NCBI GenBank assembly: GCA_029781115.1
Contig: JAKOXG010000004.1
Coordinates: 1 to 64,000, forward strand
Direction: 5' to 3'
Length of the DNA stretch: 64,000 bases
Source: Candidatus Cloacimonadota bacterium
Lineage (GTDB): Bacteria > Cloacimonadota > Cloacimonadia > Cloacimonadales > Cloacimonadaceae
Below, piece after piece: positions 1 to 64,000 of the stretch (the first letter of the stretch is position 1; each line of letters starts with the position of its first letter). The translations under genes and the position numbers were made by a program. The notes beneath the pieces are model-generated. The model was not told where the DNA came from, searched no databases, and worked only from the letters and a program-made list of their open reading frames with translations.

Positions 1-252
1 TTTACTGGCAGAAATCACTGCTATGATAACGCCAAAATGGAGCGCGTTTTTAATACACTAAAACACGAATATGGACTTAGTGGCGTGATCATAAGCAAAA
101 ACGCAGCATTAGATGCGATAAAGAACGCTATCTATCTATACAACAATGAAAGACTACATCAAGCTTTAGGTCTTAATACGCCATCTGAAGTATATGATAA
201 CCAAGCAATTTCAAAACTCACTACGCGGAGCACAAAATGCGTAGGGAAATAA
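1..252 (+). pseudogene. IS3-family transposase (orfB), C-terminal piece cut by window start
   Basis: Reading frame 1 is open from the first base to the stop at 250-252 (83 residues visible). It begins FTGRNHCYDNAKMERVF, the conserved integrase-core motif of IS3-family OrfB transposases, with the last catalytic Glu expected just after it (here MERVF). It continues with the typical LKHEY and YNNERLHQAL segments that end these proteins. The enzyme would be a DDE recombinase moving an insertion sequence. Whether the element is intact cannot be told because its start lies outside the window. Sequence after the stop (to about 301, ending CACAGTCA) could hold the right terminal repeat, but no partner end is available to confirm it. 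Confidence 0.85.
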
Positions 253-303
253 CACTAAAAACTAACAAAAACTGTCCGGCTTTTTCAGTACGGCACAGTC
301 AGC

Positions 304-334
304 CCTAACACCTAACACCTAAAACCTAAAACCT
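304..334. repeat. Telomere-like heptamer array (CCTAACA/CCTAAAA)
   Basis: Four head-to-tail 7-bp units: CCTAACA twice (304-317), then CCTAAAA twice (318-331), followed by CCT. The same units recur at 8225-8259, on the opposite strand at 43031-43053, and at 63977-63991. No function is recognised. Confidence 0.8.
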
Positions 335-544
335 TGCCGAAGGCACCCCTCACTATATACACTGACGATCTCACTTTGATCTCAAAAAATCCCGAAATCC
401 AAGCACGTAACAGCTTGTAAATGATAGCGATACAAAACGGTCAATTGTTGCCCGCATTCTGGCAACAGTAAAATACCTCTGAAGCAAGGTCTCTGCACGG
501 TTTTCCCGAAATACCGTTTGAAAAAGCTTGGCTGCTCCTTGCTT
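335..544. other. Intergenic stretch without recognised feature
   Basis: Short open frames on the minus strand cross this area but have no recognisable protein features and overlap repeats. No RNA gene or promoter could be supported. Confidence 0.5.
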
Positions 545-620
545 AGCCTCCCGGTGATTACCCGGAGCCTCCCGGGAAAAACCCGAGTATCTCCACGGCA
601 TCTCCGGGCGGGTGAGTAAG
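545..620 (+). repeat. 75-bp GC-rich dispersed repeat, copy 1
   Basis: The stretch from AGCCTCCCGGTGAT to GCGGGTGAGTAAG matches the reverse complement of 31441-31517 with most positions identical. It contains nested inverted repeats (for example CTCGGG-type stems around GGGAAAAACCC), so it could form a structured RNA or DNA hairpin. Only two copies are visible here. Confidence 0.7.
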
Positions 621-651
621 GGCCAAGGGGGTATCGAACCATTATTAGATC

Positions 652-680
652 AAAAAAAGCCGGCTCAGGTGAAGCCGGCT
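652..680 (-). terminator. Rho-independent terminator of the 943-aa secreted protein gene
   Basis: Read on the minus strand, an 8-bp stem AGCCGGCT / AGCCGGCT with loop TCACCTG is followed by a run of seven T. It lies 19 bp past the stop codon at 699. Confidence 0.85.
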
Positions 681-698
681 CCACAATGAAATATAATG

Positions 699-3530
699 CT
701 ATTTCATCAGCACCATCTTATGTATGCTGCTCTTACCGGCAGAGCTGAGGCGCACAAAGTAGATGCCCGACGCCACGTCCTTGCCGCCGATATTCTTCCC
801 ACTCCACATTACTTGATGCCTACCTCTGGTTTGGGGCTCATTTAGCAAGCTCTTCACCAGTTGTCCCTTGATGTTGTAGATATCCAGCTTTGCCATTCCG
901 TCGACGGCAATCTGATAGCTGATTGTGGTGCTGGGGTTGAAGGGATTGGGGTAGTTGCCGATGATCTGAGCCTGTTGGATTGGCGTTTGCAGGGCATCGT
1001 CATTGGGTGTGCTGCTGTGCACGGTATTGCCCCAAAGTCCTGTAACTCCCACACCCGCCCTATGGTCTTTCCAAGTGATAAAGGCTCTATTGGAGTAGGT
1101 GGTGATGCGGGGCTGTGATTGGATATTCCGTGCATCGCAGAGCACCAAAGGGGCAGCATCCATAGGCATTCCATCCTCATCCATGAGGCGGATATAAATG
1201 TCGGGATCTGTTTCGTGATCATCGGAGAAAACGCAGATCATGGAGCCATCTTCAAAGGTGGCAAAATCCACTTCTTTCGGCGTATAGGCGATTGGGATGA
1301 TGACTATTCCACCATACGGAGTCTGAGGGATGCCCTCTGCACTCACACTATGCAATGCGTAGCCAATATCGTCCAAAGTCAAAAAGTTTACGGCAATATC
1401 TCCAAAGGTGGCGTGACTGATGGCGCCGCTGGCTCCGAAGCTTATTCCAGCCTCACCCCAGAGCCTGTTACCATGGGAATCCACCTTTTGCAGGATGTAG
1501 CTATATACGGATTCCTCACTCTCTCTACGAACGATCAGGCAGAGATCGTCTCCCATCATGCCCTTGGCACTGAGGGGCGCTTCAAGGCTGATGGGTTCTG
1601 AGCTGAGGGTGATGATTTCATTACTTATCAGTCCGTTGGCATCAAACTTCAAAGCCCTGAGAAAAGCCGGGCCTTCTTGTTGATAACTGTAGAAACCATC
1701 ACTATAAATAAGCAGGCCATTTTCAAAGCCCAACAAGGTGTATTTATGGCTGTAAACATTGGGCAAAATCAGCCCTCCAACCTCGCTCCACTGAGCTTGA
1801 CCGTTCACGTATTTCTGACCCATGATCTTGTTTGAGCGACCGACAGTATCTACAGTCCAAAATACATAGGTGACGTGCCCCACGTTGCCCACAACACTAT
1901 CCGGGAGCTGAATCTCGAGGCCATTGCCATCATAACAGAGGTTGCCTTCGTAGTCTATCGCTTGCAGATATTTTGGGTCCCAATACCGTGGCTTGTAGAT
2001 AAGGTGAAACTTGTTATCTTCGCTGATATAGCTTTGCACAAGTATGGGAGAGTTGATGCTATTGGGGTGGACAGCGCGCCCATTGGGTTCCAAAAGAGGG
2101 TGCATGTTCTGATCAAAAAGCTGGAAGAATAATTGCTCATTGCTCCGGGTATCGGTCCAAATGCTCAAAAACCTGTCACCAAAAGTGAAACAGTGATTTT
2201 CGCCTTTCCCATGGTAACTGTAGCCATCCGGACAAGTCCCAGCCAGTCTCATTTCCAAAATGACACCATTGGGCAAATGGACAAGCGATCCATCCATATT
2301 CATCGCTTGCAGCTTTATCCTCTGTTCGACGTTGTATTTATAATTCCATAGGAAAACAACCGCATCATTCGCCGGTAAGATTAGCATCCCATAACCACTG
2401 TCGCCGGATATAACCTGTGGTTCGCTGAGAAGATGGGTACCTGATGCATCATAAATCTGGGCTGTACGACCCCAGGTCAGCAAGATTTTGTCCTCTGGTA
2501 ATACACATATCCTGAGTTGCTGATAGCGTGGAATCTGTTCCTCAACAACCCAAAGCACTTCCAAATCAGCAGATAGCATATATAGACGTGCTGTATCGGC
2601 GTTTCCATCAGCACTTCCATAATTCAATAACATGGCTACCCTACCATCGCTTAAAAGCTTAATACCACACAGGTAAGAGCAATAGTAAACCAAGTTTTGA
2701 TCCAAAAGCAGCTCGCCACTTGCACTCACTTTGTTGATTTCCAACATGCTGTCATAATCGCCGTAGATTAAATATTCGCCATTCACAGGACCAACGATTT
2801 TGCTGACACCTTTAAAGAAGAGATCGGTGGGTACAAATGAATCGTCATCGACAAGTAAACCGGATTCTGAATATCGCCACACTTCGCACGATGCGTATCC
2901 TATCCAAAAGTGCAGCAAGAATCCACCCCCGGGATAGTGCACAATATCCCCAATCGCCGACCGCACACCGCTACCCACCAAGACCACGCCATCTTCACCC
3001 CAAAGCTTATTGCCGAGAGAGTCAAAGTTTTGCGCGCAGATTGGGCTATTCCAATAATCAGTTTGAGAAGCCACCGTGATGCCACCCACATCGTTGGCAA
3101 GCATCCTGTAGCGGTAGGATTCAGGGAACGAATCCAGGCATTTTACACCTTCGTTGGCCCAGAGATTCTGGCAGTCAGGGTTCAGCTTTTGCATATAGAC
3201 GTGATTATTGTTGCTGACTTCCTGCCAGACAATGATGAAGTTCCCATCGCTGGTGGGGATCATATTTACCAGCTTTTGGTCTGTCTCCTTGTATGCTAAT
3301 GGTGCCGCCTCGCTCGTGATAAGCTCGCCCGTGGCGCTGATCTTGTAATAGAAGATGCTTTCAGTAAATGTGCTGTGATCACTGAAGAACACTATCCAAT
3401 CACCGTCTGCAGTCTGAAAACTATACTCCGCCAAAGTTAGCTTGTCTGCCGGGCGGATCACAAACTCTTCCGCCAGCAAAAAGGTGACTGTACACAAAAG
3501 CAGACACAGCATCAGGGCAATTCGTCTCAT
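699..3530 (-). CDS. Large secreted protein with C-terminal sorting/FlgD-like domain
   Basis: 943 residues. The N-terminus (MRRIALMLCLLLCTVTFLLA) is a typical signal peptide. The body contains repeated Trp/Gly-rich units of the kind LWANEGV, LWGEDGV and LWGEAGI, suggestive of a beta-propeller or delta-60-like repeat. The last 90 residues form a beta-sandwich domain starting GNYPNPFNPSTTISYQI and ending with SGIYFVRLSSAG and HKMVLMK. That pattern is shared by type IX-like secretion tails (TIGR04183 type) and FlgD Ig-like domains common in Cloacimonadota and other FCB bacteria. Role unknown; probably exported and anchored at the surface. The gene is monocistronic, with its own terminator downstream. 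Confidence 0.85.
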   Translation of the reverse strand: MRRIALMLCLLLCTVTFLLAEEFVIRPADKLTLAEYSFQTADGDWIVFFSDHSTFTESIFYYKISATGELITSEAAPLAYKETDQKLVNMIPTSDGNFIIVWQEVSNNNHVYMQKLNPDCQNLWANEGVKCLDSFPESYRYRMLANDVGGITVASQTDYWNSPICAQNFDSLGNKLWGEDGVVLVGSGVRSAIGDIVHYPGGGFLLHFWIGYASCEVWRYSESGLLVDDDSFVPTDLFFKGVSKIVGPVNGEYLIYGDYDSMLEINKVSASGELLLDQNLVYYCSYLCGIKLLSDGRVAMLLNYGSADGNADTARLYMLSADLEVLWVVEEQIPRYQQLRICVLPEDKILLTWGRTAQIYDASGTHLLSEPQVISGDSGYGMLILPANDAVVFLWNYKYNVEQRIKLQAMNMDGSLVHLPNGVILEMRLAGTCPDGYSYHGKGENHCFTFGDRFLSIWTDTRSNEQLFFQLFDQNMHPLLEPNGRAVHPNSINSPILVQSYISEDNKFHLIYKPRYWDPKYLQAIDYEGNLCYDGNGLEIQLPDSVVGNVGHVTYVFWTVDTVGRSNKIMGQKYVNGQAQWSEVGGLILPNVYSHKYTLLGFENGLLIYSDGFYSYQQEGPAFLRALKFDANGLISNEIITLSSEPISLEAPLSAKGMMGDDLCLIVRRESEESVYSYILQKVDSHGNRLWGEAGISFGASGAISHATFGDIAVNFLTLDDIGYALHSVSAEGIPQTPYGGIVIIPIAYTPKEVDFATFEDGSMICVFSDDHETDPDIYIRLMDEDGMPMDAAPLVLCDARNIQSQPRITTYSNRAFITWKDHRAGVGVTGLWGNTVHSSTPNDDALQTPIQQAQIIGNYPNPFNPSTTISYQIAVDGMAKLDIYNIKGQLVKSLLNEPQTRGRHQVMWSGKNIGGKDVASGIYFVRLSSAGKSSIHKMVLMK

Positions 3531-3699
3531 CTTTTCTCTCCTAACTTACTTATCTGACTCATAGGTCATGCAAGATTCATTCCTGTTGCACAGTTATTGC
3601 AGAAAACCACCGGAAAGCCCCACCAAATCACGGCAAAATAAGCTAAAATCCACTTTTTCGCTTGACATCAAAGCCATCTCCATACATATGAGTCCTACT

Positions 3700-4824
3700 A
3701 TGAGAAAGATTCAAACTATACTTATGATATGCTTGCTGATGTCTCTTGCCCAAGGCGTGCTCTGGGCGGATATCAAAGTGAGCTTCAAAAACACCCGCAA
3801 GACAGTCATGCTGCCGGAAACCAAGCTCGGCGGCGTGAATTATGTGCGAGTGGAAAACTTCAATTCCACCTTCAATTCTATCACCAAGGAAGAGCGTGCA
3901 GATCAGCGTTTGCATCTCTACATTGAGGGCAGGCAGTTTATGTTTTTGATCGGTTCGCCCTTTTACTCCTCTGCGGAGTTTTCCTGGTCTATGCACCATC
4001 CCTTGAGGCGCGTCAAAGATCAATTCTACCTTCCTTCCGTGTTTGTGACGGAGCATCTCCCGCTTCACTTCAAGCAAATGGAATACAAAAACCGCACCCT
4101 CATTTTGCCCACTCCCAAGGACAATAGCGTCAAAGTGATAGTCTTGGATCCCGGGCATGGTGGCAAAGATCCCGGTGCCGTGGGACGGGGCAAGCTGCAA
4201 GAAAAGGTGGTGAACCTCAACGTCTGCCTGCATCTGAAACGCATGCTCGAAGATGAGCTGGGCGTGACAGTGGTTATGACCCGTGATGACGATCGCTTCG
4301 TCTCCCTGCGGGATCGCACCAAATTGGCCAACGAAAAGAAGGCTGATCTCTTCCTGAGTGTGCATGCAAATGCCGCCAAAGGCCGTGCAGCTAACGGCAT
4401 TGAGACTTACTATCTCTCCACAGCACAGACCTCGGATGCCCGCGCCGTCGAGGCTCTGGAAAACGGTGTGGTGGAAATGTATGAAGGTGGCGAAGCTGAA
4501 GTCGCCAAATACGATGCCTTAAATTTCATCCTCAGCGATTTGTGCCAGACCGAATACCTGGAAAACTCAAACAATATGGCGCTACTCATCCAGCAAAGTA
4601 TGGTCAGCGGCACCGAAGCCTTGGATAGAGGGGTAAAACAGGCTAATTTCTACGTCCTGCGCGGTGCTTTCATGCCGGCGGTGCTCATCGAAGTGGGCTT
4701 CCTCACCAATGAAAGAGAGGAGCAGCTTTTGGGCAATTCCGAGTATCAGGAACGGCTGGCACGCACCATCTTTGAAGGGGTGAAAAGGTTTAAATTCCGC
4801 TACGACCGCGTCCGCAATATCTAA
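3700..4824 (+). CDS. N-acetylmuramoyl-L-alanine amidase (Amidase_3)
   Basis: Cleaves the bond between MurNAc and the L-Ala of the stem peptide in the cell wall. The frame opens at 3568, but the ATG at 3700 puts a clean signal peptide (MRKIQTILMICLLMSLAQG) at the N-terminus; 3688 is the alternative. An N-terminal region of about 130 residues, perhaps an AMIN-like or SH3-like fold, is followed by the catalytic domain. Its zinc ligands are visible: VLDPGHGGKDPGA (His), KLQEKVVN (Glu) and SVHANAA (His), plus the catalytic Glu in LIEVGFLTNEREE. A TTGACA at 3662 sits close upstream, but its -10 is poor. It is followed after 15 bp by the DUF512 gene. Confidence 0.92.
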   Translation: MRKIQTILMICLLMSLAQGVLWADIKVSFKNTRKTVMLPETKLGGVNYVRVENFNSTFNSITKEERADQRLHLYIEGRQFMFLIGSPFYSSAEFSWSMHHPLRRVKDQFYLPSVFVTEHLPLHFKQMEYKNRTLILPTPKDNSVKVIVLDPGHGGKDPGAVGRGKLQEKVVNLNVCLHLKRMLEDELGVTVVMTRDDDRFVSLRDRTKLANEKKADLFLSVHANAAKGRAANGIETYYLSTAQTSDARAVEALENGVVEMYEGGEAEVAKYDALNFILSDLCQTEYLENSNNMALLIQQSMVSGTEALDRGVKQANFYVLRGAFMPAVLIEVGFLTNEREEQLLGNSEYQERLARTIFEGVKRFKFRYDRVRNI

Positions 4825-4839
4825 TCGAGGATAGCTCTC

Positions 4840-6105
4840 TTGGCTCTAAAAGTAAGAAGTGTGGATCCTGAGGGGCTTGCCGCTCAGTACGGTATTTCCA
4901 GCGGTGATGAGATACTCAAAATCAACGGCTGCCGGATCCGCGACAGCTTCGACCTTGGCTATTACAGCTCCGAATATCAGCTCAACATTCTTATCAGAAC
5001 CAAGGACGGCAAACAAAGAAGAATCAAGATCATCCGTGACTCCATGCTCTTTCTGGGCATAGAACCGGAGCCTGCACCCATCCGCCGTTGCCAAAACAAA
5101 TGCGTCTTCTGCTTTGTAGACCAGATGCCAGCCGGACTCCGCCAGAGCCTCTACATCAAGGACGACGACTACCTGATGTCTTGGGAACACGGCAATTATA
5201 TCTCTCTCACCAACCTCAGCGATGCGGAATTCTCGCGCATCATAGACCAGTATATCAGCCCGCTCTACATCTCTGTGCACACCACAGATAAGGCATTGCG
5301 GCAAAAGATGATGGGCTACAAGAGAGACTTTGACATCTTCAAAACCCTAAAGCGACTCAGCCGCGCCGGCATCAGCTTTCACACCCAGATCGTCTGCGTG
5401 CCCGGCCTGAACGATAAAGTGGAGCTGGAGCGCACCATCCTGGATCTCGCCAGTCCCGAACTCAATACCCTCTCCATTGGCGTGGTTCCCGTGGGCTTGA
5501 CCCGCTTTCGTTCTCACCTCCCGGAGCTTACGCCCTTTGATGCTCATTCTGCCTCTTTGGTTTTGAGCTTGATCGACATCCTCAGGCGTGAAACAGGCTC
5601 CGACATCATCTATGCCGCAGACGAGTTTTTTGTCCTGGCAGATAGGGCAATCCCCGGCCGAGCCTACTATCAGGATTACCCGCAGGCGGAAAATGGCATC
5701 GGACTGCTCAGCCTGCTGCGTGCCGGTTTTGGCAGGCACAAGGAAGAGCTGATCCGGAGTTTGGATAGTGAGGGTGCAGATTACCTCTTGCTCCATTCCC
5801 AAGCTGCCGCCAAAGAGATGGGCAAGATAGCCGCCCAGATCAGCAGCCGCCTCTCCAAGGCCAGCTTCAGCGCAAGAGCTGTTCGCAACGACTTCTTCGG
5901 CCCCCTCGTCACCGTGAGTGGGCTGCTTACCGCTTCAGACATTCTCGGTCAGCATGCCTCCCAGCCCCGGCAAACCCTCATCCTGCCCAGCAATATGTTC
6001 AACGTCGATGGCTACACTTTGGACGGCATGGATAGGGAGGCTTTGACGCAGAGGCTTGGACGCAAGCTGCTTTTGTCGCATCCCTTCTTTGAGGAGGTGA
6101 GTTGA
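4840..6105 (+). CDS. PDZ / radical SAM protein of the DUF512 family
   Basis: 421 residues, TTG start preceded by GAGG at 4827-4830. Residues 1-70 form a PDZ-like domain (SGDEILKING). Cys84, Cys88 and Cys91 (RRCQNKCVFCF) form a CxxxCxxC radical-SAM [4Fe-4S] motif, and the C-terminal part corresponds to DUF512. The family (TIGR03279) is annotated as putative radical SAM protein; its substrate is not known to me. The position directly behind the amidase gene suggests co-transcription but not a shared pathway. Confidence 0.9.
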   Translation: MALKVRSVDPEGLAAQYGISSGDEILKINGCRIRDSFDLGYYSSEYQLNILIRTKDGKQRRIKIIRDSMLFLGIEPEPAPIRRCQNKCVFCFVDQMPAGLRQSLYIKDDDYLMSWEHGNYISLTNLSDAEFSRIIDQYISPLYISVHTTDKALRQKMMGYKRDFDIFKTLKRLSRAGISFHTQIVCVPGLNDKVELERTILDLASPELNTLSIGVVPVGLTRFRSHLPELTPFDAHSASLVLSLIDILRRETGSDIIYAADEFFVLADRAIPGRAYYQDYPQAENGIGLLSLLRAGFGRHKEELIRSLDSEGADYLLLHSQAAAKEMGKIAAQISSRLSKASFSARAVRNDFFGPLVTVSGLLTASDILGQHASQPRQTLILPSNMFNVDGYTLDGMDREALTQRLGRKLLLSHPFFEEVS

Positions 6106-6198
6106 TTTTGCCCTTTGTTAAGCAATTTTTATTTGACCTTTTGGTGCACTCGTATTTGGGTGAACGGATAGATTAATTTTATCAAGGAGAAGATCACT

Positions 6199-7128
6199 AT
6201 GAGACGTCCCCTGATTATATTGATGGTTTTGCTGTTGCTCATCAGCTTGGGCTGCGTAAATGAATCCAGCCGCATCGAAAAAGCCAATAAGGACTTGGGT
6301 AGCAAGCGCAACCCCATCAAGATGTATTTTGTTCCCTCTTTAGAAGCCGGCAAGGTGGTTGCCAGCGGTGAAGCGATCGCCAGAGCTTTGGAAAAGGAAA
6401 CCGGCTATCACTTCAAGGTGGCAGTCCCCACCAGCTATGCTGCAGTGATCGAAGCCTTGGGAAACTATCAGGCAGACATCGCCTGGCTACCCACTTTCGC
6501 CTACGTCTTGGCCAAAGAAAAGTATGATGCAGAAGTGAAGTTTATGACCGTGCGCAACGGTCTGAAGATGTATAGAGGCCAGTTTGTCGTCCGTGCTGAT
6601 AGCGGTATCAAAGGTATTGAAGACATGCAGGGCAAGGTGATAGCTTATACCGACGCCGCTTCCACCTCCGGATATATCTACCCCTCCGCCATGCTCAAAG
6701 CACAGGGAATCGAGCTTTCCCAATCACGCTTTACCGGCTCCCACAATGCCGCCATCTTAGCCGTCTACAGCGGTACTGCGGACGTCGGCTGCACCTATTG
6801 GTCACCTCCAGACAGTGCCGGCAACCCGGAAGATGCACGCGCCAAGCTGGTGGATACCCAGCCAGACATCCTGGAAAAGGTGATCCCTGTCGCCTTTACG
6901 GATTGGATTCCCAACGATACCGTCACCTTCCGCAAGAATCTGCCACCAGATTTGGAAGCCAAGGTCTTGGACGTGCTTTACGCCTTCTCCAGAAGTGAGC
7001 ACGGCAAGAAGATTATGGACGAGCTCTATCAGATCGATGGCTTGGAACCCGCCACGGATAAGGATTACGACATCGTGCGCAAAGCGATAGATCTGATGGA
7101 TCTGGACCCCAAAACACTGTTGAAATAG
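6199..7128 (+). CDS. phnD: Phosphate/phosphite/phosphonate ABC transporter, substrate-binding lipoprotein
   Basis: 309 residues. AAGGAG at 6184-6189 is the ribosome-binding site. The lipobox LISLGC gives lipidation at Cys19, so the protein is membrane-anchored. The PhnD/SsuA-like periplasmic-binding fold is recognisable from the early segment NPIKMYFVPSLEAGKVVASG, then TSYAAVIEALGNYQADIAWL and the hinge motif GKVIAYTDAASTSGYIYPSA. Members bind oxyanions of phosphorus (phosphonate, phosphite, phosphate); the ligand cannot be read from the sequence. It is followed by phnC, but a palindromic repeat cluster separates the two and no permease gene follows. Confidence 0.9.
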   Translation: MRRPLIILMVLLLLISLGCVNESSRIEKANKDLGSKRNPIKMYFVPSLEAGKVVASGEAIARALEKETGYHFKVAVPTSYAAVIEALGNYQADIAWLPTFAYVLAKEKYDAEVKFMTVRNGLKMYRGQFVVRADSGIKGIEDMQGKVIAYTDAASTSGYIYPSAMLKAQGIELSQSRFTGSHNAAILAVYSGTADVGCTYWSPPDSAGNPEDARAKLVDTQPDILEKVIPVAFTDWIPNDTVTFRKNLPPDLEAKVLDVLYAFSRSEHGKKIMDELYQIDGLEPATDKDYDIVRKAIDLMDLDPKTLLK

Positions 7129-7136
7129 AAGGCCCA

Positions 7137-7262
7137 AAACCTTGAAACTACAGCTAAAAATACCAACACATCATCAGTCGGCGGTTCAGCGACCGTTGGC
7201 TGCTTGGGTCGCTTCAGCGAGCGACCATACATTGCGGCGGTTCAGCGACCGCCCGTACGGGT
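7137..7262 (-). repeat. REP-like palindromic cluster between phnD and phnC, with flanking duplication
   Basis: Three reverse-oriented palindromes: 7180-7197 (GGCGGTTCAGCGACCGTT), 7207-7226 (GGTCGCTTCAGCGAGCGACC) and 7236-7253 (GGCGGTTCAGCGACCGCC, followed by CGTAC). To the left, 7140-7178 (CCTTGAAACTACAGCTAAAA...) resembles the first codons of phnC at 7268-7306 (CCTTGAAACCACAACTGAAA...), including encoded L-K-x-Q-L-K-I. This suggests that the 5' end of phnC was duplicated when the cluster arrived. Confidence 0.8.
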
Positions 7263-7269
7263 GCCAACC

Positions 7270-8013
7270 TTGAAACCACAACTGAAAATCCGAAACCTCA
7301 TCAAGAGTTACGACGGCAAATACAACGCCTTGGATGAAGTGAGCCTGGAGGTCTATCCGGGTGATTTTGTCATCCTTTTAGGTCTCTCCGGCAGCGGTAA
7401 ATCCACCCTGCTCAGATGCATCAACCGCCTGGTCGAGCCCAACGGCGGCGAAATCTTTTTTGAAGACCGAGACATCATAAAGCTCAAGGGACTGCAGCTG
7501 CGCCGCTATAGACGCGAGATCGGCATGGTGTTTCAACAGTTTAACCTGGTCAAAAACATGAGCGTGATCGGTAATGTGCTCACCGGCAGGCTGGGCTATC
7601 AAGGCTTGCTTGAAAGATACAGCACCCAAGATTGGGAAGACGCCCGGCTCAACCTCGAAAAGGTGGGCTTGAGCGAATATGAGCACCGCAAAGTGAAGCA
7701 ACTCTCCGGGGGACAGCAACAAAGGGTGGGCATAGCCAGAGCCCTGATGCAAAATCCCAAGCTGATTCTGGCTGATGAACCAGTAGCCAGCTTAGACCCC
7801 GCCACCGCCGATTCCGTGATGCAATACTTGGGCAAAATCAACGCCGAAGGCATCACCGTCATCTGTAGCCTCCACTTCCTTTCCCTGGCAAAACGCTATG
7901 GAACCAAGGTCTTTGCCCTCAAAGAAGGGAAGGTGGCTTTTGAGGGCGACGTCAGCGAGATCGACAATAACAAGTTTAAACAGATATACGGGGAAGAGGC
8001 GAAGGAAATCTAA
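7270..8013 (+). CDS. phnC: Phosphonate-type ABC transporter ATP-binding protein
   Basis: 247 residues from the TTG at 7270; GTG 7261 and ATG 7204 are in-frame alternatives, but the sequence before 7270 is palindromic repeat rather than gene. Start choice is supported by the duplicated relic of the same 5' end at 7142. Walker [11 protein letters not shown]-loop MVFQQFNLV, signature [15 protein letters not shown] and Walker [14 protein letters not shown] are all present, as is the PhnC-type IVTLHFL-like switch ([13 protein letters not shown]). It would energise uptake of the PhnD ligand at the inner membrane. No PhnE permease lies in the following 1.4 kb. The insertion upstream has removed a good ribosome-binding site, so expression may be weakened. 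Confidence 0.88.
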
Positions 8014-8048
8014 GTCGTCAGTCGTCAGTAGCCAGTAGTCAGTCGCTG
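8014..8048. repeat. Second heptamer array (GTCGTCA/GTAGTCA)
   Basis: Starting at the base after the phnC stop: GTCGTCA, GTCGTCA, GTAGCCA, GTAGTCA and GTCGCTG, a period-7 array with drift. Confidence 0.7.
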
Positions 8049-8125
8049 CGCTGGCTTCGGGGATACGCGTGCTCTGAGCAAAAGCGAGACCAGCCCTGCA
8101 TGACCCGCCCCCTTTATATCCTCCA

Positions 8126-8152
8126 AATTCGTGTTAATTCGTGTAATTCGTG
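8126..8152. repeat. Triplicated AATTCGTG motif
   Basis: AATTCGTG occurs at 8126, 8136 and 8145, spaced 10 and 9 bp, in the gap between convergent genes. No function is recognised. Confidence 0.7.
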
Positions 8153-8156
8153 GGAA

Positions 8157-8187
8157 AAGAAAAAGCCCCGAGATGACCTCGAGGCTT
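8157..8187 (-). terminator. Rho-independent terminator downstream of the truncated secreted-protein gene
   Basis: On the minus strand, AAGCCTCGAG / CTCGGGGCTT forms a 10-bp stem with one mismatch around GTCAT, followed by a T-rich tract (TTTTCTTTT). Confidence 0.7.
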
Positions 8188-8224
8188 ATTGCGTTTATAC
8201 TTATCTTCGCAGCCAGCGTCAGCG

Positions 8225-8259
8225 ACTAACACCTAACACCTACCACCTAACACCTACTT
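8225..8259. repeat. Telomere-like heptamer array (CCTAACA), second site
   Basis: Units ACTAACA, CCTAACA, CCTACCA, CCTAACA and CCTACTT. The stop codon of the minus-strand relic gene (8254-8256) lies in the last unit. Confidence 0.75.
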
Positions 8260-8709
8260 CTGCAATACCATCTTCTTGGTGCAGTTGTATTTACCGCTAC
8301 TCATCCTATAGAGATATACGCCGGAGGGCAGGACATTGCCGGAGCTGTCGCGACCATCCCAGCGGTAATGATAGCTTCCTGCAGTTTCATGGCTGGCGCT
8401 AAAGCTGCGCAGCATCTGTCCCTTGGCGTTGTAGATGACTATCTCCACCTTGCCCGGGTCTTTGAGCTGGTAACGAATCGTGGTATCCGGGTTGAAGGGA
8501 TTTGGGTAAGCATTGTTCAACTGAGTGAGATTGGGTATACCGGGGCTGCCCCCTTCTCCGCCACCGGTGCTATAGAGCACGCTTATGAGCCCGAAGTAGC
8601 CAATGGTGCCATCCAGATCCACGCTTTGCAGCCAATAGTAATAGGTGCCCGCTTCCATCAGTTCCTTCCATAGAATCGTTATCTCTATCCATGCCCGGAT
8701 GACTTTCAA
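8254..8709 (-). pseudogene. 5'-truncated secreted protein: only the C-terminal sorting domain remains
   Basis: 151 codons from a TTG, with an in-frame stop just upstream. Residues 22-45 (GTYYYWLQSVDLDGT) match the end of an Fn3/adhesin-like module that normally precedes the sorting tail. From AYPNPFNPDTTIRYQL to SGVYLYRMSSGKYNCTKKMV it is a complete C-terminal domain of the same family as the 943-aa protein at 699. There is no signal peptide, so the product could not be exported. The fragment is best read as the remains of a larger gene whose front was deleted. Confidence 0.8.
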
Positions 8710-9097
8710 TTTTGTGAGTCAGCCTGCTTTGTCAAGTAGAGAATTGTTATTTTACTGTAGCTGTATTTTGTGTAGCTTCAATATGCTGTCATGCCAAACA
8801 AGAACGGCGTTCACCCCGATCTTGCCCATTTTGGGCTATCTGCCAAATGCTGCCGAGGGCGACATGGTGCAAAAAGTGAGCTTATCTCTCATTTTAATCA
8901 ATACGTTAAACCATCCATAAAAGTGGGCACCAGTGGAGCGGATGTCGCCCGCAGATGTCATTTGCAAACAAGTCCATTTTCTCGCCATTTTCGTGCCCGC
9001 TTTCTCGCCCCTTTTCCCGCGCTTCCTTGCCCTGAAAAAGTGGGGCTTTTTAAAATATTTGACCTCTGGACGAAAATATATCAAGCAAGCCTGCCCG
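8710..9097. other. Intergenic DNA without recognised gene
   Basis: Open frames of about 100-130 codons exist on both strands, but their translations are rich in Cys, Pro, Arg and His, with no family resemblance. I treat this as noncoding. Confidence 0.5.
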
Positions 9098-9266
9098 TTT
9101 TGACCCCTCTCAAATGTCCATTCCATGCGGCTTGCCAACTCCTTCCCTGCTGCTCTCCTGCTCCTCGAACAGCTAAGGAGTAAGAAAGGAGGCAGTTAGG
9201 AGGAAGAGCCGAGCAGGGGCGAAAGCAACTTTCGGGAGGTGGGCAGCCAAGACGAAAAGTCAAATG
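9098..9266 (-). repeat. 169-bp dispersed repeat, copy 1
   Basis: Read on the minus strand it matches 58472-58640 end to end. Both begin CATTTGACTTTTC, share AGGAGCAGGAGAGCAGCAGG near the middle and end TTTGAGAGGGGTC. Both copies lie in intergenic gaps. It may be a non-autonomous mobile element or a noncoding RNA gene; neither can be decided from two copies. Confidence 0.75.
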
Positions 9267-9464
9267 TTTCGCAAATGTCAGGTGCAGGACAAATAAAATA
9301 ATGCCTACCAAAACGGTGGGAGATCCGGCGATGGGGGACTGGATGAGAGAGTTAGAAAAGGAGGGCGGCAGGAGAGCAGCCAAGCCGCTGCTGCATCCCG
9401 GCTGTGAGCAGTTCTGCCGCTGACAGCCTCTGTCTTGTAAAATTGCTTCGGTTTATGCCCCGTC
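9267..9464. other. Intergenic DNA with a small hairpin
   Basis: CCTACC (9304-9309) pairs with GGTGGG (9315-9320) around AAAAC. A near-identical hairpin is at 58726-58750, again close to the 169-bp repeat. Nothing else is recognised. Confidence 0.5.
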
Positions 9465-10595
9465 TTACTGCTGAGCCTGCAAAGGCAACTTGATGGTGAA
9501 GATGCTTCCTTTGCCCGGTTTGGAGTCCACTTCTATGGTTCCGCCCAGGGAGTCTATGGTCTTTTTGGCAAGCGCCAATCCCAGTCCAGAGCCACTTTCA
9601 TTGCTGGTGCCGTTGCGTATATAGTCACTTTTGATGGAGAATAGTTGTTGCATTTTGGAGCTGGGGATGCCCACTCCTTCGTCTCTCACGGAAATAATGA
9701 GCTGGTCTGTTTCGATATTGAATTTCAGACCAATTTTACCGCCTGGATGTGAGTATTTGATGGCGTTTGAGAGCAGGGTCGCCACGAGGATAAAGAGCAC
9801 GTTGCTGTCCGAATGGATTACCTTATCGGCCGGATAATCCAGAGTAAAGCTTAGTTTTTTGGAATCAAAGTGTGGTGCAAAGCTGTTCTTTATGTCTGAG
9901 ACCAGGGCATCCAAGCGGATCGGACGAGGTTGAAAATTGTCCATCTGCTTCTGGTATTTTGCCCATTTGTAGATGCCTTCCAGTATCAGGTTCATCCTTT
10001 GAGATGAATCTCTTATCTGGTTCAGGCAATCCACAAGCTCTTCTTTGCTGAAGCTATCGATGTTTTGGCACATAAAGTTGCTCAGCGAGATGAAGGAAAG
10101 GACGGGATCCTGGAGGTCGTGCAATACAAAATCGAGGAACCTGTCCTTCACCAGGTTGAGCTGTTCCAATTGCTCAACGCTCTCCTCCAGTCGCGATTCC
10201 AGGTTGCGGGCACAGGTGATGTCTATGATCACTCCATCAATATGTAAGTCCTCGCATCCGGGCACCTTAACGCCTACGCCCTGCTCCCAGACCCAACGGA
10301 TGCTCCCATCCTTGCTTCTGATGCGATAGGTGGCCTGAAAACTATTGTTCTCCTTTAAACCCTGGTCGATGACCTCTCTTGTAGAAGCTCTATCTTCCGG
10401 CAGGATTAGCTCTTCATAACCGATTATGTTTCCATCGATTAGCTCCTGAGGCTGATATCCGGTCACGAGCTCGCAGCCTTCGGAGACGAAAACAAAGGTA
10501 AAAGCCTCGTCGTTCAGACAACGATACACCATGCCCGGCAGATTGTGCAGCAGGTTGTCTGCCATGTCACAATTGAATCTCTTGAAATCTTCCAT
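9465..10595 (-). CDS. Soluble PAS-domain sensor histidine kinase
   Basis: 376 residues, no signal peptide or membrane segment, so cytoplasmic. Residues 15-130 form a PAS/PAC domain (LPGMVYRCLNDEAFTFVFVS ... RIRSKDGSIRWVWEQ). A short coiled coil leads to a HisKA region with the phospho-acceptor His159 in FVLHDLQDP. The ATPase part has the N box (SNAIKYSHPGG), G1 (VRDEGVGIPS) and G2 (GSGLGLALAKK). No response regulator is adjacent, so this is an orphan kinase whose partner lies elsewhere. The next gene on this strand is the large secreted nuclease upstream, 34 bp away. Confidence 0.9.
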   Translation of the reverse strand: MEDFKRFNCDMADNLLHNLPGMVYRCLNDEAFTFVFVSEGCELVTGYQPQELIDGNIIGYEELILPEDRASTREVIDQGLKENNSFQATYRIRSKDGSIRWVWEQGVGVKVPGCEDLHIDGVIIDITCARNLESRLEESVEQLEQLNLVKDRFLDFVLHDLQDPVLSFISLSNFMCQNIDSFSKEELVDCLNQIRDSSQRMNLILEGIYKWAKYQKQMDNFQPRPIRLDALVSDIKNSFAPHFDSKKLSFTLDYPADKVIHSDSNVLFILVATLLSNAIKYSHPGGKIGLKFNIETDQLIISVRDEGVGIPSSKMQQLFSIKSDYIRNGTSNESGSGLGLALAKKTIDSLGGTIEVDSKPGKGSIFTIKLPLQAQQ

Positions 10596-10629
10596 GCTTA
10601 GGTGATCAAGTCCTCATGAAATGCAATGT

Positions 10630-13600
10630 TTAGTTCCTGTAGGCGGCTGCTTTGTAGAAGGCACGCTGTTGTGGGGGAGAGCTGTGAATCCAACGCAGTG
10701 GATTGCCGGTTTGGAAGCTACCCGCTGCAGTGCAATCCTGGTATTGGGAATAGGGCTCTGTGGTGCTGAAGATCTTGTAGCCGGCGCTGTCTGTGACCGG
10801 GCTGAGCTGCAGGATCAATTGAGAGTTGCTGATGCTGATGGAAAGCGTGGTTTCCACATAGGCAGTCACCTTGAGCGAGCTGCTGGTGAGCGTGGCAGGG
10901 CTCGTGATGGCGCTGGGTGAGATTTGGATTTGCAGATATTGGTTAGTATCAAAATCGCTGCCGTCAAAAGAGAGGAAAATCGCAGCTGAGCTGGGGCTTA
11001 GGTATTGGATGCTTTGGATGCTCAAGCCATTGGGTGCGCCCAAAAGTGTAAAGTGTGCCAGATTGAGGCTGGAGCTGCTGAAGGTGCATCCCTGCAGGTT
11101 GAGGGTGAGCTGCGCTTCGTGCAGATTGTATTCATCCAAGGGGGTAGCCGAGCTCAGGCTGGCCTCTGCTGAGGGTAGGAGCTCCACCCTCATGAAGGGT
11201 GAATACATGCTATAGCCGCTTTGGAAGTATGATCTGAGGCGATAGTAGTAGGTGTTATTATTGGAGAGCCCGTTGATCTGCAGAGAGTTGTTTGTATAGA
11301 CGTTGAGGTTGTTATAGGCGGGTAACACATTGACAAACAAGCTGTCTGTGGCCACTTGGAGGTGGTATCTGCTGGCGCTGATGGGAGTGCTCCACACGGC
11401 TCTAAAGCTGGTTTGGCTGACGTTTTGAGGGGTTTGGGGGATGGGAGCCCAAATCATGGCTGCATATTGGGGACGGTCGATGAAGGGGTTGCGGTTGCCC
11501 TGACGCTCGAAGATGCGTTCGTTGCGCTGCAATTCTCTGGCATCGGGCGGGTCTTGAACGTGCCAGGCAAGTAGCGTGGAGAGCTTTCCATAGTTGGGGC
11601 CGCTGGTGTTGATCGCATCCACCAATTCCAGGTCATAACTGGTGTCGGTGGCTTCATAGCGCACCGCCATATACATCATCATGCGTGCCACGTCGCCTTT
11701 ATCCTCATCACGGGGTTCCCAGGTGTTTGTAGAGCTGTAGCAGCCCGTGTTGCCGCTGTAGCCGGATGGGGGCGAGGCGTCGATGTAGAGCGTGCCGCCA
11801 TTGTCAAAATCACGGTTGGACTTGGCGGAATTGACGGTAGCGTCGCAAGGGCGCATGTGATGAAGGTCTGTGCCTGCAGGAGCCGTCTCACCGAAGTTAC
11901 CATGACTCTTGCTCCAGGTGTGTTCACGGTTCCAGTCTGTTACGCCACCACCGGAACTGGATTTGGGAACGCTCCAACCTGTGTAAATCTCGATTATTCT
12001 GCTGGAATTATTGGGGTCTTCATCCGTGTAGGGAAGCTGCGTCAAGAGGGCATTATAGGAATACTTGGTGGTGTGGGTAGTCCTGAGCAGCTGATGCAGG
12101 GAGTTCTTCAGAGTCTGCCCATAGCCTGATACATCTGCATAGTAACCTGTTTCGACGATTTCTTCCGTGGTGCTGGCGGAAAGGGGATTATTATTGGCCG
12201 CACTGAGCAAAAACTTGGTCTGTGTGCCTTCGCCATTGTATTCGTAGATCCTGAACCAGTATTGGGTTTGAGGCTGAAGATTGGTGATGAGACAGGTGTT
12301 TACCGGTTCGCCTTCGATGATGGGCGTGCTTTGATTGTAGACGCATTGCTGACCGGAAGTGTAGGTCGTGTTGGGTGTGGGATTGTCACCGTCGGCGGGT
12401 GGGGTAAAGCTGTTGCTGGTATTGACATAGATCACGCGCTTGGCACCATTACCGGCGCTCCATTCCAGGGTGATTTCATCGTGAGAGGGGTAGGCGACGA
12501 GGTCATAGGCCTGAATAGTGGGTGCTTGCACCTCGTAGCCGGTGGCATCACAATCATGGAACCCCAGATAAGTGAAGGTGTCTACGTCATACATATCCCA
12601 CTCGGTGGCCAAGGTCGTAAAAGAGGTGCCACTGGGGTTAACCGTCACTCCTTGGGAAACTGTCGACTTGCGCACTAAGGTTTTGTTTACAGTGGTATAA
12701 CCGCCATCAGCCGTCCAGGCGGTACCGGGGTCAAAGCCGATCGTACCAAAGATGTCCACGTAGCTTCGGGGGTTCTTTTTGGCAAGAACTATAGCATCGT
12801 TGCCATTAAAAGCGCAAACTCCACCGTGTTTAACGTCCGCAAGAGCTGAAAGTTCGCTGCCTGCAGAGGTGTGGGCTATTACATAGCATTGGCCCGGGTT
12901 CAGGGTCGCATTGGGGGAAAAGCTGGAGTTTGCTGTGGAATTACCGTTTGAATACAGTTCTATGACATATTCCGAGAGGTTGATAGGTGAGGCAGTGCCG
13001 TTGTAGATCTCAATGGCTTTATTATTGCCGGTGCCTTCAACATATTCGCTGATGAAGAGGTCTTGGGCATAGCCGGCAGAGCCGCTGCACACCGTGCCGC
13101 TCACAGGAAGCTGTTGGCTGGTTGCGCCGGTGGAACTGTGAGTGATATTGCCAGAAAAAGTGCCGACGTTTTCCCCGCTCAGGCGCACATAGACGCAGCC
13201 GTTAAAGCTGCTGGCAAGCTGCAATTGTGAAGAGAAGGTTACATCATCCGTGGAAAGCTGGAAGCCCGCTGGTGCTTGCACTATGATATTGGCGGTGAGA
13301 TTGGAGCCATGCAGCAGGTAGCCTTGACTGTCAGAGGGATTCTCGTGCTGGGTTTGAAAGGGGCTGAGCGTGCCACTGAGGTGCAGAGTGGGCTCATTTG
13401 AGGTGTGAATGCTAATCAACACATCGTCTATTCCTATCTGCCTTCTATAGCCCGAAGTTCCTACTGAAGTGGTAGACCAGCTCACGGCGAAAGTGTCTGC
13501 GGCAGCGATGTTGAGGCCGCTCACGATTGCGCTGCGAGGGCTGTTTATCCCATCCGCGGTGCTGTATTCCAGATCATCTATCACAGTTCCGTTCACTGTC

Positions 13601-14775
13601 ACTACCCATTTGGGTGTGCCGGTATTCTCTAATTTCGCTACCTTGCCCATATAGCTGATGGCTAACGAATTGATAGGTTCACCGCTGGTGTTTACCAGAG
13701 TCAAAGTTGCTGTGAGGCTGTCGTTAGGAGCAGAGGCTGTAAGCTGCATGCCCAGGACTCCATTGCCCCTGAGGCCGCCGGTTGGTAGATAATCAAAATC
13801 GCCGATGTAGGGGATGTCTTCATCCACACACCAGCCATTGGGCAGGGTGTTCAAACTGATGAAGTCGGTAAAATCTTGGCTGTAGTTACCGCTGAAGGGC
13901 AGGGCGGAAAGGGTGACGTTGCCGCTTAACCCAAGGTAGGCAGTAGCACCTCCGCCAGAGTGGGTGGCGTTTTGGAGGTAGGCAGCATTTGCCAGGCCAG
14001 CTTTCAAACGAACGTAGATGGTGGTGGAGGAGAGAGTTGCACCGCTATAGGGGAGAGTAAGCGTGCTTTGGTAAGAGCTGCCGGTGGTGGAAAACTCGTA
14101 GGCATCCGCAGCAGAAATACTGATATTGCCACTGGCAGGAGTTAAGTTTGCTGCGCTGAGGGTGTAGGTCTGTGCGGTGGAGGGGCCATGATTTTGCTCA
14201 TAGCTAAATCCACTCAGGGCATTGGGTGTCAAAGTAATAGAGGGCAAATTGGCGACATAATCTGTGATCAGGATGTCGTCGATATTTATGCGTCTATTTG
14301 AAGAGCCGGTATAACTAACAGGCAAGATGCGAATTCTGGCATCACCGGGCACGTTTACTTCAGCACTGAAGGTGTTAACACTGTTTGTGGGAGAGAAGTT
14401 AGCGCCGGCTTGCTGCCAGGAAGATCCGCCATTGGTGCTATACTCCACCTTCCAGTCTATGGAGGGATCAGAGGTGTTGTATCGTTTGTGGTAAAAGCTG
14501 ATGGTTCCTATGCCATCCGTTTTGTCTTGCAACATGGTCATCACACTCGCGCCATAGCCTCTGAAGCGGGCTGCACGAGCACCATTGACTGCTTCTCCGG
14601 TATCTGTTCCTATCATTACTTCAGTCAAATTCCAGCTGATACCGCTCAGGGTTACATTGTCGGCACCGTAAGCACCCTTGGTTTCACCGGGTCCTTCAAA
14701 GTCTACGCTGTAGTCTGCCCATGCAAGCGGGCACAACAGGCTCAGCGCCAATATCATACATACCTTTTTAAACAT
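10630..14775 (-). CDS. Secreted multidomain protein with endonuclease I and lamin-tail domains
   Basis: 1381 residues. The signal peptide is MFKKVCMILALSLLCPLAWA, with AGGAGA as ribosome-binding site. The order is: a carbohydrate-binding/choice-of-anchor-like domain (about 20-170), an Ig-like repeat, a second similar pair (to about 560), a lamin-tail domain (LFISEYVEGTGNNKAIEIYN, about 575-700), an Fn3 module, then an endonuclease I domain (about 880-1120) with NREHTWSKSHG and DLHHMRPCDATVNSAKSNRD, the His/Asn metal-site motifs of EndA/Vvn-type nucleases. Fn3- and SbsA-like modules follow. Unlike the protein at 699 it has no recognisable YPNPFN tail. It probably degrades extracellular DNA or RNA for nutrients. 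Downstream on the same strand is the PAS kinase. Confidence 0.88.
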   Translation of the reverse strand: MFKKVCMILALSLLCPLAWADYSVDFEGPGETKGAYGADNVTLSGISWNLTEVMIGTDTGEAVNGARAARFRGYGASVMTMLQDKTDGIGTISFYHKRYNTSDPSIDWKVEYSTNGGSSWQQAGANFSPTNSVNTFSAEVNVPGDARIRILPVSYTGSSNRRINIDDILITDYVANLPSITLTPNALSGFSYEQNHGPSTAQTYTLSAANLTPASGNISISAADAYEFSTTGSSYQSTLTLPYSGATLSSTTIYVRLKAGLANAAYLQNATHSGGGATAYLGLSGNVTLSALPFSGNYSQDFTDFISLNTLPNGWCVDEDIPYIGDFDYLPTGGLRGNGVLGMQLTASAPNDSLTATLTLVNTSGEPINSLAISYMGKVAKLENTGTPKWVVTVNGTVIDDLEYSTADGINSPRSAIVSGLNIAAADTFAVSWSTTSVGTSGYRRQIGIDDVLISIHTSNEPTLHLSGTLSPFQTQHENPSDSQGYLLHGSNLTANIIVQAPAGFQLSTDDVTFSSQLQLASSFNGCVYVRLSGENVGTFSGNITHSSTGATSQQLPVSGTVCSGSAGYAQDLFISEYVEGTGNNKAIEIYNGTASPINLSEYVIELYSNGNSTANSSFSPNATLNPGQCYVIAHTSAGSELSALADVKHGGVCAFNGNDAIVLAKKNPRSYVDIFGTIGFDPGTAWTADGGYTTVNKTLVRKSTVSQGVTVNPSGTSFTTLATEWDMYDVDTFTYLGFHDCDATGYEVQAPTIQAYDLVAYPSHDEITLEWSAGNGAKRVIYVNTSNSFTPPADGDNPTPNTTYTSGQQCVYNQSTPIIEGEPVNTCLITNLQPQTQYWFRIYEYNGEGTQTKFLLSAANNNPLSASTTEEIVETGYYADVSGYGQTLKNSLHQLLRTTHTTKYSYNALLTQLPYTDEDPNNSSRIIEIYTGWSVPKSSSGGGVTDWNREHTWSKSHGNFGETAPAGTDLHHMRPCDATVNSAKSNRDFDNGGTLYIDASPPSGYSGNTGCYSSTNTWEPRDEDKGDVARMMMYMAVRYEATDTSYDLELVDAINTSGPNYGKLSTLLAWHVQDPPDARELQRNERIFERQGNRNPFIDRPQYAAMIWAPIPQTPQNVSQTSFRAVWSTPISASRYHLQVATDSLFVNVLPAYNNLNVYTNNSLQINGLSNNNTYYYRLRSYFQSGYSMYSPFMRVELLPSAEASLSSATPLDEYNLHEAQLTLNLQGCTFSSSSLNLAHFTLLGAPNGLSIQSIQYLSPSSAAIFLSFDGSDFDTNQYLQIQISPSAITSPATLTSSSLKVTAYVETTLSISISNSQLILQLSPVTDSAGYKIFSTTEPYSQYQDCTAAGSFQTGNPLRWIHSSPPQQRAFYKAAAYRN

Positions 14776-15158
14776 TATTTCTCCTGTATTGTGGTTGAAA
14801 ATTCAATCTTTAGAGTCTCATATCCTGTAGGTGTGGATTTTAGTCAAATGATTTCTTCTTGATTTGCGGGATACTCAAGTAAAGACTACCGTGCGGTGAG
14901 TGTGATACAGGTAATATAATCATTATAACAGGGGGGTTGTGAGGCGGGCAAAAAAGGTGTTGTCAGCGTTAAATGGGGTAAGTGCATCGGCTCGCTCCTG
15001 TCTCTCTATTTAACCATTTGATAGTGTGTTACCGCTGTGTTGTGTCGGTATTTTGTAAGTAGTGCTTGACAAAAATGGCAAGGTCAGATTTCTGGTCTTA
15101 ATGCGTCAAGAAATTGGCGCACATAGTGTGAATATGTGTGAAGAGATCAAAATACTTA
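14776..15158. other. Divergent intergenic region upstream of nuclease gene and tRNA cluster
   Basis: Holds the ribosome-binding site and presumably the promoter of the minus-strand nuclease gene, but no convincing -35/-10 pair was found for it. A TTGACA at 15066-15071 lacks a good -10. Confidence 0.4.
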
Positions 15159-15187
15159 TTGACAAAAAAGGGTGTTTTTATTTTGAT
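15159..15187 (+). promoter_or_regulatory. Promoter of the tRNA-tuf operon
   Basis: Consensus -35 TTGACA (15159-15164), a 17-bp spacer and -10 TTTGAT (15182-15187). Transcription would start about 7 bp before the first tRNA. Confidence 0.65.
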
Positions 15188-15200
15188 GACAAAACGTGAC

Positions 15201-15275
15201 GCCGATGTAGCTCAATGGCAGAGCAATTGATTTGTAATCAATAGGTTGGGGGTTCAACTCCCTTCATCGGCTCCA
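15201..15275 (+). tRNA. tRNA-Thr (anticodon TGT)
   Basis: Acceptor GCCGATG / CATCGGC, anticodon stem ATTGA / TCAAT with loop TTTGTAA (anticodon TGT), and an encoded CCA at 15273-15275. Confidence 0.95.
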
Positions 15276-15282
15276 TAAATGT

Positions 15283-15368
15283 GGAGAGGTTCCCGAGTGG
15301 TCAAAGGGAACAGACTGTAAATCTGTCGTCAGTCGACTTCGGAGGTTCAAATCCTCCCCTCTCCACCA
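15283..15368 (+). tRNA. tRNA-Tyr (anticodon GTA)
   Basis: Acceptor GGAGAGG / CCTCTCC, anticodon stem ACAGA / TCTGT with loop CTGTAAA (GTA), a long variable arm as expected for class II tRNA-Tyr, and an encoded CCA. Confidence 0.95.
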
Positions 15369-15400
15369 CTTTTTTTAGTCTTTAAGGCTTGATAAATGAT

Positions 15401-15477
15401 GCGGGAGTAGCTCAGTTGGCTAGAGCATCAGCCTTCCAAGCTGAGGGTCGCGGGTTCGAACCCCGTTTCCCGCTCCA
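15401..15477 (+). tRNA. tRNA-Gly (anticodon TCC)
   Basis: Acceptor GCGGGAG / TTCCCGC, anticodon loop CTTCCAA (TCC), T-loop TTCGAAC, encoded CCA at 15475-15477. Confidence 0.95.
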
Positions 15478-15497
15478 TAGATTTAGGAACTTGTGTA

Positions 15498-15573
15498 GCT
15501 CAAGTAGCTCAGCAGGCAGAGCACCTCCTTGGTAAGGAGGAGGTCATCGGTTCGAATCCGATCTTGAGCTCCA
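15498..15573 (+). tRNA. tRNA-Thr (anticodon GGT)
   Basis: Acceptor GCTCAAG / CTTGAGC, anticodon stem CCTCC / GGAGG with loop TTGGTAA (GGT), encoded CCA. A second Thr isoacceptor in the same cluster. The order Thr-Tyr-Gly-Thr-tuf is the same as in the E. coli tufB operon. Confidence 0.95.
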
Positions 15574-15642
15574 CTTTCTTTTTTAACAAATAAATAATAA
15601 ACACGACAATGGAGCCTGTTTGAGCGGGTTCCAGGAGGAAAA

Positions 15643-16827
15643 ATGGCAAAAGAAAAATTCGTACGTACCAAGCCACACGTCAACATTGGTACCATCGGTC
15701 ACATCGACCACGGTAAGACTACTCTTACTGCGGCGATCACTACTTACTTAGCAAAGCAAGGCGGTGCCCAAGTCCGTTCATTTGATAGTATTGATAATGC
15801 TCCGGAAGAGAAAGCCCGCGGTATTACCATTGCTACATCACACGTCGAATATGAAACCGAAAATCGCCACTATGCACACGTGGACTGTCCCGGTCACGCA
15901 GACTATATCAAAAACATGATCACCGGTGCAGCACAGATGGACGGTGCCATCCTCGTCGTGAGTGCTTATGATGGCCCTATGCCTCAGACCCGTGAGCACA
16001 TCCTGCTTGCCCGTCAGGTTGGCGTTCCGGCAATTGTTGTATTCATGAACAAGTGCGACATGGTTGATGATCCAGAGCTTCTTGACCTGGTGGAACTGGA
16101 AGTTCGTGAAGAGCTTTCCAAGTATGATTTCCCCGGCGACGATCTGCCCGTGATCCGCGGTTCCGCTCTGTTGGCACTCAACGGAGATCCTGAAGGCGAG
16201 AAGAGCATCCAAGAGCTTATGGATGCTGTTGATAGCTATGTTCCGCTGCCAGACCGTGCAGTGGATAAGCCCTTCCTTATGCCCGTGGAAGACGTGTTCT
16301 CCATCCCCGGCCGTGGCACAGTGGCTACCGGTCGTGTGGAACGCGGCGTGATCAAGATCCAGGACAAGGTGGAGCGCGTTGGTATCCGCGAAACTGTGGA
16401 AACCACCTGCACCGGCGTGGAAATGTTCCGCAAGCTGCTTGATGAAGCTCAGGCTGGAGACAACATTGGCGTGCTGCTGCGCGGCTTTGCCAAGGACGAC
16501 GTCGAGCGTGGAATGGTGCTGGCCAAGCCCAAATCCGTCACACCTCACAAGAAGTTCACAGGTCAAACCTACGTGCTTACCAAAGACGAAGGCGGACGCC
16601 ACAAACCCTTCCAAGATGGCTATCGCCCTCAGTTTTATTTCAGAACCACAGACGTGACCGGAACTGTGCACCTTCCCGAAGGTGTCAAGATGGTTATGCC
16701 TGGTGACAACGTGGAAATCATTGGCGAACTGATTACCCCCATCGCCATGGAGCAAGGTCTTCGCTTTGCTATCCGTGAAGGTGGACGCACCATCGGTAGC
16801 GGTGTGGTCGGTTCCATTATAGAGTAA
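15643..16827 (+). CDS. tuf: Elongation factor Tu
   Basis: 394 residues, the usual length. It carries aminoacyl-tRNA to the ribosomal A site as a GTPase. The G1 motif [10 protein letters not shown]3 DCPGHADY and G4 NKCD are intact, and the switch-I RGITI is present. The three-domain C-terminal part ends [14 protein letters not shown]. An AGGAGG lies just upstream (15632-15637). One small oddity is Tyr in [13 protein letters not shown], where most EF-Tu have Ala or Thr. The gene follows four tRNAs and precedes rpmG-tRNA-Trp-secE, so the tRNAs and mRNA are probably processed from one transcript. Confidence 0.98.
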
Positions 16828-16833
16828 AGACAC

Positions 16834-16980
16834 ATGAGAGATATCATCATCCTTGCTTGTGACGAGTGCAAAAACCGTAACTACAATACCACTCGCAACA
16901 AGCGTAAGAATCCCGGCAAACTGGAGCTGAAGAAATATTGCCCCACCTGCCGGAAACATACCTCTCACAAACAACGCTAA
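16834..16980 (+). CDS. rpmG: Ribosomal protein L33
   Basis: 48 residues from ATG 16834, six bases after the tuf stop. It begins [19 protein letters not shown] and has two CxxC pairs (CDEC and CPTC), so it is the zinc-binding (C+) form of L33 in the large subunit. Between tuf and the tRNA-Trp/secE genes is a location conserved in many bacteria. Confidence 0.95.
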
Positions 16981-17001
16981 ACTTAGCTTTGATAATGTTG
17001 C

Positions 17002-17077
17002 AGGACAGTAGTTCAATTGGTAGAGCACCGGTCTCCAAAACCGGGGGTTGCGGGTTCGATTCCTGCCTGTCCTGCCA
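17002..17077 (+). tRNA. tRNA-Trp (anticodon CCA)
   Basis: Acceptor AGGACAG / CTGTCCT, anticodon stem CCGGT / ACCGG with loop CTCCAAA (CCA), encoded CCA end at 17075-17077. Confidence 0.95.
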
Positions 17078-17119
17078 CGTATCATATTTTGTTTCTTGCT
17101 GAGACAAGAAGGTAAATCA

Positions 17120-17308
17120 ATGAAGTTTGAAAAGATAACCCGCTTCTTCCGCGAAGTTCGCGCAGAGATGCAAGCCGTAACCTGGCCTACAAAGGACGAC
17201 GTCAAAGAGGGTACCGTTGTGGTGATCGTGATGTCTGCCATCATGGCAATATTCTTGTCGTTGGTGGACCTCGGTTTTGGTCAGATCGTTAAATTGGTGT
17301 TTAAGTAA
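17120..17308 (+). CDS. secE: Preprotein translocase subunit SecE
   Basis: 62 residues from ATG 17120, preceded by GAAGG; the open frame extends upstream into the tRNA gene but that part is not coding. A single C-terminal membrane span (VVVIVMSAIMAIFLSLVDLG) follows the conserved amphipathic region with REVRAEMQAVTWPTKDD. It clamps SecY in the translocon. The nusG start follows the stop after 2 bp. Confidence 0.96.
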   Translation: MKFEKITRFFREVRAEMQAVTWPTKDDVKEGTVVVIVMSAIMAIFLSLVDLGFGQIVKLVFK

Positions 17309-17310
17309 TA

Positions 17311-17853
17311 ATGTCTGAAAAAAAGTGGTATGTAATCCATACCTATTCCGGCCACGAGAATAAGGTCAAGTTGGCTATCGAGAAAGGCCTCGAGGGCACC
17401 GACATGGAGGAGGACCTGGGTAGGGTTTTGGTGCCTGTTCGCCAGACCTTTATCATACGTGATGGCAAAAAGATAGACCGTGAACGTAAGCTTTTTACCA
17501 GCTACGTGATCTTGGAGGCCAATCTTACGCCCAAATTGCGTAGCTATATTTTGAGCGTTGCCGGAGTCACCAAATTTTTGGGAGTTGGCAAAGACCGTCG
17601 CGAGCCCACTCCACTTCCAGAAGAAGAGGTCAACCGTCTCTTGGGCATTGCCGATGCGGATTATGATGCCAAGAGCTTTAACTTTATGCCGGGAGGTGCC
17701 GTGAAAGTTATCACGGGACCCTTCACCGATTTTGAGGGCGTGGTCACCCAAATCGCCGATGGTGGCAATAAGCTTACCATCGACGTAATCGTATTTGGAA
17801 GACGCACACCCGTGGAACTTAGTTCCAGCCAAGTAGAGATTCTTAAAAAATAG
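17311..17853 (+). CDS. nusG: Transcription termination/antitermination factor NusG
   Basis: 180 residues. The NGN domain (KKWYVIHTYSGHENKVK) binds RNA polymerase, and the C-terminal KOW domain (FNFMPGGAVKVITGPFTDF) contacts Rho or ribosomal protein S10. Length and order (secE-nusG-rplK) are canonical. Confidence 0.97.
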   Translation: MSEKKWYVIHTYSGHENKVKLAIEKGLEGTDMEEDLGRVLVPVRQTFIIRDGKKIDRERKLFTSYVILEANLTPKLRSYILSVAGVTKFLGVGKDRREPTPLPEEEVNRLLGIADADYDAKSFNFMPGGAVKVITGPFTDFEGVVTQIADGGNKLTIDVIVFGRRTPVELSSSQVEILKK

Positions 17854-17870
17854 TATAGAGGTAAGATAAA

Positions 17871-18302
17871 ATGGCAAAACCAAAAGATGTAGCCGCCATT
17901 CTCAAACTGCAACTTCCTGCAGGTAAAGCTACACCGGCACCTCCGGTTGGCCCAGCTTTGGGACAAGTCGGAGTGAATATTCCGGAATTTTGCCGGCAGT
18001 TTAATGAAAAAACAGCCGATCAACCTGGGATGATCTTCCCAGTGGTGATCTATGTGGCTAAAAATAAATCCTTCACCTTCGATATCAAGACACCGCCCGC
18101 AAGCGTGCTGATCAAGAAGGAAGCTGGTCTGGCCAAAGGAAGCGCCACTCCAAATACCAGCAAAGTAGGAAAAATAACCCAGGATCAACTCAGGGCTATC
18201 GCCCAGATGAAAATCCAGGACATGAATTGCGAATCCCTTGAATCCGCAATGAGTATGATCGCAGGTACTGCAAGGAGCATGGGCGTCACCGTTGAAAACT
18301 GA
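17871..18302 (+). CDS. rplK: Ribosomal protein L11
   Basis: 143 residues. The N-terminal part has the Pro-rich [19 protein letters not shown] motif, the thiostrepton/L7-L12-stalk region, and the C-terminal RNA-binding domain ends with [16 protein letters not shown]. It forms the base of the GTPase-associated stalk on 23S rRNA. Confidence 0.97.
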
Positions 18303-18343
18303 TGCTGCCTGTGCAGGAGAACATACTTCATTAAGGAGAGTCA

Positions 18344-19048
18344 ATGAAACATAGTAAAAGGTACAAACATGCCTACTCGATGTTCGATCGCCAAAAGCGC
18401 TTCGATCTTGATGAAGCGCTGAAGATCTTGAAGACCCTTCCCGCCTCCAAATTTGATGAGACCGTGGAAGTGCACTTCAACCTGGGCGTCGACCCTCGAA
18501 AAGCCGACCAGCAAATCCGTAACTCGCTGATCTTGCCACATGGAACAGGTAAGACCGTGCGCGTGCTCGTGTTTGCAGAAGGCGACAAGGCAACAGAAGC
18601 CAGCAATGCTGGCGCCGATTACGTCGGATTGGATGACCTGGTCGAAAAGATCAGCGGTGGCTGGTTTGACTTTGATGTAGTCATCACCACACCAAATCTG
18701 ATGGGACGTATCGGAAAACTGGGAAGAGTATTGGGCCCACGCGGCTTGATGCCCAACCCCAAAGTCGGGACTGTTACCATGGACATCGGCAAAGCTGTCG
18801 AAGAAGCCAAGGGTGGCAAAGTCGCCTATAGGGTGGATAAATTTGCCAACCTTCACATTCCGGCAGGCAAGATCAGCTTTGGCGCAGAACAACTCAAAGA
18901 TAACATCAAAGCCATCCTGGCCGCTGTCATCAAAGACAGACCTTCCACGATGAAAGGCGTGTATATCAAGAGTATCACCCTCTGCACCACCATGGGCCCC
19001 GGCATCAAACTACAGGTCGCAAGCGCAACCTTGGAAGCTAAAAGCTAA
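18344..19048 (+). CDS. rplA: Ribosomal protein L1
   Basis: 234 residues, with an AAGGAGAG ribosome-binding site. Shows the L1 signature [20 protein letters not shown]. Forms the L1 stalk and commonly represses its own operon by binding the mRNA leader near rplK; no L1-binding hairpin was verified here. Confidence 0.97.
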
Positions 19049-19059
19049 GGGAGATTGAA

Positions 19060-19596
19060 ATGGTTCAAAGTGTAAAATATGATATCGTAGCACATTTGAA
19101 AGAAAGATTTAGCGGCGCCAAAGCGATCGTACTTGTGGATTATAAGGGAATCAACGTCGAACAAGTAAACCAATTACGCCGTAGATTCAGAGCGGAAAAC
19201 GTGGATTACTTCGTTCAGAAAAACACCCTGATCAAGTTAGCTCTCAACGATCTCGGTATTACAGACTTAGACGCTCATCTTATCGGCCCCACCGCAGTTG
19301 CGGTCTGCCATGAGGATGAAGTAGCACCGACCCGCGTGTTGGTGAAATTCAACAAAGAAGTGATGGATAACGCAGAGTTTCCCAGCTTTAAGGCAGGCTT
19401 CGTTTCCGGAGTGGTGCTGGATGTCAATCAGCTTACAGCATTGGCAGCCATGCCTTCCAGAGATGAGTTGCTGGCCAAGGTTTTGGGAAGCGCCCAAGCA
19501 CCGCTTACCAACTTCTTGAGTGTATCCCAAGGCATTATCCGCAAATTTATCTATGCGGTGCAAGCCATCCGTGACAAAGACACGGAAGCCAGTTAA
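19060..19596 (+). CDS. rplJ: Ribosomal protein L10
   Basis: 178 residues. Carries the N-terminal rRNA-binding part ([20 protein letters not shown]) and a C-terminal helix for L7/L12 dimers. The start lies only 11 bp after rplA, so there is no room for the L10 leader RNA seen in many bacteria. Confidence 0.97.
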
Positions 19597-19631
19597 TAGG
19601 ACCCAAAATTAATTATACCCTGGAGGAAAAA

Positions 19632-20012
19632 ATGTCCGATAAACAACAACAAGTAATTGAGTTGATCAAAGGGATGACCGTATTGGAACTCTCTGAATTG
19701 GTCAAAGAGATGGAAGAAGTATTTGGTGTTTCAGCCGCAGCTCCCGTAGCCGCCTTTGCAGGCCCCATGCCCGGCGCCGCTGAAGAAGCCAAAGAAGAAC
19801 AAAGTGAATTTGACGTGATCCTTACAAGTGCCGGCGACAAGAAGATCAACGTGATCAAAGTCGTGCGTGAAATCACCAAACTTGGTCTCAAGGAAGCAAA
19901 AGACCTGGTCGACAGTGCTCCCAAAATGGTGGTTGAAAAAGTGGGCAAAGAAGAGGCTGAACAGGTTAAGCATAAACTTGAAGAAGCTGGTGCCACAGTC
20001 GAGCTTAAGTAA
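19632..20012 (+). CDS. rplL: Ribosomal protein L7/L12
   Basis: 126 residues. N-terminal dimerisation domain, an Ala-rich hinge ([17 protein letters not shown]) and the C-terminal factor-binding domain with [25 protein letters not shown] precedes the start. It recruits translational GTPases. Confidence 0.97.
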
Positions 20013-20034
20013 GGGATCACATCCCGAAACATTT

Positions 20035-20068
20035 GTCCAAAGAAAGTCCAGCGGGGCTTTCTTTGGGC
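20035..20068 (+). promoter_or_regulatory. Strong hairpin in the rplL-rpoB gap (attenuator or processing site)
   Basis: A stem of about 15 bp, GTCCAAAGAAAGTCC pairing with GGGCTTTCTTTGGGC around AGCG, with two G-T wobbles. There is no T-run after it, so full termination is unlikely. In E. coli the same gap holds a partial terminator and an RNase III site that set the ratio of ribosomal protein to polymerase synthesis; a similar role is inferred. Confidence 0.6.
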
Positions 20069-20227
20069 TTTAAATATGTATATAAAAGTCAGCGTGCAAA
20101 GCTTGCATACCGCATCAAATAGAGCCCTTAGCCTTGAGCTTGGGGCCCGGTAGGTTATTGTGCAGGCAAGCACAACCCCCAATATCACAGATACTTGTAT
20201 GTATCACAATCTAAAAGGAGTGGGCTT

Positions 20228-23200
20228 TTGAGAAAGATCAAAAGTTTTTCCCGTATATCCGAAAGATTTGCGGAACTTGGAATCCCTGAAGTGCAGATTC
20301 CCAACCTCTTGGCGATGCAAGTGGAATCATTCGACGATTTCCTCCAGAAGGATGTCCATCCTCAGCGTCGTGAAAAGAAGGGACTGCAAGCTGTGTTTGA
20401 ATCCATCTTTCCTCTGGAAGATGCGAAAGGGAACTTCCTGCTTGAGTTTTCGGAATACAACGTGTTGCAAGAGAAATACTCCATAGACGAATGCCGTGAC
20501 CGCAATCTCTCCTATCAGGCACCCCTGAAGGTGAAGATGAGGCTTAGCATATTTGAAGACAACGAGGGAGTCCGTGAACATAAAGACACCATCGAACAGG
20601 ATGTCTTTTTGGGTGAGATTCCACTCATTACCCAACAGGGAACCTTCGTGATCAACGGTGCCGAGAGAGTGATCATCTCTCAGTTGCAACGCTCGCCTGG
20701 AGTATTCTTTTCAGAAGACAAACATCCCAGCGGAAAGACCCTCTATTCCGCCAAAGTGATTCCCTACAACGGATCCTGGCTGGAATTTGACATCGATATT
20801 CACGATGTGATGTATGTGCATATCGACAAGCGGCGCAAGCTTCCCGTTACCACCCTTTTGCGTGCCATCGGCATCTCCACAAACGAAGACTTGAGAAAAG
20901 TGTTTTACCAGAGTGAAAAGCTTGGCATCAAAGAGGCGAAAGGTCGCCATTTATTCAAGGACATCTCCGTCAAAAGTGAGCCGGAGCCCATTGCCTTTGC
21001 CAATGAACAGATTACGGATACTCTCATAGAGATTCTCGCTTCTCATAAGATCAAGACGGTGGAGGTGATCGATTACGATTTTGAAATCGCCAGAAAAGTG
21101 CTGGAAAATACAATTGCCAAAGACCCCACAACCAATACAGAAGAAGCCCTGCATAAAATATATAACCTGATACGTCCCGGCGAAGAAGCTCCCCTGGAAG
21201 CGGCTCAACAACTGGTTGACCGTATGTTCTTCAACGAAAAACGCTACAACCTGGGAGAAGTGGGACGCTATAAAATCAATAAAAGACTGGGAATAGATGT
21301 CGATGAAAGCGTGCTTACCCTGCATGTAACCGACTTTGTGCACATCTTTAAGACGCTGATCAATATCTATAACGATGAAGATGAAATAGATGACATCGAT
21401 GCCCTCTCAAACCGGAGAGTGCGCACCGTGGGTGAGCTCTTGCAAGAGCAATATACCATCGGCCTTTCCATGATGGCACGCATCATTTCGGAGCGTTTGG
21501 CCATCTCCAACACGGATGAGGTTACAGTGCATGATCTGGTAAACAGCAACGCCATGATCTCCGTGGTGCAATCCTTCTTCCTTACGGGGCAGCTTTCACA
21601 GTATATGGAACAAACCAATCCTTTGGCAGCACTCAGGCACAAGAGAGCGCTGTCTGCCCTCGGCCCCGGCGGCCTCACCAGAGACAGAGCCGGCTTTGAA
21701 GTGAGGGACGTGCACTTTTCGCACTATGGACGCATATGCCCCATTGAGACTCCGGAAGGACCCAATATCGGCCTCATCGTGTCTCCCTCCATATATTCCA
21801 GGATCAACCACCTGGGCTTTATCGAGACACCATATCGCAAGGTGGTGGATGGTAAGGTAACAGACGAATATGTGTATATGGATGCAGCGGAAGAAGATAA
21901 ATATATCATCGGGCAATCAGACGTGGAGCTGAACGACGATCGTAGCTTCAAGAGCGAAACTATCTTTGCGCGTGAGCGTGGAGAATTTATGCAAGTGAGC
22001 CCGGATAAGATTGACTTTATGGATGTGGCTCCTCAGCAAATGGTCTCCGTCTCTGCTGCCATGATACCTTTCTTGGAGCATGACGACGCAAACCGTGCCC
22101 TGATGGGCTCGAACATGCAACGTCAAGCTGTGCCACTCATCAACCCCCAGGCTCCCATCGTGGGTACGGGGATGGAAAAGATAGTGACTACAGATACATC
22201 CACCATCACGGTGGCTCCCTTTGATGGCATCGTCACAGACGTAAATTCAACCTATGTGGAGATCAAGCCCACAGATGAAAAAGACGAAGCCTTCTATCTG
22301 AGCACGGCAAACCGCATATATCTCAAGAAGTTTATGCGCACAAACCAGGACACCTGCGTGAACCAACGCCCCATCGTGAGATTGGGAGATACGGTGAAGA
22401 AAAACCAGCCCATCTCTGATGGTGCCTGTGTGGAAGATAACCGTCTTGCCTTGGGCACTAATATGTTGGTTGCTTTCATGCCCTGGTATGGTTACAACTA
22501 TGAAGACGCCATCATCCTCAGCGAGAAGGTGGCGCGTGAAGATACCCTCACCTCCATCTACATCGAAGAGATGGAAGTGCTGGTGCGCAATGTGAAAAAC
22601 GGCCGTGAAGAACTGGCCTATGATATCCCCAACGTCCCAGCGGCTTCCCTGAAAAACCTGGATAAAACAGGTATCATCCGCGTGGGTGCCGTGATCAATG
22701 CCGGCGATATTATCGTGGGTAAGGTCACACCCAAGAGCGTTGAGATCGATCCCTCTCCAGAGGAAAACCTGATGCGGGCCCTCTTTGGTGACCGCGCCGG
22801 CGATTTTACCAATAGCTCCCTCAAAGCCAAACCCGGCATGGAAGGTGTGGTGATCGACGTGAAGGTCTTTTCCAGGCTGGATGACGGTGCCGAGTTTGAA
22901 GAGGATATGGAAGAAAAGATTCTCAAACTCAAGGATGAGCTCAACCTGCGCCGCATGAAGGTGGAGGAGTTCAAGCAAGAGAAGCTTACCTCCATGCTTA
23001 TCGGTGAAAAGGCCAAAACCATCTGGGATGAAAAGAGTAACGTCTACTTCATCGCCCCCGGCAAGAAAATCACCGCCAAAGATATTGAGCGGATCAACTT
23101 CCGTCGCTTGGATCTGGATGTAGACTTGGTGGAAGACATGAGCAAAAACGAGCTCATCTACTCACAAGTTGTCCTCAAGATCAAGCAATCTTTGGAACAG

Positions 23201-24016
23201 AGCGAAAACGTATATCGCAAATCCCGCGAACGCATTCGCCATGGAGACGAACTTCAGTATGGGGTGCGCAAAATGGTGAAGGTGTATGTGGCCAAAAAGA
23301 GAAAGATCGAGGTGGGTGACAAGATGGCGGGACGCCACGGAAACAAAGGCGTCATCTCCATTGTAGCACCCATAGAAGATATGCCCTTTACCGAGGATGG
23401 CACACCGGTTGACATCGTGCTCAACCCTCTGGGCGTGCCCTCCCGTATGAATATCGGCCAGATCATGGAAACTCACCTGGGTATGGCCGCCAAGACCTTG
23501 GGCTACGAGGTGGAAACTCCCATCTTTGATGGCGCCTCCGTGGATGACATCAAACAGGAACTGATCAAAGCCGGCTTGGAGCCGGACGGGAAGCAGCGCC
23601 TCTATGATGGCAAGACGGGTGAACCCTTCAAAGAAAGAGTCACGGTGGGTGTCATCTACATGATGAAGCTCAATCACCTTGTGGCAGACAAGATGCACGC
23701 CCGTTCCACCGGCCCTTACTCCCTGATCACGCAGCAACCTCTGGGCGGAAAAGCTCAGCATGGTGGCCAGCGTCTGGGAGAAATGGAAGTTTGGGCTCTG
23801 GAAGCCTACGGTGCTGCACATATCTTGGAAGAGATGCTCACCATCAAATCAGACGATGTGGATGGTAGAAACAATGCTTTCAAAGCTATTACCAAAGGGG
23901 AAAATCCACCCCCTCCAGGGATTCCGGAATCTTTCAATGTGTTGATCAGCGAGCTGAAATCTCTGGGCTTTGACATCGAATTTATCAAAGAATCCGACGA
24001 CATACAGGGAAGGTAG
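20228..24016 (+). CDS. rpoB: RNA polymerase beta subunit
   Basis: 1262 residues from TTG 20228, chosen because AAGGAG (20215-20220) is 7 bp upstream; an ATG at 20195 would place that site inside the gene. The protein starts RKIKSFSRISERFAELGIP. Rifampicin-region and core motifs are present (FFLTGQLSQYMEQTNPLA, HKRALSALGPGGL, GNKGVIS), as is the C-terminal KAQHGGQRLGEMEVWALEAY. The rpoC start follows after 3 bp. Confidence 0.97.
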   Translation: MRKIKSFSRISERFAELGIPEVQIPNLLAMQVESFDDFLQKDVHPQRREKKGLQAVFESIFPLEDAKGNFLLEFSEYNVLQEKYSIDECRDRNLSYQAPLKVKMRLSIFEDNEGVREHKDTIEQDVFLGEIPLITQQGTFVINGAERVIISQLQRSPGVFFSEDKHPSGKTLYSAKVIPYNGSWLEFDIDIHDVMYVHIDKRRKLPVTTLLRAIGISTNEDLRKVFYQSEKLGIKEAKGRHLFKDISVKSEPEPIAFANEQITDTLIEILASHKIKTVEVIDYDFEIARKVLENTIAKDPTTNTEEALHKIYNLIRPGEEAPLEAAQQLVDRMFFNEKRYNLGEVGRYKINKRLGIDVDESVLTLHVTDFVHIFKTLINIYNDEDEIDDIDALSNRRVRTVGELLQEQYTIGLSMMARIISERLAISNTDEVTVHDLVNSNAMISVVQSFFLTGQLSQYMEQTNPLAALRHKRALSALGPGGLTRDRAGFEVRDVHFSHYGRICPIETPEGPNIGLIVSPSIYSRINHLGFIETPYRKVVDGKVTDEYVYMDAAEEDKYIIGQSDVELNDDRSFKSETIFARERGEFMQVSPDKIDFMDVAPQQMVSVSAAMIPFLEHDDANRALMGSNMQRQAVPLINPQAPIVGTGMEKIVTTDTSTITVAPFDGIVTDVNSTYVEIKPTDEKDEAFYLSTANRIYLKKFMRTNQDTCVNQRPIVRLGDTVKKNQPISDGACVEDNRLALGTNMLVAFMPWYGYNYEDAIILSEKVAREDTLTSIYIEEMEVLVRNVKNGREELAYDIPNVPAASLKNLDKTGIIRVGAVINAGDIIVGKVTPKSVEIDPSPEENLMRALFGDRAGDFTNSSLKAKPGMEGVVIDVKVFSRLDDGAEFEEDMEEKILKLKDELNLRRMKVEEFKQEKLTSMLIGEKAKTIWDEKSNVYFIAPGKKITAKDIERINFRRLDLDVDLVEDMSKNELIYSQVVLKIKQSLEQSENVYRKSRERIRHGDELQYGVRKMVKVYVAKKRKIEVGDKMAGRHGNKGVISIVAPIEDMPFTEDGTPVDIVLNPLGVPSRMNIGQIMETHLGMAAKTLGYEVETPIFDGASVDDIKQELIKAGLEPDGKQRLYDGKTGEPFKERVTVGVIYMMKLNHLVADKMHARSTGPYSLITQQPLGGKAQHGGQRLGEMEVWALEAYGAAHILEEMLTIKSDDVDGRNNAFKAITKGENPPPPGIPESFNVLISELKSLGFDIEFIKESDDIQGR

Positions 24017-24019
24017 AAA

Positions 24020-27000
24020 ATGTTAAAAGAAAACAGACGTGAAATCCGACCCAATGACTACGACTTTGTGCGCATCAGTATCGCCTCCCCCGAAACCATC
24101 GTAAACCAATGGTCTCACGGAGAAGTCACCAAACCGGATACCCTGAACTACCGCACCCTCAAACCCGAAAAAGACGGCCTATTCTGCGAAAGAATCTTTG
24201 GACCGGAAAGGGATTATGAGTGCGCCTGCGGAAAGTATAAAAAGAAACGCTTTCAAAACACGGTCTGTGACCGCTGTAACGTGCTCGTAACCACTTCCAG
24301 GGTGCGCCGTACCCGCATGGGACACATCCAATTGGCAGTTCCTATCGCCCATATTTGGTTTGTGAAAAGTGCTCCCAGCAAGATCGGAACCCTGCTGGAT
24401 ATGACGGTGAAAGACCTGGAGCGTGTGCTCTATTATGAGTCCTTCATCGTGATAGACCCAGGCGATAGCCCCTATGAAAAGATGGAGCTGATCGAAGTGG
24501 AAGAGTATCTTGAGATCAAAGATAAGGTGGGGGACAACTTCCTTTGCCTCATGGGTGGAGAAGCTATCCGTGAACTGCTCAAACGCATTGATCTCAAAAA
24601 CGAAGCTCTAAACATCCGCTCCCGTCTCAAGATGGAAAGAGCGGCTTTGCATAAACAAAAACTCGTAAACAAACTCAAAGTGGTGGATGCCTTCATCAAG
24701 AGTGGAAACAACCCTGAGGATATGGTGTTGGAAGTATTACCTGTATTGCCTCCCACGCTCAGACCCCTGGTTCCCCTGGAAGGCGGCCGCTTTGCAACTG
24801 CTGACTTCAACGATCTGTATCGCAGAGTCATCACCCGTAACAATAGGCTCAAACAACTTATCGAGATCAGAGCTCCCGAAGTGATCTTGCGCAACGAGAA
24901 ACGCATGCTGCAAGAAGCTGTGGACGCATTGATCGACAACTCTCGCAAGGCGCGCCCCGTCAGAGGAAGAGGAGGCAGACCCCTGAAGTCTTTGACCGAC
25001 CAGCTCAAAGGCAAGCAAGGACGCTTCCGTCAGAACCTCCTGGGTAAACGTGTGGACTATTCCGGCCGTTCCGTGATCACCGTAGGTCCAGAGCTCAAGC
25101 TGTATCAATGTGGCTTGCCCAAGGATATGGCGGTAGAGCTTTTCAAACCCTATCTCATTGAGCGTCTGCAAAAGATGGGTGAAGCGGACAAGGTGAAGAA
25201 TGCCAAGAAACTAATCGAGAAAAAGCAGCCGGAAATCTGGTCTATCCTGGAAGATGTGATCAAAGATTATCCCGTGCTTTTGAACCGTGCGCCCACCTTG
25301 CACCGCCTGGGCATCCAGGCGTTTATGCCTGTTTTGACCGATAACAAAGCCATCCAGCTGCACCCCATGGTCTGTGTGCCTTTCAACGCAGACTTTGACG
25401 GTGACCAGATGGGTGTATACGTGCCGCTCAGTCATGAGGCACAGATAGAAGCCAGAGTGCTGATGCTCTCCACGCGCAACCTGCTTTTGCCGGCAAACGG
25501 ACGCCTGGCCATGGCTGCCAACCAAGACATCGTTCTGGGCTGCTTTTATCTCACCATGGAAGGCATTGAGGCTCCGCAAGACATCAGCAAGCTGCGCAGA
25601 TTTTACTCTCCCCTGGAAGTGATCTCCGCCTTTGAAAATGAAGAGCAACTCGCTTCCGTGAAGGGACAGACCGACTTCCCGCGCGAACTGGACGTACACA
25701 CCTGGATCAGAGTCAAGATAGATAACGAACTCGTCACCACCACAGTGGGACGCGTGCTCTTCAACCAGGTCATCCCTCCCGAAGTGGGATATCAGAATAA
25801 AACCTTTGACAAAGGCGGGCTCAATGACCTCGCCATGATCTCCTATGATGCAGCAGGTCAACATCGCACTGCCATCATGCTGGATGAACTCAAAGACCTC
25901 GGCTTCCGATATGCCACCAAAGCCGGTGTAACCTTCAGCTTTGCAGATATCGTGGTGCCTGAGCGCAAAGACGAAATCATCGAAGAAGCAGAAGCCGAAG
26001 TGAAGAAGGTCTTTGACCTGCACCAGAAGGGCGGTATCACAGAAAATGAGCGCGTGGGACGTGTGGTTGACCTCTGGAAAAAGACCACTGTGAAAGTTAC
26101 CGACGAGATGATGGAAGAACTCACAAACCACCGCGAAGGCCTGAACTCCATTTACCTGATGTACAAATCCGGTGCACGCGGTTCCAAAGACCAGATCAAG
26201 CAATTGGGCGGAATGCGCGGACTGATGGATAAGCCCTCCAAGATCGGAGCTACCGGTGGTGTGGACGTGATCGAAACGCCCATCAAATCCAACTTCTATG
26301 AAGGCCTCACTGTGTTGGAATACTTCGTATCCACTCACGGTGCACGTAAAGGTCTGGCAGATACAGCTCTCAAAACTGCTGACGCCGGTTACCTCACCCG
26401 CAGATTGGTGGACGTGGCTCAAAATGCCATCATCACCGAAGAAGACTGCGGCACCGTCAGAGGCGTGCATATGAGCATCCACAAAGAAGGCAACGACGTG
26501 GTGCAATCCCTGGCAGAACGCATCCAGGGCCGCACCGCTCTGGAAGACGTGGTAGACCCCATCACCGGCAGAATCCTGGTATCCGCCGGCGAAGAGATTT
26601 CCAACAAGATGGCTCGCACCATCCAAAACCATGGCATCATAGATGTTTACGTGCGCTCTGTGCTCACTTGTGAAGCGGAACGTGGCATCTGTGCCAAATG
26701 TTATGGACGCAACCTGGCCACCCAAAAGCCGGCTACCATTGGTGACCCTGTGGGCATCATCGCCGCTCAAAGCATCGGTGAACCCGGAACACAGCTCACG
26801 CTGCGTACCTTCCACATCGGTGGAGCCGCATCCACAGCCACAGAGCTGGCGGAAGCTTCTTCCAGTCACGACGGTATCGTCAAATTTGACCGCATGAACA
26901 CCGTCACCAACCGCGAAGGCCACATGATCTCCGTCTCTCACTTGGGCAAGATCCACCTGATAGACCCTGAAGATAAGAAGACTGTTCTGGAAGAGTATAA

Positions 27001-28498
27001 GGTGGAATATGCTGCCACCGTGCATGTGAAGGATGGCGACACGATCACCAAGGGCACCAAGCTGCTCAGTTGGGACCAATTCAACAACCCCCTCATATCT
27101 TCTGCTGAAGGCGTGCTCTCTTATGACAACTTCATCAAAGATATTACCTATAAGGAAGAATACAACGATATCACCTTCTCCAAGGATATCACCATCATCG
27201 AATCCAAAGACCGCAAGAAACAGCCCCAATTCCGCATTGTGGCAGATGATGGCTCTGCTGTTTTGATCCCTTTACCTGCGGGTTTGGTCATCAAGATGGA
27301 CGACGGTGCCTATGTGCACACGGGCGACATCCTCGGCCAGACCTCACGTATGACCATCAAACAAAGAGACATCACCGGTGGCTTGCCCAGGGTGCAAGAC
27401 CTCTTTGAAGCTCGTGTGCCCAAAGATAAAGCCAAGATTTCAGATATCAACGGCCGCGTCACCATCGGCGGACTCAAGAAAGCTGGACGTGACATCTTTG
27501 TGACCCCCTCAAACGGTCTCTTTGCTCCGGCAGACGGCAAGATCATGATCATGACAGACGATGACGGCACCAGGATCGTGCTGCTCACAAACAAATCTGT
27601 GATCACCAAAAACGATGGAAAAGTGAGCATCAACACTGAAGGCAGAACCAAGACGGTTACCGTCTCCAAGCGCAGCGGCACCACCATGGAATACAAGATT
27701 CCCAGAAATATGGAAGTGATCGTTGAAGACGGCAAGAGAGTGAAGAAAGATATTCCTCTCTGCGGTCTCGTGTTTGAGATTCCCGAGCTTCAGGAAAACA
27801 TCGTCGAGACCGGAGATATGGTGCAGAAAGGCCAAGCTCTGGCCGGCCGCAAGTATTCCATTCCCAGTGGCAAACGTATCATCGTGCACCAGGGCGACTA
27901 TGTTGAAAGTGGAGACGCCCTTTCCGATGGTCCACTGGATCCACACGACATGCTGGTCAAAGGCATCATTGAGGCTCAGATCATGATCCTCAACGAGATC
28001 CAGGAAATCTACCGCAAACAAGGCGTGAAGATCGACGACAAACACGTGAGCGTCATCATCCGCCAGATGTTTAAGAAGGTGCGCATCACCGATCCCGGCA
28101 ATACCTCCTTCTTGGAAGGTGAGATCGTGGACAAGGTGCGTGTGGAGCGTGAAAATCGTGAAGTTTTGCAATTTGGCAAGGAACAAGCCCACTTTGAGCA
28201 ACTGCTTCTGGGCATCACCAAGACCTCATTGCTCACCGATAGCTGGCTATCCAGCGCCTCCTTCCAAGAGACCACCAAGGTGCTCACCAAAGCTGCCATC
28301 GAAGGCAGCATCGACCGCCTGGAAGGCCTCAAAGAAAGCATCATCCTTGGTCACCGCATCCCCGTGGGAACCGGCACCAAGGTCTACAACCAGACGATTG
28401 AAAGAGCCATTGCCGATGGAAAGACGGTGGCCGATATCATCGCTGAATACGCACACTCTGATGTCCAGGACGATACTGCGGACATCTTAGACTTTTAG
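24020..28498 (+). CDS. rpoC: RNA polymerase beta' subunit
   Basis: 1492 residues. The N-terminal zinc site is CACGKYKKKRFQNTVCDRC. The catalytic magnesium-binding motif NADFDGDQM lies near residue 455. The second zinc site includes CEAERGICAKCYGRNL. Hybrid-motif domains (repeated barrel-like segments around PSNGLFAPADGKI) occupy the region before the C-terminal EAAI-like end. An intact, full-length subunit co-transcribed with rpoB. Confidence 0.97.
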   Translation: MLKENRREIRPNDYDFVRISIASPETIVNQWSHGEVTKPDTLNYRTLKPEKDGLFCERIFGPERDYECACGKYKKKRFQNTVCDRCNVLVTTSRVRRTRMGHIQLAVPIAHIWFVKSAPSKIGTLLDMTVKDLERVLYYESFIVIDPGDSPYEKMELIEVEEYLEIKDKVGDNFLCLMGGEAIRELLKRIDLKNEALNIRSRLKMERAALHKQKLVNKLKVVDAFIKSGNNPEDMVLEVLPVLPPTLRPLVPLEGGRFATADFNDLYRRVITRNNRLKQLIEIRAPEVILRNEKRMLQEAVDALIDNSRKARPVRGRGGRPLKSLTDQLKGKQGRFRQNLLGKRVDYSGRSVITVGPELKLYQCGLPKDMAVELFKPYLIERLQKMGEADKVKNAKKLIEKKQPEIWSILEDVIKDYPVLLNRAPTLHRLGIQAFMPVLTDNKAIQLHPMVCVPFNADFDGDQMGVYVPLSHEAQIEARVLMLSTRNLLLPANGRLAMAANQDIVLGCFYLTMEGIEAPQDISKLRRFYSPLEVISAFENEEQLASVKGQTDFPRELDVHTWIRVKIDNELVTTTVGRVLFNQVIPPEVGYQNKTFDKGGLNDLAMISYDAAGQHRTAIMLDELKDLGFRYATKAGVTFSFADIVVPERKDEIIEEAEAEVKKVFDLHQKGGITENERVGRVVDLWKKTTVKVTDEMMEELTNHREGLNSIYLMYKSGARGSKDQIKQLGGMRGLMDKPSKIGATGGVDVIETPIKSNFYEGLTVLEYFVSTHGARKGLADTALKTADAGYLTRRLVDVAQNAIITEEDCGTVRGVHMSIHKEGNDVVQSLAERIQGRTALEDVVDPITGRILVSAGEEISNKMARTIQNHGIIDVYVRSVLTCEAERGICAKCYGRNLATQKPATIGDPVGIIAAQSIGEPGTQLTLRTFHIGGAASTATELAEASSSHDGIVKFDRMNTVTNREGHMISVSHLGKIHLIDPEDKKTVLEEYKVEYAATVHVKDGDTITKGTKLLSWDQFNNPLISSAEGVLSYDNFIKDITYKEEYNDITFSKDITIIESKDRKKQPQFRIVADDGSAVLIPLPAGLVIKMDDGAYVHTGDILGQTSRMTIKQRDITGGLPRVQDLFEARVPKDKAKISDINGRVTIGGLKKAGRDIFVTPSNGLFAPADGKIMIMTDDDGTRIVLLTNKSVITKNDGKVSINTEGRTKTVTVSKRSGTTMEYKIPRNMEVIVEDGKRVKKDIPLCGLVFEIPELQENIVETGDMVQKGQALAGRKYSIPSGKRIIVHQGDYVESGDALSDGPLDPHDMLVKGIIEAQIMILNEIQEIYRKQGVKIDDKHVSVIIRQMFKKVRITDPGNTSFLEGEIVDKVRVERENREVLQFGKEQAHFEQLLLGITKTSLLTDSWLSSASFQETTKVLTKAAIEGSIDRLEGLKESIILGHRIPVGTGTKVYNQTIERAIADGKTVADIIAEYAHSDVQDDTADILDF

Positions 28499-28542
28499 GA
28501 ATAAACCCAAATGAATAACATAAAACAAAACTGGAGGAATCA

Positions 28543-28917
28543 GTGCCAACAATCAATCAACTGATTAGAAAAGGCAGAACCCGGATCGAGAGTAAGAAGA
28601 AAAACAGGGCGCTTATGGGATGTCCGCAAAGGCGCGGAGTATGCACTCGTGTTTACACGACGACGCCCAAAAAACCAAACTCTGCTCTCAGGAAAGTAGC
28701 CCGTGTTCGTTTAGTTAACGGAATCGAAGTTACAGCTTATATTGGTGGCGAAGGTCACAACTTGCAAGAACACAGCATCGTGCTGGTGCGTGGTGGTCGT
28801 GTGAAAGACCTTCCCGGCGTGCGCTATCACATCGTGCGCGGAGCTTTAGACACCGCTGGTGTGGAAAAACGTACAAATTCACGTTCCAAATATGGAACCA
28901 AACGTCCAAAGAAATAA
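28543..28917 (+). CDS. rpsL: Ribosomal protein S12
   Basis: 124 residues from a GTG start, with GGAGG just upstream. Contains the conserved [19 protein letters not shown] with the Lys whose change gives streptomycin resistance, here wild type. It lies 44 bp after rpoC. Confidence 0.97.
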
Positions 28918-28930
28918 GGTGAGGTAAAGC

Positions 28931-29401
28931 ATGTCCAGAAAGAGAAAAGCAGTAGTCCGCGAAGTATTGCCGGATCCCAAATACAACGACGTCGTGCTCA
29001 CCAAGTTTATGAACTGCCTCATGCTCAGTGGCAAGAAAAGCCTGGCTGAAAAGATCGTCTATGGCGCCTTTGACCTCATCGAGCAAAGGATGAAGCAGCC
29101 ACCCTTGGAAGTCTTTAAGACTGCCCTGGAAAATGTGCGTCCCATGGTGAAGGTCGTGTCTCGCCGCGTGGGTGGATCAAACTATCAGATCCCCATGGAA
29201 GTGAATGAGAAAAACGGCCGCGCCCTGGCTTTCAGATGGATCATCGCTTTTGCACGCGCTCGCAGCGAAAAGACCATGATCGAAAAGCTTGCCGCTGAAC
29301 TCATGGCTGCCTACAAAAAAGAAGGCGCTTCCATCAAGAAACGTGAGGAAACCCACAGGATGGCTGAAGCAAACAAAGCTTTTGCCCATCTCAGATGGTA
29401 A
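28931..29401 (+). CDS. rpsG: Ribosomal protein S7
   Basis: 156 residues, 13 bp after rpsL. It starts [20 protein letters not shown] and ends with the [20 protein letters not shown] typical of S7, the assembly initiator of the 30S head. The usual continuation fusA-tuf is missing here; a terminator follows instead. Confidence 0.97.
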
Positions 29402-29423
29402 AGCCAATCAACATCTTAAGCGA

Positions 29424-29450
29424 ATACCCCGGCTTCTGTGGCTGGGGTAT
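29424..29450 (+). terminator. Terminator of the rpoBC-rpsLG operon
   Basis: 10-bp stem ATACCCCGGC / GCTGGGGTAT (one G-T pair) with loop TTCTGTG, followed by a modest T-rich stretch (TTGCTTT). Confidence 0.75.
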
Positions 29451-29519
29451 TTGCTTTAAATACCCAAGTTAGCAATTGACAAGATACCCTGTTTCTAAAC
29501 ATTAGTCTCAATTGAGTGC

Positions 29520-29596
29520 GTCCCTGTAGCTCAGCTGGATAGAGTGGCACCCTCCGAAGGTGAAGGTCAGGCGTTCAAATCGCCTCAGGGACGCCA
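29520..29596 (+). tRNA. tRNA-Arg (anticodon CCG)
   Basis: Acceptor GTCCCTG / CAGGGAC, D-stem GCTC / GAGT, anticodon loop CTCCGAA (CCG) closed by CACC / GGTG, T-loop TTCAAAT, encoded CCA. A TTGACA at 29476-29481 may be the -35 of its promoter, though the -10 is weak. Confidence 0.93.
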
Positions 29597-29617
29597 GCTT
29601 TTTGGAAAAGACATCAC

Positions 29618-31375
29618 ATGACCACAGAACCCATCCTCACCATGCAGGAGCTTGGCAAAAGCTTTGGTGATAGACAGATATTCTCTGATCTATCCTTGGG
29701 TATCCACGAGCTGGACAAGATAGGCATCGTGGGCATAAATGGCTGTGGCAAAAGCACCTTGCTCAAGTGTATCGGCGGCATCGTGGCACCCACTTCCGGC
29801 GAGATTATCTATCGAAACGAGCTCAAAATCTCCTACTTGGCACAAGACCCAATCTTCGATCCGGACATGCTGGTTCTGGACTATCTCTTTGCCGACCACC
29901 AAATCCCCGAAGACGAAAGCTATGTCTTCAAAAGTGTGCTCACCCGCCTGGGCATCACGGAGTTTGATAAACCCTTGGGGCTGCTTTCGGGAGGGCAGAG
30001 GCGCAAGACCTTCCTGGCTTCCGCTTTGGTGAATGAGCCCGACCTTCTCATCCTCGACGAGCCCACCAACCACCTGGACTTGGATACCATCGAGTGGTTG
30101 GGCGAGTATTTGGCCAAGCTCAAAAAAACCGTTCTCTTCGTGACTCACGATCGCTATTTTCTGGATACCGTCTCCAACAAGATCTGGGAGCTTGAGGGCG
30201 GCAAACTCCACATCAGCCGTGGGAATTACAGCGATTACCTCAAAGGCAAATTGCAGCGTGAGACGGACGCCCTGCGTAAGGAAACCCGCCGGCAGGCTCA
30301 GCTTTCCAAAGAATTGCAGTGGCTTTCCCGCGGAGCCAAAGCACGCAGTTCCAAGCCCAAACACCATATCGACCGCGTCAAAGAACTGCTCAGCAAATCA
30401 TATCTGATCAACGAAGCCGAGCTGGATATCTCCTTCCAAATTGACCGCCTGGGCAAGACCATCATCGAGCTGCACCGGCTCTCCAAAGGCTATGACGGCC
30501 AGCTGCTATTCAAGGATATCGAACACCATTTCCAGCCCCGTGAGCGCATCGGTATCATCGGCCCCAATGGCTGTGGCAAAACCACCCTCCTCAAGATTAT
30601 CGCCGGTGAGGAAAAGCCGGATTCCGGCAGCGTGAAGATCGGCGTTAATACCAACATCGCCTACTATAAACAGGATGAAGACAGCTTCGATCCCACTTTG
30701 ACGGTTTATGAATACATCGCCCAGTATGCGGAAGTGATCAAGACCAAGGACGGCACACGCCTCAGTGCCTCCGAAATGCTGCAACGCTTTTTGTTTGACG
30801 GCAAGATGCAGCAACAGAAGCTGAGCGCCCTCTCCGGCGGTGAAAGAAAGCGGCTCTATCTGCTCAAAGCCCTCATGTTTGGTTCCAACTTCATCATCCT
30901 GGACGAACCTACCAACGATCTGGACATCCGCACCTTGGAGATCTTGGAAGACTACTTGGACGCCTACGAAGGCTGTCTCCTGGTGGTCTCCCACGATCGC
31001 TTCTTTCTGGATCGCTGCGTGGATTACCTCTTCGTCTTTGAAAGCACCTCCATCCGCAAAATCCCCGGCAATTACTCAGATTACCTCTTGCTCAAACGCT
31101 TCTCAGAAGAGGAGAAAGAGGAAAACGCCAAAGAGTCCAGGGACACACGTCCACCCAAAGAGCGCAAAGGGCTCACTTACAATGAACAACGTGAGCTGCA
31201 GCTACTGGAGGTGAAGATAGGCGAACTCGAAGCAGCCCTCGAGGCCTTGGAGCAAGAGCTGCATCAGAGCGATTTGACCCCTGAAGATTACGCCCGTATC
31301 GGTGCCCAGCAGACCGAGCTCAGCCAGGAGCTGGAACAGTGCTCTGATAGATGGCTGGAGCTGAGTTTATCTTAG
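29618..31375 (+). CDS. ABC-F family ATPase (Uup-like)
   Basis: 585 residues with two ABC cassettes and no membrane segments. First cassette: Walker A GINGCGKST, signature LSGGQRRKT, Walker B LLILDEPTNHLDLDT. Second: GPNGCGKTT, LSGGERKRLYL, FIILDEPTNDLDI. A basic linker (about 200-270) and a C-terminal coiled coil rich in Glu/Leu (about 500-580) point to the Uup subgroup. ABC-F proteins act on ribosomes, relieving stalls or protecting against antibiotics; Uup-like members are linked to stall resolution. It starts 21 bp after tRNA-Arg. Confidence 0.9.
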   Translation: MTTEPILTMQELGKSFGDRQIFSDLSLGIHELDKIGIVGINGCGKSTLLKCIGGIVAPTSGEIIYRNELKISYLAQDPIFDPDMLVLDYLFADHQIPEDESYVFKSVLTRLGITEFDKPLGLLSGGQRRKTFLASALVNEPDLLILDEPTNHLDLDTIEWLGEYLAKLKKTVLFVTHDRYFLDTVSNKIWELEGGKLHISRGNYSDYLKGKLQRETDALRKETRRQAQLSKELQWLSRGAKARSSKPKHHIDRVKELLSKSYLINEAELDISFQIDRLGKTIIELHRLSKGYDGQLLFKDIEHHFQPRERIGIIGPNGCGKTTLLKIIAGEEKPDSGSVKIGVNTNIAYYKQDEDSFDPTLTVYEYIAQYAEVIKTKDGTRLSASEMLQRFLFDGKMQQQKLSALSGGERKRLYLLKALMFGSNFIILDEPTNDLDIRTLEILEDYLDAYEGCLLVVSHDRFFLDRCVDYLFVFESTSIRKIPGNYSDYLLLKRFSEEEKEENAKESRDTRPPKERKGLTYNEQRELQLLEVKIGELEAALEALEQELHQSDLTPEDYARIGAQQTELSQELEQCSDRWLELSLS

Positions 31376-31440
31376 TTTAATCAACCGCATAATACACCCT
31401 TCTTTTCCCCCACTTTTTATACCCCTTTGCTCACTTCGCC

Positions 31441-31517
31441 CTTACTCACCCGCTCGGAGATCCCTCGACGATACTCGGGATTTTCCCGAGAGGCACCGAG
31501 GGATCACCGGGAGGCTC
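31441..31517 (-). repeat. 75-bp GC-rich dispersed repeat, copy 2
   Basis: The reverse complement matches 545-620 over its whole length, from AGCCTCCCGGTGAT to GCGGGTGAGTAAG. Internal palindromes (CTCGGGATTTTCCCGAG) remain able to pair although the sequence differs from copy 1. Confidence 0.7.
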
Positions 31518-31529
31518 AGTAAGGAAGGA

Positions 31530-31669
31530 GCGGTTGCCATACCGCCACAGTAGGGTCGCTCGCCGAAGCGACCGTTAACCTGTAGCCGGCGGTTGCCATA
31601 CCGCCGCAATCAAGCGCAGCTTGATGTTCCTAGGCATTCCAGCAAACGGCGGTTCGTCGGTCGCCCGTA
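31530..31669. repeat. REP-like palindrome cluster upstream of tRNA-Pro terminator
   Basis: Four hairpin-forming units: GCGGTTGCCATACCGC (31530), GGTCGCTCGCCGAAGCGACC (31553), GGCGGTTGCCATACCGCC (31588) and a degenerate GGCGGTTCGTCGGTCGCCCGTA (31648). The stretch TGTAGCCGGCG...GCCGCAATCAAGCGCAGC at 31581 recurs at 42592, so longer modules than the core are copied. Confidence 0.75.
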
Positions 31670-31681
31670 AAAGCTGAGCAC

Positions 31682-31711
31682 AAAAAACCCACCCCGCTGT
31701 CGGAGTGGGCT
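31682..31711 (-). terminator. Terminator of tRNA-Pro
   Basis: On the minus strand, CCCACTCCG / CGGGGTGGG (one wobble) with loop ACAG, followed by six T. Confidence 0.85.
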
Positions 31712-31722
31712 CAAAGAAGGAA

Positions 31723-31800
31723 TGGTCGGGATGACAGGATTCGAACCTGCGACCACTTGAACCCCATTCAAGTACGCTAGCCGGACTGCGCTACATCCCG
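31723..31800 (-). tRNA. tRNA-Pro (anticodon GGG)
   Basis: On the minus strand: acceptor CGGGATG / CATCCCG, anticodon stem CTTGA / TCAAG with loop ATGGGGT (GGG), T-loop TTCGAAT, encoded CCA. Transcribed against the flanking genes with its own terminator. Confidence 0.94.
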
Positions 31801-31989
31801 AGCCTTTAGGGACATCAAAATAAAGAGGCCTTTTTTGACAAGGAAAATCTCTGCTTGACATGGGAGCCCCACATATAAAATGTGCTCAGATCTATGTCAC
31901 ATCGCAAGATATGGATTTTAAAATTAATTAACAATTGGTTGCAAGGGTGTCAGAAAGTTCTGGTATCTATGCGCCAAGATGGAAGATAA

Positions 31990-33903
31990 ATGAGCCTGAT
32001 TTCAGCCCGCGAGCTCAGCTTTGAGTTTGGCGGACAACGCGTACTTAATGAGCTAAACTGCAGCATTGAGCACAATAGCCGCATTGGCCTCATCGGTGCC
32101 AATGGTTGCGGCAAAACAACGCTAATCCGCTTGTTTTTGGCGGAGCTGCAGCCATCTGCGGGCACTATCAATCGGGCTTCCAGCCTCAAGATCGCCTATT
32201 TGCCCCAAAATGCCAAGGTGCAGCCCAGCATTGCTTTGATTGACTTCGTCAAGGCGTCGCGACCGGATATCCTGGCTCTGCAGACTCAGATTCAAGCCCT
32301 TTCTGCTCAGTTGGATAAAGACCATCAAGATAAAACCGAGGAGCAACTCCATGCCGCCGTGGAACGTTTCACCAGTCTGGGCGGCTACGAATGGGAAAAC
32401 GAGGTCAAGCACGTGCTGATGTCGCTCAATTTCCAGCCTGAAGTATGGAATACGGACGTAGGCCTGCTGAGTGGGGGAGAGCAGACGCGGCTATGTTTGG
32501 CGGCTATTTTGCTCAAGCCTCACAATCTTCTCATCATGGACGAGCCTACCAACCACTTGGATATCGCCATGATTCGCTGGCTGGAAAGCTATCTGCTCAA
32601 GCAAGATAAACCCTATCTGCTGGTCTCTCACGATCGTAGCTTTCTGGATGCCTGCGTCACTTCCATCTTCCACATCCGGGATGGCCAACTCACCATTACC
32701 AAAGGCAATTACAGCTCCTTTGCTCAAGCGGATGAAATTGCCCGCCAGAGCGCCCAGAAAGCCTATGAACGGCAGAAAAAGGAATATGACGAGACCATGG
32801 ATTTTGTGCGCAGAAACATTGCCGGACAGAAGACCAAGCAGGCGCAGAGCCGCCTTAAGCGTCTGGAGAAGATGGACCTGCAACCGGCTCCACAGCAGGA
32901 AAAGCAGCTCAGGCTCAGGATTCAGACCCAAAGCCGCAGCGGCAATGATCTCTACCTGCTCCAAGATGTGAGCTTTGGCATCGCTGGCAAGCAATTGGCG
33001 CAAAAGATAGACCTCTACGCCGGCTATCAGGATAGAATCTGCATCATTGGGCCCAATGGCTGCGGTAAAACTACCTTCCTGCATCTGCTGATGGGAGAGC
33101 ACACTGATTACCAAGGCCAGCTCAAGATCGGTGCTTCCTTGGAGATAGGATATTTTGATCAGCACAACGTAGATCTCGACCCCTCGCTCACCGTGATGGA
33201 AACGCTTTGGCAGCTTGTTCCCGCCGAGCCGCAGGGCTATGTGCTCAGTTTTTTAGCCCGCTTTGGCTTCAGGGGCGATGAGGTGCAAAAGACGGTGGGC
33301 GTCCTCAGTGGCGGTGAGAAAAGCAGGCTTTATCTGGCCGTGCTCATCCACAGCAAGCCCAATCTCTTGATCATGGACGAACCCACCAACCACCTGGACA
33401 CTCAGGTGGCGGACGCCCTTCTGGAAGCACTGCAAAACTATGAGGGCAGCATCATCTTCGTCTCGCATGATCGCTGGTTTCTCTCGCGCCTGGCCACCAA
33501 ATACTGGGTCTTTACCAAAGAGCTGGAAGAGGGCGTTATCTACGACACCATCCGCGAAGTGGAGGGCGACGCAAATGCCGCCATCGAGAGAAGCTTCTAC
33601 GTTCCGGAAGTGGAAAAAGCTCCCAAAAGCAAGCCTACCCAAAAGGTCAAGAGGATCAATCCATTGGTCCTGGAACGTAAGCAAGCCGAGATCGACGCTC
33701 TGCAGGCACAAAAAGAAGCCTTACAGGATCAGCTTTTGGCCTTGCAAGCCCGCCTTTCAGATTCACAAAGCTATAGCGATCTGGAACTTGTGAAGCAATT
33801 GCATCAAGAGCAAAAGAACTTGGAGATGGGGATCGAAGAGCTGTCCCAAAGGATAGATAGTTCTGAACACGAATATTTGGAGTTACTCTGTGAAGAAGCG
33901 TAA
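31990..33903 (+). CDS. ABC-F family ATPase (second paralogue, YheS-like)
   Basis: 637 residues with two ABC cassettes. Walker A GANGCGKTT and GPNGCGKTT, signatures LSGGEQTRLCL and LSGGEKSRLYL, Walker B NLLIMDEPTNHLD in both. The interdomain linker (about 245-310, with KKEYDETMDFVRRNIAGQKT) is long and charged, and the C-terminus is a coiled coil (about 545-637). It resembles the YheS/ABCF3-like subgroup rather than the Uup-like neighbour at 29618. It acts on translating ribosomes by family knowledge. The 3' end overlaps the next gene by 14 bp, indicating translational coupling. Confidence 0.9.
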   Translation: MSLISARELSFEFGGQRVLNELNCSIEHNSRIGLIGANGCGKTTLIRLFLAELQPSAGTINRASSLKIAYLPQNAKVQPSIALIDFVKASRPDILALQTQIQALSAQLDKDHQDKTEEQLHAAVERFTSLGGYEWENEVKHVLMSLNFQPEVWNTDVGLLSGGEQTRLCLAAILLKPHNLLIMDEPTNHLDIAMIRWLESYLLKQDKPYLLVSHDRSFLDACVTSIFHIRDGQLTITKGNYSSFAQADEIARQSAQKAYERQKKEYDETMDFVRRNIAGQKTKQAQSRLKRLEKMDLQPAPQQEKQLRLRIQTQSRSGNDLYLLQDVSFGIAGKQLAQKIDLYAGYQDRICIIGPNGCGKTTFLHLLMGEHTDYQGQLKIGASLEIGYFDQHNVDLDPSLTVMETLWQLVPAEPQGYVLSFLARFGFRGDEVQKTVGVLSGGEKSRLYLAVLIHSKPNLLIMDEPTNHLDTQVADALLEALQNYEGSIIFVSHDRWFLSRLATKYWVFTKELEEGVIYDTIREVEGDANAAIERSFYVPEVEKAPKSKPTQKVKRINPLVLERKQAEIDALQAQKEALQDQLLALQARLSDSQSYSDLELVKQLHQEQKNLEMGIEELSQRIDSSEHEYLELLCEEA

Positions 33904-34870
33904 AAGAATAGGTTTTACCACCAGTTTGCCGGTCGAGGTGCTCTACGCCGCAGGCCATATTCCCGTAGATCTGAACAACCTCTTTTTGGAGCACGATTCC
34001 TCCGCATTGGTGCATGCGGCGGAACTCAAAGGCTTTCCCGCCACCGTGTGTTCCTGGATCAAGGGCAACTTCAGCACCGCCCTGACCTCGCAACTGGATG
34101 AGGTGATCGGCATCACACAAGGTGACTGCTCCAATGCCCAATCCCTGTTAGACATGATTGGCGAAGAAGGGCTTGCCACCTTCACCTTTGCCTTCCCACC
34201 CCGCAGGAATTATGCAGACTTGGATAAAGAGATACGCAGGCTGGAAGAGCATTATGAGGTGGAGCGCAGCCAAACGATGCAGGCTAAAGAGCGGTTGGAC
34301 AAAATCCGTGCCAAACTTCTCATTTTAGATGAATACACCTGGAAGCATCGCTTGGTGAGCGGCAAAGAGAACCATCTCTGGCTGGTCTCCTCCTCAGATT
34401 TCAATGGCGATCCTGATCGCTATGAACAGGAGTTGGATGCCTTCCTTGCAGAAGCTGAGCAGCGTGAGCCTCTGCCTGCCAAGCTGCGTTGCGCCTTTCT
34501 GGGTGTGCCGCCCATCTATCGTGACCTTTACGACACCATCGTAGAGCTGGGCTCAGACGTGGTCTTCAACGAGGTGCAGCGCCAGTTTGCCATGCCGTAT
34601 TTGGAGCCCGATATCGTGAATCAATACCTGCGGTTTACCTATCCCTACACCGTGAAAGAGCGTCTGGCAGACATCATCCCGGAGCTTGAGAAGCGTGATG
34701 TGCATTTGTTGATCAGCTACATCCAATCCTTTTGTCATCTGCAGATAGACAACATCCTGCTCAAAAGGTATCTCAAACAGCCGTTTTTGACGCTGGAGGG
34801 AGATAAGCCGGAGCCCATGGACAGCCGCACTTTGCTGCGCTTGGAAAGCTTTTTCGAGGTGCACTCGTGA
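33890..34870 (+). CDS. 2-hydroxyacyl-CoA dehydratase D-component-like protein (HgdB/COG1775)
   Basis: 326 residues, GTG start inside the end of the ABC-F gene. The opening (RIGFTTSLPVEVLYAAGHIP) and cysteines Cys54 (TVCSWIKG), Cys80 (GDCSNAQ) and about Cys282 (SFCHLQ) match the pattern by which this superfamily holds one [4Fe-4S] cluster. Classical members dehydrate 2-hydroxyacyl-CoA with an activator ATPase; no activator or partner subunit is nearby. Its stop overlaps the mnmA start by 4 bp, so a role unrelated to amino-acid fermentation, perhaps Fe-S or sulfur chemistry for the tRNA thiolase, is possible. That role is inference. Confidence 0.8.
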   Translation: MKKRKRIGFTTSLPVEVLYAAGHIPVDLNNLFLEHDSSALVHAAELKGFPATVCSWIKGNFSTALTSQLDEVIGITQGDCSNAQSLLDMIGEEGLATFTFAFPPRRNYADLDKEIRRLEEHYEVERSQTMQAKERLDKIRAKLLILDEYTWKHRLVSGKENHLWLVSSSDFNGDPDRYEQELDAFLAEAEQREPLPAKLRCAFLGVPPIYRDLYDTIVELGSDVVFNEVQRQFAMPYLEPDIVNQYLRFTYPYTVKERLADIIPELEKRDVHLLISYIQSFCHLQIDNILLKRYLKQPFLTLEGDKPEPMDSRTLLRLESFFEVHS

Positions 34871-35952
34871 TCGTAGCCTTGGGTCTCAGCGGTGGCTTGG
34901 ATTCCGCCATGGCAGCCGTGCTGCTCTTGGAAGCCGGACACGAGGTAATCGGGCTCACCATGAGCATTTACGATCCCCAATATCCTATCCTGCAGGAGTC
35001 AGGCAAGGGCTGTTTTGGCCCTGGTGAAGAGGCCAATCTCGAGGCAGCCAAATCCCTGGCAAACCGGCTTGGTATCCCACATTATGTAATTCCACTGCAG
35101 GAAGAATTCACCCATCATGTGCTCAATTATTACCGCAAAACCTATCTGGAAGGCCGCACACCCAACCCTTGCGCCCGCTGCAACAGCCAGATCAAGTTTG
35201 GAGCACTGATCAGCAAAGCTTGGGAACTGGGTTTGGAATTTGACGTCTTTGCCACCGGACACTATGTGCGCCGTCGCTGGAATCCCGAGCTTGGCTTGTG
35301 GCAACTCTTGCGGGCCAAGGACGGTAGCAAGGATCAGAGCTACTTCCTCAGCCTCCTCAGCCAGGATCAACTGGCCTCCGTCCTCTTTCCCTTGGGCGAA
35401 TACACCAAGGAGCAGGTGCGTGAGCTGGCGGGTGAGCGAGACTGGGACTTCTTAGTGCAACGCTCAGAAAGCCAGGACTTTATCTCCACTCAGGATCATC
35501 CACTGCTCTTTGATACCCGGCAGCTCATCCCCGGCGAGATTGTGGACTGGAAGGGTGAGGTGATCGGCGAGCATAAAGGCCTCATTCACTATACGATAGG
35601 TCAACGTAAGGGCTTGGGTGTGAGCGGTATGCCGGAGCCCGTCTTTGTTACCAAAATTGACGCAGCAAACAACCGGCTGGTCTTGGGCACGCAGGATCTG
35701 CTCTATGGAGATAGTCTCGTCGCTTCGCAGATGAACTGGCTCTCCATTCCCGCATCAGAACTGCCTTCCAGAGCAAAAGCCAAGATTCGCCAACAACACG
35801 AACCCGCTGCCTGTTCCATCACGGCACTTGGTTCCGACAGCATCAAAGTGAGCTTTGACGAGCCGCAGCTTTCCATTACGCCGGGGCAGATTGTGGCATT
35901 GTATGATGAGGATGTCCTGCTGGGCGCAGGGATAATAGAATTAACAGATTAA
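34867..35952 (+). CDS. mnmA: tRNA-specific 2-thiouridylase MnmA-like
   Basis: 361 residues. Makes 2-thiouridine at U34 of Lys, Glu and Gln tRNAs. The PP-loop is GLSGGLDSA near the N-terminus; Cys102 and Cys105 lie in NPCARCN, the usual first catalytic site; TGHY and HYTIGQRKGLG are conserved. The second catalytic cysteine, normally in an ESQxICF-type motif, is absent: the sequence reads ESQDFIS (201-207), with Ile206 at the expected place. An extra Cys49 (GKGCFGPGEE) could compensate. Either an altered mechanism or a paralogue is possible. Coupled by overlap with the preceding dehydratase-like gene. Confidence 0.88.
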   Translation: MIVALGLSGGLDSAMAAVLLLEAGHEVIGLTMSIYDPQYPILQESGKGCFGPGEEANLEAAKSLANRLGIPHYVIPLQEEFTHHVLNYYRKTYLEGRTPNPCARCNSQIKFGALISKAWELGLEFDVFATGHYVRRRWNPELGLWQLLRAKDGSKDQSYFLSLLSQDQLASVLFPLGEYTKEQVRELAGERDWDFLVQRSESQDFISTQDHPLLFDTRQLIPGEIVDWKGEVIGEHKGLIHYTIGQRKGLGVSGMPEPVFVTKIDAANNRLVLGTQDLLYGDSLVASQMNWLSIPASELPSRAKAKIRQQHEPAACSITALGSDSIKVSFDEPQLSITPGQIVALYDEDVLLGAGIIELTD

Positions 35953-36006
35953 GCCTTGCACTCCGGGATATTCCGCTTAGATTATCTGAACTAACAGGAG
36001 GTGAAT

Positions 36007-36534
36007 ATGACCGATAAAGTTTACGAAGGCCGCGACATCCCTGAAGAAGAAAGGGAAAGGATCGACGAGCGGGTGATAGAATTGGAGCCCGAGAAGTTCA
36101 AGTTTTATGAAGACTTACGCCGCAAAGCCAAAAACTGGAACCGTGATAAGGGAGGCAAGATCGGCGGAAAGGTGGGAGAATATCTCTTTTTATTGCCGGA
36201 TTTCTTTATGCTGCTCTTGCGTCTGATGGTAGACAAACGTGTAAGCACCAAGCGTAAGCTAATGATCGGCGGAATCGTCGCTTATGTAATGCTGCCCATT
36301 GATATCATCCCGGATTTCATCCCTATCTTGGGGCAGATCGACGACCTTGTTTTGATCGTGTTGGGCTTGAACATGGTTTTAAACGACACCGAAGAGTATA
36401 TTCTGGCGGACAACTGGAGCGGAGAGGGCGATATCTTGCAGCAAATCCAAAAAGTCACCGCCGCCGCTGAAGGTTTTTTGGATCGAAATCTCTTGCGGCG
36501 CATCAAAAGCTGGCTGGGCAAATACTCCAAATGA
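36007..36534 (+). CDS. DUF1232 (YkvA-type) membrane protein
   Basis: 175 residues from ATG 36007, 5 bp after a strong AGGAGG; an in-frame GTG at 36001 overlaps that site. After a charged N-terminus, residues 75-125 form the DUF1232 hairpin (LPIDIIPDFIPILGQIDD), a small two-helix membrane segment of unknown function. The end overlaps rdgB by 4 bp. Confidence 0.85.
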   Translation: MTDKVYEGRDIPEEERERIDERVIELEPEKFKFYEDLRRKAKNWNRDKGGKIGGKVGEYLFLLPDFFMLLLRLMVDKRVSTKRKLMIGGIVAYVMLPIDIIPDFIPILGQIDDLVLIVLGLNMVLNDTEEYILADNWSGEGDILQQIQKVTAAAEGFLDRNLLRRIKSWLGKYSK

Positions 36535-37118
36535 AGGCTCTGCTCTTAGCAACCCACAATCCGGATAAAGTCAAAGAGATCACAGACCTGCTAAAAGGCT
36601 TGCCCGTCAAGCTTTATAGCCTCTTGGACTTCGATGATCTCTCGGAAGTGATCGAGGACGAGCCCACCATCTTGGGCAATGCGACAAAGAAGGCATTGCA
36701 GATGGCAAAGGAGTCCCAAATGCTTTGTTTGGCGGATGATACGGGGCTCTTTATCGAAGCTTTGGAGGGAGAGCCGGGCGTTTTTTCGGCACGTTGGGCC
36801 GGTCCCTCCTGCAGCTATCAGGACAATCGCCTAAAAGCACTCAAGCTGCTGGATGGAATTGCCAATCGCCAGGCAGAATTCAGAACCGTGGTGGCTTTAG
36901 CTGCACCGGATGGCATCATTGCCACCAAAGAAGGCGTGGTAAAGGGAAATATCACCACAGAAGAACGAGGGGAGCATGGCTTCGGCTACGATGCCATCTT
37001 TGAAGTGGGAGAGCTTACCTACGCCGAGATGACAGACGAGCAAAAGAACACTCTTTCGCACCGGGCTTTGGCTATCCAAGCCATCCTACCCATCATTGAA
37101 ACCACAATAAAATTGTAA
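36531..37118 (+). CDS. rdgB: XTP/dITP diphosphatase (RdgB/HAM1)
   Basis: 195 residues. Hydrolyses non-canonical purine triphosphates to keep inosine and xanthosine out of DNA. Family motifs are present: LATHNPDKVKEI at the N-terminus, LADDTGLFIEALEGEPGVFS (metal and substrate) and HGFGYDAIFEV. Part of the operon from 31990. Confidence 0.94.
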   Translation: MKALLLATHNPDKVKEITDLLKGLPVKLYSLLDFDDLSEVIEDEPTILGNATKKALQMAKESQMLCLADDTGLFIEALEGEPGVFSARWAGPSCSYQDNRLKALKLLDGIANRQAEFRTVVALAAPDGIIATKEGVVKGNITTEERGEHGFGYDAIFEVGELTYAEMTDEQKNTLSHRALAIQAILPIIETTIKL

Positions 37119-37132
37119 ATACAGAGGAAGTT

Positions 37133-38485
37133 ATGATTAAACCACATGTTTTTAGACAATACGATATCCGCGGCATAGTGAATGAAGAAATCAACGCAGA
37201 AACCTACTATCTGATCGGCAGAGGCTTTGGCAGCTACCTGAGAGCCAAAGGCTTCAAAACCGTGGTGGTGGGAGGCGATGCACGCCCCAGCACTCCGGAG
37301 CTCAAGGAGCAACTGATCAAAGGCTTGCTGGAAACAGGTTGTGACGTTACCGATCTCGGCTTGGTGGCTACCCCTGTGCTCTATTACAGCATCTGGAGGC
37401 TTAAAGTGGATGCCGGTGCCATGGTGACCGCCAGCCACAATCCTTGTGAATATAACGGCTGTAAACTCAATCTGGGGCCCGCTTCCGTCTATGCAGAGGA
37501 GCTGCAAAAAGTGCTGGGCATCATCCAAAAAGGTGAGTTTTACGAAGGAGAAGGGGAGCTTATCGCCAACTATGACATCAACGAGGATTACATCGACTAC
37601 GTGAGTTCACACATCAAATTGGAGCGTCCCGTGAAAGTGATCGTGGACGGCGGAAACGGCATGGGAGGCCCCTATTTGCCGGAAATCCTCGCCCGTCACG
37701 GTTGCGATGTGATCGAGATGTATTGCGAACCGGATGGAACCTTCCCCAATCATCATCCCGACCCCACTATCGAGAAGAATATGCGCGACCTCAGCCGTGA
37801 CGTCGTGGAAGCGGAATATGAGCTGGGAATCGGCTTGGATGGCGATGCAGACCGCATCGGCGTGGTGGATGAAAAAGGGAAAATGCTCTATGGAGACCAG
37901 ATTCTCAACATCTTTACCCGCGATTACCTCAAGGATAACCCCGGCAAGACCGTCATCGCCGACGTCAAATGCTCCAAAAACCTCTTTGACGATATCAAAG
38001 CCCACGGCGGCATCCCCATGATGTATAAAACCGGACACGCCAATATCAAGATGAAGATGCAGGAGATCGGCGTGGAATGTGCCGGTGAGATGAGCGGACA
38101 TATGTTTTTCAAAGACAAATACTTGGGCTTTGACGATGCCATCTATGCCGGAGCACGCTTGGTCGAGATCGTTTCCAAAACCGATGCGCCCGTCTCCACT
38201 TACTTGGCAGACCAACCCAAGATGTTTGTCACACCCGAAATCCATATCCCCTGCGAAGACAAGCGCAAGCATGATGTGGTGCACAAGGTGTGCGACGAAT
38301 TCAAAGCCGAAGGCTATGATGTCACCGATATCGACGGTGCACGCATCACCTTTGCCGATGGCTGGGGACTGATCCGCGCTTCAAATACCACTCCTGTTCT
38401 GGTGACGCGCTATGAAGCTGTGAGCCAGGAGCGCGTGGAGGAAATCAAGCAACTGATTGAATCGAAAGTGAATAAGTGGCTGTAG
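37133..38485 (+). CDS. Phosphomannomutase/phosphoglucomutase
   Basis: 450 residues. Interconverts hexose 1- and 6-phosphates for sugar-nucleotide synthesis. The four alpha-D-phosphohexomutase signatures are seen: TASHNPCEYNG (phosphoserine), GLDGDADRIGVVD (magnesium), GEMSGHMFFKD (sugar) and RASNTTPVLVTRYE (phosphate). Last gene of its run. Its TAG stop is followed immediately by the large REP-like cluster. Confidence 0.92.
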   Translation: MIKPHVFRQYDIRGIVNEEINAETYYLIGRGFGSYLRAKGFKTVVVGGDARPSTPELKEQLIKGLLETGCDVTDLGLVATPVLYYSIWRLKVDAGAMVTASHNPCEYNGCKLNLGPASVYAEELQKVLGIIQKGEFYEGEGELIANYDINEDYIDYVSSHIKLERPVKVIVDGGNGMGGPYLPEILARHGCDVIEMYCEPDGTFPNHHPDPTIEKNMRDLSRDVVEAEYELGIGLDGDADRIGVVDEKGKMLYGDQILNIFTRDYLKDNPGKTVIADVKCSKNLFDDIKAHGGIPMMYKTGHANIKMKMQEIGVECAGEMSGHMFFKDKYLGFDDAIYAGARLVEIVSKTDAPVSTYLADQPKMFVTPEIHIPCEDKRKHDVVHKVCDEFKAEGYDVTDIDGARITFADGWGLIRASNTTPVLVTRYEAVSQERVEEIKQLIESKVNKWL

Positions 38486-38800
38486 GGTCGGTCGCCTGCT
38501 TGTACGGGCGGTCGCCGAACCGCCGCTGGTATACACATGCTTGCAAAGCTGCAGCTTGACCCGTACGGGCGGTCGCTGAACCGCCGCTTCCCCGAAGCAC
38601 AGCTTTCAGTCTACGTCTAAAGGTAGCTCAAGGCTTGCTGTGTGCTCGCACGGGCACTCGCCGGAGCACCGTTTCTGTACACATACCAGCGAAGGCGCTA
38701 CTTGCCTGTACGCGCGACCTCCCTCTGAACACCGGCGGTTCAGCGACCGCCCGTACGGGGCTTGTGTGTAGCAGCGGCGGTTCGGCGAGCACCCGTACAA
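38486..38800. repeat. REP-like cluster A: inverted sets of palindromes
   Basis: Forward copies of GTACGGGCGGTCGCTGAACC type at 38502 and 38563 with a diverged one at 38648, then reverse copies (GGCGGTTCAGCGACCGCC) at 38734 and a mosaic at 38776. The segment 38586-38660 recurs in the same direction at 41277-41350, and 38664-38735 recurs inverted at 41742-41813. Nothing coding is seen. A TTGACA at 38806 just after the cluster may start the next transcript, but its -10 is poor. Confidence 0.85.
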
Positions 38801-38888
38801 ATAACTTGACAGAAAAAGTGCTCCATGTTCCCTAGAGAAATATCAAAATGAACCTAATAAGTGTTCAAAATAACAACTGGAGGAACAC

Positions 38889-39668
38889 ATGAAACCCGCA
38901 GTAATGCTCTGCATCCTGTTTCTATTTGTCTCAGGGCTGCCGGCGCTCACCGGCTATGGCACGAGCGCAGCTGTCATCAACGACACCGTTGACCCCGCCC
39001 TGACCATCATCGCCCCCAATGGCGGAGAGGCTTGGTACATCGGCGATACCAACAACATCACCTGGACGGCTACCGATACCAATATCCTGTCTAACAGCGT
39101 AAATATCTGGTACAGCCTCAATGGCGGCACGGATTATATCAGCATCGTTGAGAACACTCTCAATGACGGCATCCATTCCTGGGCTATGCCTGCCGTGCAA
39201 AGCTACAATGCCAGAGTACGGATCGAAGTCTCCGACAGCTTTGGCAATTTCACTCGATTAGCCAGCGCCAGCCCTTTTTCTATCACCTATGTTCCACCCA
39301 AGACGCCGGAAGGTGTAAGCGTGGATACTTCCAACAACCAAGATGCCGTGATAACCTGGCAACCGGTGACGCAAAACATCTACAACAGCCCCCTCACCCC
39401 GGATGGCTATATCGTGCTCTATAACGAAACCCCTTACGAAGATGACCACTTCTACTACTTCCTGGGACGCAGCTACACCACCACTTATACCCACCTCGAT
39501 GTGGCAGAATTTCGCAATCAGATGTTTTACAAGGTGGTAGCCTATAAGAACTATCGTGGTGATGTGGACAATGTGCTGAACAGCTTAATTGCCAGTCCTG
39601 ATGCCAAAATCAGTCTGGCGGAGCTCAAAGCCGCAATCCAAAACTACAACGCAGGAGGTGATAAATGA
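38889..39668 (+). CDS. Secreted Ig-like / Fn3 protein
   Basis: 259 residues; GGAGG lies 6 bp before the start. Signal peptide MKPAVMLCILFLFVSGLPA. Residues 35-135 (TIIAPNGGEAWYIGDTNNIT, ending VSDSFGNF) match the Kre9/Knh1-like Ser-Thr-rich anchored domain often seen in secreted bacterial proteins. An Fn3-like module follows (about 137-225). No sorting tail. The stop overlaps the start of the FGE-like gene by 4 bp, so the two are likely partners. Confidence 0.85.
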   Translation: MKPAVMLCILFLFVSGLPALTGYGTSAAVINDTVDPALTIIAPNGGEAWYIGDTNNITWTATDTNILSNSVNIWYSLNGGTDYISIVENTLNDGIHSWAMPAVQSYNARVRIEVSDSFGNFTRLASASPFSITYVPPKTPEGVSVDTSNNQDAVITWQPVTQNIYNSPLTPDGYIVLYNETPYEDDHFYYFLGRSYTTTYTHLDVAEFRNQMFYKVVAYKNYRGDVDNVLNSLIASPDAKISLAELKAAIQNYNAGGDK

Positions 39669-41269
39669 AAAAGCTGCATCTACTGCTCACGCTCGTAGTC
39701 CTGTCTGTCAGCCTGCCTTTCTTTGCCGAAACCATCGCCATGCAAAGCTTTGAAGCCAGTGCAGATGACACTTGGACTTATACAGCCAACCCCGCACCGA
39801 GCAGCAAACGCATCTGGTGGGGGCCGACAGCTGAATCCATGGGAGGGGCCACTGCCTATCACGAGAACTACTATTGGGCGGGCTGGGATCTGGACAATAT
39901 CGAAAGCACTGTCACCCTGACTGCCCTCAGCCTGCAAGCCGGATACACCTACAACGTAAGCTTTTATTACTATACCAGAAACCTCGCTTCCGCCAACGAC
40001 TATTGCCGCTACAGTGTAATGTATGACAACTATAGCAACTGGGACAACTGGGTAACGGTAAATAATAACAGCAATGCCTGGACTATGGTCTCTGTGGATG
40101 TGCCCTCAGGGAGCAACTACCTGCGCCTGCGCCTCTCCAGTAAGTTCGATGGCACAAGCAAATATGCCCATTGGGACTTCATCAAGGTAGAGCGTACCCC
40201 CATCCCCAATTCGCCACCTGAGGTGACTAACGTAACGGTCAGCCAGCGCACCGACGGCAGCAAGATCGTGGACATCTACTACGACCTCTTTGATGCCAAT
40301 GGCGAGCTCTGCGACATCAGCTTCAAGCTCAGCGACAACAACGGTGCCAGTTATGATATCGCTCCCAATCCCGCGAACCTGAGCGGTGACTTCGGTGACG
40401 ACCTGCCCGGCGGTACTGGCAAACACATCATCTGGGAGGCAGGCTCTGAAAGCTATGGTCTGGATGGCAGCTACCTCTACCGGGTCTATGCCGATGACGG
40501 TTCTTCACCACCCGTGCCCGAGAACTTCGTCTTGGTGGAAGGTGGCACTTTCCACAACGGTACTTCCGATGTAACCGTCAGCAGCTTCTACCTTGATAAA
40601 TACGAGCTGACTCAGGCTGAATATCAGGCGGTGATGGGCAACAATCCCTCATACTTTCCGAGTGTTACCAATGGCCCCGTGGAGCAGGTATCTTGGTTTG
40701 ATGCCATAGAATACTGCAACCGCCGCAGTATGCAGGAGGGTTTGACTCCCTGTTACAGCTATGGCAACTACGGCACCAATCCTGATAGCTGGCCTTCAGG
40801 TTGGAACAACAGCAGTGGCAATCACACCAATGTCGCCTGCTCTTGGACTGCCGATGGCTACCGTCTGCCCACCGAGATGGAATGGATGTTTGCTGCAAAG
40901 GGCGGTAATCAGAGCCAAGGCTACACCTATAGCGGTAGCAACAGTATTGACGCCGTAGCTTGGTATTGGGATAATGCTGGAAGAACCACCCACCCAGTTG
41001 GCACCAAAGCAGCTAATGAGCTCGGTCTATACGATATGAGTGGTAACGTCTGGGAATGGTGTTGGGATATTTATGGAAGCTATCCCAGTGGAGCGCAGAG
41101 TGATCCGCATGGTGCTACGAGCGGTTCCTACCGTGTGGTACGCGGCGGTGGCTGTTACGGCAATGCCGACGTCTGCACCGTTTCGTATCGTCTCGACTAC
41201 AACGCTACCGACACGAGCGAAGCTTTAGGGTTCCGCGTTTGCAGGGTTTCCTGTACGGGCGGTCGCTGA
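39665..41269 (+). CDS. Secreted protein with FGE-sulfatase (SUMF1-like) domain
   Basis: 534 residues with signal peptide (MKKLHLLLTLVVLSVSLPFF). Residues 20-180 look like a jelly-roll/MAM-type module, then an Ig-like stretch with DANGELCDISFKLSDNNG. The C-terminal 240 residues form an FGE-sulfatase domain (FVLVEGGTFHNG, YELTQAEYQAVMG, RLPTEMEWMFAAKGG, MSGNVWEWCWD, GFRVCR). Cysteines near RGGGCYGNADVC are not spaced as in true formylglycine-generating enzymes, so a structural or binding role is likely. The last residues after GFRVCR (VSCTGGR) and the TGA stop are encoded by a REP-like palindrome. Confidence 0.87.
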   Translation: MKKLHLLLTLVVLSVSLPFFAETIAMQSFEASADDTWTYTANPAPSSKRIWWGPTAESMGGATAYHENYYWAGWDLDNIESTVTLTALSLQAGYTYNVSFYYYTRNLASANDYCRYSVMYDNYSNWDNWVTVNNNSNAWTMVSVDVPSGSNYLRLRLSSKFDGTSKYAHWDFIKVERTPIPNSPPEVTNVTVSQRTDGSKIVDIYYDLFDANGELCDISFKLSDNNGASYDIAPNPANLSGDFGDDLPGGTGKHIIWEAGSESYGLDGSYLYRVYADDGSSPPVPENFVLVEGGTFHNGTSDVTVSSFYLDKYELTQAEYQAVMGNNPSYFPSVTNGPVEQVSWFDAIEYCNRRSMQEGLTPCYSYGNYGTNPDSWPSGWNNSSGNHTNVACSWTADGYRLPTEMEWMFAAKGGNQSQGYTYSGSNSIDAVAWYWDNAGRTTHPVGTKAANELGLYDMSGNVWEWCWDIYGSYPSGAQSDPHGATSGSYRVVRGGGCYGNADVCTVSYRLDYNATDTSEALGFRVCRVSCTGGR

Positions 41270-41468
41270 ACCGCCGCTTCCCCGAAACACAGCTTCCAGT
41301 CTATATACGAATGGAGCTCGGATCTTACTGAGTGCTAGTACGGGCGGTCGCTGAACCGCCGCTGGTACACACACCCCCGTACGGGCGGTCGCTGAACCGC
41401 CGTTTCTGCAAGGATAGCCAGTACAAGTGCTCGCTGAGGTGCTCGTACGTGCACCCGCTGAAGTGCCG
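41252..41468 (+). repeat. REP-like cluster B at the 3' end of the FGE-like gene
   Basis: Forward copies at 41253, 41338 and 41379 and two diverged ones at 41421 and 41446 (stem GTGC..GCAC-like). The first copy overlaps the final codons of the FGE-like gene and supplies its stop. Confidence 0.85.
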
Positions 41469-41471
41469 CAT

Positions 41472-41717
41472 TATCCGCTGCTCTTCGGAGCAGCGGATAT
41501 CTTCAAATATAAGGTCGGTTCGGCGTCCGACCCTACAAGTGACTACAAACGAGTTGATCTTCGCTGCACTGGCTTTACAGCGTAGGCACTGCCCAAACAA
41601 AGAAAGTATTTGACAGGTAAAGCCTCTTGAAAGACAATGACCCTAAAGCGTGTCAGGTAAAGCATGAAGTAAGGAATTTGAAAGATGAAATTTGGTAAAG
41701 CAAGCAAAGGGTTGTCC
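41472..41717. other. Intergenic DNA with a UUCG-capped hairpin
   Basis: A perfect 12-bp stem, 41472-41483 with 41488-41499, closed by TTCG, is followed by a second stem GGTCGG / CCGACC (41513-41532). There is no T-run, so it is not a classical terminator. It may stabilise or end the upstream mRNA. No gene was recognised in the rest. Confidence 0.5.
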
Positions 41718-41853
41718 TGTACGGGCGGTCGCCGAACCGCCGATGTACAGAGGGAGGTCGCGCGTACAGACAAGCAGCACCTTCGCTGGTATGTGTACAG
41801 AAACGGCGGTCCGGCGACCGCCCGTACACGCTAATTCAGCGGCCGCCCGTACA
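41718..41853. repeat. REP-like cluster C, left flank of the RAYT gene
   Basis: Forward copy at 41719, reverse copies at 41804 (GGCGGTCCGGCGACCGCC) and 41835 (diverged, ending GCCCGTAC). Segment 41742-41813 is an inverted copy of 38664-38735. Confidence 0.85.
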
Positions 41854-41884
41854 AGCTGCCCCGTACCACAAGTAGGACACAACC

Positions 41885-42550
41885 ATGAACTCTCGCAACT
41901 ATATCTCTCAGGAAAACATGAAGACCCGCTTCAAATCCAGAAATCTGCCCCACAGGTTTCATCATGAAAAGCCTGTCTTCATCACCTACAGACTTAATTT
42001 CAACCTACCCGAAATGGAGATGGACAAATATCGACAACTGATCAAGGATTGGTATCATGAGCTGCGCGACCTGCCAAAAGACGAAAGAGCACTCCGCTTG
42101 CAAGATAAAGACAAAAGGTTCTTCGATTGGTTTGATCAAATCATCGGCCTTGCTCCCGATATTCCGCAGATTCTTCATCAGGACGGGATCTGCGAGATTA
42201 TCCAGGAGTCATTTCATCATTTTGATGGTCTGCGCTACACCTTGCTCTGCTACTGCATCATGCCAAACCATGTACATGTGCTGATAGCTCCAAATGCTCA
42301 GGACGATGGAACTATCTTTTCCGTCTCGCGGATAGTGTATACTTGGAAGACATATACAGCCAAGGCGATAAACAAGGTATTGGGGCGGCGGGGTAGTTTG
42401 TGGCAAAAGGAGTGCTACGACAGTTTGGTGGATGATAAAGAGGGCTTGGCTAAGGTGATTGGATATATCGTGAACAACCCGGTAAATGCGAATCTGGTGA
42501 AGGATTGGCGGGATTGGAAGGGAACCTATTTGAAAGATGGGGTGATGTAG
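41885..42550 (+). CDS. REP-associated tyrosine transposase (RAYT / Y1_Tnp)
   Basis: 221 residues. The HUH metal motif is His129-Val-His131 in CIMPNHVHVLI. The putative catalytic Tyr178 is in WQKECYDSLV, followed by the family end VIGYIVNNPVNANLV. These fit TnpA_REP proteins, single-strand endonucleases that cut and join at REP hairpins; they are usually single-copy and domesticated. Compared with compact members, an insert of about 60 residues (45-110) separates the first strand from the HUH motif. There are REP-like palindromes within 35 bp upstream and 10 bp downstream, in inverted arrangement, as expected for a RAYT with its own repeats. The frame appears intact. Confidence 0.92.
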   Translation: MNSRNYISQENMKTRFKSRNLPHRFHHEKPVFITYRLNFNLPEMEMDKYRQLIKDWYHELRDLPKDERALRLQDKDKRFFDWFDQIIGLAPDIPQILHQDGICEIIQESFHHFDGLRYTLLCYCIMPNHVHVLIAPNAQDDGTIFSVSRIVYTWKTYTAKAINKVLGRRGSLWQKECYDSLVDDKEGLAKVIGYIVNNPVNANLVKDWRDWKGTYLKDGVM

Positions 42551-42559
42551 GGTTTGCCT

Positions 42560-42780
42560 TGTACGGGCGGTCGCTGAACCGCCCCTCCCCTTGTAGCCGG
42601 CGCTCGCCGAAGCGCCGCAATCAAGCGCAGCTTGATGTTTACAACAGCGGCAGAGCCGCTACCTGCTGCAGGCTGAGCCTGCATGCGGCGCTTCAGCGAG
42701 CGCCGGCTACGGCAGGGGGCGAGGTGGTTCCGGGTGCGGCGGTTCAGCGACCGCCCGTACACGCCGGCGGCGGTTCGGGT
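42560..42780. repeat. REP-like cluster D, right flank of the RAYT gene
   Basis: Forward copy at 42560; GGCGCTCGCCGAAGCGCC at 42598; reverse GGCGCTTCAGCGAGCGCC at 42687; reverse GGCGGTTCAGCGACCGCC at 42738. Further small stems (AGCGGCAGAGCCGCT at 42647) lie between. The piece GGCGAGGTGGTTCCG at 42719 recurs at 43171. Confidence 0.85.
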
Positions 42781-43030
42781 TGAGCTCGTACGTGGGTATT
42801 TTCCCCGTTTTGCACAACCGCCAGGATGTAGATTGTAAGCGGTATTTCGGGGGACGGTGTCGCGAGATTGTGGATTGATGCGGCTTCCCAGGTATTATAC
42901 TTTCCACCGGAAGGCGTCAATATTTGACCGAATCGTATCGCTATTGTTGGCAGGCGGTTACGAGATTATTTTTTCTGGTTTTCGTCGGCTCAGCAACATC
43001 GTCAGTGTATATTATAGAGGGCTTCGCCCA
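42781..43030. other. Intergenic DNA without recognised feature
   Basis: Lower in GC than the flanking repeats. No convincing frame, RNA or promoter was seen. It could be a decayed gene. Confidence 0.4.
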
Positions 43031-43053
43031 GGTGTTAGGTTTTAGGTTTTAGG
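43031..43053. repeat. Telomere-like heptamer array, opposite orientation
   Basis: TGTTAGG, TTTTAGG, TTTTAGG, the reverse complement of the units at 304-331 and in the matching order. Confidence 0.8.
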
Positions 43054-43094
43054 AGCTGGCGCACGTTTCGGGGATGTTTGTGCTATCTTTGGGC

Positions 43095-43230
43095 AGCGGC
43101 GGTTCAGCGACCGCCCGTACGGGGCGTGTGTGAAGCGGCGGCGGTTCAGCGAGCGCCGGTTACTGCATGGGGCGAGGTGGTTCCGAGTGCGGCGCTTCAG
43201 CGAGCGCCGGCTACGGGTGCGGCGATTCAG
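43095..43230 (-). repeat. REP-like cluster E at the 3' end of the DUF523 gene
   Basis: Reverse copies at 43098 (GGCGGTTCAGCGACCGCC), 43140, 43191 (GGCGCTTCAGCGAGCGCC) and a partial GGCGATTCAGC at 43221 that contains the stop codon of the DUF523 gene. Confidence 0.85.
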
Positions 43231-43724
43231 CTTTGCACTTGGGCGAGAAAGCTTTTCACCAGGGCGGGGTCGTCCAGATCGCTTTCCTGGAGGTAGGGAA
43301 GATGCGGGAATGTCTCTATGAAAGCTTTAGCAAAGAGTCCGGTGCCTATCCTTTGCGGCTCAGCGCCTCTGGAGCTGAAGAACTCCACATTTTGAATGCC
43401 GCAACTGGGGGATTTGGATTTGAAAATGAAGCCTTTGAGGGGGAGCTTCTGGAGCTGGCGGATTTTGGTGTCTATCCAGCTCTGCATCTGCTGCGTGAGG
43501 TCTATCTGGGTCTCAAGCGTTTGCAGGGAAGGGTGATCCAGATCGTAAAGCAGGATGATCTTCTCTCTGGGGGTGCTGAGTCCCAGCTCCACTTCGGGGC
43601 AGATGGGCAGCCACTCCACATTGTCGCAGAAGATTTCTCTCAGGCGTGGTTCAGCTTTCAGGCGGCCATCATAGCGCACCAAGTTGCCCAAGAGACAGGA
43701 ACTTACGCCGATGAGAGGCTTCAT
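43227..43724 (-). CDS. DUF523 family protein
   Basis: 165 residues. Starts MKPLIGVSSCLLGNLVRYDG and has GFIFKSKSPSCG, the two conserved cysteine segments of DUF523 (YbbK-like), a small family of unknown function. Its TGA stop lies in a partial REP-like palindrome, so its native C-terminus may have been altered. Last gene of the long minus-strand run; its start overlaps the preceding thyX-like gene by 4 bp. Confidence 0.88.
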   Translation of the reverse strand: MKPLIGVSSCLLGNLVRYDGRLKAEPRLREIFCDNVEWLPICPEVELGLSTPREKIILLYDLDHPSLQTLETQIDLTQQMQSWIDTKIRQLQKLPLKGFIFKSKSPSCGIQNVEFFSSRGAEPQRIGTGLFAKAFIETFPHLPYLQESDLDDPALVKSFLAQVQS

Positions 43725-45109
43725 CCAAGGGTGTCAAATTGGCTTTTGCCGCCCAACCTGGAGGTGGCGTAGGGGGCCTGGGGTTTGGCTTGCTCTACCA
43801 TTTGCAGAGCCAGGTCTCTGATCTCCCACTGGGCATGTTCGTCACAGCGCAGCCTGCTGAAGTGGTAAAGCTCACGCAGGTTCAGCTTGGCATAGACGCT
43901 TGTGCTCTCAGCGTTTAGATGCAGATAGGGTCGTAGGTGCGGATCGAGGGTTGATCGGTAGTGTTTCAGCTCTGCAAAGAGGCGCCTCCACTCGTTTGCT
44001 CTACCGATCTCTTGGATGGCTTCTGGGATAATGAGCTCAGTATTCTGCTGCTCGGTGGAGGCTTTGATGAGGGTGGCGGTGCGATGCCGTTTGAACTGCG
44101 CCCAGGCGGATTCCGAGAGGGTAACGAGATACTCAAACTCCATTAGCTCAAAGGCACGGGGCAGCTTTTGCCAGGGTTTCAATCCTTGGAAGAAGCCTTG
44201 CCAGAGTTCGCTCTGCTCATTCGGGCTTAAGGTGGCAAAGTGCTTTTCCAAGCTCTTGAGATCGCCTTTTCCCTGCTCAAAATACAAGAGAGCCATGATG
44301 CGGGCATCGGCATTCTCTGTGGCAGAGATCAGTTGTGAATGGGGCAGTTTGGCGGGTAAAGCGGTGCTGCACTCAAAGTCCAGTTCGGGCAGATTGAAGC
44401 AATCCTTGTCCGCATCCGTATAGCGCAAAAGTGAGGGTGCTATCTTGCTTACTTGGGAATAGATGAGCTCGTAGAGCTGCCTGGCTTCTTGCAGCGGGCT
44501 TTGGTTGAGGCGGGTGAGCAAGACTTCCAGGCTGCGGCAGTTGATGGTCATGCCCATCTGCGTTTTGGTGGAAAGTGGCAGAATGTAGCGGGCATCCTCT
44601 TTGGCCAGGGTGAGCAGCGTGCGTCTGTCCAGGTCGGGGTTACATTTGGCAAGGTGTTCAGCCAAGGGCTCCGTGCTTTCAAGGTATTCTTTAAATAAGG
44701 TATCGCAAATCTCTGTGTATCCGTCTGATAGCTCCGTATCTTTTCCCAGTTCGGCGGGGACTAAATAGTCCTTTTCAAAGGTGACGTAACGCTGGGATTT
44801 CTCGGTGAAGGAGGCAAGGCGGCTGCGTTGAACCAGCTCGGTGAGATGACGTGAGATGCCGATGAGGTCGAGATTGAAGACAGCATGTTCGGCCACGGAG
44901 GCATGCCCCATCTCAAAGATGATCTTCTCATTTGAGTTTCTGGCTTTAGCGATGTGTTCAAGTGCCTCTATCCTAAGCTCTTCCACGTTCTTTTTGCTGC
45001 GGCTGATGCGGGCATAGGCGGCGGAGAGCACTTCCGGGGTGGCGATGTCTGAATCCAGCTTGGCTATCAGGGAGCTGTCGATGTTGTATCCGGCTACTTT
45101 GACTTGCAC
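43721..45109 (-). CDS. Tandem ThyX-like protein (two thymidylate-synthase-complementing domains)
   Basis: 462 residues, twice the usual ThyX length. Domain 1 (about 1-230) has SVAEHAVFNLDLIGISRHLT, then the motif QRSRLASFTEKSQRY (95-108), where canonical RHRxxS reads RSRxxS, and ARYILPLSTKTQ ... TINCRSLEVLL. Domain 2 (about 260-462) has FKRHRTATLIKAS (339-351), with intact RHR, and AKLNLRELYHFSRLRCDEH with AQWEIRDLA. ThyX makes dTMP from dUMP with FAD and methylenetetrahydrofolate as a homotetramer; here two subunits are fused and have diverged, perhaps dividing roles. No thyA is seen in the window. deoC upstream fits deoxynucleotide metabolism. Confidence 0.85.
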   Translation of the reverse strand: MQVKVAGYNIDSSLIAKLDSDIATPEVLSAAYARISRSKKNVEELRIEALEHIAKARNSNEKIIFEMGHASVAEHAVFNLDLIGISRHLTELVQRSRLASFTEKSQRYVTFEKDYLVPAELGKDTELSDGYTEICDTLFKEYLESTEPLAEHLAKCNPDLDRRTLLTLAKEDARYILPLSTKTQMGMTINCRSLEVLLTRLNQSPLQEARQLYELIYSQVSKIAPSLLRYTDADKDCFNLPELDFECSTALPAKLPHSQLISATENADARIMALLYFEQGKGDLKSLEKHFATLSPNEQSELWQGFFQGLKPWQKLPRAFELMEFEYLVTLSESAWAQFKRHRTATLIKASTEQQNTELIIPEAIQEIGRANEWRRLFAELKHYRSTLDPHLRPYLHLNAESTSVYAKLNLRELYHFSRLRCDEHAQWEIRDLALQMVEQAKPQAPYATSRLGGKSQFDTLG

Positions 45110-45125
45110 CTCTAAGCTCCTTAAC

Positions 45126-45899
45126 CTATAGCAAAGCTAAGACGTTACTGGCTCCGATGCGGTTTGCACCTGCTTCCAGCATGGCGAGGGCGGTCTGTCT
45201 GTCACGGATGCCGCCGCTGGCTTTCACGCCCATCTTGGGGCCTACGCATCTGCGCATCAGTGCTACGTCTTCCAGCTTTGCGCCGGCACTGCCAAAACCG
45301 GTGGAGGTCTTCACAAAGTCTGCTCCTGCTTTTTTGGCGTAGAGGCAGGAGATGATCAGCTCTTCTTCGCTCAAGAGGCAGGTTTCGACGATTACCTTGA
45401 GCACCGCATCACGCTGGTGACAGATGTTAGCGACGCTGCGGATCATGTCGTAAGAAAGTTTGGGAAGGCCGCTTTTGACGGAGCTGAGGCTTTGCACCAT
45501 GTCCACTTCTTCGATGCCGTGTTCCAGGATATTGGTCACTTCTGCTTCCACAGCTTCCAGCGAGCTGGCGCCTAAGGGGAAATTGATCACGGTGCAGTTC
45601 TTTACGCTATGCACCAAACGCAGGCGCAACACGTGGCTAAACCAGGAGTTTACACACACGGCGGCACAGTGGTGGGCGTTGGCCAATTCACAGAGGTTGT
45701 TGATGTCAGTGGTGGAAGCATCGGCTTTGAGATTGGTGGCATCCAGCACGCTGATCACGCCCATAGAACTGCTATAAAGCTGGTCTGGCAGATCGGCTCT
45801 GCATTTGGCGCAACTGAGGCAGATGCCATGTTCGCCACCGCAACGGGCAGCGGGTGCATCTCCAAATAGGTCTCTGGCGATCTTTTCGATCTTATTCAT
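45126..45899 (-). CDS. deoC: Deoxyribose-phosphate aldolase with N-terminal cysteine cluster
   Basis: 257 residues. Splits 2-deoxyribose 5-phosphate to glyceraldehyde 3-phosphate and acetaldehyde. Active-site regions are EVDMVQ (Asp), DFVKTSTGFG (Schiff-base Lys) and MGVKASGGIRD (second Lys). The aldolase core starts near residue 50 (LDATNLKADAS). In front is an extra segment with Cys20, Cys27, Cys30 and Cys33 (ARCGGEHGICLSCAKC), which looks like a metal or Fe-S site. It sits 16 bp upstream of the tandem thyX. Confidence 0.9.
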   Translation of the reverse strand: MNKIEKIARDLFGDAPAARCGGEHGICLSCAKCRADLPDQLYSSSMGVISVLDATNLKADASTTDINNLCELANAHHCAAVCVNSWFSHVLRLRLVHSVKNCTVINFPLGASSLEAVEAEVTNILEHGIEEVDMVQSLSSVKSGLPKLSYDMIRSVANICHQRDAVLKVIVETCLLSEEELIISCLYAKKAGADFVKTSTGFGSAGAKLEDVALMRRCVGPKMGVKASGGIRDRQTALAMLEAGANRIGASNVLALL

Positions 45900-45912
45900 G
45901 AGGGTCTCCTTA

Positions 45913-46944
45913 TTAAGCTTGTTTGGTGGTTTTGGTGGCTAATTGTCCGCAAGCACCGTTGATGTCCCGGCCTCTGCTGCGGCGCAGGGTGATGGCTTGG
46001 GGCAGCGAGGCGGCGCGAGCCATAAAGTCCTCCACTTCCTCAGCGGTGGGTGATCTGTAAGGAAGCGAGGCGACGGGGTTGTAGGGGATGAAATTGATCT
46101 TGGCGGCCAAATCTGAGGTGAAGCGTTTCAGGGCTTGGATGGCGGCATCGTCCATGTTGACCTCAGGGATGAGGATATATTCAAAGGTGATACGGAAGGG
46201 ATTTTGGCTGTTGAAGTATTTTAAGGCACGTTTAAGAGGTTCTAAAGGATAAATGGTGTTTACTTTCATTAGTCCATCTCGAACCTTGTTTATGGCACTA
46301 TTTAGCGACAAGGCGAGCTTTACTTTCACCTTGGAGTCCGCCAGCCTGGTGATGCCGGGCAAGACGCCGCAGGTGGAGATGGTGGTGCGTCTGGGACTGA
46401 AGGATAAGCCCTGTTCATCCTGGAGTAAGATGAGTGCTTCCAGCACGTTATCCAGGTTGTCCATCGGTTCGCCCATACCCATGAAGACGATATTTGTGAT
46501 GCGCTCCGGCCAGACCTCTCTGGAGGCGAGCAGCACTTGCTGCATGATCTCGTGCGGCAGCAGGTTACGTCCCGCTCCCATGGTGCCGGTAGCGCAAAAG
46601 CTGCAACCTCTGGCACAACCCGTCTGTGAGCTGACGCAGAGGGTGTTTTTCTTTCCTTCGGGGATGATGACGCACTCAATCTTCGCACCATCACTCAACT
46701 GCAAAAGGAACTTCTTGGTTCCGTCTTTTGAGCTATCGAGAGCCAGGATTTGAGGCAGAGAAAAGTCGAAACTATCCTTAAGCCACTCCTTAAAGTCCTT
46801 GGGCAGGTTGCTCATTTCATCAGGATCAAAGACCAGCTTGTCGTAGATCCAGTCCAGCAACTGCTTGGCTCGATAGGCAGGGAAGTTCTCCCCGATGAAG
46901 GAGCTTAAAGCTTGTGGTCTGATGCCATAGATGCTGTTTAGCAT
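45913..46944 (-). CDS. rlmN: Dual-specificity 23S rRNA/tRNA adenine-C2 methyltransferase RlmN
   Basis: 343 residues. Radical SAM motif CARGCSFC and surrounding SSQTGC; the downstream cysteine that is methylated in the mechanism lies in INGACGQLATK near the C-terminus. Methylates A2503 of 23S rRNA and A37 of some tRNAs. Start overlaps the ricT end by 7 bp. Confidence 0.95.
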   Translation of the reverse strand: MLNSIYGIRPQALSSFIGENFPAYRAKQLLDWIYDKLVFDPDEMSNLPKDFKEWLKDSFDFSLPQILALDSSKDGTKKFLLQLSDGAKIECVIIPEGKKNTLCVSSQTGCARGCSFCATGTMGAGRNLLPHEIMQQVLLASREVWPERITNIVFMGMGEPMDNLDNVLEALILLQDEQGLSFSPRRTTISTCGVLPGITRLADSKVKVKLALSLNSAINKVRDGLMKVNTIYPLEPLKRALKYFNSQNPFRITFEYILIPEVNMDDAAIQALKRFTSDLAAKINFIPYNPVASLPYRSPTAEEVEDFMARAASLPQAITLRRSRGRDINGACGQLATKTTKQA

Positions 46945-47789
46945 GATTCCGGTTCTGGAGTGGTGATGATGACCAGTTTGTTGAATTCCTTGAGGGTAAT
47001 TTCCGTAATTACTTGATCTTCGTCTGTCAAGTGAATCTTTTTGTTTAAGACATCTATCTTAAATACATACATCTGTTGGGAGTTACACATCACGCAGGTG
47101 CCCAGAAGGGGGTAGTCTTTGGCTTCTTCCACATAGAATTCTTCTTCAAAGTTGAGGCAACAGAGCAGGCGTCCGCATGGGCCGGAAATCTTGGAGAGAT
47201 TGCCGGCTAAATTCTGGTCTTTGGCCATCTTGATGGTCACTTGGCTAAAGCGTTTCAGGAAGCTGCCGCAGCAGTATTGGTTGCCACACATCCCAAAGCC
47301 GCCCAGCCTCTTTGCTTCGTCTCTACCGGTAGTCTGGTGCAGCTCAATGCGGGTTCTGAACACATTGGCCAGCTCGCGCACAAATACTCGAAAGTCGATC
47401 CTGCCATCAGCTGAGAAGAAGAAAGTCAGCTTGTTGCCGTCAAATTGGTATACGGTTTCTATCAGCTTCATCACGAATGGGTAGCGTGCCAAGATGTCCA
47501 TAAAGATACCGGATGCCTTATCTTCATCTGCCTCTAATGTTTCGATCTTGTTGATGTCTGTTTGGGTTGCTTTGCGCTTGATTCCATAAGGCTTCTCGGG
47601 CAGAGCGGGTATCTGCGAGGGATGAATGGCCAGATGGATGATCTGGGCGATGTCCTCACCGCGTTCCACCTCCACGATGATCAGGTCATCGGGTTGCAGG
47701 GCAAGATTGTTTGTGTTTTGGTAGTATCCCAGCCTTCCGTTGCGGAATTCCACCTCTATATAGTCCAGTGCTTGGCTACTGTCTTCCAT
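46938..47789 (-). CDS. PSP1/RicT family protein
   Basis: 283 residues. Cys-rich core with FGMCGNQYCCGSFLKRF and GPCGRLLCCLNFE, the PSP1 pattern. In Bacillus the RicT (YaaT) protein works in an Fe-S-containing RicAFT complex that acts with RNase Y on mRNA maturation. RicA and RicF are not seen nearby. The ATG follows the TAA of the glmU-like gene directly, with GGAG inside that gene. Confidence 0.9.
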   Translation of the reverse strand: MEDSSQALDYIEVEFRNGRLGYYQNTNNLALQPDDLIIVEVERGEDIAQIIHLAIHPSQIPALPEKPYGIKRKATQTDINKIETLEADEDKASGIFMDILARYPFVMKLIETVYQFDGNKLTFFFSADGRIDFRVFVRELANVFRTRIELHQTTGRDEAKRLGGFGMCGNQYCCGSFLKRFSQVTIKMAKDQNLAGNLSKISGPCGRLLCCLNFEEEFYVEEAKDYPLLGTCVMCNSQQMYVFKIDVLNKKIHLTDEDQVITEITLKEFNKLVIITTPEPESC

Positions 47790-48989
47790 TTAGTCTCCAT
47801 AAGTTAAATTGAATATTTGGGTGTAAAGGGCTGCCTCTTGAGGGCTGAATTGCAGGCCGCGACGTTGCTTGACCAGTGCAGCTGTTTTGCAGAAGGATTC
47901 CACCCTGTGAGGCACCATAAGACCGGCATTGCCCCAGGAAAAGTCTGGGATGAAACCATCAATAAGGCCGCTGCCCCAGAGGTTTGAGCCCACTCCGATT
48001 ACGGCGCCGGTATTGATGCTGCAATTGATGCCAATCTTGCTGTGATCAGCTATAATGCATCCCATGAACATTGTGCGCATATCTTCTTTCTTGCCTGTAA
48101 GATAGCTATAGCTAAAAACGCTGCCGTAGGTGTTCTTGAGGTCGCTGTTGTTGGTATCTGCGCCGATGTTTACCCATTCACCCACGTAGCTGTGACCCAA
48201 AAAGCCGTCGTGCTGCTTGTTTGAATAGGCTTGGAAGATGCTGCCTTCCACCTCGCCGCCCACTTTGCAGACGGGGCCGATCGAGGTGCCGGGGTAGATT
48301 TTGGCAGCGATCTTGATCTGGCTCTTTTTGCCAATATAGGCGGGGCCGACGATCACGGCATTGTGCATGATGGTGGCACCTTCGTCGATCACGATTGGGC
48401 CTGAAGAGGCGTCCAAAATCACACCGGGCCTGAGACTTACGCCCTCACCAATCCAGATGGAATAGGGCTCCAGGATGGTGACGCCGGGCTCGGTCTCAAA
48501 GAAGTTGTCTTTATCATAAAAGAACTGTTCAAAGTCTTTGCGGATCAAGCTTTCTGAAGCATGGACAATGTCGCTGAGGTTGCCAAAGAGCCAGCCTTCC
48601 TGTTGCCGGTCTTTGTTCAGGCTATTGATAAAGCTTTCCAAGGGGAAAGACAGCGCTTCAGCGGCTCTATGGGCGATGAGGTATTCACCTTCAAAGATGG
48701 ACTGTCCCGGCTGCAGGGCCTTGATGGCTTGGATGATCTCCGCTTGGGGCTTGATGCGGGAATTGACCAGCAGTTCGCCTTTTGCTGCAGGGCGGTTGAT
48801 CGGCCAATCGGGCAGCCTTTCCTGCCACAAATTCTGCAGACGCGGCTCAATCCAGAGGCCGGCGTCTTCGTCTTTAAAGAGAGCGGTGAGCCTCTGACGC
48901 AGCTTGAGGATGCCACAGCGTATATCTGAAACCGGTCTGCTTTGGCAGATGGGGTAGAAGGCTTTGGGGATGTCGTCGAATATAATCAT
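47790..48989 (-). CDS. GlmU-like sugar-nucleotidyltransferase/acyltransferase (TIGR03991-type)
   Basis: 399 residues. The N-terminal half is a divergent nucleotidyltransferase-like fold. The C-terminal half is a left-handed beta-helix with hexapeptide turns (IWIGEGVSLRPGVILDASSG, AVIVGPAYIGKKSQI) and NTYGSVFSYSYLTGKKEDMR. This layout is used by FCB bacteria in place of standard GlmU to make UDP-GlcNAc. Its start codon shares one base with the GT2 stop. Confidence 0.8.
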   Translation of the reverse strand: MIIFDDIPKAFYPICQSRPVSDIRCGILKLRQRLTALFKDEDAGLWIEPRLQNLWQERLPDWPINRPAAKGELLVNSRIKPQAEIIQAIKALQPGQSIFEGEYLIAHRAAEALSFPLESFINSLNKDRQQEGWLFGNLSDIVHASESLIRKDFEQFFYDKDNFFETEPGVTILEPYSIWIGEGVSLRPGVILDASSGPIVIDEGATIMHNAVIVGPAYIGKKSQIKIAAKIYPGTSIGPVCKVGGEVEGSIFQAYSNKQHDGFLGHSYVGEWVNIGADTNNSDLKNTYGSVFSYSYLTGKKEDMRTMFMGCIIADHSKIGINCSINTGAVIGVGSNLWGSGLIDGFIPDFSWGNAGLMVPHRVESFCKTAALVKQRRGLQFSPQEAALYTQIFNLTYGD

Positions 48990-50140
48990 TATTTCATTCC
49001 TTTAGGCGGCTTTTTGCCGTGCCAGACGAAGAGGTTGAATTGGCCCAAGACCATGGTGAATACCAAAAAGAAGTTTTGGATTGTCACCCAAATGGGGTAG
49101 AAGCGCAGCCTCTTGCCATCCAAGCCCAAATATGACTTGGAATAGTTGAAGAAGATGAGCTCAATCGTCACTCTGAAAGCAAAGAAACATAGAGCCAGCT
49201 TCCAATTGAAGAACAGCATAAAGAAGCTGCCCCAATACAAGAAAGCCAGGGAAAGCAGGATGAAGAAGAACTCTGTGTGCAGCCTCAATTGGTGCTTCAT
49301 ATCCGAAGCCCAGCGTGTCCTCTGGCTGATCAGTTCCTTCCAAGAGGGCATGGGCTGGGTGTAAACAAAGCTTTGGGGGTCGAAGTTGAAGATCACTTTG
49401 TGGCCGGCACGGCGCATCAAATGCATCAAGATCACATCATCGCCGGTGATGAGGTGCTGAATCTTTTCAAAGCCGCCCACCTCCTCCCAGGCGGACTTGA
49501 GGTAGGCCAGGTTTTGCCCGATGCAGGCCCAGTTTTTGCCCACAGTGTAGCCGCCTGCCAAGACCAGATAGGTGGCAGCAAAGTCAAAGTGTTCGTACTT
49601 GTTCACCAGAGAGGCCTTTGACCAATCTTCCAGCAAAGTTCGGGAGTATCCCGCCACCACACTCACGTCATCGGTAAAGTGTTGCACAGTGGATTCCACC
49701 CAAGTGAGCGGGACGATACAATCCGCATCTGTGGTGAGGATGATCTCATTTTTGGCTTTCAAGATGGCGAGATTCATAGCGTTCTTTTTGGGAGAAATGG
49801 CGTTTTCACGCCCCGTAGTCCTGAGGTAGTGCAGCTCCACTCCCATGTTTTGATAGGAGCGAATGATAGCCTCAGAGTTATCGGTGGAGCAATCATCAGC
49901 GATGATGATCTCATACAGCTCGCGGGGGTAGGTTTGATTTACCAATGAAGTGAGTAAGGCAGGGAGGTTGGCCGCTTCATTGTGTGCTGCCACCACGATG
50001 CTGACTCTGCGCTTTTTATAGCTCAGGTTGGGACGGAGATTCTTGTAACCAAAGTAAAACCTGATCACGTAAACCAAATAGGTCACAACGCCCATGGATA
50101 TGGCTAAGATGAGTAGATGGTAGATGATCTTAAAAAGCAA
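48989..50140 (-). CDS. Membrane family-2 glycosyltransferase
   Basis: 383 residues. One N-terminal membrane helix, then a GT2 domain with VVAAHNEAANLPAL, DADC (metal), GDDVIL (catalytic ED-like) and QRTRW (QxxRW). Three C-terminal membrane spans (about 285-375). Likely makes a surface polysaccharide or glycolipid; neighbours (PBP1A, GlmU-like) support cell-envelope work. Confidence 0.88.
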   Translation of the reverse strand: MLFKIIYHLLILAISMGVVTYLVYVIRFYFGYKNLRPNLSYKKRRVSIVVAAHNEAANLPALLTSLVNQTYPRELYEIIIADDCSTDNSEAIIRSYQNMGVELHYLRTTGRENAISPKKNAMNLAILKAKNEIILTTDADCIVPLTWVESTVQHFTDDVSVVAGYSRTLLEDWSKASLVNKYEHFDFAATYLVLAGGYTVGKNWACIGQNLAYLKSAWEEVGGFEKIQHLITGDDVILMHLMRRAGHKVIFNFDPQSFVYTQPMPSWKELISQRTRWASDMKHQLRLHTEFFFILLSLAFLYWGSFFMLFFNWKLALCFFAFRVTIELIFFNYSKSYLGLDGKRLRFYPIWVTIQNFFLVFTMVLGQFNLFVWHGKKPPKGMK

Positions 50141-50155
50141 TCTCTTGGTTCCTTG

Positions 50156-52231
50156 TTAGTTTTCGGTTGTTGGTGAGCCACCTTTACCCCATTGAGTGGG
50201 ATACTGATTGTAGCTGAGTGTATCTGCAACCATGGGCGGGATGTTGTCTTCGATGAAGTATTCCTCGATGCCGCCCATGGGTACGGTAAATCCAGAGGTG
50301 GGATTGATGTGGCGTTTAACCACTTTGGATGGGACTTTGAAGGCATAACGTGAGTCGTCCGTGGCGGGGTAGCGTCCCTTGTTGTCGATCTTGATGGCTT
50401 GAGCCATGATGGCGCCCCAGATGCTTGAAGCCTGGGCTTTTCCGGCGTAGAGTTTGCTGTTGTCATAGCCGGTCCAGAGCCCCAAAGTGAAGGCTTTATT
50501 GAAGCCGACAAACCAGGAGTCATAGTTGTTGGACGAAGTTCCCGTCTTGCCAGCAGAAGGCCATGAATAGCCTCTTCTGGCGCCTGCTCCGGTGCCGCTG
50601 CGGGTAACGGATTCCATCATGCTGGTCATTATATAAGCTACTTCAGGTGTGCAAACTCTAACTCGCTGCCCGGTTCCTCTTTCCAAGACTTTGCCAGACA
50701 TATCTTCCACCTTGGTGATGAAGACGGGTGTGGCTCTCATGCCTTCATTTGGGAAAGCTGTATAGGCGGAAATGAGGCTGATGGGTGTGATTTCGTAGGA
50801 GCCCAGGGCGGCGGTAAAGTTGTCCGCCTTGGTATTCAAGCCAAAGCGTTTAAAGCTTTCATTTATGGCATCCAAACCGATATCATAGCCACATTTCACA
50901 GCCCAGACGTTGTATGAATGGGTGAGGGCAGTGCGCATCCTGCTGTAGCCATGAAAGTTGCGATTGGCATTTTGGGGGCTCCACTCTCCTAAAGTGAAAG
51001 GTGCGTCATTGATAACCGTGGAGGGTGTATATCCCTTTTCCACCGCCATGGTGTAAAAGATGGGTTTGATGGCAGAGCCGGGTTGACGTTTGGCTTGGGT
51101 CATGCGGTTGAACTTGCTGTGCTCAAAGTTACGGCCTCCGATCAAGGCTCTCACATAGCCGGTTTTATTTTCTATCAAGACCAAGCCACCCTGGATGTAT
51201 TTTGTGTCTATATCACGTGTGCCGGGCGGGACGGATGAGTATTTGTTGCGGTTGCCTGCGCTGTTTTCAAAGCGGATGAGGTAGGAGTTCAGGATAGAAT
51301 CCGCCACTGCCGTCATTTCAGGATTGAGGGTGGTATAGATGCGCAAGCCTCCCTCAAAAAGCCTGGATGTGCCATATTTGCGTTCCAGATAGGTGCGGAT
51401 GTGTTCGATGAAGTAATCCGAGGCAAACCTCTTCATATGGCTTTCTTTGGAGCGCAGGGGTGTTGCGATGGCGGCCAAATATTCCTCTTGCGTGATCTTC
51501 TTGGCTTTATACATCCTGGAAAGCACGTGGTCTCTGCGTTTGAGGGCGTTTTCCGGCTTGCTGATGGGGTCGTAATAGTTGGGACGCTGGATCATGCCCA
51601 CCAGTGTGGCAGATTCTGCCAGGCTCAGGTCTCTGGCATGCTTGTTAAAGTAATAGAGTGCAGCAGTTTCCACACCGTGGTTTTGCCTGCCCCAAAAGAT
51701 CTTGTTAAAGTAGATCTCCAGGATCTCCTCTTTGGAGAAGTTGGCCTCAATCCTAAAGGCCAGGATCAGCTCTTTCATCTTGCGGGAAATCTTCTTATCC
51801 AAGGTGAGGAACATATTGCGTGCCATCTGCTGCGTGATGGTGCTCCCACCTTGGGAATAGCCTCCCGAACGGAGGTCTGCAAAGATAGCTCTGGTAAAGC
51901 TGATCGGATCAAAGCCAAAATGCTTGAAAAACCTCTTGTCTTCTGTGACGATCAACGCATCTACCAGATGATCCGGAAGCTCTTTGATGGAGACCAGCTT
52001 GCGCTTTTCAAAGGCGAAGAGATAGATCATCTTGCCATTGCAATCATACACTTCGCTACCGGTGCGCAGGGTGAAGTTTCTCAGCTCTGCGGTGGGCGGC
52101 AGGTCGTCGCTGTAAAACCAGAACAAGCCCACTATGATGCCGATGAATACACAGGCACCAAAGCATACCCAGAGCAGAATCTTCTTGAGCTTCTCTCTAT
52201 CGATGTCGATGTTTTTTAGCGTATCTATCAT
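50156..52231 (-). CDS. Class A penicillin-binding protein 1A
   Basis: 691 residues, bifunctional peptidoglycan synthase. Cytoplasmic N-terminus and one membrane helix (about 14-35). Glycosyltransferase domain with TEDKRFFKHFGFDP and GGSTITQQMARNMF. Transpeptidase domain with QPGSAIKP (active Ser), HSYNVWAV (SxN) and GKTGTSSNNYDSWFVGFNK (KTG). Length and order are ordinary for PBP1A. Confidence 0.95.
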   Translation of the reverse strand: MIDTLKNIDIDREKLKKILLWVCFGACVFIGIIVGLFWFYSDDLPPTAELRNFTLRTGSEVYDCNGKMIYLFAFEKRKLVSIKELPDHLVDALIVTEDKRFFKHFGFDPISFTRAIFADLRSGGYSQGGSTITQQMARNMFLTLDKKISRKMKELILAFRIEANFSKEEILEIYFNKIFWGRQNHGVETAALYYFNKHARDLSLAESATLVGMIQRPNYYDPISKPENALKRRDHVLSRMYKAKKITQEEYLAAIATPLRSKESHMKRFASDYFIEHIRTYLERKYGTSRLFEGGLRIYTTLNPEMTAVADSILNSYLIRFENSAGNRNKYSSVPPGTRDIDTKYIQGGLVLIENKTGYVRALIGGRNFEHSKFNRMTQAKRQPGSAIKPIFYTMAVEKGYTPSTVINDAPFTLGEWSPQNANRNFHGYSRMRTALTHSYNVWAVKCGYDIGLDAINESFKRFGLNTKADNFTAALGSYEITPISLISAYTAFPNEGMRATPVFITKVEDMSGKVLERGTGQRVRVCTPEVAYIMTSMMESVTRSGTGAGARRGYSWPSAGKTGTSSNNYDSWFVGFNKAFTLGLWTGYDNSKLYAGKAQASSIWGAIMAQAIKIDNKGRYPATDDSRYAFKVPSKVVKRHINPTSGFTVPMGGIEEYFIEDNIPPMVADTLSYNQYPTQWGKGGSPTTEN

Positions 52232-52746
52232 TGGATTTCCTCAATCTTGTGTGAAAATAGCTGCATGATATAGGCAGTAAGCAGTCCACTGACCAATCCC
52301 AGCAAAAGCAGGATTGGTGTCAATACAAAAACCTCACTTCTATCCAAAACCACCCATTTTGCGATGATCAGTTGCGCCATATTGTGAGCTGTAGCACCGC
52401 AGATACTCACTCCATAGATGCTGAATCCCAACCTGCTCTTCTTGGCCAAAACCATCATCACAACGGCTGCCAAGCCTGCTCCGAGCGAGATCAAGGTGCT
52501 GGGCGAAAGAAAGGTAAAGGTTACCACAGCGGAAACCAGTGTTTTGGTGATGTTGACGATAATTGCCTGCCAGGCTTTGTTTTCCACGATCAGGTAGAGG
52601 ATGATCACGTTGGAAAGCCCAAGCCGTAGGAAAGGCAGAGGCAGAGACCTGGTGATCAGACTTTCCACAATGTGCAGACTACAGGCAATTGCGCTTAGGA
52701 AAGCCAGGAAAAAGAGAGGGTTCGCTTTCATGTCGCTCGTCTTCAT
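52228..52746 (-). CDS. Gx transporter family / heptaprenyl diphosphate synthase component I-like membrane protein
   Basis: 172 residues with five or six membrane helices (for example VIILYLIVENKAWQAIIVNI). Resembles the Hpre_diP_synt_I family, now seen as ECF-type S components; substrate unknown. Overlaps both neighbours by 4 bp. Confidence 0.78.
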   Translation of the reverse strand: MKTSDMKANPLFFLAFLSAIACSLHIVESLITRSLPLPFLRLGLSNVIILYLIVENKAWQAIIVNITKTLVSAVVTFTFLSPSTLISLGAGLAAVVMMVLAKKSRLGFSIYGVSICGATAHNMAQLIIAKWVVLDRSEVFVLTPILLLLGLVSGLLTAYIMQLFSHKIEEIQ

Positions 52747-53465
52747 GGGGCATCAAATCCAAAAAAGTCTCTGATCAGGGGAGTGCGCTCCTGGCTAAGC
52801 TTGTCCAGGCTGCCGTAATATAGGGCTTCACCTGCTTCCAAAAACAAGACCATGTCGCCCACTCTTTCCAGATTGCGGACATCATGAGTGATGGTGATGG
52901 TGGTAGCGGTCTTGGATTCCACGATACGGTTGATGTAGTATAGCACCTCATCCGCGGTGATGGGATCGAGTCCAGAGACGGGTTCATCAAACACGATGTA
53001 GCGCGGCTTATATACCAAAGCCCTGGCTATGCCCACTCTTTTGCGCATGCCACCGCTGAGTTGGGCGGGAAATTTCTCGCTGGCATCCTCCAAGCCCACT
53101 TCAAAGAGAGCCTGCCTCACCTTTTCCTTCGCCTTCTCCAGATCTTTTTCACCTCTGGTATAAAGCGGTAAAGCCACATTTTGAAATACGCTCAGGGAGT
53201 CCAGCAAGGCAGCGTTTTGAAAGACGATGGCAAATTGTGATTTGTCAGATTCTGAAGTAGCGTCTTGATAGATGTCCACATTGTCGATGATCACTCTGCC
53301 TTCCTGAGGCGGGAAGAAGCCCATCAAAGTCTTGCTCAACACGGTTTTCCCGCTGCCACTGCGTCCCAAGATGATGAGGTTGTTTTCATTGCCCAGCTCA
53401 AAGCTGATGTCTTTGAGGATGGGCTTATCATCCAAGCTGAGGCTAAGATTCTGCACGCTTACCAT
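52743..53465 (-). CDS. MlaF-like ABC ATPase
   Basis: 240 residues from the ATG at 53465; a longer frame exists but would add a non-conserved segment inside vanZ. Walker A GRSGSGKT, Q-loop IVFQNAALLDSLSVFQNV, signature [15 protein letters not shown] and Walker B YIVFDEPVSGLDP are the pattern of MlaF/Ttg2A ATPases for phospholipid transport between membranes. No MlaE permease or MlaD is adjacent, so its partners are elsewhere. Confidence 0.88.
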   Translation of the reverse strand: MVSVQNLSLSLDDKPILKDISFELGNENNLIILGRSGSGKTVLSKTLMGFFPPQEGRVIIDNVDIYQDATSESDKSQFAIVFQNAALLDSLSVFQNVALPLYTRGEKDLEKAKEKVRQALFEVGLEDASEKFPAQLSGGMRKRVGIARALVYKPRYIVFDEPVSGLDPITADEVLYYINRIVESKTATTITITHDVRNLERVGDMVLFLEAGEALYYGSLDKLSQERTPLIRDFFGFDAP

Positions 53466-53820
53466 GGTTAAACAACCCCACAATCCAGGCGCCAAGCAAG
53501 CCGGATGCATTGGCCAAAAAGTCATATACACACACGTTGCGCCCGGGGATAAACTTCTGATGCAGCTCATCGAGCAAAGCGGTGATCAGCACCAGAACAT
53601 AGATCAAGGTGCGTTTGCCCAAGGAATAGCCCTTTTGCTTCATCCGCAGATTGAGCAAACAGCCCAGCACAAAGTAGATGCCAAAATGCGCAAGCTTATC
53701 CCAGGAAAAGATTTCCATCTGCGGAAAATCAGCAGACGGGATGGAGGACAGGATCCAGATGAGGCACCACCATCCTATCAAGAGATACAGGCTCAGATTG
53801 CTCTGTTTGGGGCTTGTCAT
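53443..53820 (-). CDS. VanZ-like membrane protein
   Basis: 125 residues, four membrane segments, with SWDKLAHFGIYFVLG and DELHQKFIPGRNVCVYDFLA, the VanZ-like family core. Function not settled. Overlaps the MlaF-like gene by 23 bp and the DUF3108 gene by 4 bp. Confidence 0.85.
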   Translation of the reverse strand: MTSPKQSNLSLYLLIGWWCLIWILSSIPSADFPQMEIFSWDKLAHFGIYFVLGCLLNLRMKQKGYSLGKRTLIYVLVLITALLDELHQKFIPGRNVCVYDFLANASGLLGAWIVGLFNHGKRAES

Positions 53821-54524
53821 GGATTCACGCTCACCAGTTCCCAGCTCGCTGACAAAACTCCCCTTGATACTTTGGCTTTCACCAGTGTGCCCTTGTTATC
53901 CACCCAAAATTCCGTATTGTTCTTTGGCGAAAAGATGTTGTGGGTGAGGGTGTCGACATAGGGCGGTTTGGTGTGTGTGTCGGAAGAAAAGCTAAAGCTC
54001 CATCCTTGAGCCTGAAAGTTCCCTGCTTTGGTGCTGATTTTGGAGGTGCCCAGATATCTCGCTTTCGCTTGCCACATCGAGCCATTGGCATCCAGTTCAT
54101 AGGTGCCCGCCTTCCCTTTGCCATCACAAAACATCATGATGAGGGAAAACAGCTCTCTGGTGTGCTTAGTGATGCCGTATTTCTGGTTTTGATGGTCGGA
54201 GGTAGTCAATTGGGCAGAGCCGGTGGCATAGTTGTAATTTGTGTAGTAGTTGCACCTTGTCTTTTTGTTGATGACTTTTCTTTCCGTGTTGGTGGGAAAG
54301 TAGTTTGAGTTGTAGTTGATGCGATAGCTATTGTCTACGTATGGAAATATCTTGTTGTTAATCAGAGACTTAACCCAGATAGACAGGCTGCCCGGCTCTT
54401 TGCCTATCTTCAAGGAAACCACCTCCAGCCCCAAGGCCTTGACCTTGTAATCCATGGTGACTGCTTGTAAGCCGCTTCCCAGCAGGGTAAGCATCAGCAG
54501 GAAGAGCGTCAGTTTAGATCTCAT
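53817..54524 (-). CDS. Exported DUF3108 protein
   Basis: 235 residues from ATG 54524, giving signal peptide MRSKLTLFLLMLTLLGSGLQ. Beta-rich body with the DUF3108 end FWVDNKGTLVKAKV. Periplasmic, function unknown. The next ATG upstream would lie inside corC. Confidence 0.78.
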   Translation of the reverse strand: MRSKLTLFLLMLTLLGSGLQAVTMDYKVKALGLEVVSLKIGKEPGSLSIWVKSLINNKIFPYVDNSYRINYNSNYFPTNTERKVINKKTRCNYYTNYNYATGSAQLTTSDHQNQKYGITKHTRELFSLIMMFCDGKGKAGTYELDANGSMWQAKARYLGTSKISTKAGNFQAQGWSFSFSSDTHTKPPYVDTLTHNIFSPKNNTEFWVDNKGTLVKAKVSRGVLSASWELVSVNP

Positions 54525-55791
54525 CTTCGTCTTCTTTTCTCTCGGGCAAATGCACATCCACGGTTTTGATGCTCTTGTTATCACTCTCCATCACCATGAT
54601 CTGCAAACCATCCTCCAACACGTGACTTTCGCCTTTTGCGGGCACATGGTTGAAGTGTGAAAGCAGATATTCCGCCAAGTTGTCATACTCATCGGGATCC
54701 AAATCCGCATCAAACTGCTGATTGAATTGCCTGATATTGCAGCTTCCGCTCACGGTGAAGTGGGTGGGCGATTTCTCCAAAATCTCGGGCGCTTCCACCT
54801 GGTCAAACTCATCATGAATCTCGCCCACGATCTCCTCCAGGATGTCTTCCAGCGAAACCAAGCCTGAAGTCACGCCATATTCATCCACCACCACGGCCAG
54901 TTGCATCTTGCGCTGCTTGAGCTGGTTCAAAAGCGCTTCGACCTTCATGTTCTCGGTCACAAACCACGCAGGTCGCATCAATTCAGGGATTGGCGTCCTT
55001 TGGTTATCGAGAATAAAGTCTTTCACATACACGAGCCCGATGATGTCGTCTACCGTTTCCCTGAATACGGGGATGCGGGAATAGCCTGTTTTGATAATCA
55101 ATTCCCGGAGTTCTGAGATTTCTGCATCCACGTTGATGGCTTGAATCTTGACTCTCGGTACCATGATCTCACTCACTTGTGCTTCCCGGATTCTGTAGAG
55201 GCTGGCCAATATCTGCTTTTCGCCTTCATCCAGGGAGTTGGCTGAGTTTTCGCTATGGATGAGATTGCGAAATTCATCGCTGGAAATGCCTCTCTGCACG
55301 TTGTCATCCACGCCACGCTTTTTGGAGACGAGGTTGGAGAACTGCTCAAATAGCCATACGATGGGGAAGAGCAGGTATTGCAGCACTATCAGTGGAATGC
55401 CCGCAAACTTGGTGAAACTGCCGGCCACGGAGAGAGCCAGCAGCTTGGGCATGATCTCACCAAAAAGCAGGATCAAGCCGGTGGTGACCACCACCTGCAA
55501 GCTCACCATCCATGAGAGGTTCAGAGAGGTTTTCTCGGCTATTTGGATCACCAGCAAAGTAGCCAATGACGCAAGTGCCATATTGACGAAAGTATTTCCC
55601 AAAAGCAGGGTAATAAGCAGCCTGTGAGGCCGTTTCAGCAACTTCAAGGTGCGTTTTGCAGAGGCCGTTTCAGTGCCCTCAAGCTTTTTAAGATAAATCC
55701 GGGATAGTGAGAAAAAGGCCACTTCTGATGCTGAAAAGAAAGCTGACAGCATCAAAAGCACTATCATTATAAATGCAGAACCGTCGTCCAC
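54514..55791 (-). CDS. CNNM/CorC-type transporter (hemolysin C family)
   Basis: 425 residues. Three or four N-terminal membrane helices (DUF21, about 1-200), a CBS pair (about 210-335, with IMVPRVKIQAINVDA and VVDEYGVTSGLVSLEDILEE) and a C-terminal CorC_HlyC domain with HVPAKGESHVLEDGLQI. The family exports magnesium or cobalt. It follows ybeY by 3 bp, a pairing common in bacteria. Confidence 0.92.
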   Translation of the reverse strand: MDDGSAFIMIVLLMLSAFFSASEVAFFSLSRIYLKKLEGTETASAKRTLKLLKRPHRLLITLLLGNTFVNMALASLATLLVIQIAEKTSLNLSWMVSLQVVVTTGLILLFGEIMPKLLALSVAGSFTKFAGIPLIVLQYLLFPIVWLFEQFSNLVSKKRGVDDNVQRGISSDEFRNLIHSENSANSLDEGEKQILASLYRIREAQVSEIMVPRVKIQAINVDAEISELRELIIKTGYSRIPVFRETVDDIIGLVYVKDFILDNQRTPIPELMRPAWFVTENMKVEALLNQLKQRKMQLAVVVDEYGVTSGLVSLEDILEEIVGEIHDEFDQVEAPEILEKSPTHFTVSGSCNIRQFNQQFDADLDPDEYDNLAEYLLSHFNHVPAKGESHVLEDGLQIMVMESDNKSIKTVDVHLPERKEDEDEI

Positions 55792-55794
55792 GTC

Positions 55795-56265
55795 TTATCT
55801 ACCCACCAGTGTTTGTTTATAGTAGTTTTCTTTTTGTTCCATGTTTTTTTTGTCTTGTGTTTTGATGTGATCATAGCCCAGCAAGTGTAGCAAGCCATGA
55901 ATCACTAATATCTGAATCTCCTTGAGAATTGAGTTTGAACCCTTTTGCCTGTAAGCCTGATTTATGTCAACAACAATATCACCCAAGAAGGTTTTTGCCG
56001 TCCCGCTCTCTGGCTCCAAATTGCCCTGTGTGGCTCCAAATGCCAGCACATCAGTGGCTTGGGTTGCACCTCGATACTGCTTGTTAAAGATCTGCATCTG
56101 TTCATCATCACAGATATAAAGCGTGGCATAACATTGCGAGTCAGGCCGCTCTTGTCGCAGGATTTCTTCCGCCATCGTCACCAGAACAGCGGTCTCGATT
56201 TCCTCATCTGTATCGTTGATGATGTCCAGTGCGGGAGGTTCACTCATCTCTGGGCTTTTGCTCAT
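55795..56265 (-). CDS. ybeY: Endoribonuclease YbeY
   Basis: 156 residues. Zinc motif HGLLHLLGYDH near the C-terminus and RGATQATDVLAF upstream. Acts in 16S rRNA 3'-end maturation and ribosome quality control. Overlaps pgpH by 26 bp. Confidence 0.95.
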   Translation of the reverse strand: MSKSPEMSEPPALDIINDTDEEIETAVLVTMAEEILRQERPDSQCYATLYICDDEQMQIFNKQYRGATQATDVLAFGATQGNLEPESGTAKTFLGDIVVDINQAYRQKGSNSILKEIQILVIHGLLHLLGYDHIKTQDKKNMEQKENYYKQTLVGR

Positions 56266-58348
56266 CCGGATAGTCCAAGCGTTTGCGATAGATGCTTTCC
56301 AAGACCGGCAGCATGGCGATTTTGGCTTTTTGCAGATCGCTGATGGTGATGGGTGCTTCGTTAAATTGCCCCTCCCGAATCAATCTTTGGATGGTGTCGT
56401 CAATGATCTTTTCCAGTTCATCCTTGGATCTGAGGTCTTTGGACTTGGTGGTGGATTCCACGATGTCTGCCAGCATCACCAAAGCAGACTCTTTGCTCTG
56501 GGGTTTGGGGCCTTCATAGCTGTAGTCTTCCACGTTCGGATTGAGCCCCTGCCGTTGCGCCGCATCCAAAAAGAACCTCAAGCTGCTGGTGCCGTGATGC
56601 TCTTGGATGATGTCTATCACTTCCTTGGGAATGTTGTATTTATGTGCCAAAGCAACCCCTTCTCTCACGTGATCTCTCAGTATGCTGGCACTTTCCTGAG
56701 GGTCAAGCTTATCGTGAATGCTGGACGAATCCTCGTTGTTCTCGGTAAAGATCTCGGTGTTTACCAGCTTGCCGATGTCGTGATAATAGCTGCCAACCCT
56801 GGTGAGGCGTGCATCCGCTCCGATTGCTTCCGCGGCACGTTCTGCGAGATTCCCCACCACCAGGGAGTGATGATAGGTTCCCACCGCCTGGGTGGCCAAC
56901 TTCTTCAAGAGTGGATGGTTGAAGTCCAGCAGCTCCAGGAGCGTTTGTTTGGTAGACCTGTTCCAGCGCCGTTCATAATAAGAACTGATCGCTGCAGCAC
57001 CCAAGATGGAAAGCGTAGACGAGATCAGGGCATAGCCGGAATTTCTGAGGATGATGATTGCGGGATCGTTTTTGTAAAGCGAGATGGAAAGACCGACCAC
57101 GATCATGGATACGGTCAAAACCAGCCAGATCCTGACCGGCTCATGCCAGGCCTTGATTCTGCGTATAAACACCAGCGTTATAAGCGTGGAAAGCAGCAGT
57201 ATCACAGGGGCGTAGGGCTCCCAGTTTATGAAAGGATTGAGGATGAGCGCATTGGCGATGGCGAAAAAGATGCCAAATTCAAAACCGGTCAAAACAGCGA
57301 GGGCAAGCGGAATCAGCGCAAAAGGGATGATGACGTTATTGACGCCCAAAACATGATGACTCAACACGCCAAAGACAGCCGTGAAAACGAAGCTGAGATT
57401 GATGGGCAGCTCGATGGAATCCTGCGCCAATTTCTTGGGCACCAAAAGAGGGAAAGCACTGTTTGTGAGCAGCAATATGATCAATACAAAGAGCAACATG
57501 CCCAAGGAAAGCCCCATGCGCTGCCAAGGTGAGCGTGTCAAATTTCTGGCTTTATAAGCCTCAGTGAGCGAATTAAGCTTGTTCAGGTCACTCTTTTTCA
57601 CCCGCGAATACTTCCTGAGGATGATCTCATTTTGCAACACTTCACCTTCCTGCGTGGGAACCGCATTGATGGCCATCTGCTTGAGCTCCTGATACTTGTT
57701 CTCATCCACCAACAGGTTTGGATGCACGAGCCTTTCGCTCAATTGCCCGGCAAAAGTAGAATAACCGCTTCTGCTCAGGGCATCCTGAAAAGCGGTCTTG
57801 GCTTCACCATATTCCTGAAAGCCTTCCACCGAAATCCGCTTCAGCTCATCGGATTCATACAGGGTGAGGCTATCCCCCAAAGCCATATCGTAGATGGGCG
57901 TTTTATACACCTTGGAAATGGCGTCGTAGATGGTGGAATAGGCACGCTCTCTGGAAGCATCGCTGGTGGCCAAAGCCAAAAACTCAGCGTTGGTTGGTGC
58001 TTTGAGCTTGTTCAATTCCACTGCCAAGTCTTCGGAATCCTTACGGTCGGGATACTGTCTCAAGGTGGCAAAAATGCGATCCAAAGAGCTGAAAGAGTCG
58101 AAACGCACCTGATCAGACACACTGAAGGGTGGTTGCAGCTTTTCCAAAGCGGCTTCCCTGTCGATTTTCAATTGCTCCTCGCTCTTGAGGATGGGAAAAT
58201 CAAAAGGAGAAATCAGCTCAATATCCGACACCTGCCCCTCGGTGAGGCGATATTCAGGGAAGGCAAAACTCCCTGCAGCAAAGATATGATGCAGCCCCGC
58301 AATCACTACAGCGGTGAGCAGAGCATAGACAAACGATTTTGAATTCAT
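56240..58348 (-). CDS. 7TM-HD cyclic-di-AMP phosphodiesterase-like protein (PgpH/YqfF)
   Basis: 702 residues. N-terminal membrane helix, a large extracytoplasmic 7TMR-HDED domain (about 30-265), seven membrane helices (about 280-475) and a cytoplasmic HD domain with YHHSLVVGNLAERAAEAIG and SYYHDIGKL. In Firmicutes PgpH hydrolyses c-di-AMP. The pgpH-ybeY order is conserved. First gene of the minus-strand run ending at 43227. Confidence 0.92.
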   Translation of the reverse strand: MNSKSFVYALLTAVVIAGLHHIFAAGSFAFPEYRLTEGQVSDIELISPFDFPILKSEEQLKIDREAALEKLQPPFSVSDQVRFDSFSSLDRIFATLRQYPDRKDSEDLAVELNKLKAPTNAEFLALATSDASRERAYSTIYDAISKVYKTPIYDMALGDSLTLYESDELKRISVEGFQEYGEAKTAFQDALSRSGYSTFAGQLSERLVHPNLLVDENKYQELKQMAINAVPTQEGEVLQNEIILRKYSRVKKSDLNKLNSLTEAYKARNLTRSPWQRMGLSLGMLLFVLIILLLTNSAFPLLVPKKLAQDSIELPINLSFVFTAVFGVLSHHVLGVNNVIIPFALIPLALAVLTGFEFGIFFAIANALILNPFINWEPYAPVILLLSTLITLVFIRRIKAWHEPVRIWLVLTVSMIVVGLSISLYKNDPAIIILRNSGYALISSTLSILGAAAISSYYERRWNRSTKQTLLELLDFNHPLLKKLATQAVGTYHHSLVVGNLAERAAEAIGADARLTRVGSYYHDIGKLVNTEIFTENNEDSSSIHDKLDPQESASILRDHVREGVALAHKYNIPKEVIDIIQEHHGTSSLRFFLDAAQRQGLNPNVEDYSYEGPKPQSKESALVMLADIVESTTKSKDLRSKDELEKIIDDTIQRLIREGQFNEAPITISDLQKAKIAMLPVLESIYRKRLDYPDEQKPRDE

Positions 58349-58471
58349 AGGAGACAGTCTGCAAAAAGCCCTGTGATTGTCAACTATAAGTTTTGCCCCG
58401 CACTTCCCTCACTTCAAATTGTAGCTCATTTTGAGCCCCAATTTGTTTGCTATAAACCGGAATATGCAAAA
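58349..58471. other. Gap upstream of pgpH
   Basis: Must contain the promoter of the minus-strand run, but no clear -35/-10 could be supported. Confidence 0.35.
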
Positions 58472-58640
58472 CATTTGACTTTTCAGCCGGCTTGCCCGTC
58501 CCCCAAAGGGCGCCCACGCACCCGCTTCGCTCAGTCTCCTAACTGCCTGCTTTCTTACTCGTTACTTACTCAAGGAGCAGGAGAGCAGCAGGGAAGGAGT
58601 TGGCAAGGCGCATGGAATCAGCATTTGAGAGGGGTCGAAA
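58472..58640 (+). repeat. 169-bp dispersed repeat, copy 2
   Basis: Matches 9098-9266 in inverted orientation (see that entry). Lies between pgpH and radA, both transcribed leftward. Confidence 0.75.
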
Positions 58641-58725
58641 GAGGCGGTTTTATGTGATAGTATTACAGTTCTGAGATAAATATTGATTTTCAACTGGCAT
58701 TTTCCGGTATCAGGTCTCAGAGGGA

Positions 58726-58750
58726 ATCTCCTACCAAAATGGTGGGAGAT
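58726..58750 (-). terminator. Hairpin downstream of radA
   Basis: 11-bp stem ATCTCCTACCA / TGGTGGGAGAT with loop AAA. It lacks a T-run, so termination is only possible. A similar hairpin is at 9304-9320. Confidence 0.4.
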
Positions 58751-58808
58751 TGGCGTCAGTTTCTCAGGGCAAAATACACAGTGTTTTGAGATGCTGCTAT
58801 CTAAGCGA

Positions 58809-60143
58809 TCAGCTGAAAAGGGAATACACGGCACTGAGGTCTTTGATCTTGATCACCGCTTTGCGTGCCTTGGTTTTGCTGCTTTCGGGAATGTAGATCT
58901 GCTCAAAGCCCAGTTTGATTGCCTCCTTGATCCTGCTTTCCATCTGGCTAACAGGCCTGAGCTCGCCACTGAGCCCCACTTCGCCGATGAATACAGCTTT
59001 TGGCGGCAAGGGGGTATCCTTCATGCTGGAGATCAGGGAAGCCAAAATGCCCAAATCCAAGCCAGGATCGCTGGAGCGCATACCGGCGGCAAAATTGACG
59101 AATACATCGCTATTGCGCAGGTAGAGCGCCAAGTGCTTTTCCAAGATGGCCAGCAACATAGCCAGTTTCTTTTGCTCCAAACCCACCGCCACCCTTTGCG
59201 CCGTGCCATAGCTGGATGCCGTGACCAGGCTTTGGATTTCCACGATGAAGCTGCGGCTGCCTTCCATCACGCAGCTGATGGCAGTTCCACTCAGGGAGGG
59301 GTCGCGGCTCATGAAGATGTGGTTGGGGTCGATCACTTCCTGTAAGCCGAGGTTTGTCATCTCAAAGATTCCGATCTCATTGGTGGCGCCAAAGCGGTTT
59401 TTCACCGCACGGAGGATCTTGTATTGCCCACGGGATTCGCCCTCGAAATAGAGCACCGTATCCACCATATGTTCGATAATCTTAGGCCCGGCTACCAGGC
59501 CTTCCTTGGTCACATGTCCCACCATAAAGATGGGGATGCCCCAAGTTTTGGCGGCTCGGGCAAAGCGGTTGCAGCTTTCACGCAGTTGAGTGACGCTGCC
59601 AGCGATGGAATCCACGCTGGAGGTGCTCACCGATTGGATGGAATCTATCACCACAAAGTCGGGACTTTCTGTTTCGATCACATCCAGGATCGCTTCCACG
59701 TCGTTGGTGCAATAGAGCCAAATGTTGGGGCTGTTGACGTTCAAGCGTGTAGCACGCAGGCGGATCTGTTGGTCGCTCTCTTCGCCTGAGACGTAGAGCA
59801 CCTTTTTGTCCATGGAGCCGAGCCACTGCGAGAGTTGCAGCATCAGGGTGGACTTACCAACCCCCGGTTCGCCACCGATCAAACTCAACATGCCGGACAC
59901 GATGCCGCCGCCCAATACCAGATCAAGCTCTTTGATGCCGGTATTGATGCGTGGGCTTTCATCCACCTTCACTTCAATGATGCGGGTGGGTTTGCCGCGC
60001 TCTGCTCTGGGTCCGCTGGAGCCTTTCTTTCCTATGATTCTGTCGGATTCTTTGAGCGTGCCCCAACTTCCGCAAGCAGGGCACTTGCCTACCCACTTTG
60101 AGGTCTCATAGCCACAATCCGAACAAAAAAAGCCATTAGCCAT
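58809..60143 (-). CDS. radA: DNA repair protein RadA
   Basis: 444 residues from ATG 60143, supported by AAAGGAG upstream; the frame extends further but without conservation. N-terminal zinc finger CSDCGYETSKWVGKCPACG, Walker A GGEPGVGKST, the RadA motif KNRFGATNE and a C-terminal Lon-like domain (GEVGLSGELRPV). A branch-migrating helicase that helps RecA-mediated recombination. Confidence 0.95.
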   Translation of the reverse strand: MANGFFCSDCGYETSKWVGKCPACGSWGTLKESDRIIGKKGSSGPRAERGKPTRIIEVKVDESPRINTGIKELDLVLGGGIVSGMLSLIGGEPGVGKSTLMLQLSQWLGSMDKKVLYVSGEESDQQIRLRATRLNVNSPNIWLYCTNDVEAILDVIETESPDFVVIDSIQSVSTSSVDSIAGSVTQLRESCNRFARAAKTWGIPIFMVGHVTKEGLVAGPKIIEHMVDTVLYFEGESRGQYKILRAVKNRFGATNEIGIFEMTNLGLQEVIDPNHIFMSRDPSLSGTAISCVMEGSRSFIVEIQSLVTASSYGTAQRVAVGLEQKKLAMLLAILEKHLALYLRNSDVFVNFAAGMRSSDPGLDLGILASLISSMKDTPLPPKAVFIGEVGLSGELRPVSQMESRIKEAIKLGFEQIYIPESSKTKARKAVIKIKDLSAVYSLFS

Positions 60144-60279
60144 CTTTAATCTCCTTTGTCTAAAACCACGTTTCAAAAACGACAGAAAAAGGCAAGCACT
60201 ATTTTGGTTATCTTGGCAATTATCTTGCATAATGCAGGCGGGGAAAGAGCCACAACTTTAATAATAATTCAAAAATTAC

Positions 60280-60308
60280 TTGTTTTGAGGGGGTAATCGG
60301 ATTATTGT
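60280..60308 (+). promoter_or_regulatory. Promoter of the glutaredoxin-MarR-OsmC-thioredoxin operon
   Basis: TTGTTT (60280-60285), 17-bp spacer, TATTGT (60303-60308), about 12 bp before the expected transcript start and 18 bp before the first ATG. The MarR protein of the operon may bind here, but no clear inverted repeat was found. Confidence 0.45.
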
Positions 60309-60326
60309 ATAGTTGAGGTATTCAAA

Positions 60327-60563
60327 ATGAGACCAAACATTGTAATATTTGGCACCCCCACATGTGGTTGGTGTAGAAAGGCTAAAGATTATTTCCGGGC
60401 ATCCGGCTATAGTTTCAAATACGTAGATGTATCCAAAGATGCGTCTGCGCTCAGAGATATGGTTAGAAAAACGGGGCAACAAGGTGTGCCCCAGATCTGG
60501 ATCAACAACGCAGCAGTTGTTGGTTTTGACAAAGCCAAGATAGAAGGCTTACTTAAGAAATAA
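60327..60563 (+). CDS. Glutaredoxin
   Basis: 78 residues, single thioredoxin fold with active site Cys13-Gly-Trp-Cys16 and the cis-Pro motif GVPQIWINN. Reduces disulfides or mixed thiols. First gene of a four-gene redox operon; GAGG precedes the start. Confidence 0.93.
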   Translation: MRPNIVIFGTPTCGWCRKAKDYFRASGYSFKYVDVSKDASALRDMVRKTGQQGVPQIWINNAAVVGFDKAKIEGLLKK

Positions 60564-60589
60564 CAATTACAAAAACAAAGGAGAAAAAC

Positions 60590-61045
60590 ATGAGTTCAAG
60601 TGCAAAAAGCTTCCTCGATCTCATCACCCGGCTTCAGGTGGTACTCACGGAGATAGACTACGTCCAAAAAGAATGCCTGCAGGCAGGAAAGATGGAATGT
60701 CAGCTCCTCAACTACCTCAGCACGGTGAATGAACCGGTCAACATGAACGAACTTGCCAAGTCCCTGGATGTCTCGCACAGCCGTATCACACGCATCATGG
60801 ACAACTTGGTAAACAAAAAGCTGGTCACCCGCCGTCCCTCAGAAAAGGACAGACGCTGCTGGTATGCCATCATCACAGAGAAAGGCAAAAAGCTGGCAGA
60901 GAACAGCCAACAGACCCTGCTCGAGCAGCAGAAGCGGATCATCGCCGGGCTGCCCGATAAGGAAATCGACAATGTCTACAAGGCATTGAAGACCTACGTC
61001 GAGCAATATGAGGCGCTGTTGCAGGCCTGCATGACGGAGAGCTGA
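60590..61045 (+). CDS. MarR-family transcriptional regulator
   Basis: 151 residues. Winged-helix core with MNELAKSLDVSHSRITRIMD (recognition helix region) and the wing KLVTRRPSEKDRRCWYAIIT. Likely autoregulates the operon; several MarR proteins sense oxidants through cysteines, and Cys24, Cys33 and a Cys in the wing are available. Its stop overlaps the osmC start (TGATG). Confidence 0.92.
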   Translation: MSSSAKSFLDLITRLQVVLTEIDYVQKECLQAGKMECQLLNYLSTVNEPVNMNELAKSLDVSHSRITRIMDNLVNKKLVTRRPSEKDRRCWYAIITEKGKKLAENSQQTLLEQQKRIIAGLPDKEIDNVYKALKTYVEQYEALLQACMTES

Positions 61046-61476
61046 TGGCGACTACCGTTAGCACAAACTGGGTCAAAGACACGCTCTTTGACGCCGAACT
61101 GTCGGGTCACCATCTTCTGATGGATTTGGACACCAAAGCTGGTGGAGAGGACAAAGGCCCCCGCCCCAAGCCTCTCATTCTGGCTGCTTTGAGTGGCTGT
61201 TCCGGGATGGATGTGGTTTCCATCCTGCAGAAGATGAGGGTGACAGACTATAAGTTTAAAATAGACATTGCGGCGGAATCCACTACCGAGCATCCCATCA
61301 CTTATCACACTATCAATGTGGATTTTCACTTTGAGGGAAAGGATCTACCCCAAGACAAGGTCTACAGGGCGGTAGAGCTTTCCACCACAACGTATTGTGG
61401 AGTGATGGCAATGCTGCGTAAAGCCGCACAAATCAACGTAAAAGTATATGTCAATGGTCTGGAGGTAACACCTTGA
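61045..61476 (+). CDS. OsmC/Ohr-like protein
   Basis: 143 residues. Conserved cysteines Cys52 (LSGCSGMDVV) and Cys118 (TTTYCGVMAML) match the peroxidatic pair of the OsmC/Ohr superfamily, which reduces organic hydroperoxides. The sequence resembles the YhfA-like branch more than Ohr. Overlaps the next gene by 4 bp. Confidence 0.9.
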   Translation: MATTVSTNWVKDTLFDAELSGHHLLMDLDTKAGGEDKGPRPKPLILAALSGCSGMDVVSILQKMRVTDYKFKIDIAAESTTEHPITYHTINVDFHFEGKDLPQDKVYRAVELSTTTYCGVMAMLRKAAQINVKVYVNGLEVTP

Positions 61477-61961
61477 GATATATAGCAATAATAATGGTTA
61501 TGCTGATGTTTGTGAATGTGCTTGGATGTAAAAATCCGGAAGCAGCTCAGCAAAATGTGGTCGAAGAGACTGAAAAGGTAGAAAGCCAAGGAATCTGGCT
61601 GACAGATTATGAGAAAGCCATAGCCGCAGCCAAAGAGAAGGACTTGCCCGTATTGATCAACTTCTCGGGATCGGATTGGTGCATTTGGTGCATCAAGCTG
61701 ATGGAAGAAGTGTTTGAAAAGGAAGAGTTTGTGGAATATGCCGAGGAAAACCTCGTGCTCCTGAACCTGGATTTTCCCAGAGAATCCGCTCAGAGCAAGG
61801 AGGTGCAGGCAGCCAATCAAGCTTTGGCAGAACGCTTTGGAATTAAAGGCTTTCCCACCGTGATCCTGCTCAATAGCAAGGAAGAGATAATAGGCCAAAC
61901 AGGGTATCGCGAGGGCGGTCCCGAGGCATACGTCGATCATCTGAAAAAGATGCTCAAATAA
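61473..61961 (+). CDS. Thioredoxin-like lipoprotein
   Basis: 162 residues from a TTG start overlapping the osmC stop. Lipobox FVNVLGC lipidates Cys19, so it is membrane-anchored outside the cytoplasm. Thioredoxin domain with Cys70-Ile-Trp-Cys73 (GSDWCIWC) and cis-Pro GFPTVILL. Likely reduces or exchanges disulfides in the periplasm. Last gene of the operon. Confidence 0.9.
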   Translation: MRYIAIIMVMLMFVNVLGCKNPEAAQQNVVEETEKVESQGIWLTDYEKAIAAAKEKDLPVLINFSGSDWCIWCIKLMEEVFEKEEFVEYAEENLVLLNLDFPRESAQSKEVQAANQALAERFGIKGFPTVILLNSKEEIIGQTGYREGGPEAYVDHLKKMLK

Positions 61962-61982
61962 ACAAACGTAAACCCACTATGT

Positions 61983-62014
61983 AGCCGGTATCATTTATGG
62001 TGTCGGCTTTTTTT
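61983..62014 (+). terminator. Terminator of the redox operon
   Basis: Stem AGCCGGTATC / GGTGTCGGCT (10 bp with wobbles), loop ATTTAT, followed by seven T. Confidence 0.85.
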
Positions 62015-62057
62015 GTGTTCGGCTTTTCCGGTCTGTGGAGGGGGCGCCGGAAGGGCG

Positions 62058-63917
62058 TTACTTCAGGCCTATCAGCTCGTAGATCTTAACCGCTTGGTTC
62101 TTGCCTTTTACCTTCACTTCGTCCAAAAAGCGGGCTTCTACCAGGTCTTCTACCTGTGCGTAGGTAAATTCGCTGATGATGATGTGCTTTTCGGTGTCGT
62201 ATTCTTTGTTGATGGCTTCCAGGCGGGCACCGAGGTTGATGGTATCGCCGATGGCGGTGTAGTCGAAGATCTGCTCACTACCAAGGTTCCCTACCACGGC
62301 TTGGCCGGTATTGATGCCGATGCCGATCTCAAAATCCTCCCGTCCTTCCTCACGCCATTTGCGCTGGAGTTGGGAGAGTCTTTCCCTCATCTGCAGAGCG
62401 GTTTTGCAGGCTGAAAGTGCCGGATTGGGCAATGGAACAGGCGTCCCATACAGCGCCATGATCTCGTCGCCTACGAACTTGTCCACGATGCCGTCATTGT
62501 GAGTGATGGTGTCTACCATGGCGGTGAGATATTCTTTGAGGATTTGCACCGTCTCCTGGGGTTTGTGGTTTTCGGAATAGGTGGTGAAGGAGCGGATGTC
62601 TGAGAAGAGCACCGTCACTTCCTGCAACGAGCCGCCATATTGCAGGCTTTTGGGGTCTTTGAGCAGTTTGTCCACCAGCTCGGGTGCCATGTATTGCTGG
62701 AAAGCGTTGCGGATGAAGCGTTTCTCTTTGAGTGAAGCCAGATATTGCTTTACCAGAGCCACGATGTAGAGGACAAAGAACAGCAGCAGGCTCTGAACGA
62801 TCGGCAGGATCATGGCTGCTTGGATAAAGAGTAGATAGGCTGCAAAATAGAGGGTGGGAGCAAGGATAAGCAGGATGATGGCTCCCCAAACGGGTTTCAC
62901 CCGATTCCAGACAAACCACAAGAGGATGGCCAAGACGGCCTGAATGCCCAAGTAGAGCCAAAAATCCACGTGGCTAAGGTATTTATTCTGCAGCACCATC
63001 TCAATGAAGTTGGCGTGTATTTCCACTCCCGGGGTTTGGATGCTGGAGGAGAAGGGGGTGCTGAAGTAGTCGTGCAGCTCGGCGGTGTCGGCTCCGATCA
63101 GCACTATCTTATCGTGGAAAACTCCCTGCTCAACCAGGTCATAAAACTCGTCCATTTCATAGCCCATGTAGCCGGGCATGGCGGTGAGGGAATCGTCTAT
63201 CACGCTGGAAAATGCGACATAGGGGAAGTGGTGAGCCGGGCCAAAGTAGTTGATCAGGGTCTCGTTGTTGCCAACGATGGGTATCTTCTTGTCTGTCACT
63301 TTCAGGTGGCCGCCGCTGCTTTGGATGTGCTTGTCCCAGTCTGCCTGGTAAACTCTGCGGTTGGCCAAAGCGGCTACACCCAGGGTGTATTGATTCTTTT
63401 GGGCAAAGTCGTGGAAAAGTGAGTAGCGGCGCATCACTCCATCCTCGTCTGTGCCAAGGTTTACCACACCCCAGCTGAGGTTGTGCAACATGATGGGATA
63501 TACGGGAGTCAGCAGTTGCTGGTGAGTGTCTCTGCCGGATGTTTCTATGATCTTGCCTGCAAAGACCACGTTTTGGTGCTTTGCGGCAGTCTGTGCCAGG
63601 AGTTCATCGTCAAAGTTGTCGGTGGATTCGGTAAATTCAAGGTCAAATACGATGAGCTTTGCGCCTGCGAGAGTGAGGTTGTCGATCAGTTTGGCATAGT
63701 ATTCCCTGGGGAAGGGGTAGCGTTCATCCAAGGCGTTGAAAGTCTCGTCATCAATGCCTACGATTACTATCTGATCGCTCAAGTCTTGAGCACCTCTGAG
63801 GCGGAAAAGGTTGTCTTGAGCCAGGTGTTCGATCTTGGCAAAAAAGCCGACCAACATCAGTAGCTTGACCACTGCCAAAATAACCAGGGGCGTGAGAATC
63901 GCTTTTAGTGCTTTCAT
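62058..63917 (-). CDS. CHASE2-domain class III adenylate/guanylate cyclase
   Basis: 619 residues. N-terminal membrane helix, a CHASE2 extracytoplasmic sensor (about 30-320, with DQIVIVGIDDETFNALDERY), three membrane helices (about 325-390) and a cyclase domain. The two metal Asp are in LFSDIRSFT and KFVGDEIMALYG; the transition-state Asn/Arg lie in GDTINLGARLE. The Lys before GDE and Thr in DYTAIGD suggest ATP as substrate. Makes a cyclic nucleotide in response to an external signal; no effector gene is adjacent. Confidence 0.93.
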   Translation of the reverse strand: MKALKAILTPLVILAVVKLLMLVGFFAKIEHLAQDNLFRLRGAQDLSDQIVIVGIDDETFNALDERYPFPREYYAKLIDNLTLAGAKLIVFDLEFTESTDNFDDELLAQTAAKHQNVVFAGKIIETSGRDTHQQLLTPVYPIMLHNLSWGVVNLGTDEDGVMRRYSLFHDFAQKNQYTLGVAALANRRVYQADWDKHIQSSGGHLKVTDKKIPIVGNNETLINYFGPAHHFPYVAFSSVIDDSLTAMPGYMGYEMDEFYDLVEQGVFHDKIVLIGADTAELHDYFSTPFSSSIQTPGVEIHANFIEMVLQNKYLSHVDFWLYLGIQAVLAILLWFVWNRVKPVWGAIILLILAPTLYFAAYLLFIQAAMILPIVQSLLLFFVLYIVALVKQYLASLKEKRFIRNAFQQYMAPELVDKLLKDPKSLQYGGSLQEVTVLFSDIRSFTTYSENHKPQETVQILKEYLTAMVDTITHNDGIVDKFVGDEIMALYGTPVPLPNPALSACKTALQMRERLSQLQRKWREEGREDFEIGIGINTGQAVVGNLGSEQIFDYTAIGDTINLGARLEAINKEYDTEKHIIISEFTYAQVEDLVEARFLDEVKVKGKNQAVKIYELIGLK

Positions 63918-63933
63918 CCGGTCTCCTTATCCC

Positions 63934-63964
63934 AAAAAGAAGGGAGGTCTTGGTGGCCTCCCTT
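63934..63964 (-). terminator. Terminator of a minus-strand gene lying beyond the window
   Basis: On the minus strand AAGGGAGG / CCTCCCTT around a 9-base loop, followed by CTTTTT. It lies just upstream of the cyclase gene and would end transcription entering from the right. Confidence 0.75.
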
Positions 63965-63976
63965 ATCGTTTATCTG

Positions 63977-63991
63977 CCTAACCTAAAACCT
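63977..63991. repeat. Telomere-like heptamer fragment
   Basis: CCTAA followed by CCTAAAA and CCT, the fourth site of this motif in the window. Confidence 0.6.
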
Positions 63992-64000
63992 CTGAGAGAT

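Follow-up and report, generated by a model that had tools for sequence, protein, structure and literature searches.

The window analysed here, a 64,000-nucleotide stretch of a contig from a bacterium of the Cloacimonadota (FCB group), holds a genuine RAYT/REP system, that is, a REP-associated HUH/Y1 transposase together with a family of short tagged hairpins, ordinary in kind, its GTAC and GTAT tags being the novelty. REPs belong to the most frequent repeats of bacterial genomes. The best explanation of the whole, with a probability of about 0.85, is that the transposase (RAYT-1) is a TnpA_REP-type nuclease/transposase working on its own REP family, with a residue-matched tag. Published work describes the REP tag as GTAG or GTGG; natural RAYT/REP pairs with C, A or T as the fourth base are found here, and the change goes along with the residue at a known tag contact. 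This covariation is the most useful outcome of the analysis, and it suggests a recognition code in which the fourth tag base tracks one or two residues of the protein.

The RAYT-1 gene and protein

The open reading frame at 41885..42550 (+) encodes 221 amino acids and is a RAYT. As the preliminary description had proposed, it is an HUH/Y1 protein with His129-Val-His131; Pfam Y1_Tnp matches it at 1.7e-6, above the cut-off. The NCBIfam model REP_Tyr_transpos (NF047646) fits at 9.7e-20, the 70.9 bits falling a little short of the model's cut-off of 80, and the transpos_IS200 model (NF033573) fits far worse (0.051). RAYT-1 alone, as a single-protein query against solved structures, gave no match and a profile search was needed; the profile of 29 relatives had one strong match, 4er8 (E = 5.8e-11), which is Escherichia coli TnpA_REP in complex with a REP hairpin. 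The AlphaFold2 model of RAYT-1 (mean pLDDT 86.7) likewise matched 4er8 best (E = 1.6e-6), followed by the TnpA proteins of IS608 and ISDra2.

Both histidines of the HUH motif (H129-V130-H131, 42269..42277, +) are invariant in the 29 homologues. Tyr178, earlier named as the catalytic residue, was rejected as the nucleophile: it is not invariant, aligns to E. coli W99 and sits on a strand. Y194 (42464..42466, +) aligns with E. coli Y115 in the ..YIYINP.. motif, lies in helix 185-196 of the model and is invariant in the same 29 relatives, and it is therefore Y194, not Y178, that is the nucleophile. Its context, Y194-IVN-N198-P199, is invariant or nearly so, as is H129-V-H131. In the 4er8 alignment W173-Q174 corresponds to W94-Q95, S180 to H101 and D183 to R104, so that the segment W173-Q174-KECYD-S180-LV-D183 (42401..42433, +) holds the equivalents of the tag-contacting residues W94, Q95, H101 and R104. 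In E. coli, Q95, D/E100, H101 and R104 are listed among the residues that contact GTAG or lie in the contact region (PMC6006769, PMC8266576).

Among the features that mark a RAYT are a HUH motif with a single tyrosine in a Y---NP context, a closer fit to REP-associated than to IS200 transposases, flanking by inverted, genome-dispersed REP hairpins, and a low gene copy number with vertical and not IS-like spread, and RAYT-1 shows these four. With the E. coli TnpA_REP/REPtron it shares the HUH + Y---NP core, the W-Q motif, a short hairpin immediately preceded by a 5' GTA tetranucleotide tag, and inverted pairs around a single-copy gene with about 100 scattered copies. It differs in the fourth tag base, which is C (T for the second RAYT described below) where the literature tags have G (GTAG, GTGG), in the Asp and Ser that replace R104 and H101, and in its host. 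TnpA_Y1 subclass 2.4 has the same NH[IFV]H, WQ and YIxNNP signature, a long protein and repeats flanking the gene (PMC6006769); placement in this subclass is by motif only, and its published REPs are GT[AG]G and partly double-foot, in contrast to the GTAC, GTAT and GTAA found here. Subclass 2.4 occurs in Cyanobacteria, Bacteroidetes and other phyla (PMC6006769), so the earlier remark that RAYTs belong mainly to Gammaproteobacteria is out of date. Cloacimonadota are added to these hosts, and no report of RAYT/REP hosts in this phylum was found in the literature searched. CGTC-tagged REPs are also tagged palindromic repeats of diverse phyla, but their tag is CGTC and they have no associated transposase (PMC3733652).

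The REP hairpins of the window and the genome

The repeat unit, read 5' to 3' toward the hairpin, is GTAC-G-GGCGGT-CGCYGA-ACCGCC-G. With up to 3 mismatches, 18 copies of its core, GGCGGTTCAGCGACCGCC, lie in the window, where 0.06 would be expected; the genome of 2.25 Mb holds 99 copies with up to 2 mismatches, and a reversed-pattern control gave none. The genome-wide count proposed in the preliminary description therefore gives about 99 copies, with the hairpin-plus-tag structure throughout.

RAYT-1 is bracketed by two inverted pairs (41719+/41827- upstream and 42561+/42760- downstream), which bears out the inverted arrangement of one palindrome family claimed earlier. The upstream pair consists of GTACG-GGCGGT-CGCCGA-ACCGCC (41719..41741, +) and GTACG-GGCGGT-CGCCGG-ACCGCC (41805..41827, -), and the downstream pair of GTACG-GGCGGT-CGCTGA-ACCGCC (42561..42583, +) and a GTACG-GGCGGT arm (42738..42760, -). 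Enclosed in the downstream pair is a second inverted pair with the classical tag (GTAGCC-GGCGCT, 42593+/42710-), whose first arm, GTAGCC-GGCGCT-CGCCGA-AGCGCC, lies at 42593..42616 (+) and whose inverted arm lies at 42687..42710 (-).

The same family had been reported in gaps at 7.2, 31.5, 38.5, 41.3 and 43.1 kb, and was found in all five. GTACG hairpins lie at 7236..7258 (-), beside a GTATG-GTCGCT hairpin of the GTAT subfamily (7208..7230, -); at 38502..38524 (+), 38563..38585 (+) and 38734..38756 (-); at 41253..41275, 41338..41360 and 41379..41401 (all +); and at 43098..43120 (-), where a degenerate GTAACC-GGCGCT copy (43140..43163, -) and a GTAGCC-GGCGCT copy (43191..43214, -) follow. The gap at 31383..31677 is a 295-bp REP cluster, with GTAGG-GTCGCT at 31550+ and GTAGCC-GGCGGT at 31582+. 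The hairpin at 41253..41275 supplies the end of the upstream FGE-sulfatase-domain gene (39665-41269), namely its last five codons and a stop TGA in the loop; the same arrangement, at the same place, occurs in a sister species (G033), and both proteins end in CTGGR.

The repeats are short hairpins, mostly intergenic, in many copies and often in inverted pairs, as REPs are. A 5' GTAG (or GTGG) is not what the main family carries; its tag is GTAC, with GTAG-CC and GTAT in sister subfamilies, and hence it is a tag variant of REPs and not a canonical GTAG REP. When read on the opposite strand, the 'GTAC tail' of the preliminary description stands where classical REPs have their 5' GTAG guide tag. 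The constancy of GTAC stood for all exact core copies within the window, each of which is accompanied by GTAC; beyond that the family is GTAN, the exact core can bear GTAGCC elsewhere in the genome (L014, L019), and the element is a 5' tag, not a 3' tail. In sampled stretches of the genome, biased to repeat-rich places, the fourth base was C in 54 copies, T in 53, G in 42 and A in 3, and each tag was paired with its own spacer and stem. Stem changes were compensated on both sides (GGCGGT/ACCGCC 95, GTCGCT/AGCGAC 70, GGCGCT/AGCGCC 37, GTCGGT/ACCGAC 8, GGTGGT/ACCACC 1).

A second RAYT with GTAT hairpins

One further RAYT copy is present in the genome. RAYT-2 (C19:853-1515) is 74% identical to RAYT-1, has E174, S180 and K183 where RAYT-1 has Q174, S180 and D183, and is surrounded by 11 GTAT hairpins (GTAT-GGTCGCT-TGCCAY-AGCGACC). 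Copies of the GTAT family number 88 in this genome (G000), 28 in a second genome of the genus (G029) and 13 in G033, so that the family is at its largest where RAYT-2 is present. The dN/dS between the two RAYTs is about 0.16/0.79 (~0.2), and both are therefore kept by purifying selection. The claim that an FCB lineage harbours a RAYT paired with a REP/REPIN-like family of its own is upheld, with the host in the Cloacimonadota, the repeats genome-wide and the gene under purifying selection. The RAYT-2 region (L064, C19:400-2050) is a dense BIME-like array near a contig end, in which the families GGTCGCT, CGGCACTC and CCGCTGCTC alternate.

Covariation of protein residues and the fourth tag base

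Nearly every related RAYT examined is bracketed by its own GTAN hairpins. When repeated hairpins next to RAYTs were scanned, without regard to the tag, for the trinucleotide upstream of them, GTA ranked first of all 64 (53 of 158 loci); the runners-up reached 26 and below, and several of these were GTA read in a shifted, overlapping frame. In control segments at a distance of 1.8-2.4 kb, GTA-tagged repeated hairpins were seen in 0/47 cases.

The relation between residue and tag was examined in 67 RAYT loci from several phyla in which both tag and residue were clear, the RAYT of G029 being left out. Position 174, which is the residue after an invariant Trp and the equivalent of E. coli Q95, was the best-associated protein column (z = 10.2, next 5.8). 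With Gln174 the tag base was G in 24/32 loci, as opposed to 1/35 with other residues; with Gln174 and His180 together it was G in 23/25, while the remaining combinations had G in 2/42 and A, C or T in 40/42 (p = 1.5e-13). Taken by themselves, the Cloacimonadota loci show the link (p = 4e-5), and so does a set of mostly other phyla (p = 3e-5). G+C content was considered as the cause of the link and rejected, since the association persists when G and C tags alone are compared (p = 1.6e-5).

With columns 172-185 excluded from the tree, Pagel's dependent model was preferred to the independent one for Gln174 (LR 34.1, p = 7e-7) and for the two-residue form (LR 50, p = 3.5e-10), with 14-15 changes of each trait, residue and tag, along the tree. 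Independent pairs on well-supported branches stood at about 5:0 (p about 0.03-0.06). The Gln idea was formed on the first 38 loci and the His180 refinement on 64, after part of the data had been seen; the loci added afterwards point in the same direction, but are few and not significant alone (Gln by G tables [[9,1],[2,2]] and [[2,0],[0,1]]).

RAYT-1 itself (Q174, S180, GTAC) is an exception to a Gln-only rule and fits the two-residue rule only. The two-residue rule is broken by the G029 RAYT (Q174, S180), which lies outside the 67 and whose GTAGCC hairpins have imperfect stems; a possible exception, also outside the sample, is cyanobacterial subclass 2.8, where W[YH] occurs with GT[AG]G tags (PMC6006769). 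In a guide model, tag bases A3N4 select the cleavage dinucleotide, which for GTAC would be GT or GA, an outcome demonstrated in vitro with Marinomonas REP_Mb (PMC8266576). The dinucleotides expected to follow the tags (GTAG-CT, GTAC-GT, GTAA-TT, GTAT-AT) were not enriched in the flanks of 75 families (p = 0.52), a weak test that relied on the flanks in place of mapped cleavage positions.

It is considered slightly better than an even chance that RAYTs across phyla change the fourth REP-tag base (GTAG/GTAC/GTAA/GTAT) by exchanging one or two residues at the positions of E. coli Q95 and H101; RAYT/REP would then be a naturally reprogrammable form of single-stranded DNA recognition, and the two RAYTs of this genome would be recently diverged GTAC and GTAT specificities. 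E. coli TnpA_REP does not tolerate a changed tag, and GTAC substrates are no longer cleaved by Stenotrophomonas maltophilia TnpA (PMC8266576). The matched pairs of enzyme and substrate found here, among them the two paralogues (74% identical) of this genome, make RAYT/REP recognition directly testable.

Distribution and insertion differences between species

A match to RAYT-1 was found in 83 of 125 genomes of Cloacimonadota. Within the genus, G000 and G029 have a RAYT together with the repeats and G030-G032 have neither, in agreement with the expectation in the preliminary description that genomes lacking the RAYT should lack the repeats. That expectation does not hold for G033 (99% complete), which has 122 pattern matches vs 92 in G000 (about 76-122 across counts), and in which no Y1/RAYT was found with three RAYT queries or with Pfam at E<=5. 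Abundant repeats in a relative without a RAYT, named beforehand as counting against the proposal, are thus seen once, and not decisively. The G033 case may be due to a recent loss of the RAYT or to a gap in the assembly, and deletion of the REPtron with REPs remaining has been reported in E. coli strains (PMC3733652). Taken at face value, G033 breaks the strict co-occurrence of RAYT and repeats and speaks against a continuous dependence of the repeats on a resident RAYT.

The RAYT-1 locus is not syntenic in the sister species G033 and G029. A RAYT at the same locus was looked for in both and rejected: G033 has an Nmad3 (nucleotide modification associated domain) gene flanked by GTAC REPs in the syntenic place (L139:1855-2712), and G029 has neither gene. 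The spot looks like a variable locus.

The REP cluster at 31383-31677 (295 bp in G000) is replaced by 14 bp in G033. About 57 bp with one GTAT REP lies inside a G000 open reading frame with the frame kept (L008 ~2659-2716 vs L369 of G033) and is absent in G033; this frame encodes a predicted metallo-hydrolase, beta-lactamase-fold-like, by its HxHxDH motif. Other REP copies are common to G000 and G033 at the same place, for example at the end of the gene before RAYT-1.

Proposed mechanism and alternative explanations

RAYT-1 most likely recognises the single-stranded 5'-GTAC-G-GGCGGT(CGCYGA)ACCGCC hairpin, which would be exposed on one strand during replication. The 5' tetranucleotide would serve as the guide, and RAYT-1 would bind the single strand, cut beside the hairpin through Y194, and join inverted REP pairs (REPIN/BIME-like elements) or carry them to new sites, for the most part intergenic. 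The surrounding hairpin repeats are probably copied by RAYT-1, while the RAYT gene stays at one or two copies, without IS-like movement. Each RAYT lineage has its own stem, loop and tag, and the fourth tag base is matched by the residues at the E. coli Q95/H101 positions, Gln174 + His180 going with G and other combinations with A, C or T.

One challenge to this mechanism concerns the substrate. The GTAC repeats might be an orphan family left by an older enzyme, with RAYT-1 acting on the nested GTAGCC repeats: RAYT-1 has Gln174, as GTAG enzymes do, GTAGCC REPs lie directly downstream of it at 42593-42710, the 72% identical RAYT of G029 is adjoined by GTAGCC repeats, and G033 has GTAC repeats without a RAYT. 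GTAC copies are, however, the most numerous beside RAYT-1 and near-identical, and S180/D183 depart from the GTAG enzymes, which leaves an orphan origin rather unlikely. The match between residue and tag could also reflect phylogenetic inertia, clades sharing both by descent without a mechanism, and the few independent pairs on well-supported branches are in keeping with this. The 14-15 changes per trait and the Pagel result argue against it, as do a single column far ahead of all others that is equivalent to a known tag contact and the support in two separate taxon sets, so that inertia seems an unlikely account.

A different objection is that the hairpins persist because they serve the cell, as transcription terminators, in mRNA stability or as gyrase or IHF sites, with the closeness of the RAYT incidental. 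Most copies are intergenic, such side roles are known from the literature for classical REPs, and G033 is rich in repeats without a RAYT; against this stand the different, matching hairpin family beside each RAYT and its absence from the control segments, the tracking of a protein residue by the fourth tag base, and the presence/absence differences, including the insertion inside a coding gene. A cellular role as the whole explanation is improbable. It is very improbable that gene and repeats form an ordinary IS200/IS605-type unit with the scattered hairpins as its remnants. Such elements (IS608, ISDra2) share the protein superfamily (Pfam Y1_Tnp), the fold, the HUH/Y chemistry and a hairpin with a 5' guide tetranucleotide, and neither G033 nor G029 has the gene at the syntenic position. 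The RAYT-1 system nevertheless has no IS unit: only two RAYT copies, 74% identical, accompany about 100 repeats, where an insertion sequence would show several near-identical gene copies, and the ORF list has no tnpB-like frame beside RAYT-1. The NCBIfam fit (9.7e-20 v 0.051) and the Y194-IVNNP motif of RAYT class 2, in place of the Y---Q of IS200 (PMC6006769), point the same way.

Hairpin arrangements in related genomes

Some relatives carry tandem clusters in place of inverted pairs. Eight GTAC-C-GGCGGT hairpins in one orientation lie within 1 kb at L142 (G009 C73):2347-3290, with a spacing that alternates between ~35 and ~62 bp, and a similar cluster of four was seen at L145 (G004 C48). In many others (L048, L057, L061 and more) the two arms of the inverted pair are unlike hairpins, such as CGCAATCA and CTCAACCT, and the members of such mixed pairs sometimes differ in the fourth tag base (GTAT/GTAA). 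In one genome, G013, a GTAC-A-GGCGGTCGCYGTACCGCC variant is present in at least 22 copies, yet the hairpins flanking its closest RAYT (L037, with Gln, His and Arg at 174, 180 and 183) carry GTAG; a further RAYT of the same genome (L246), with Ala at position 174, may own a GTAC family.
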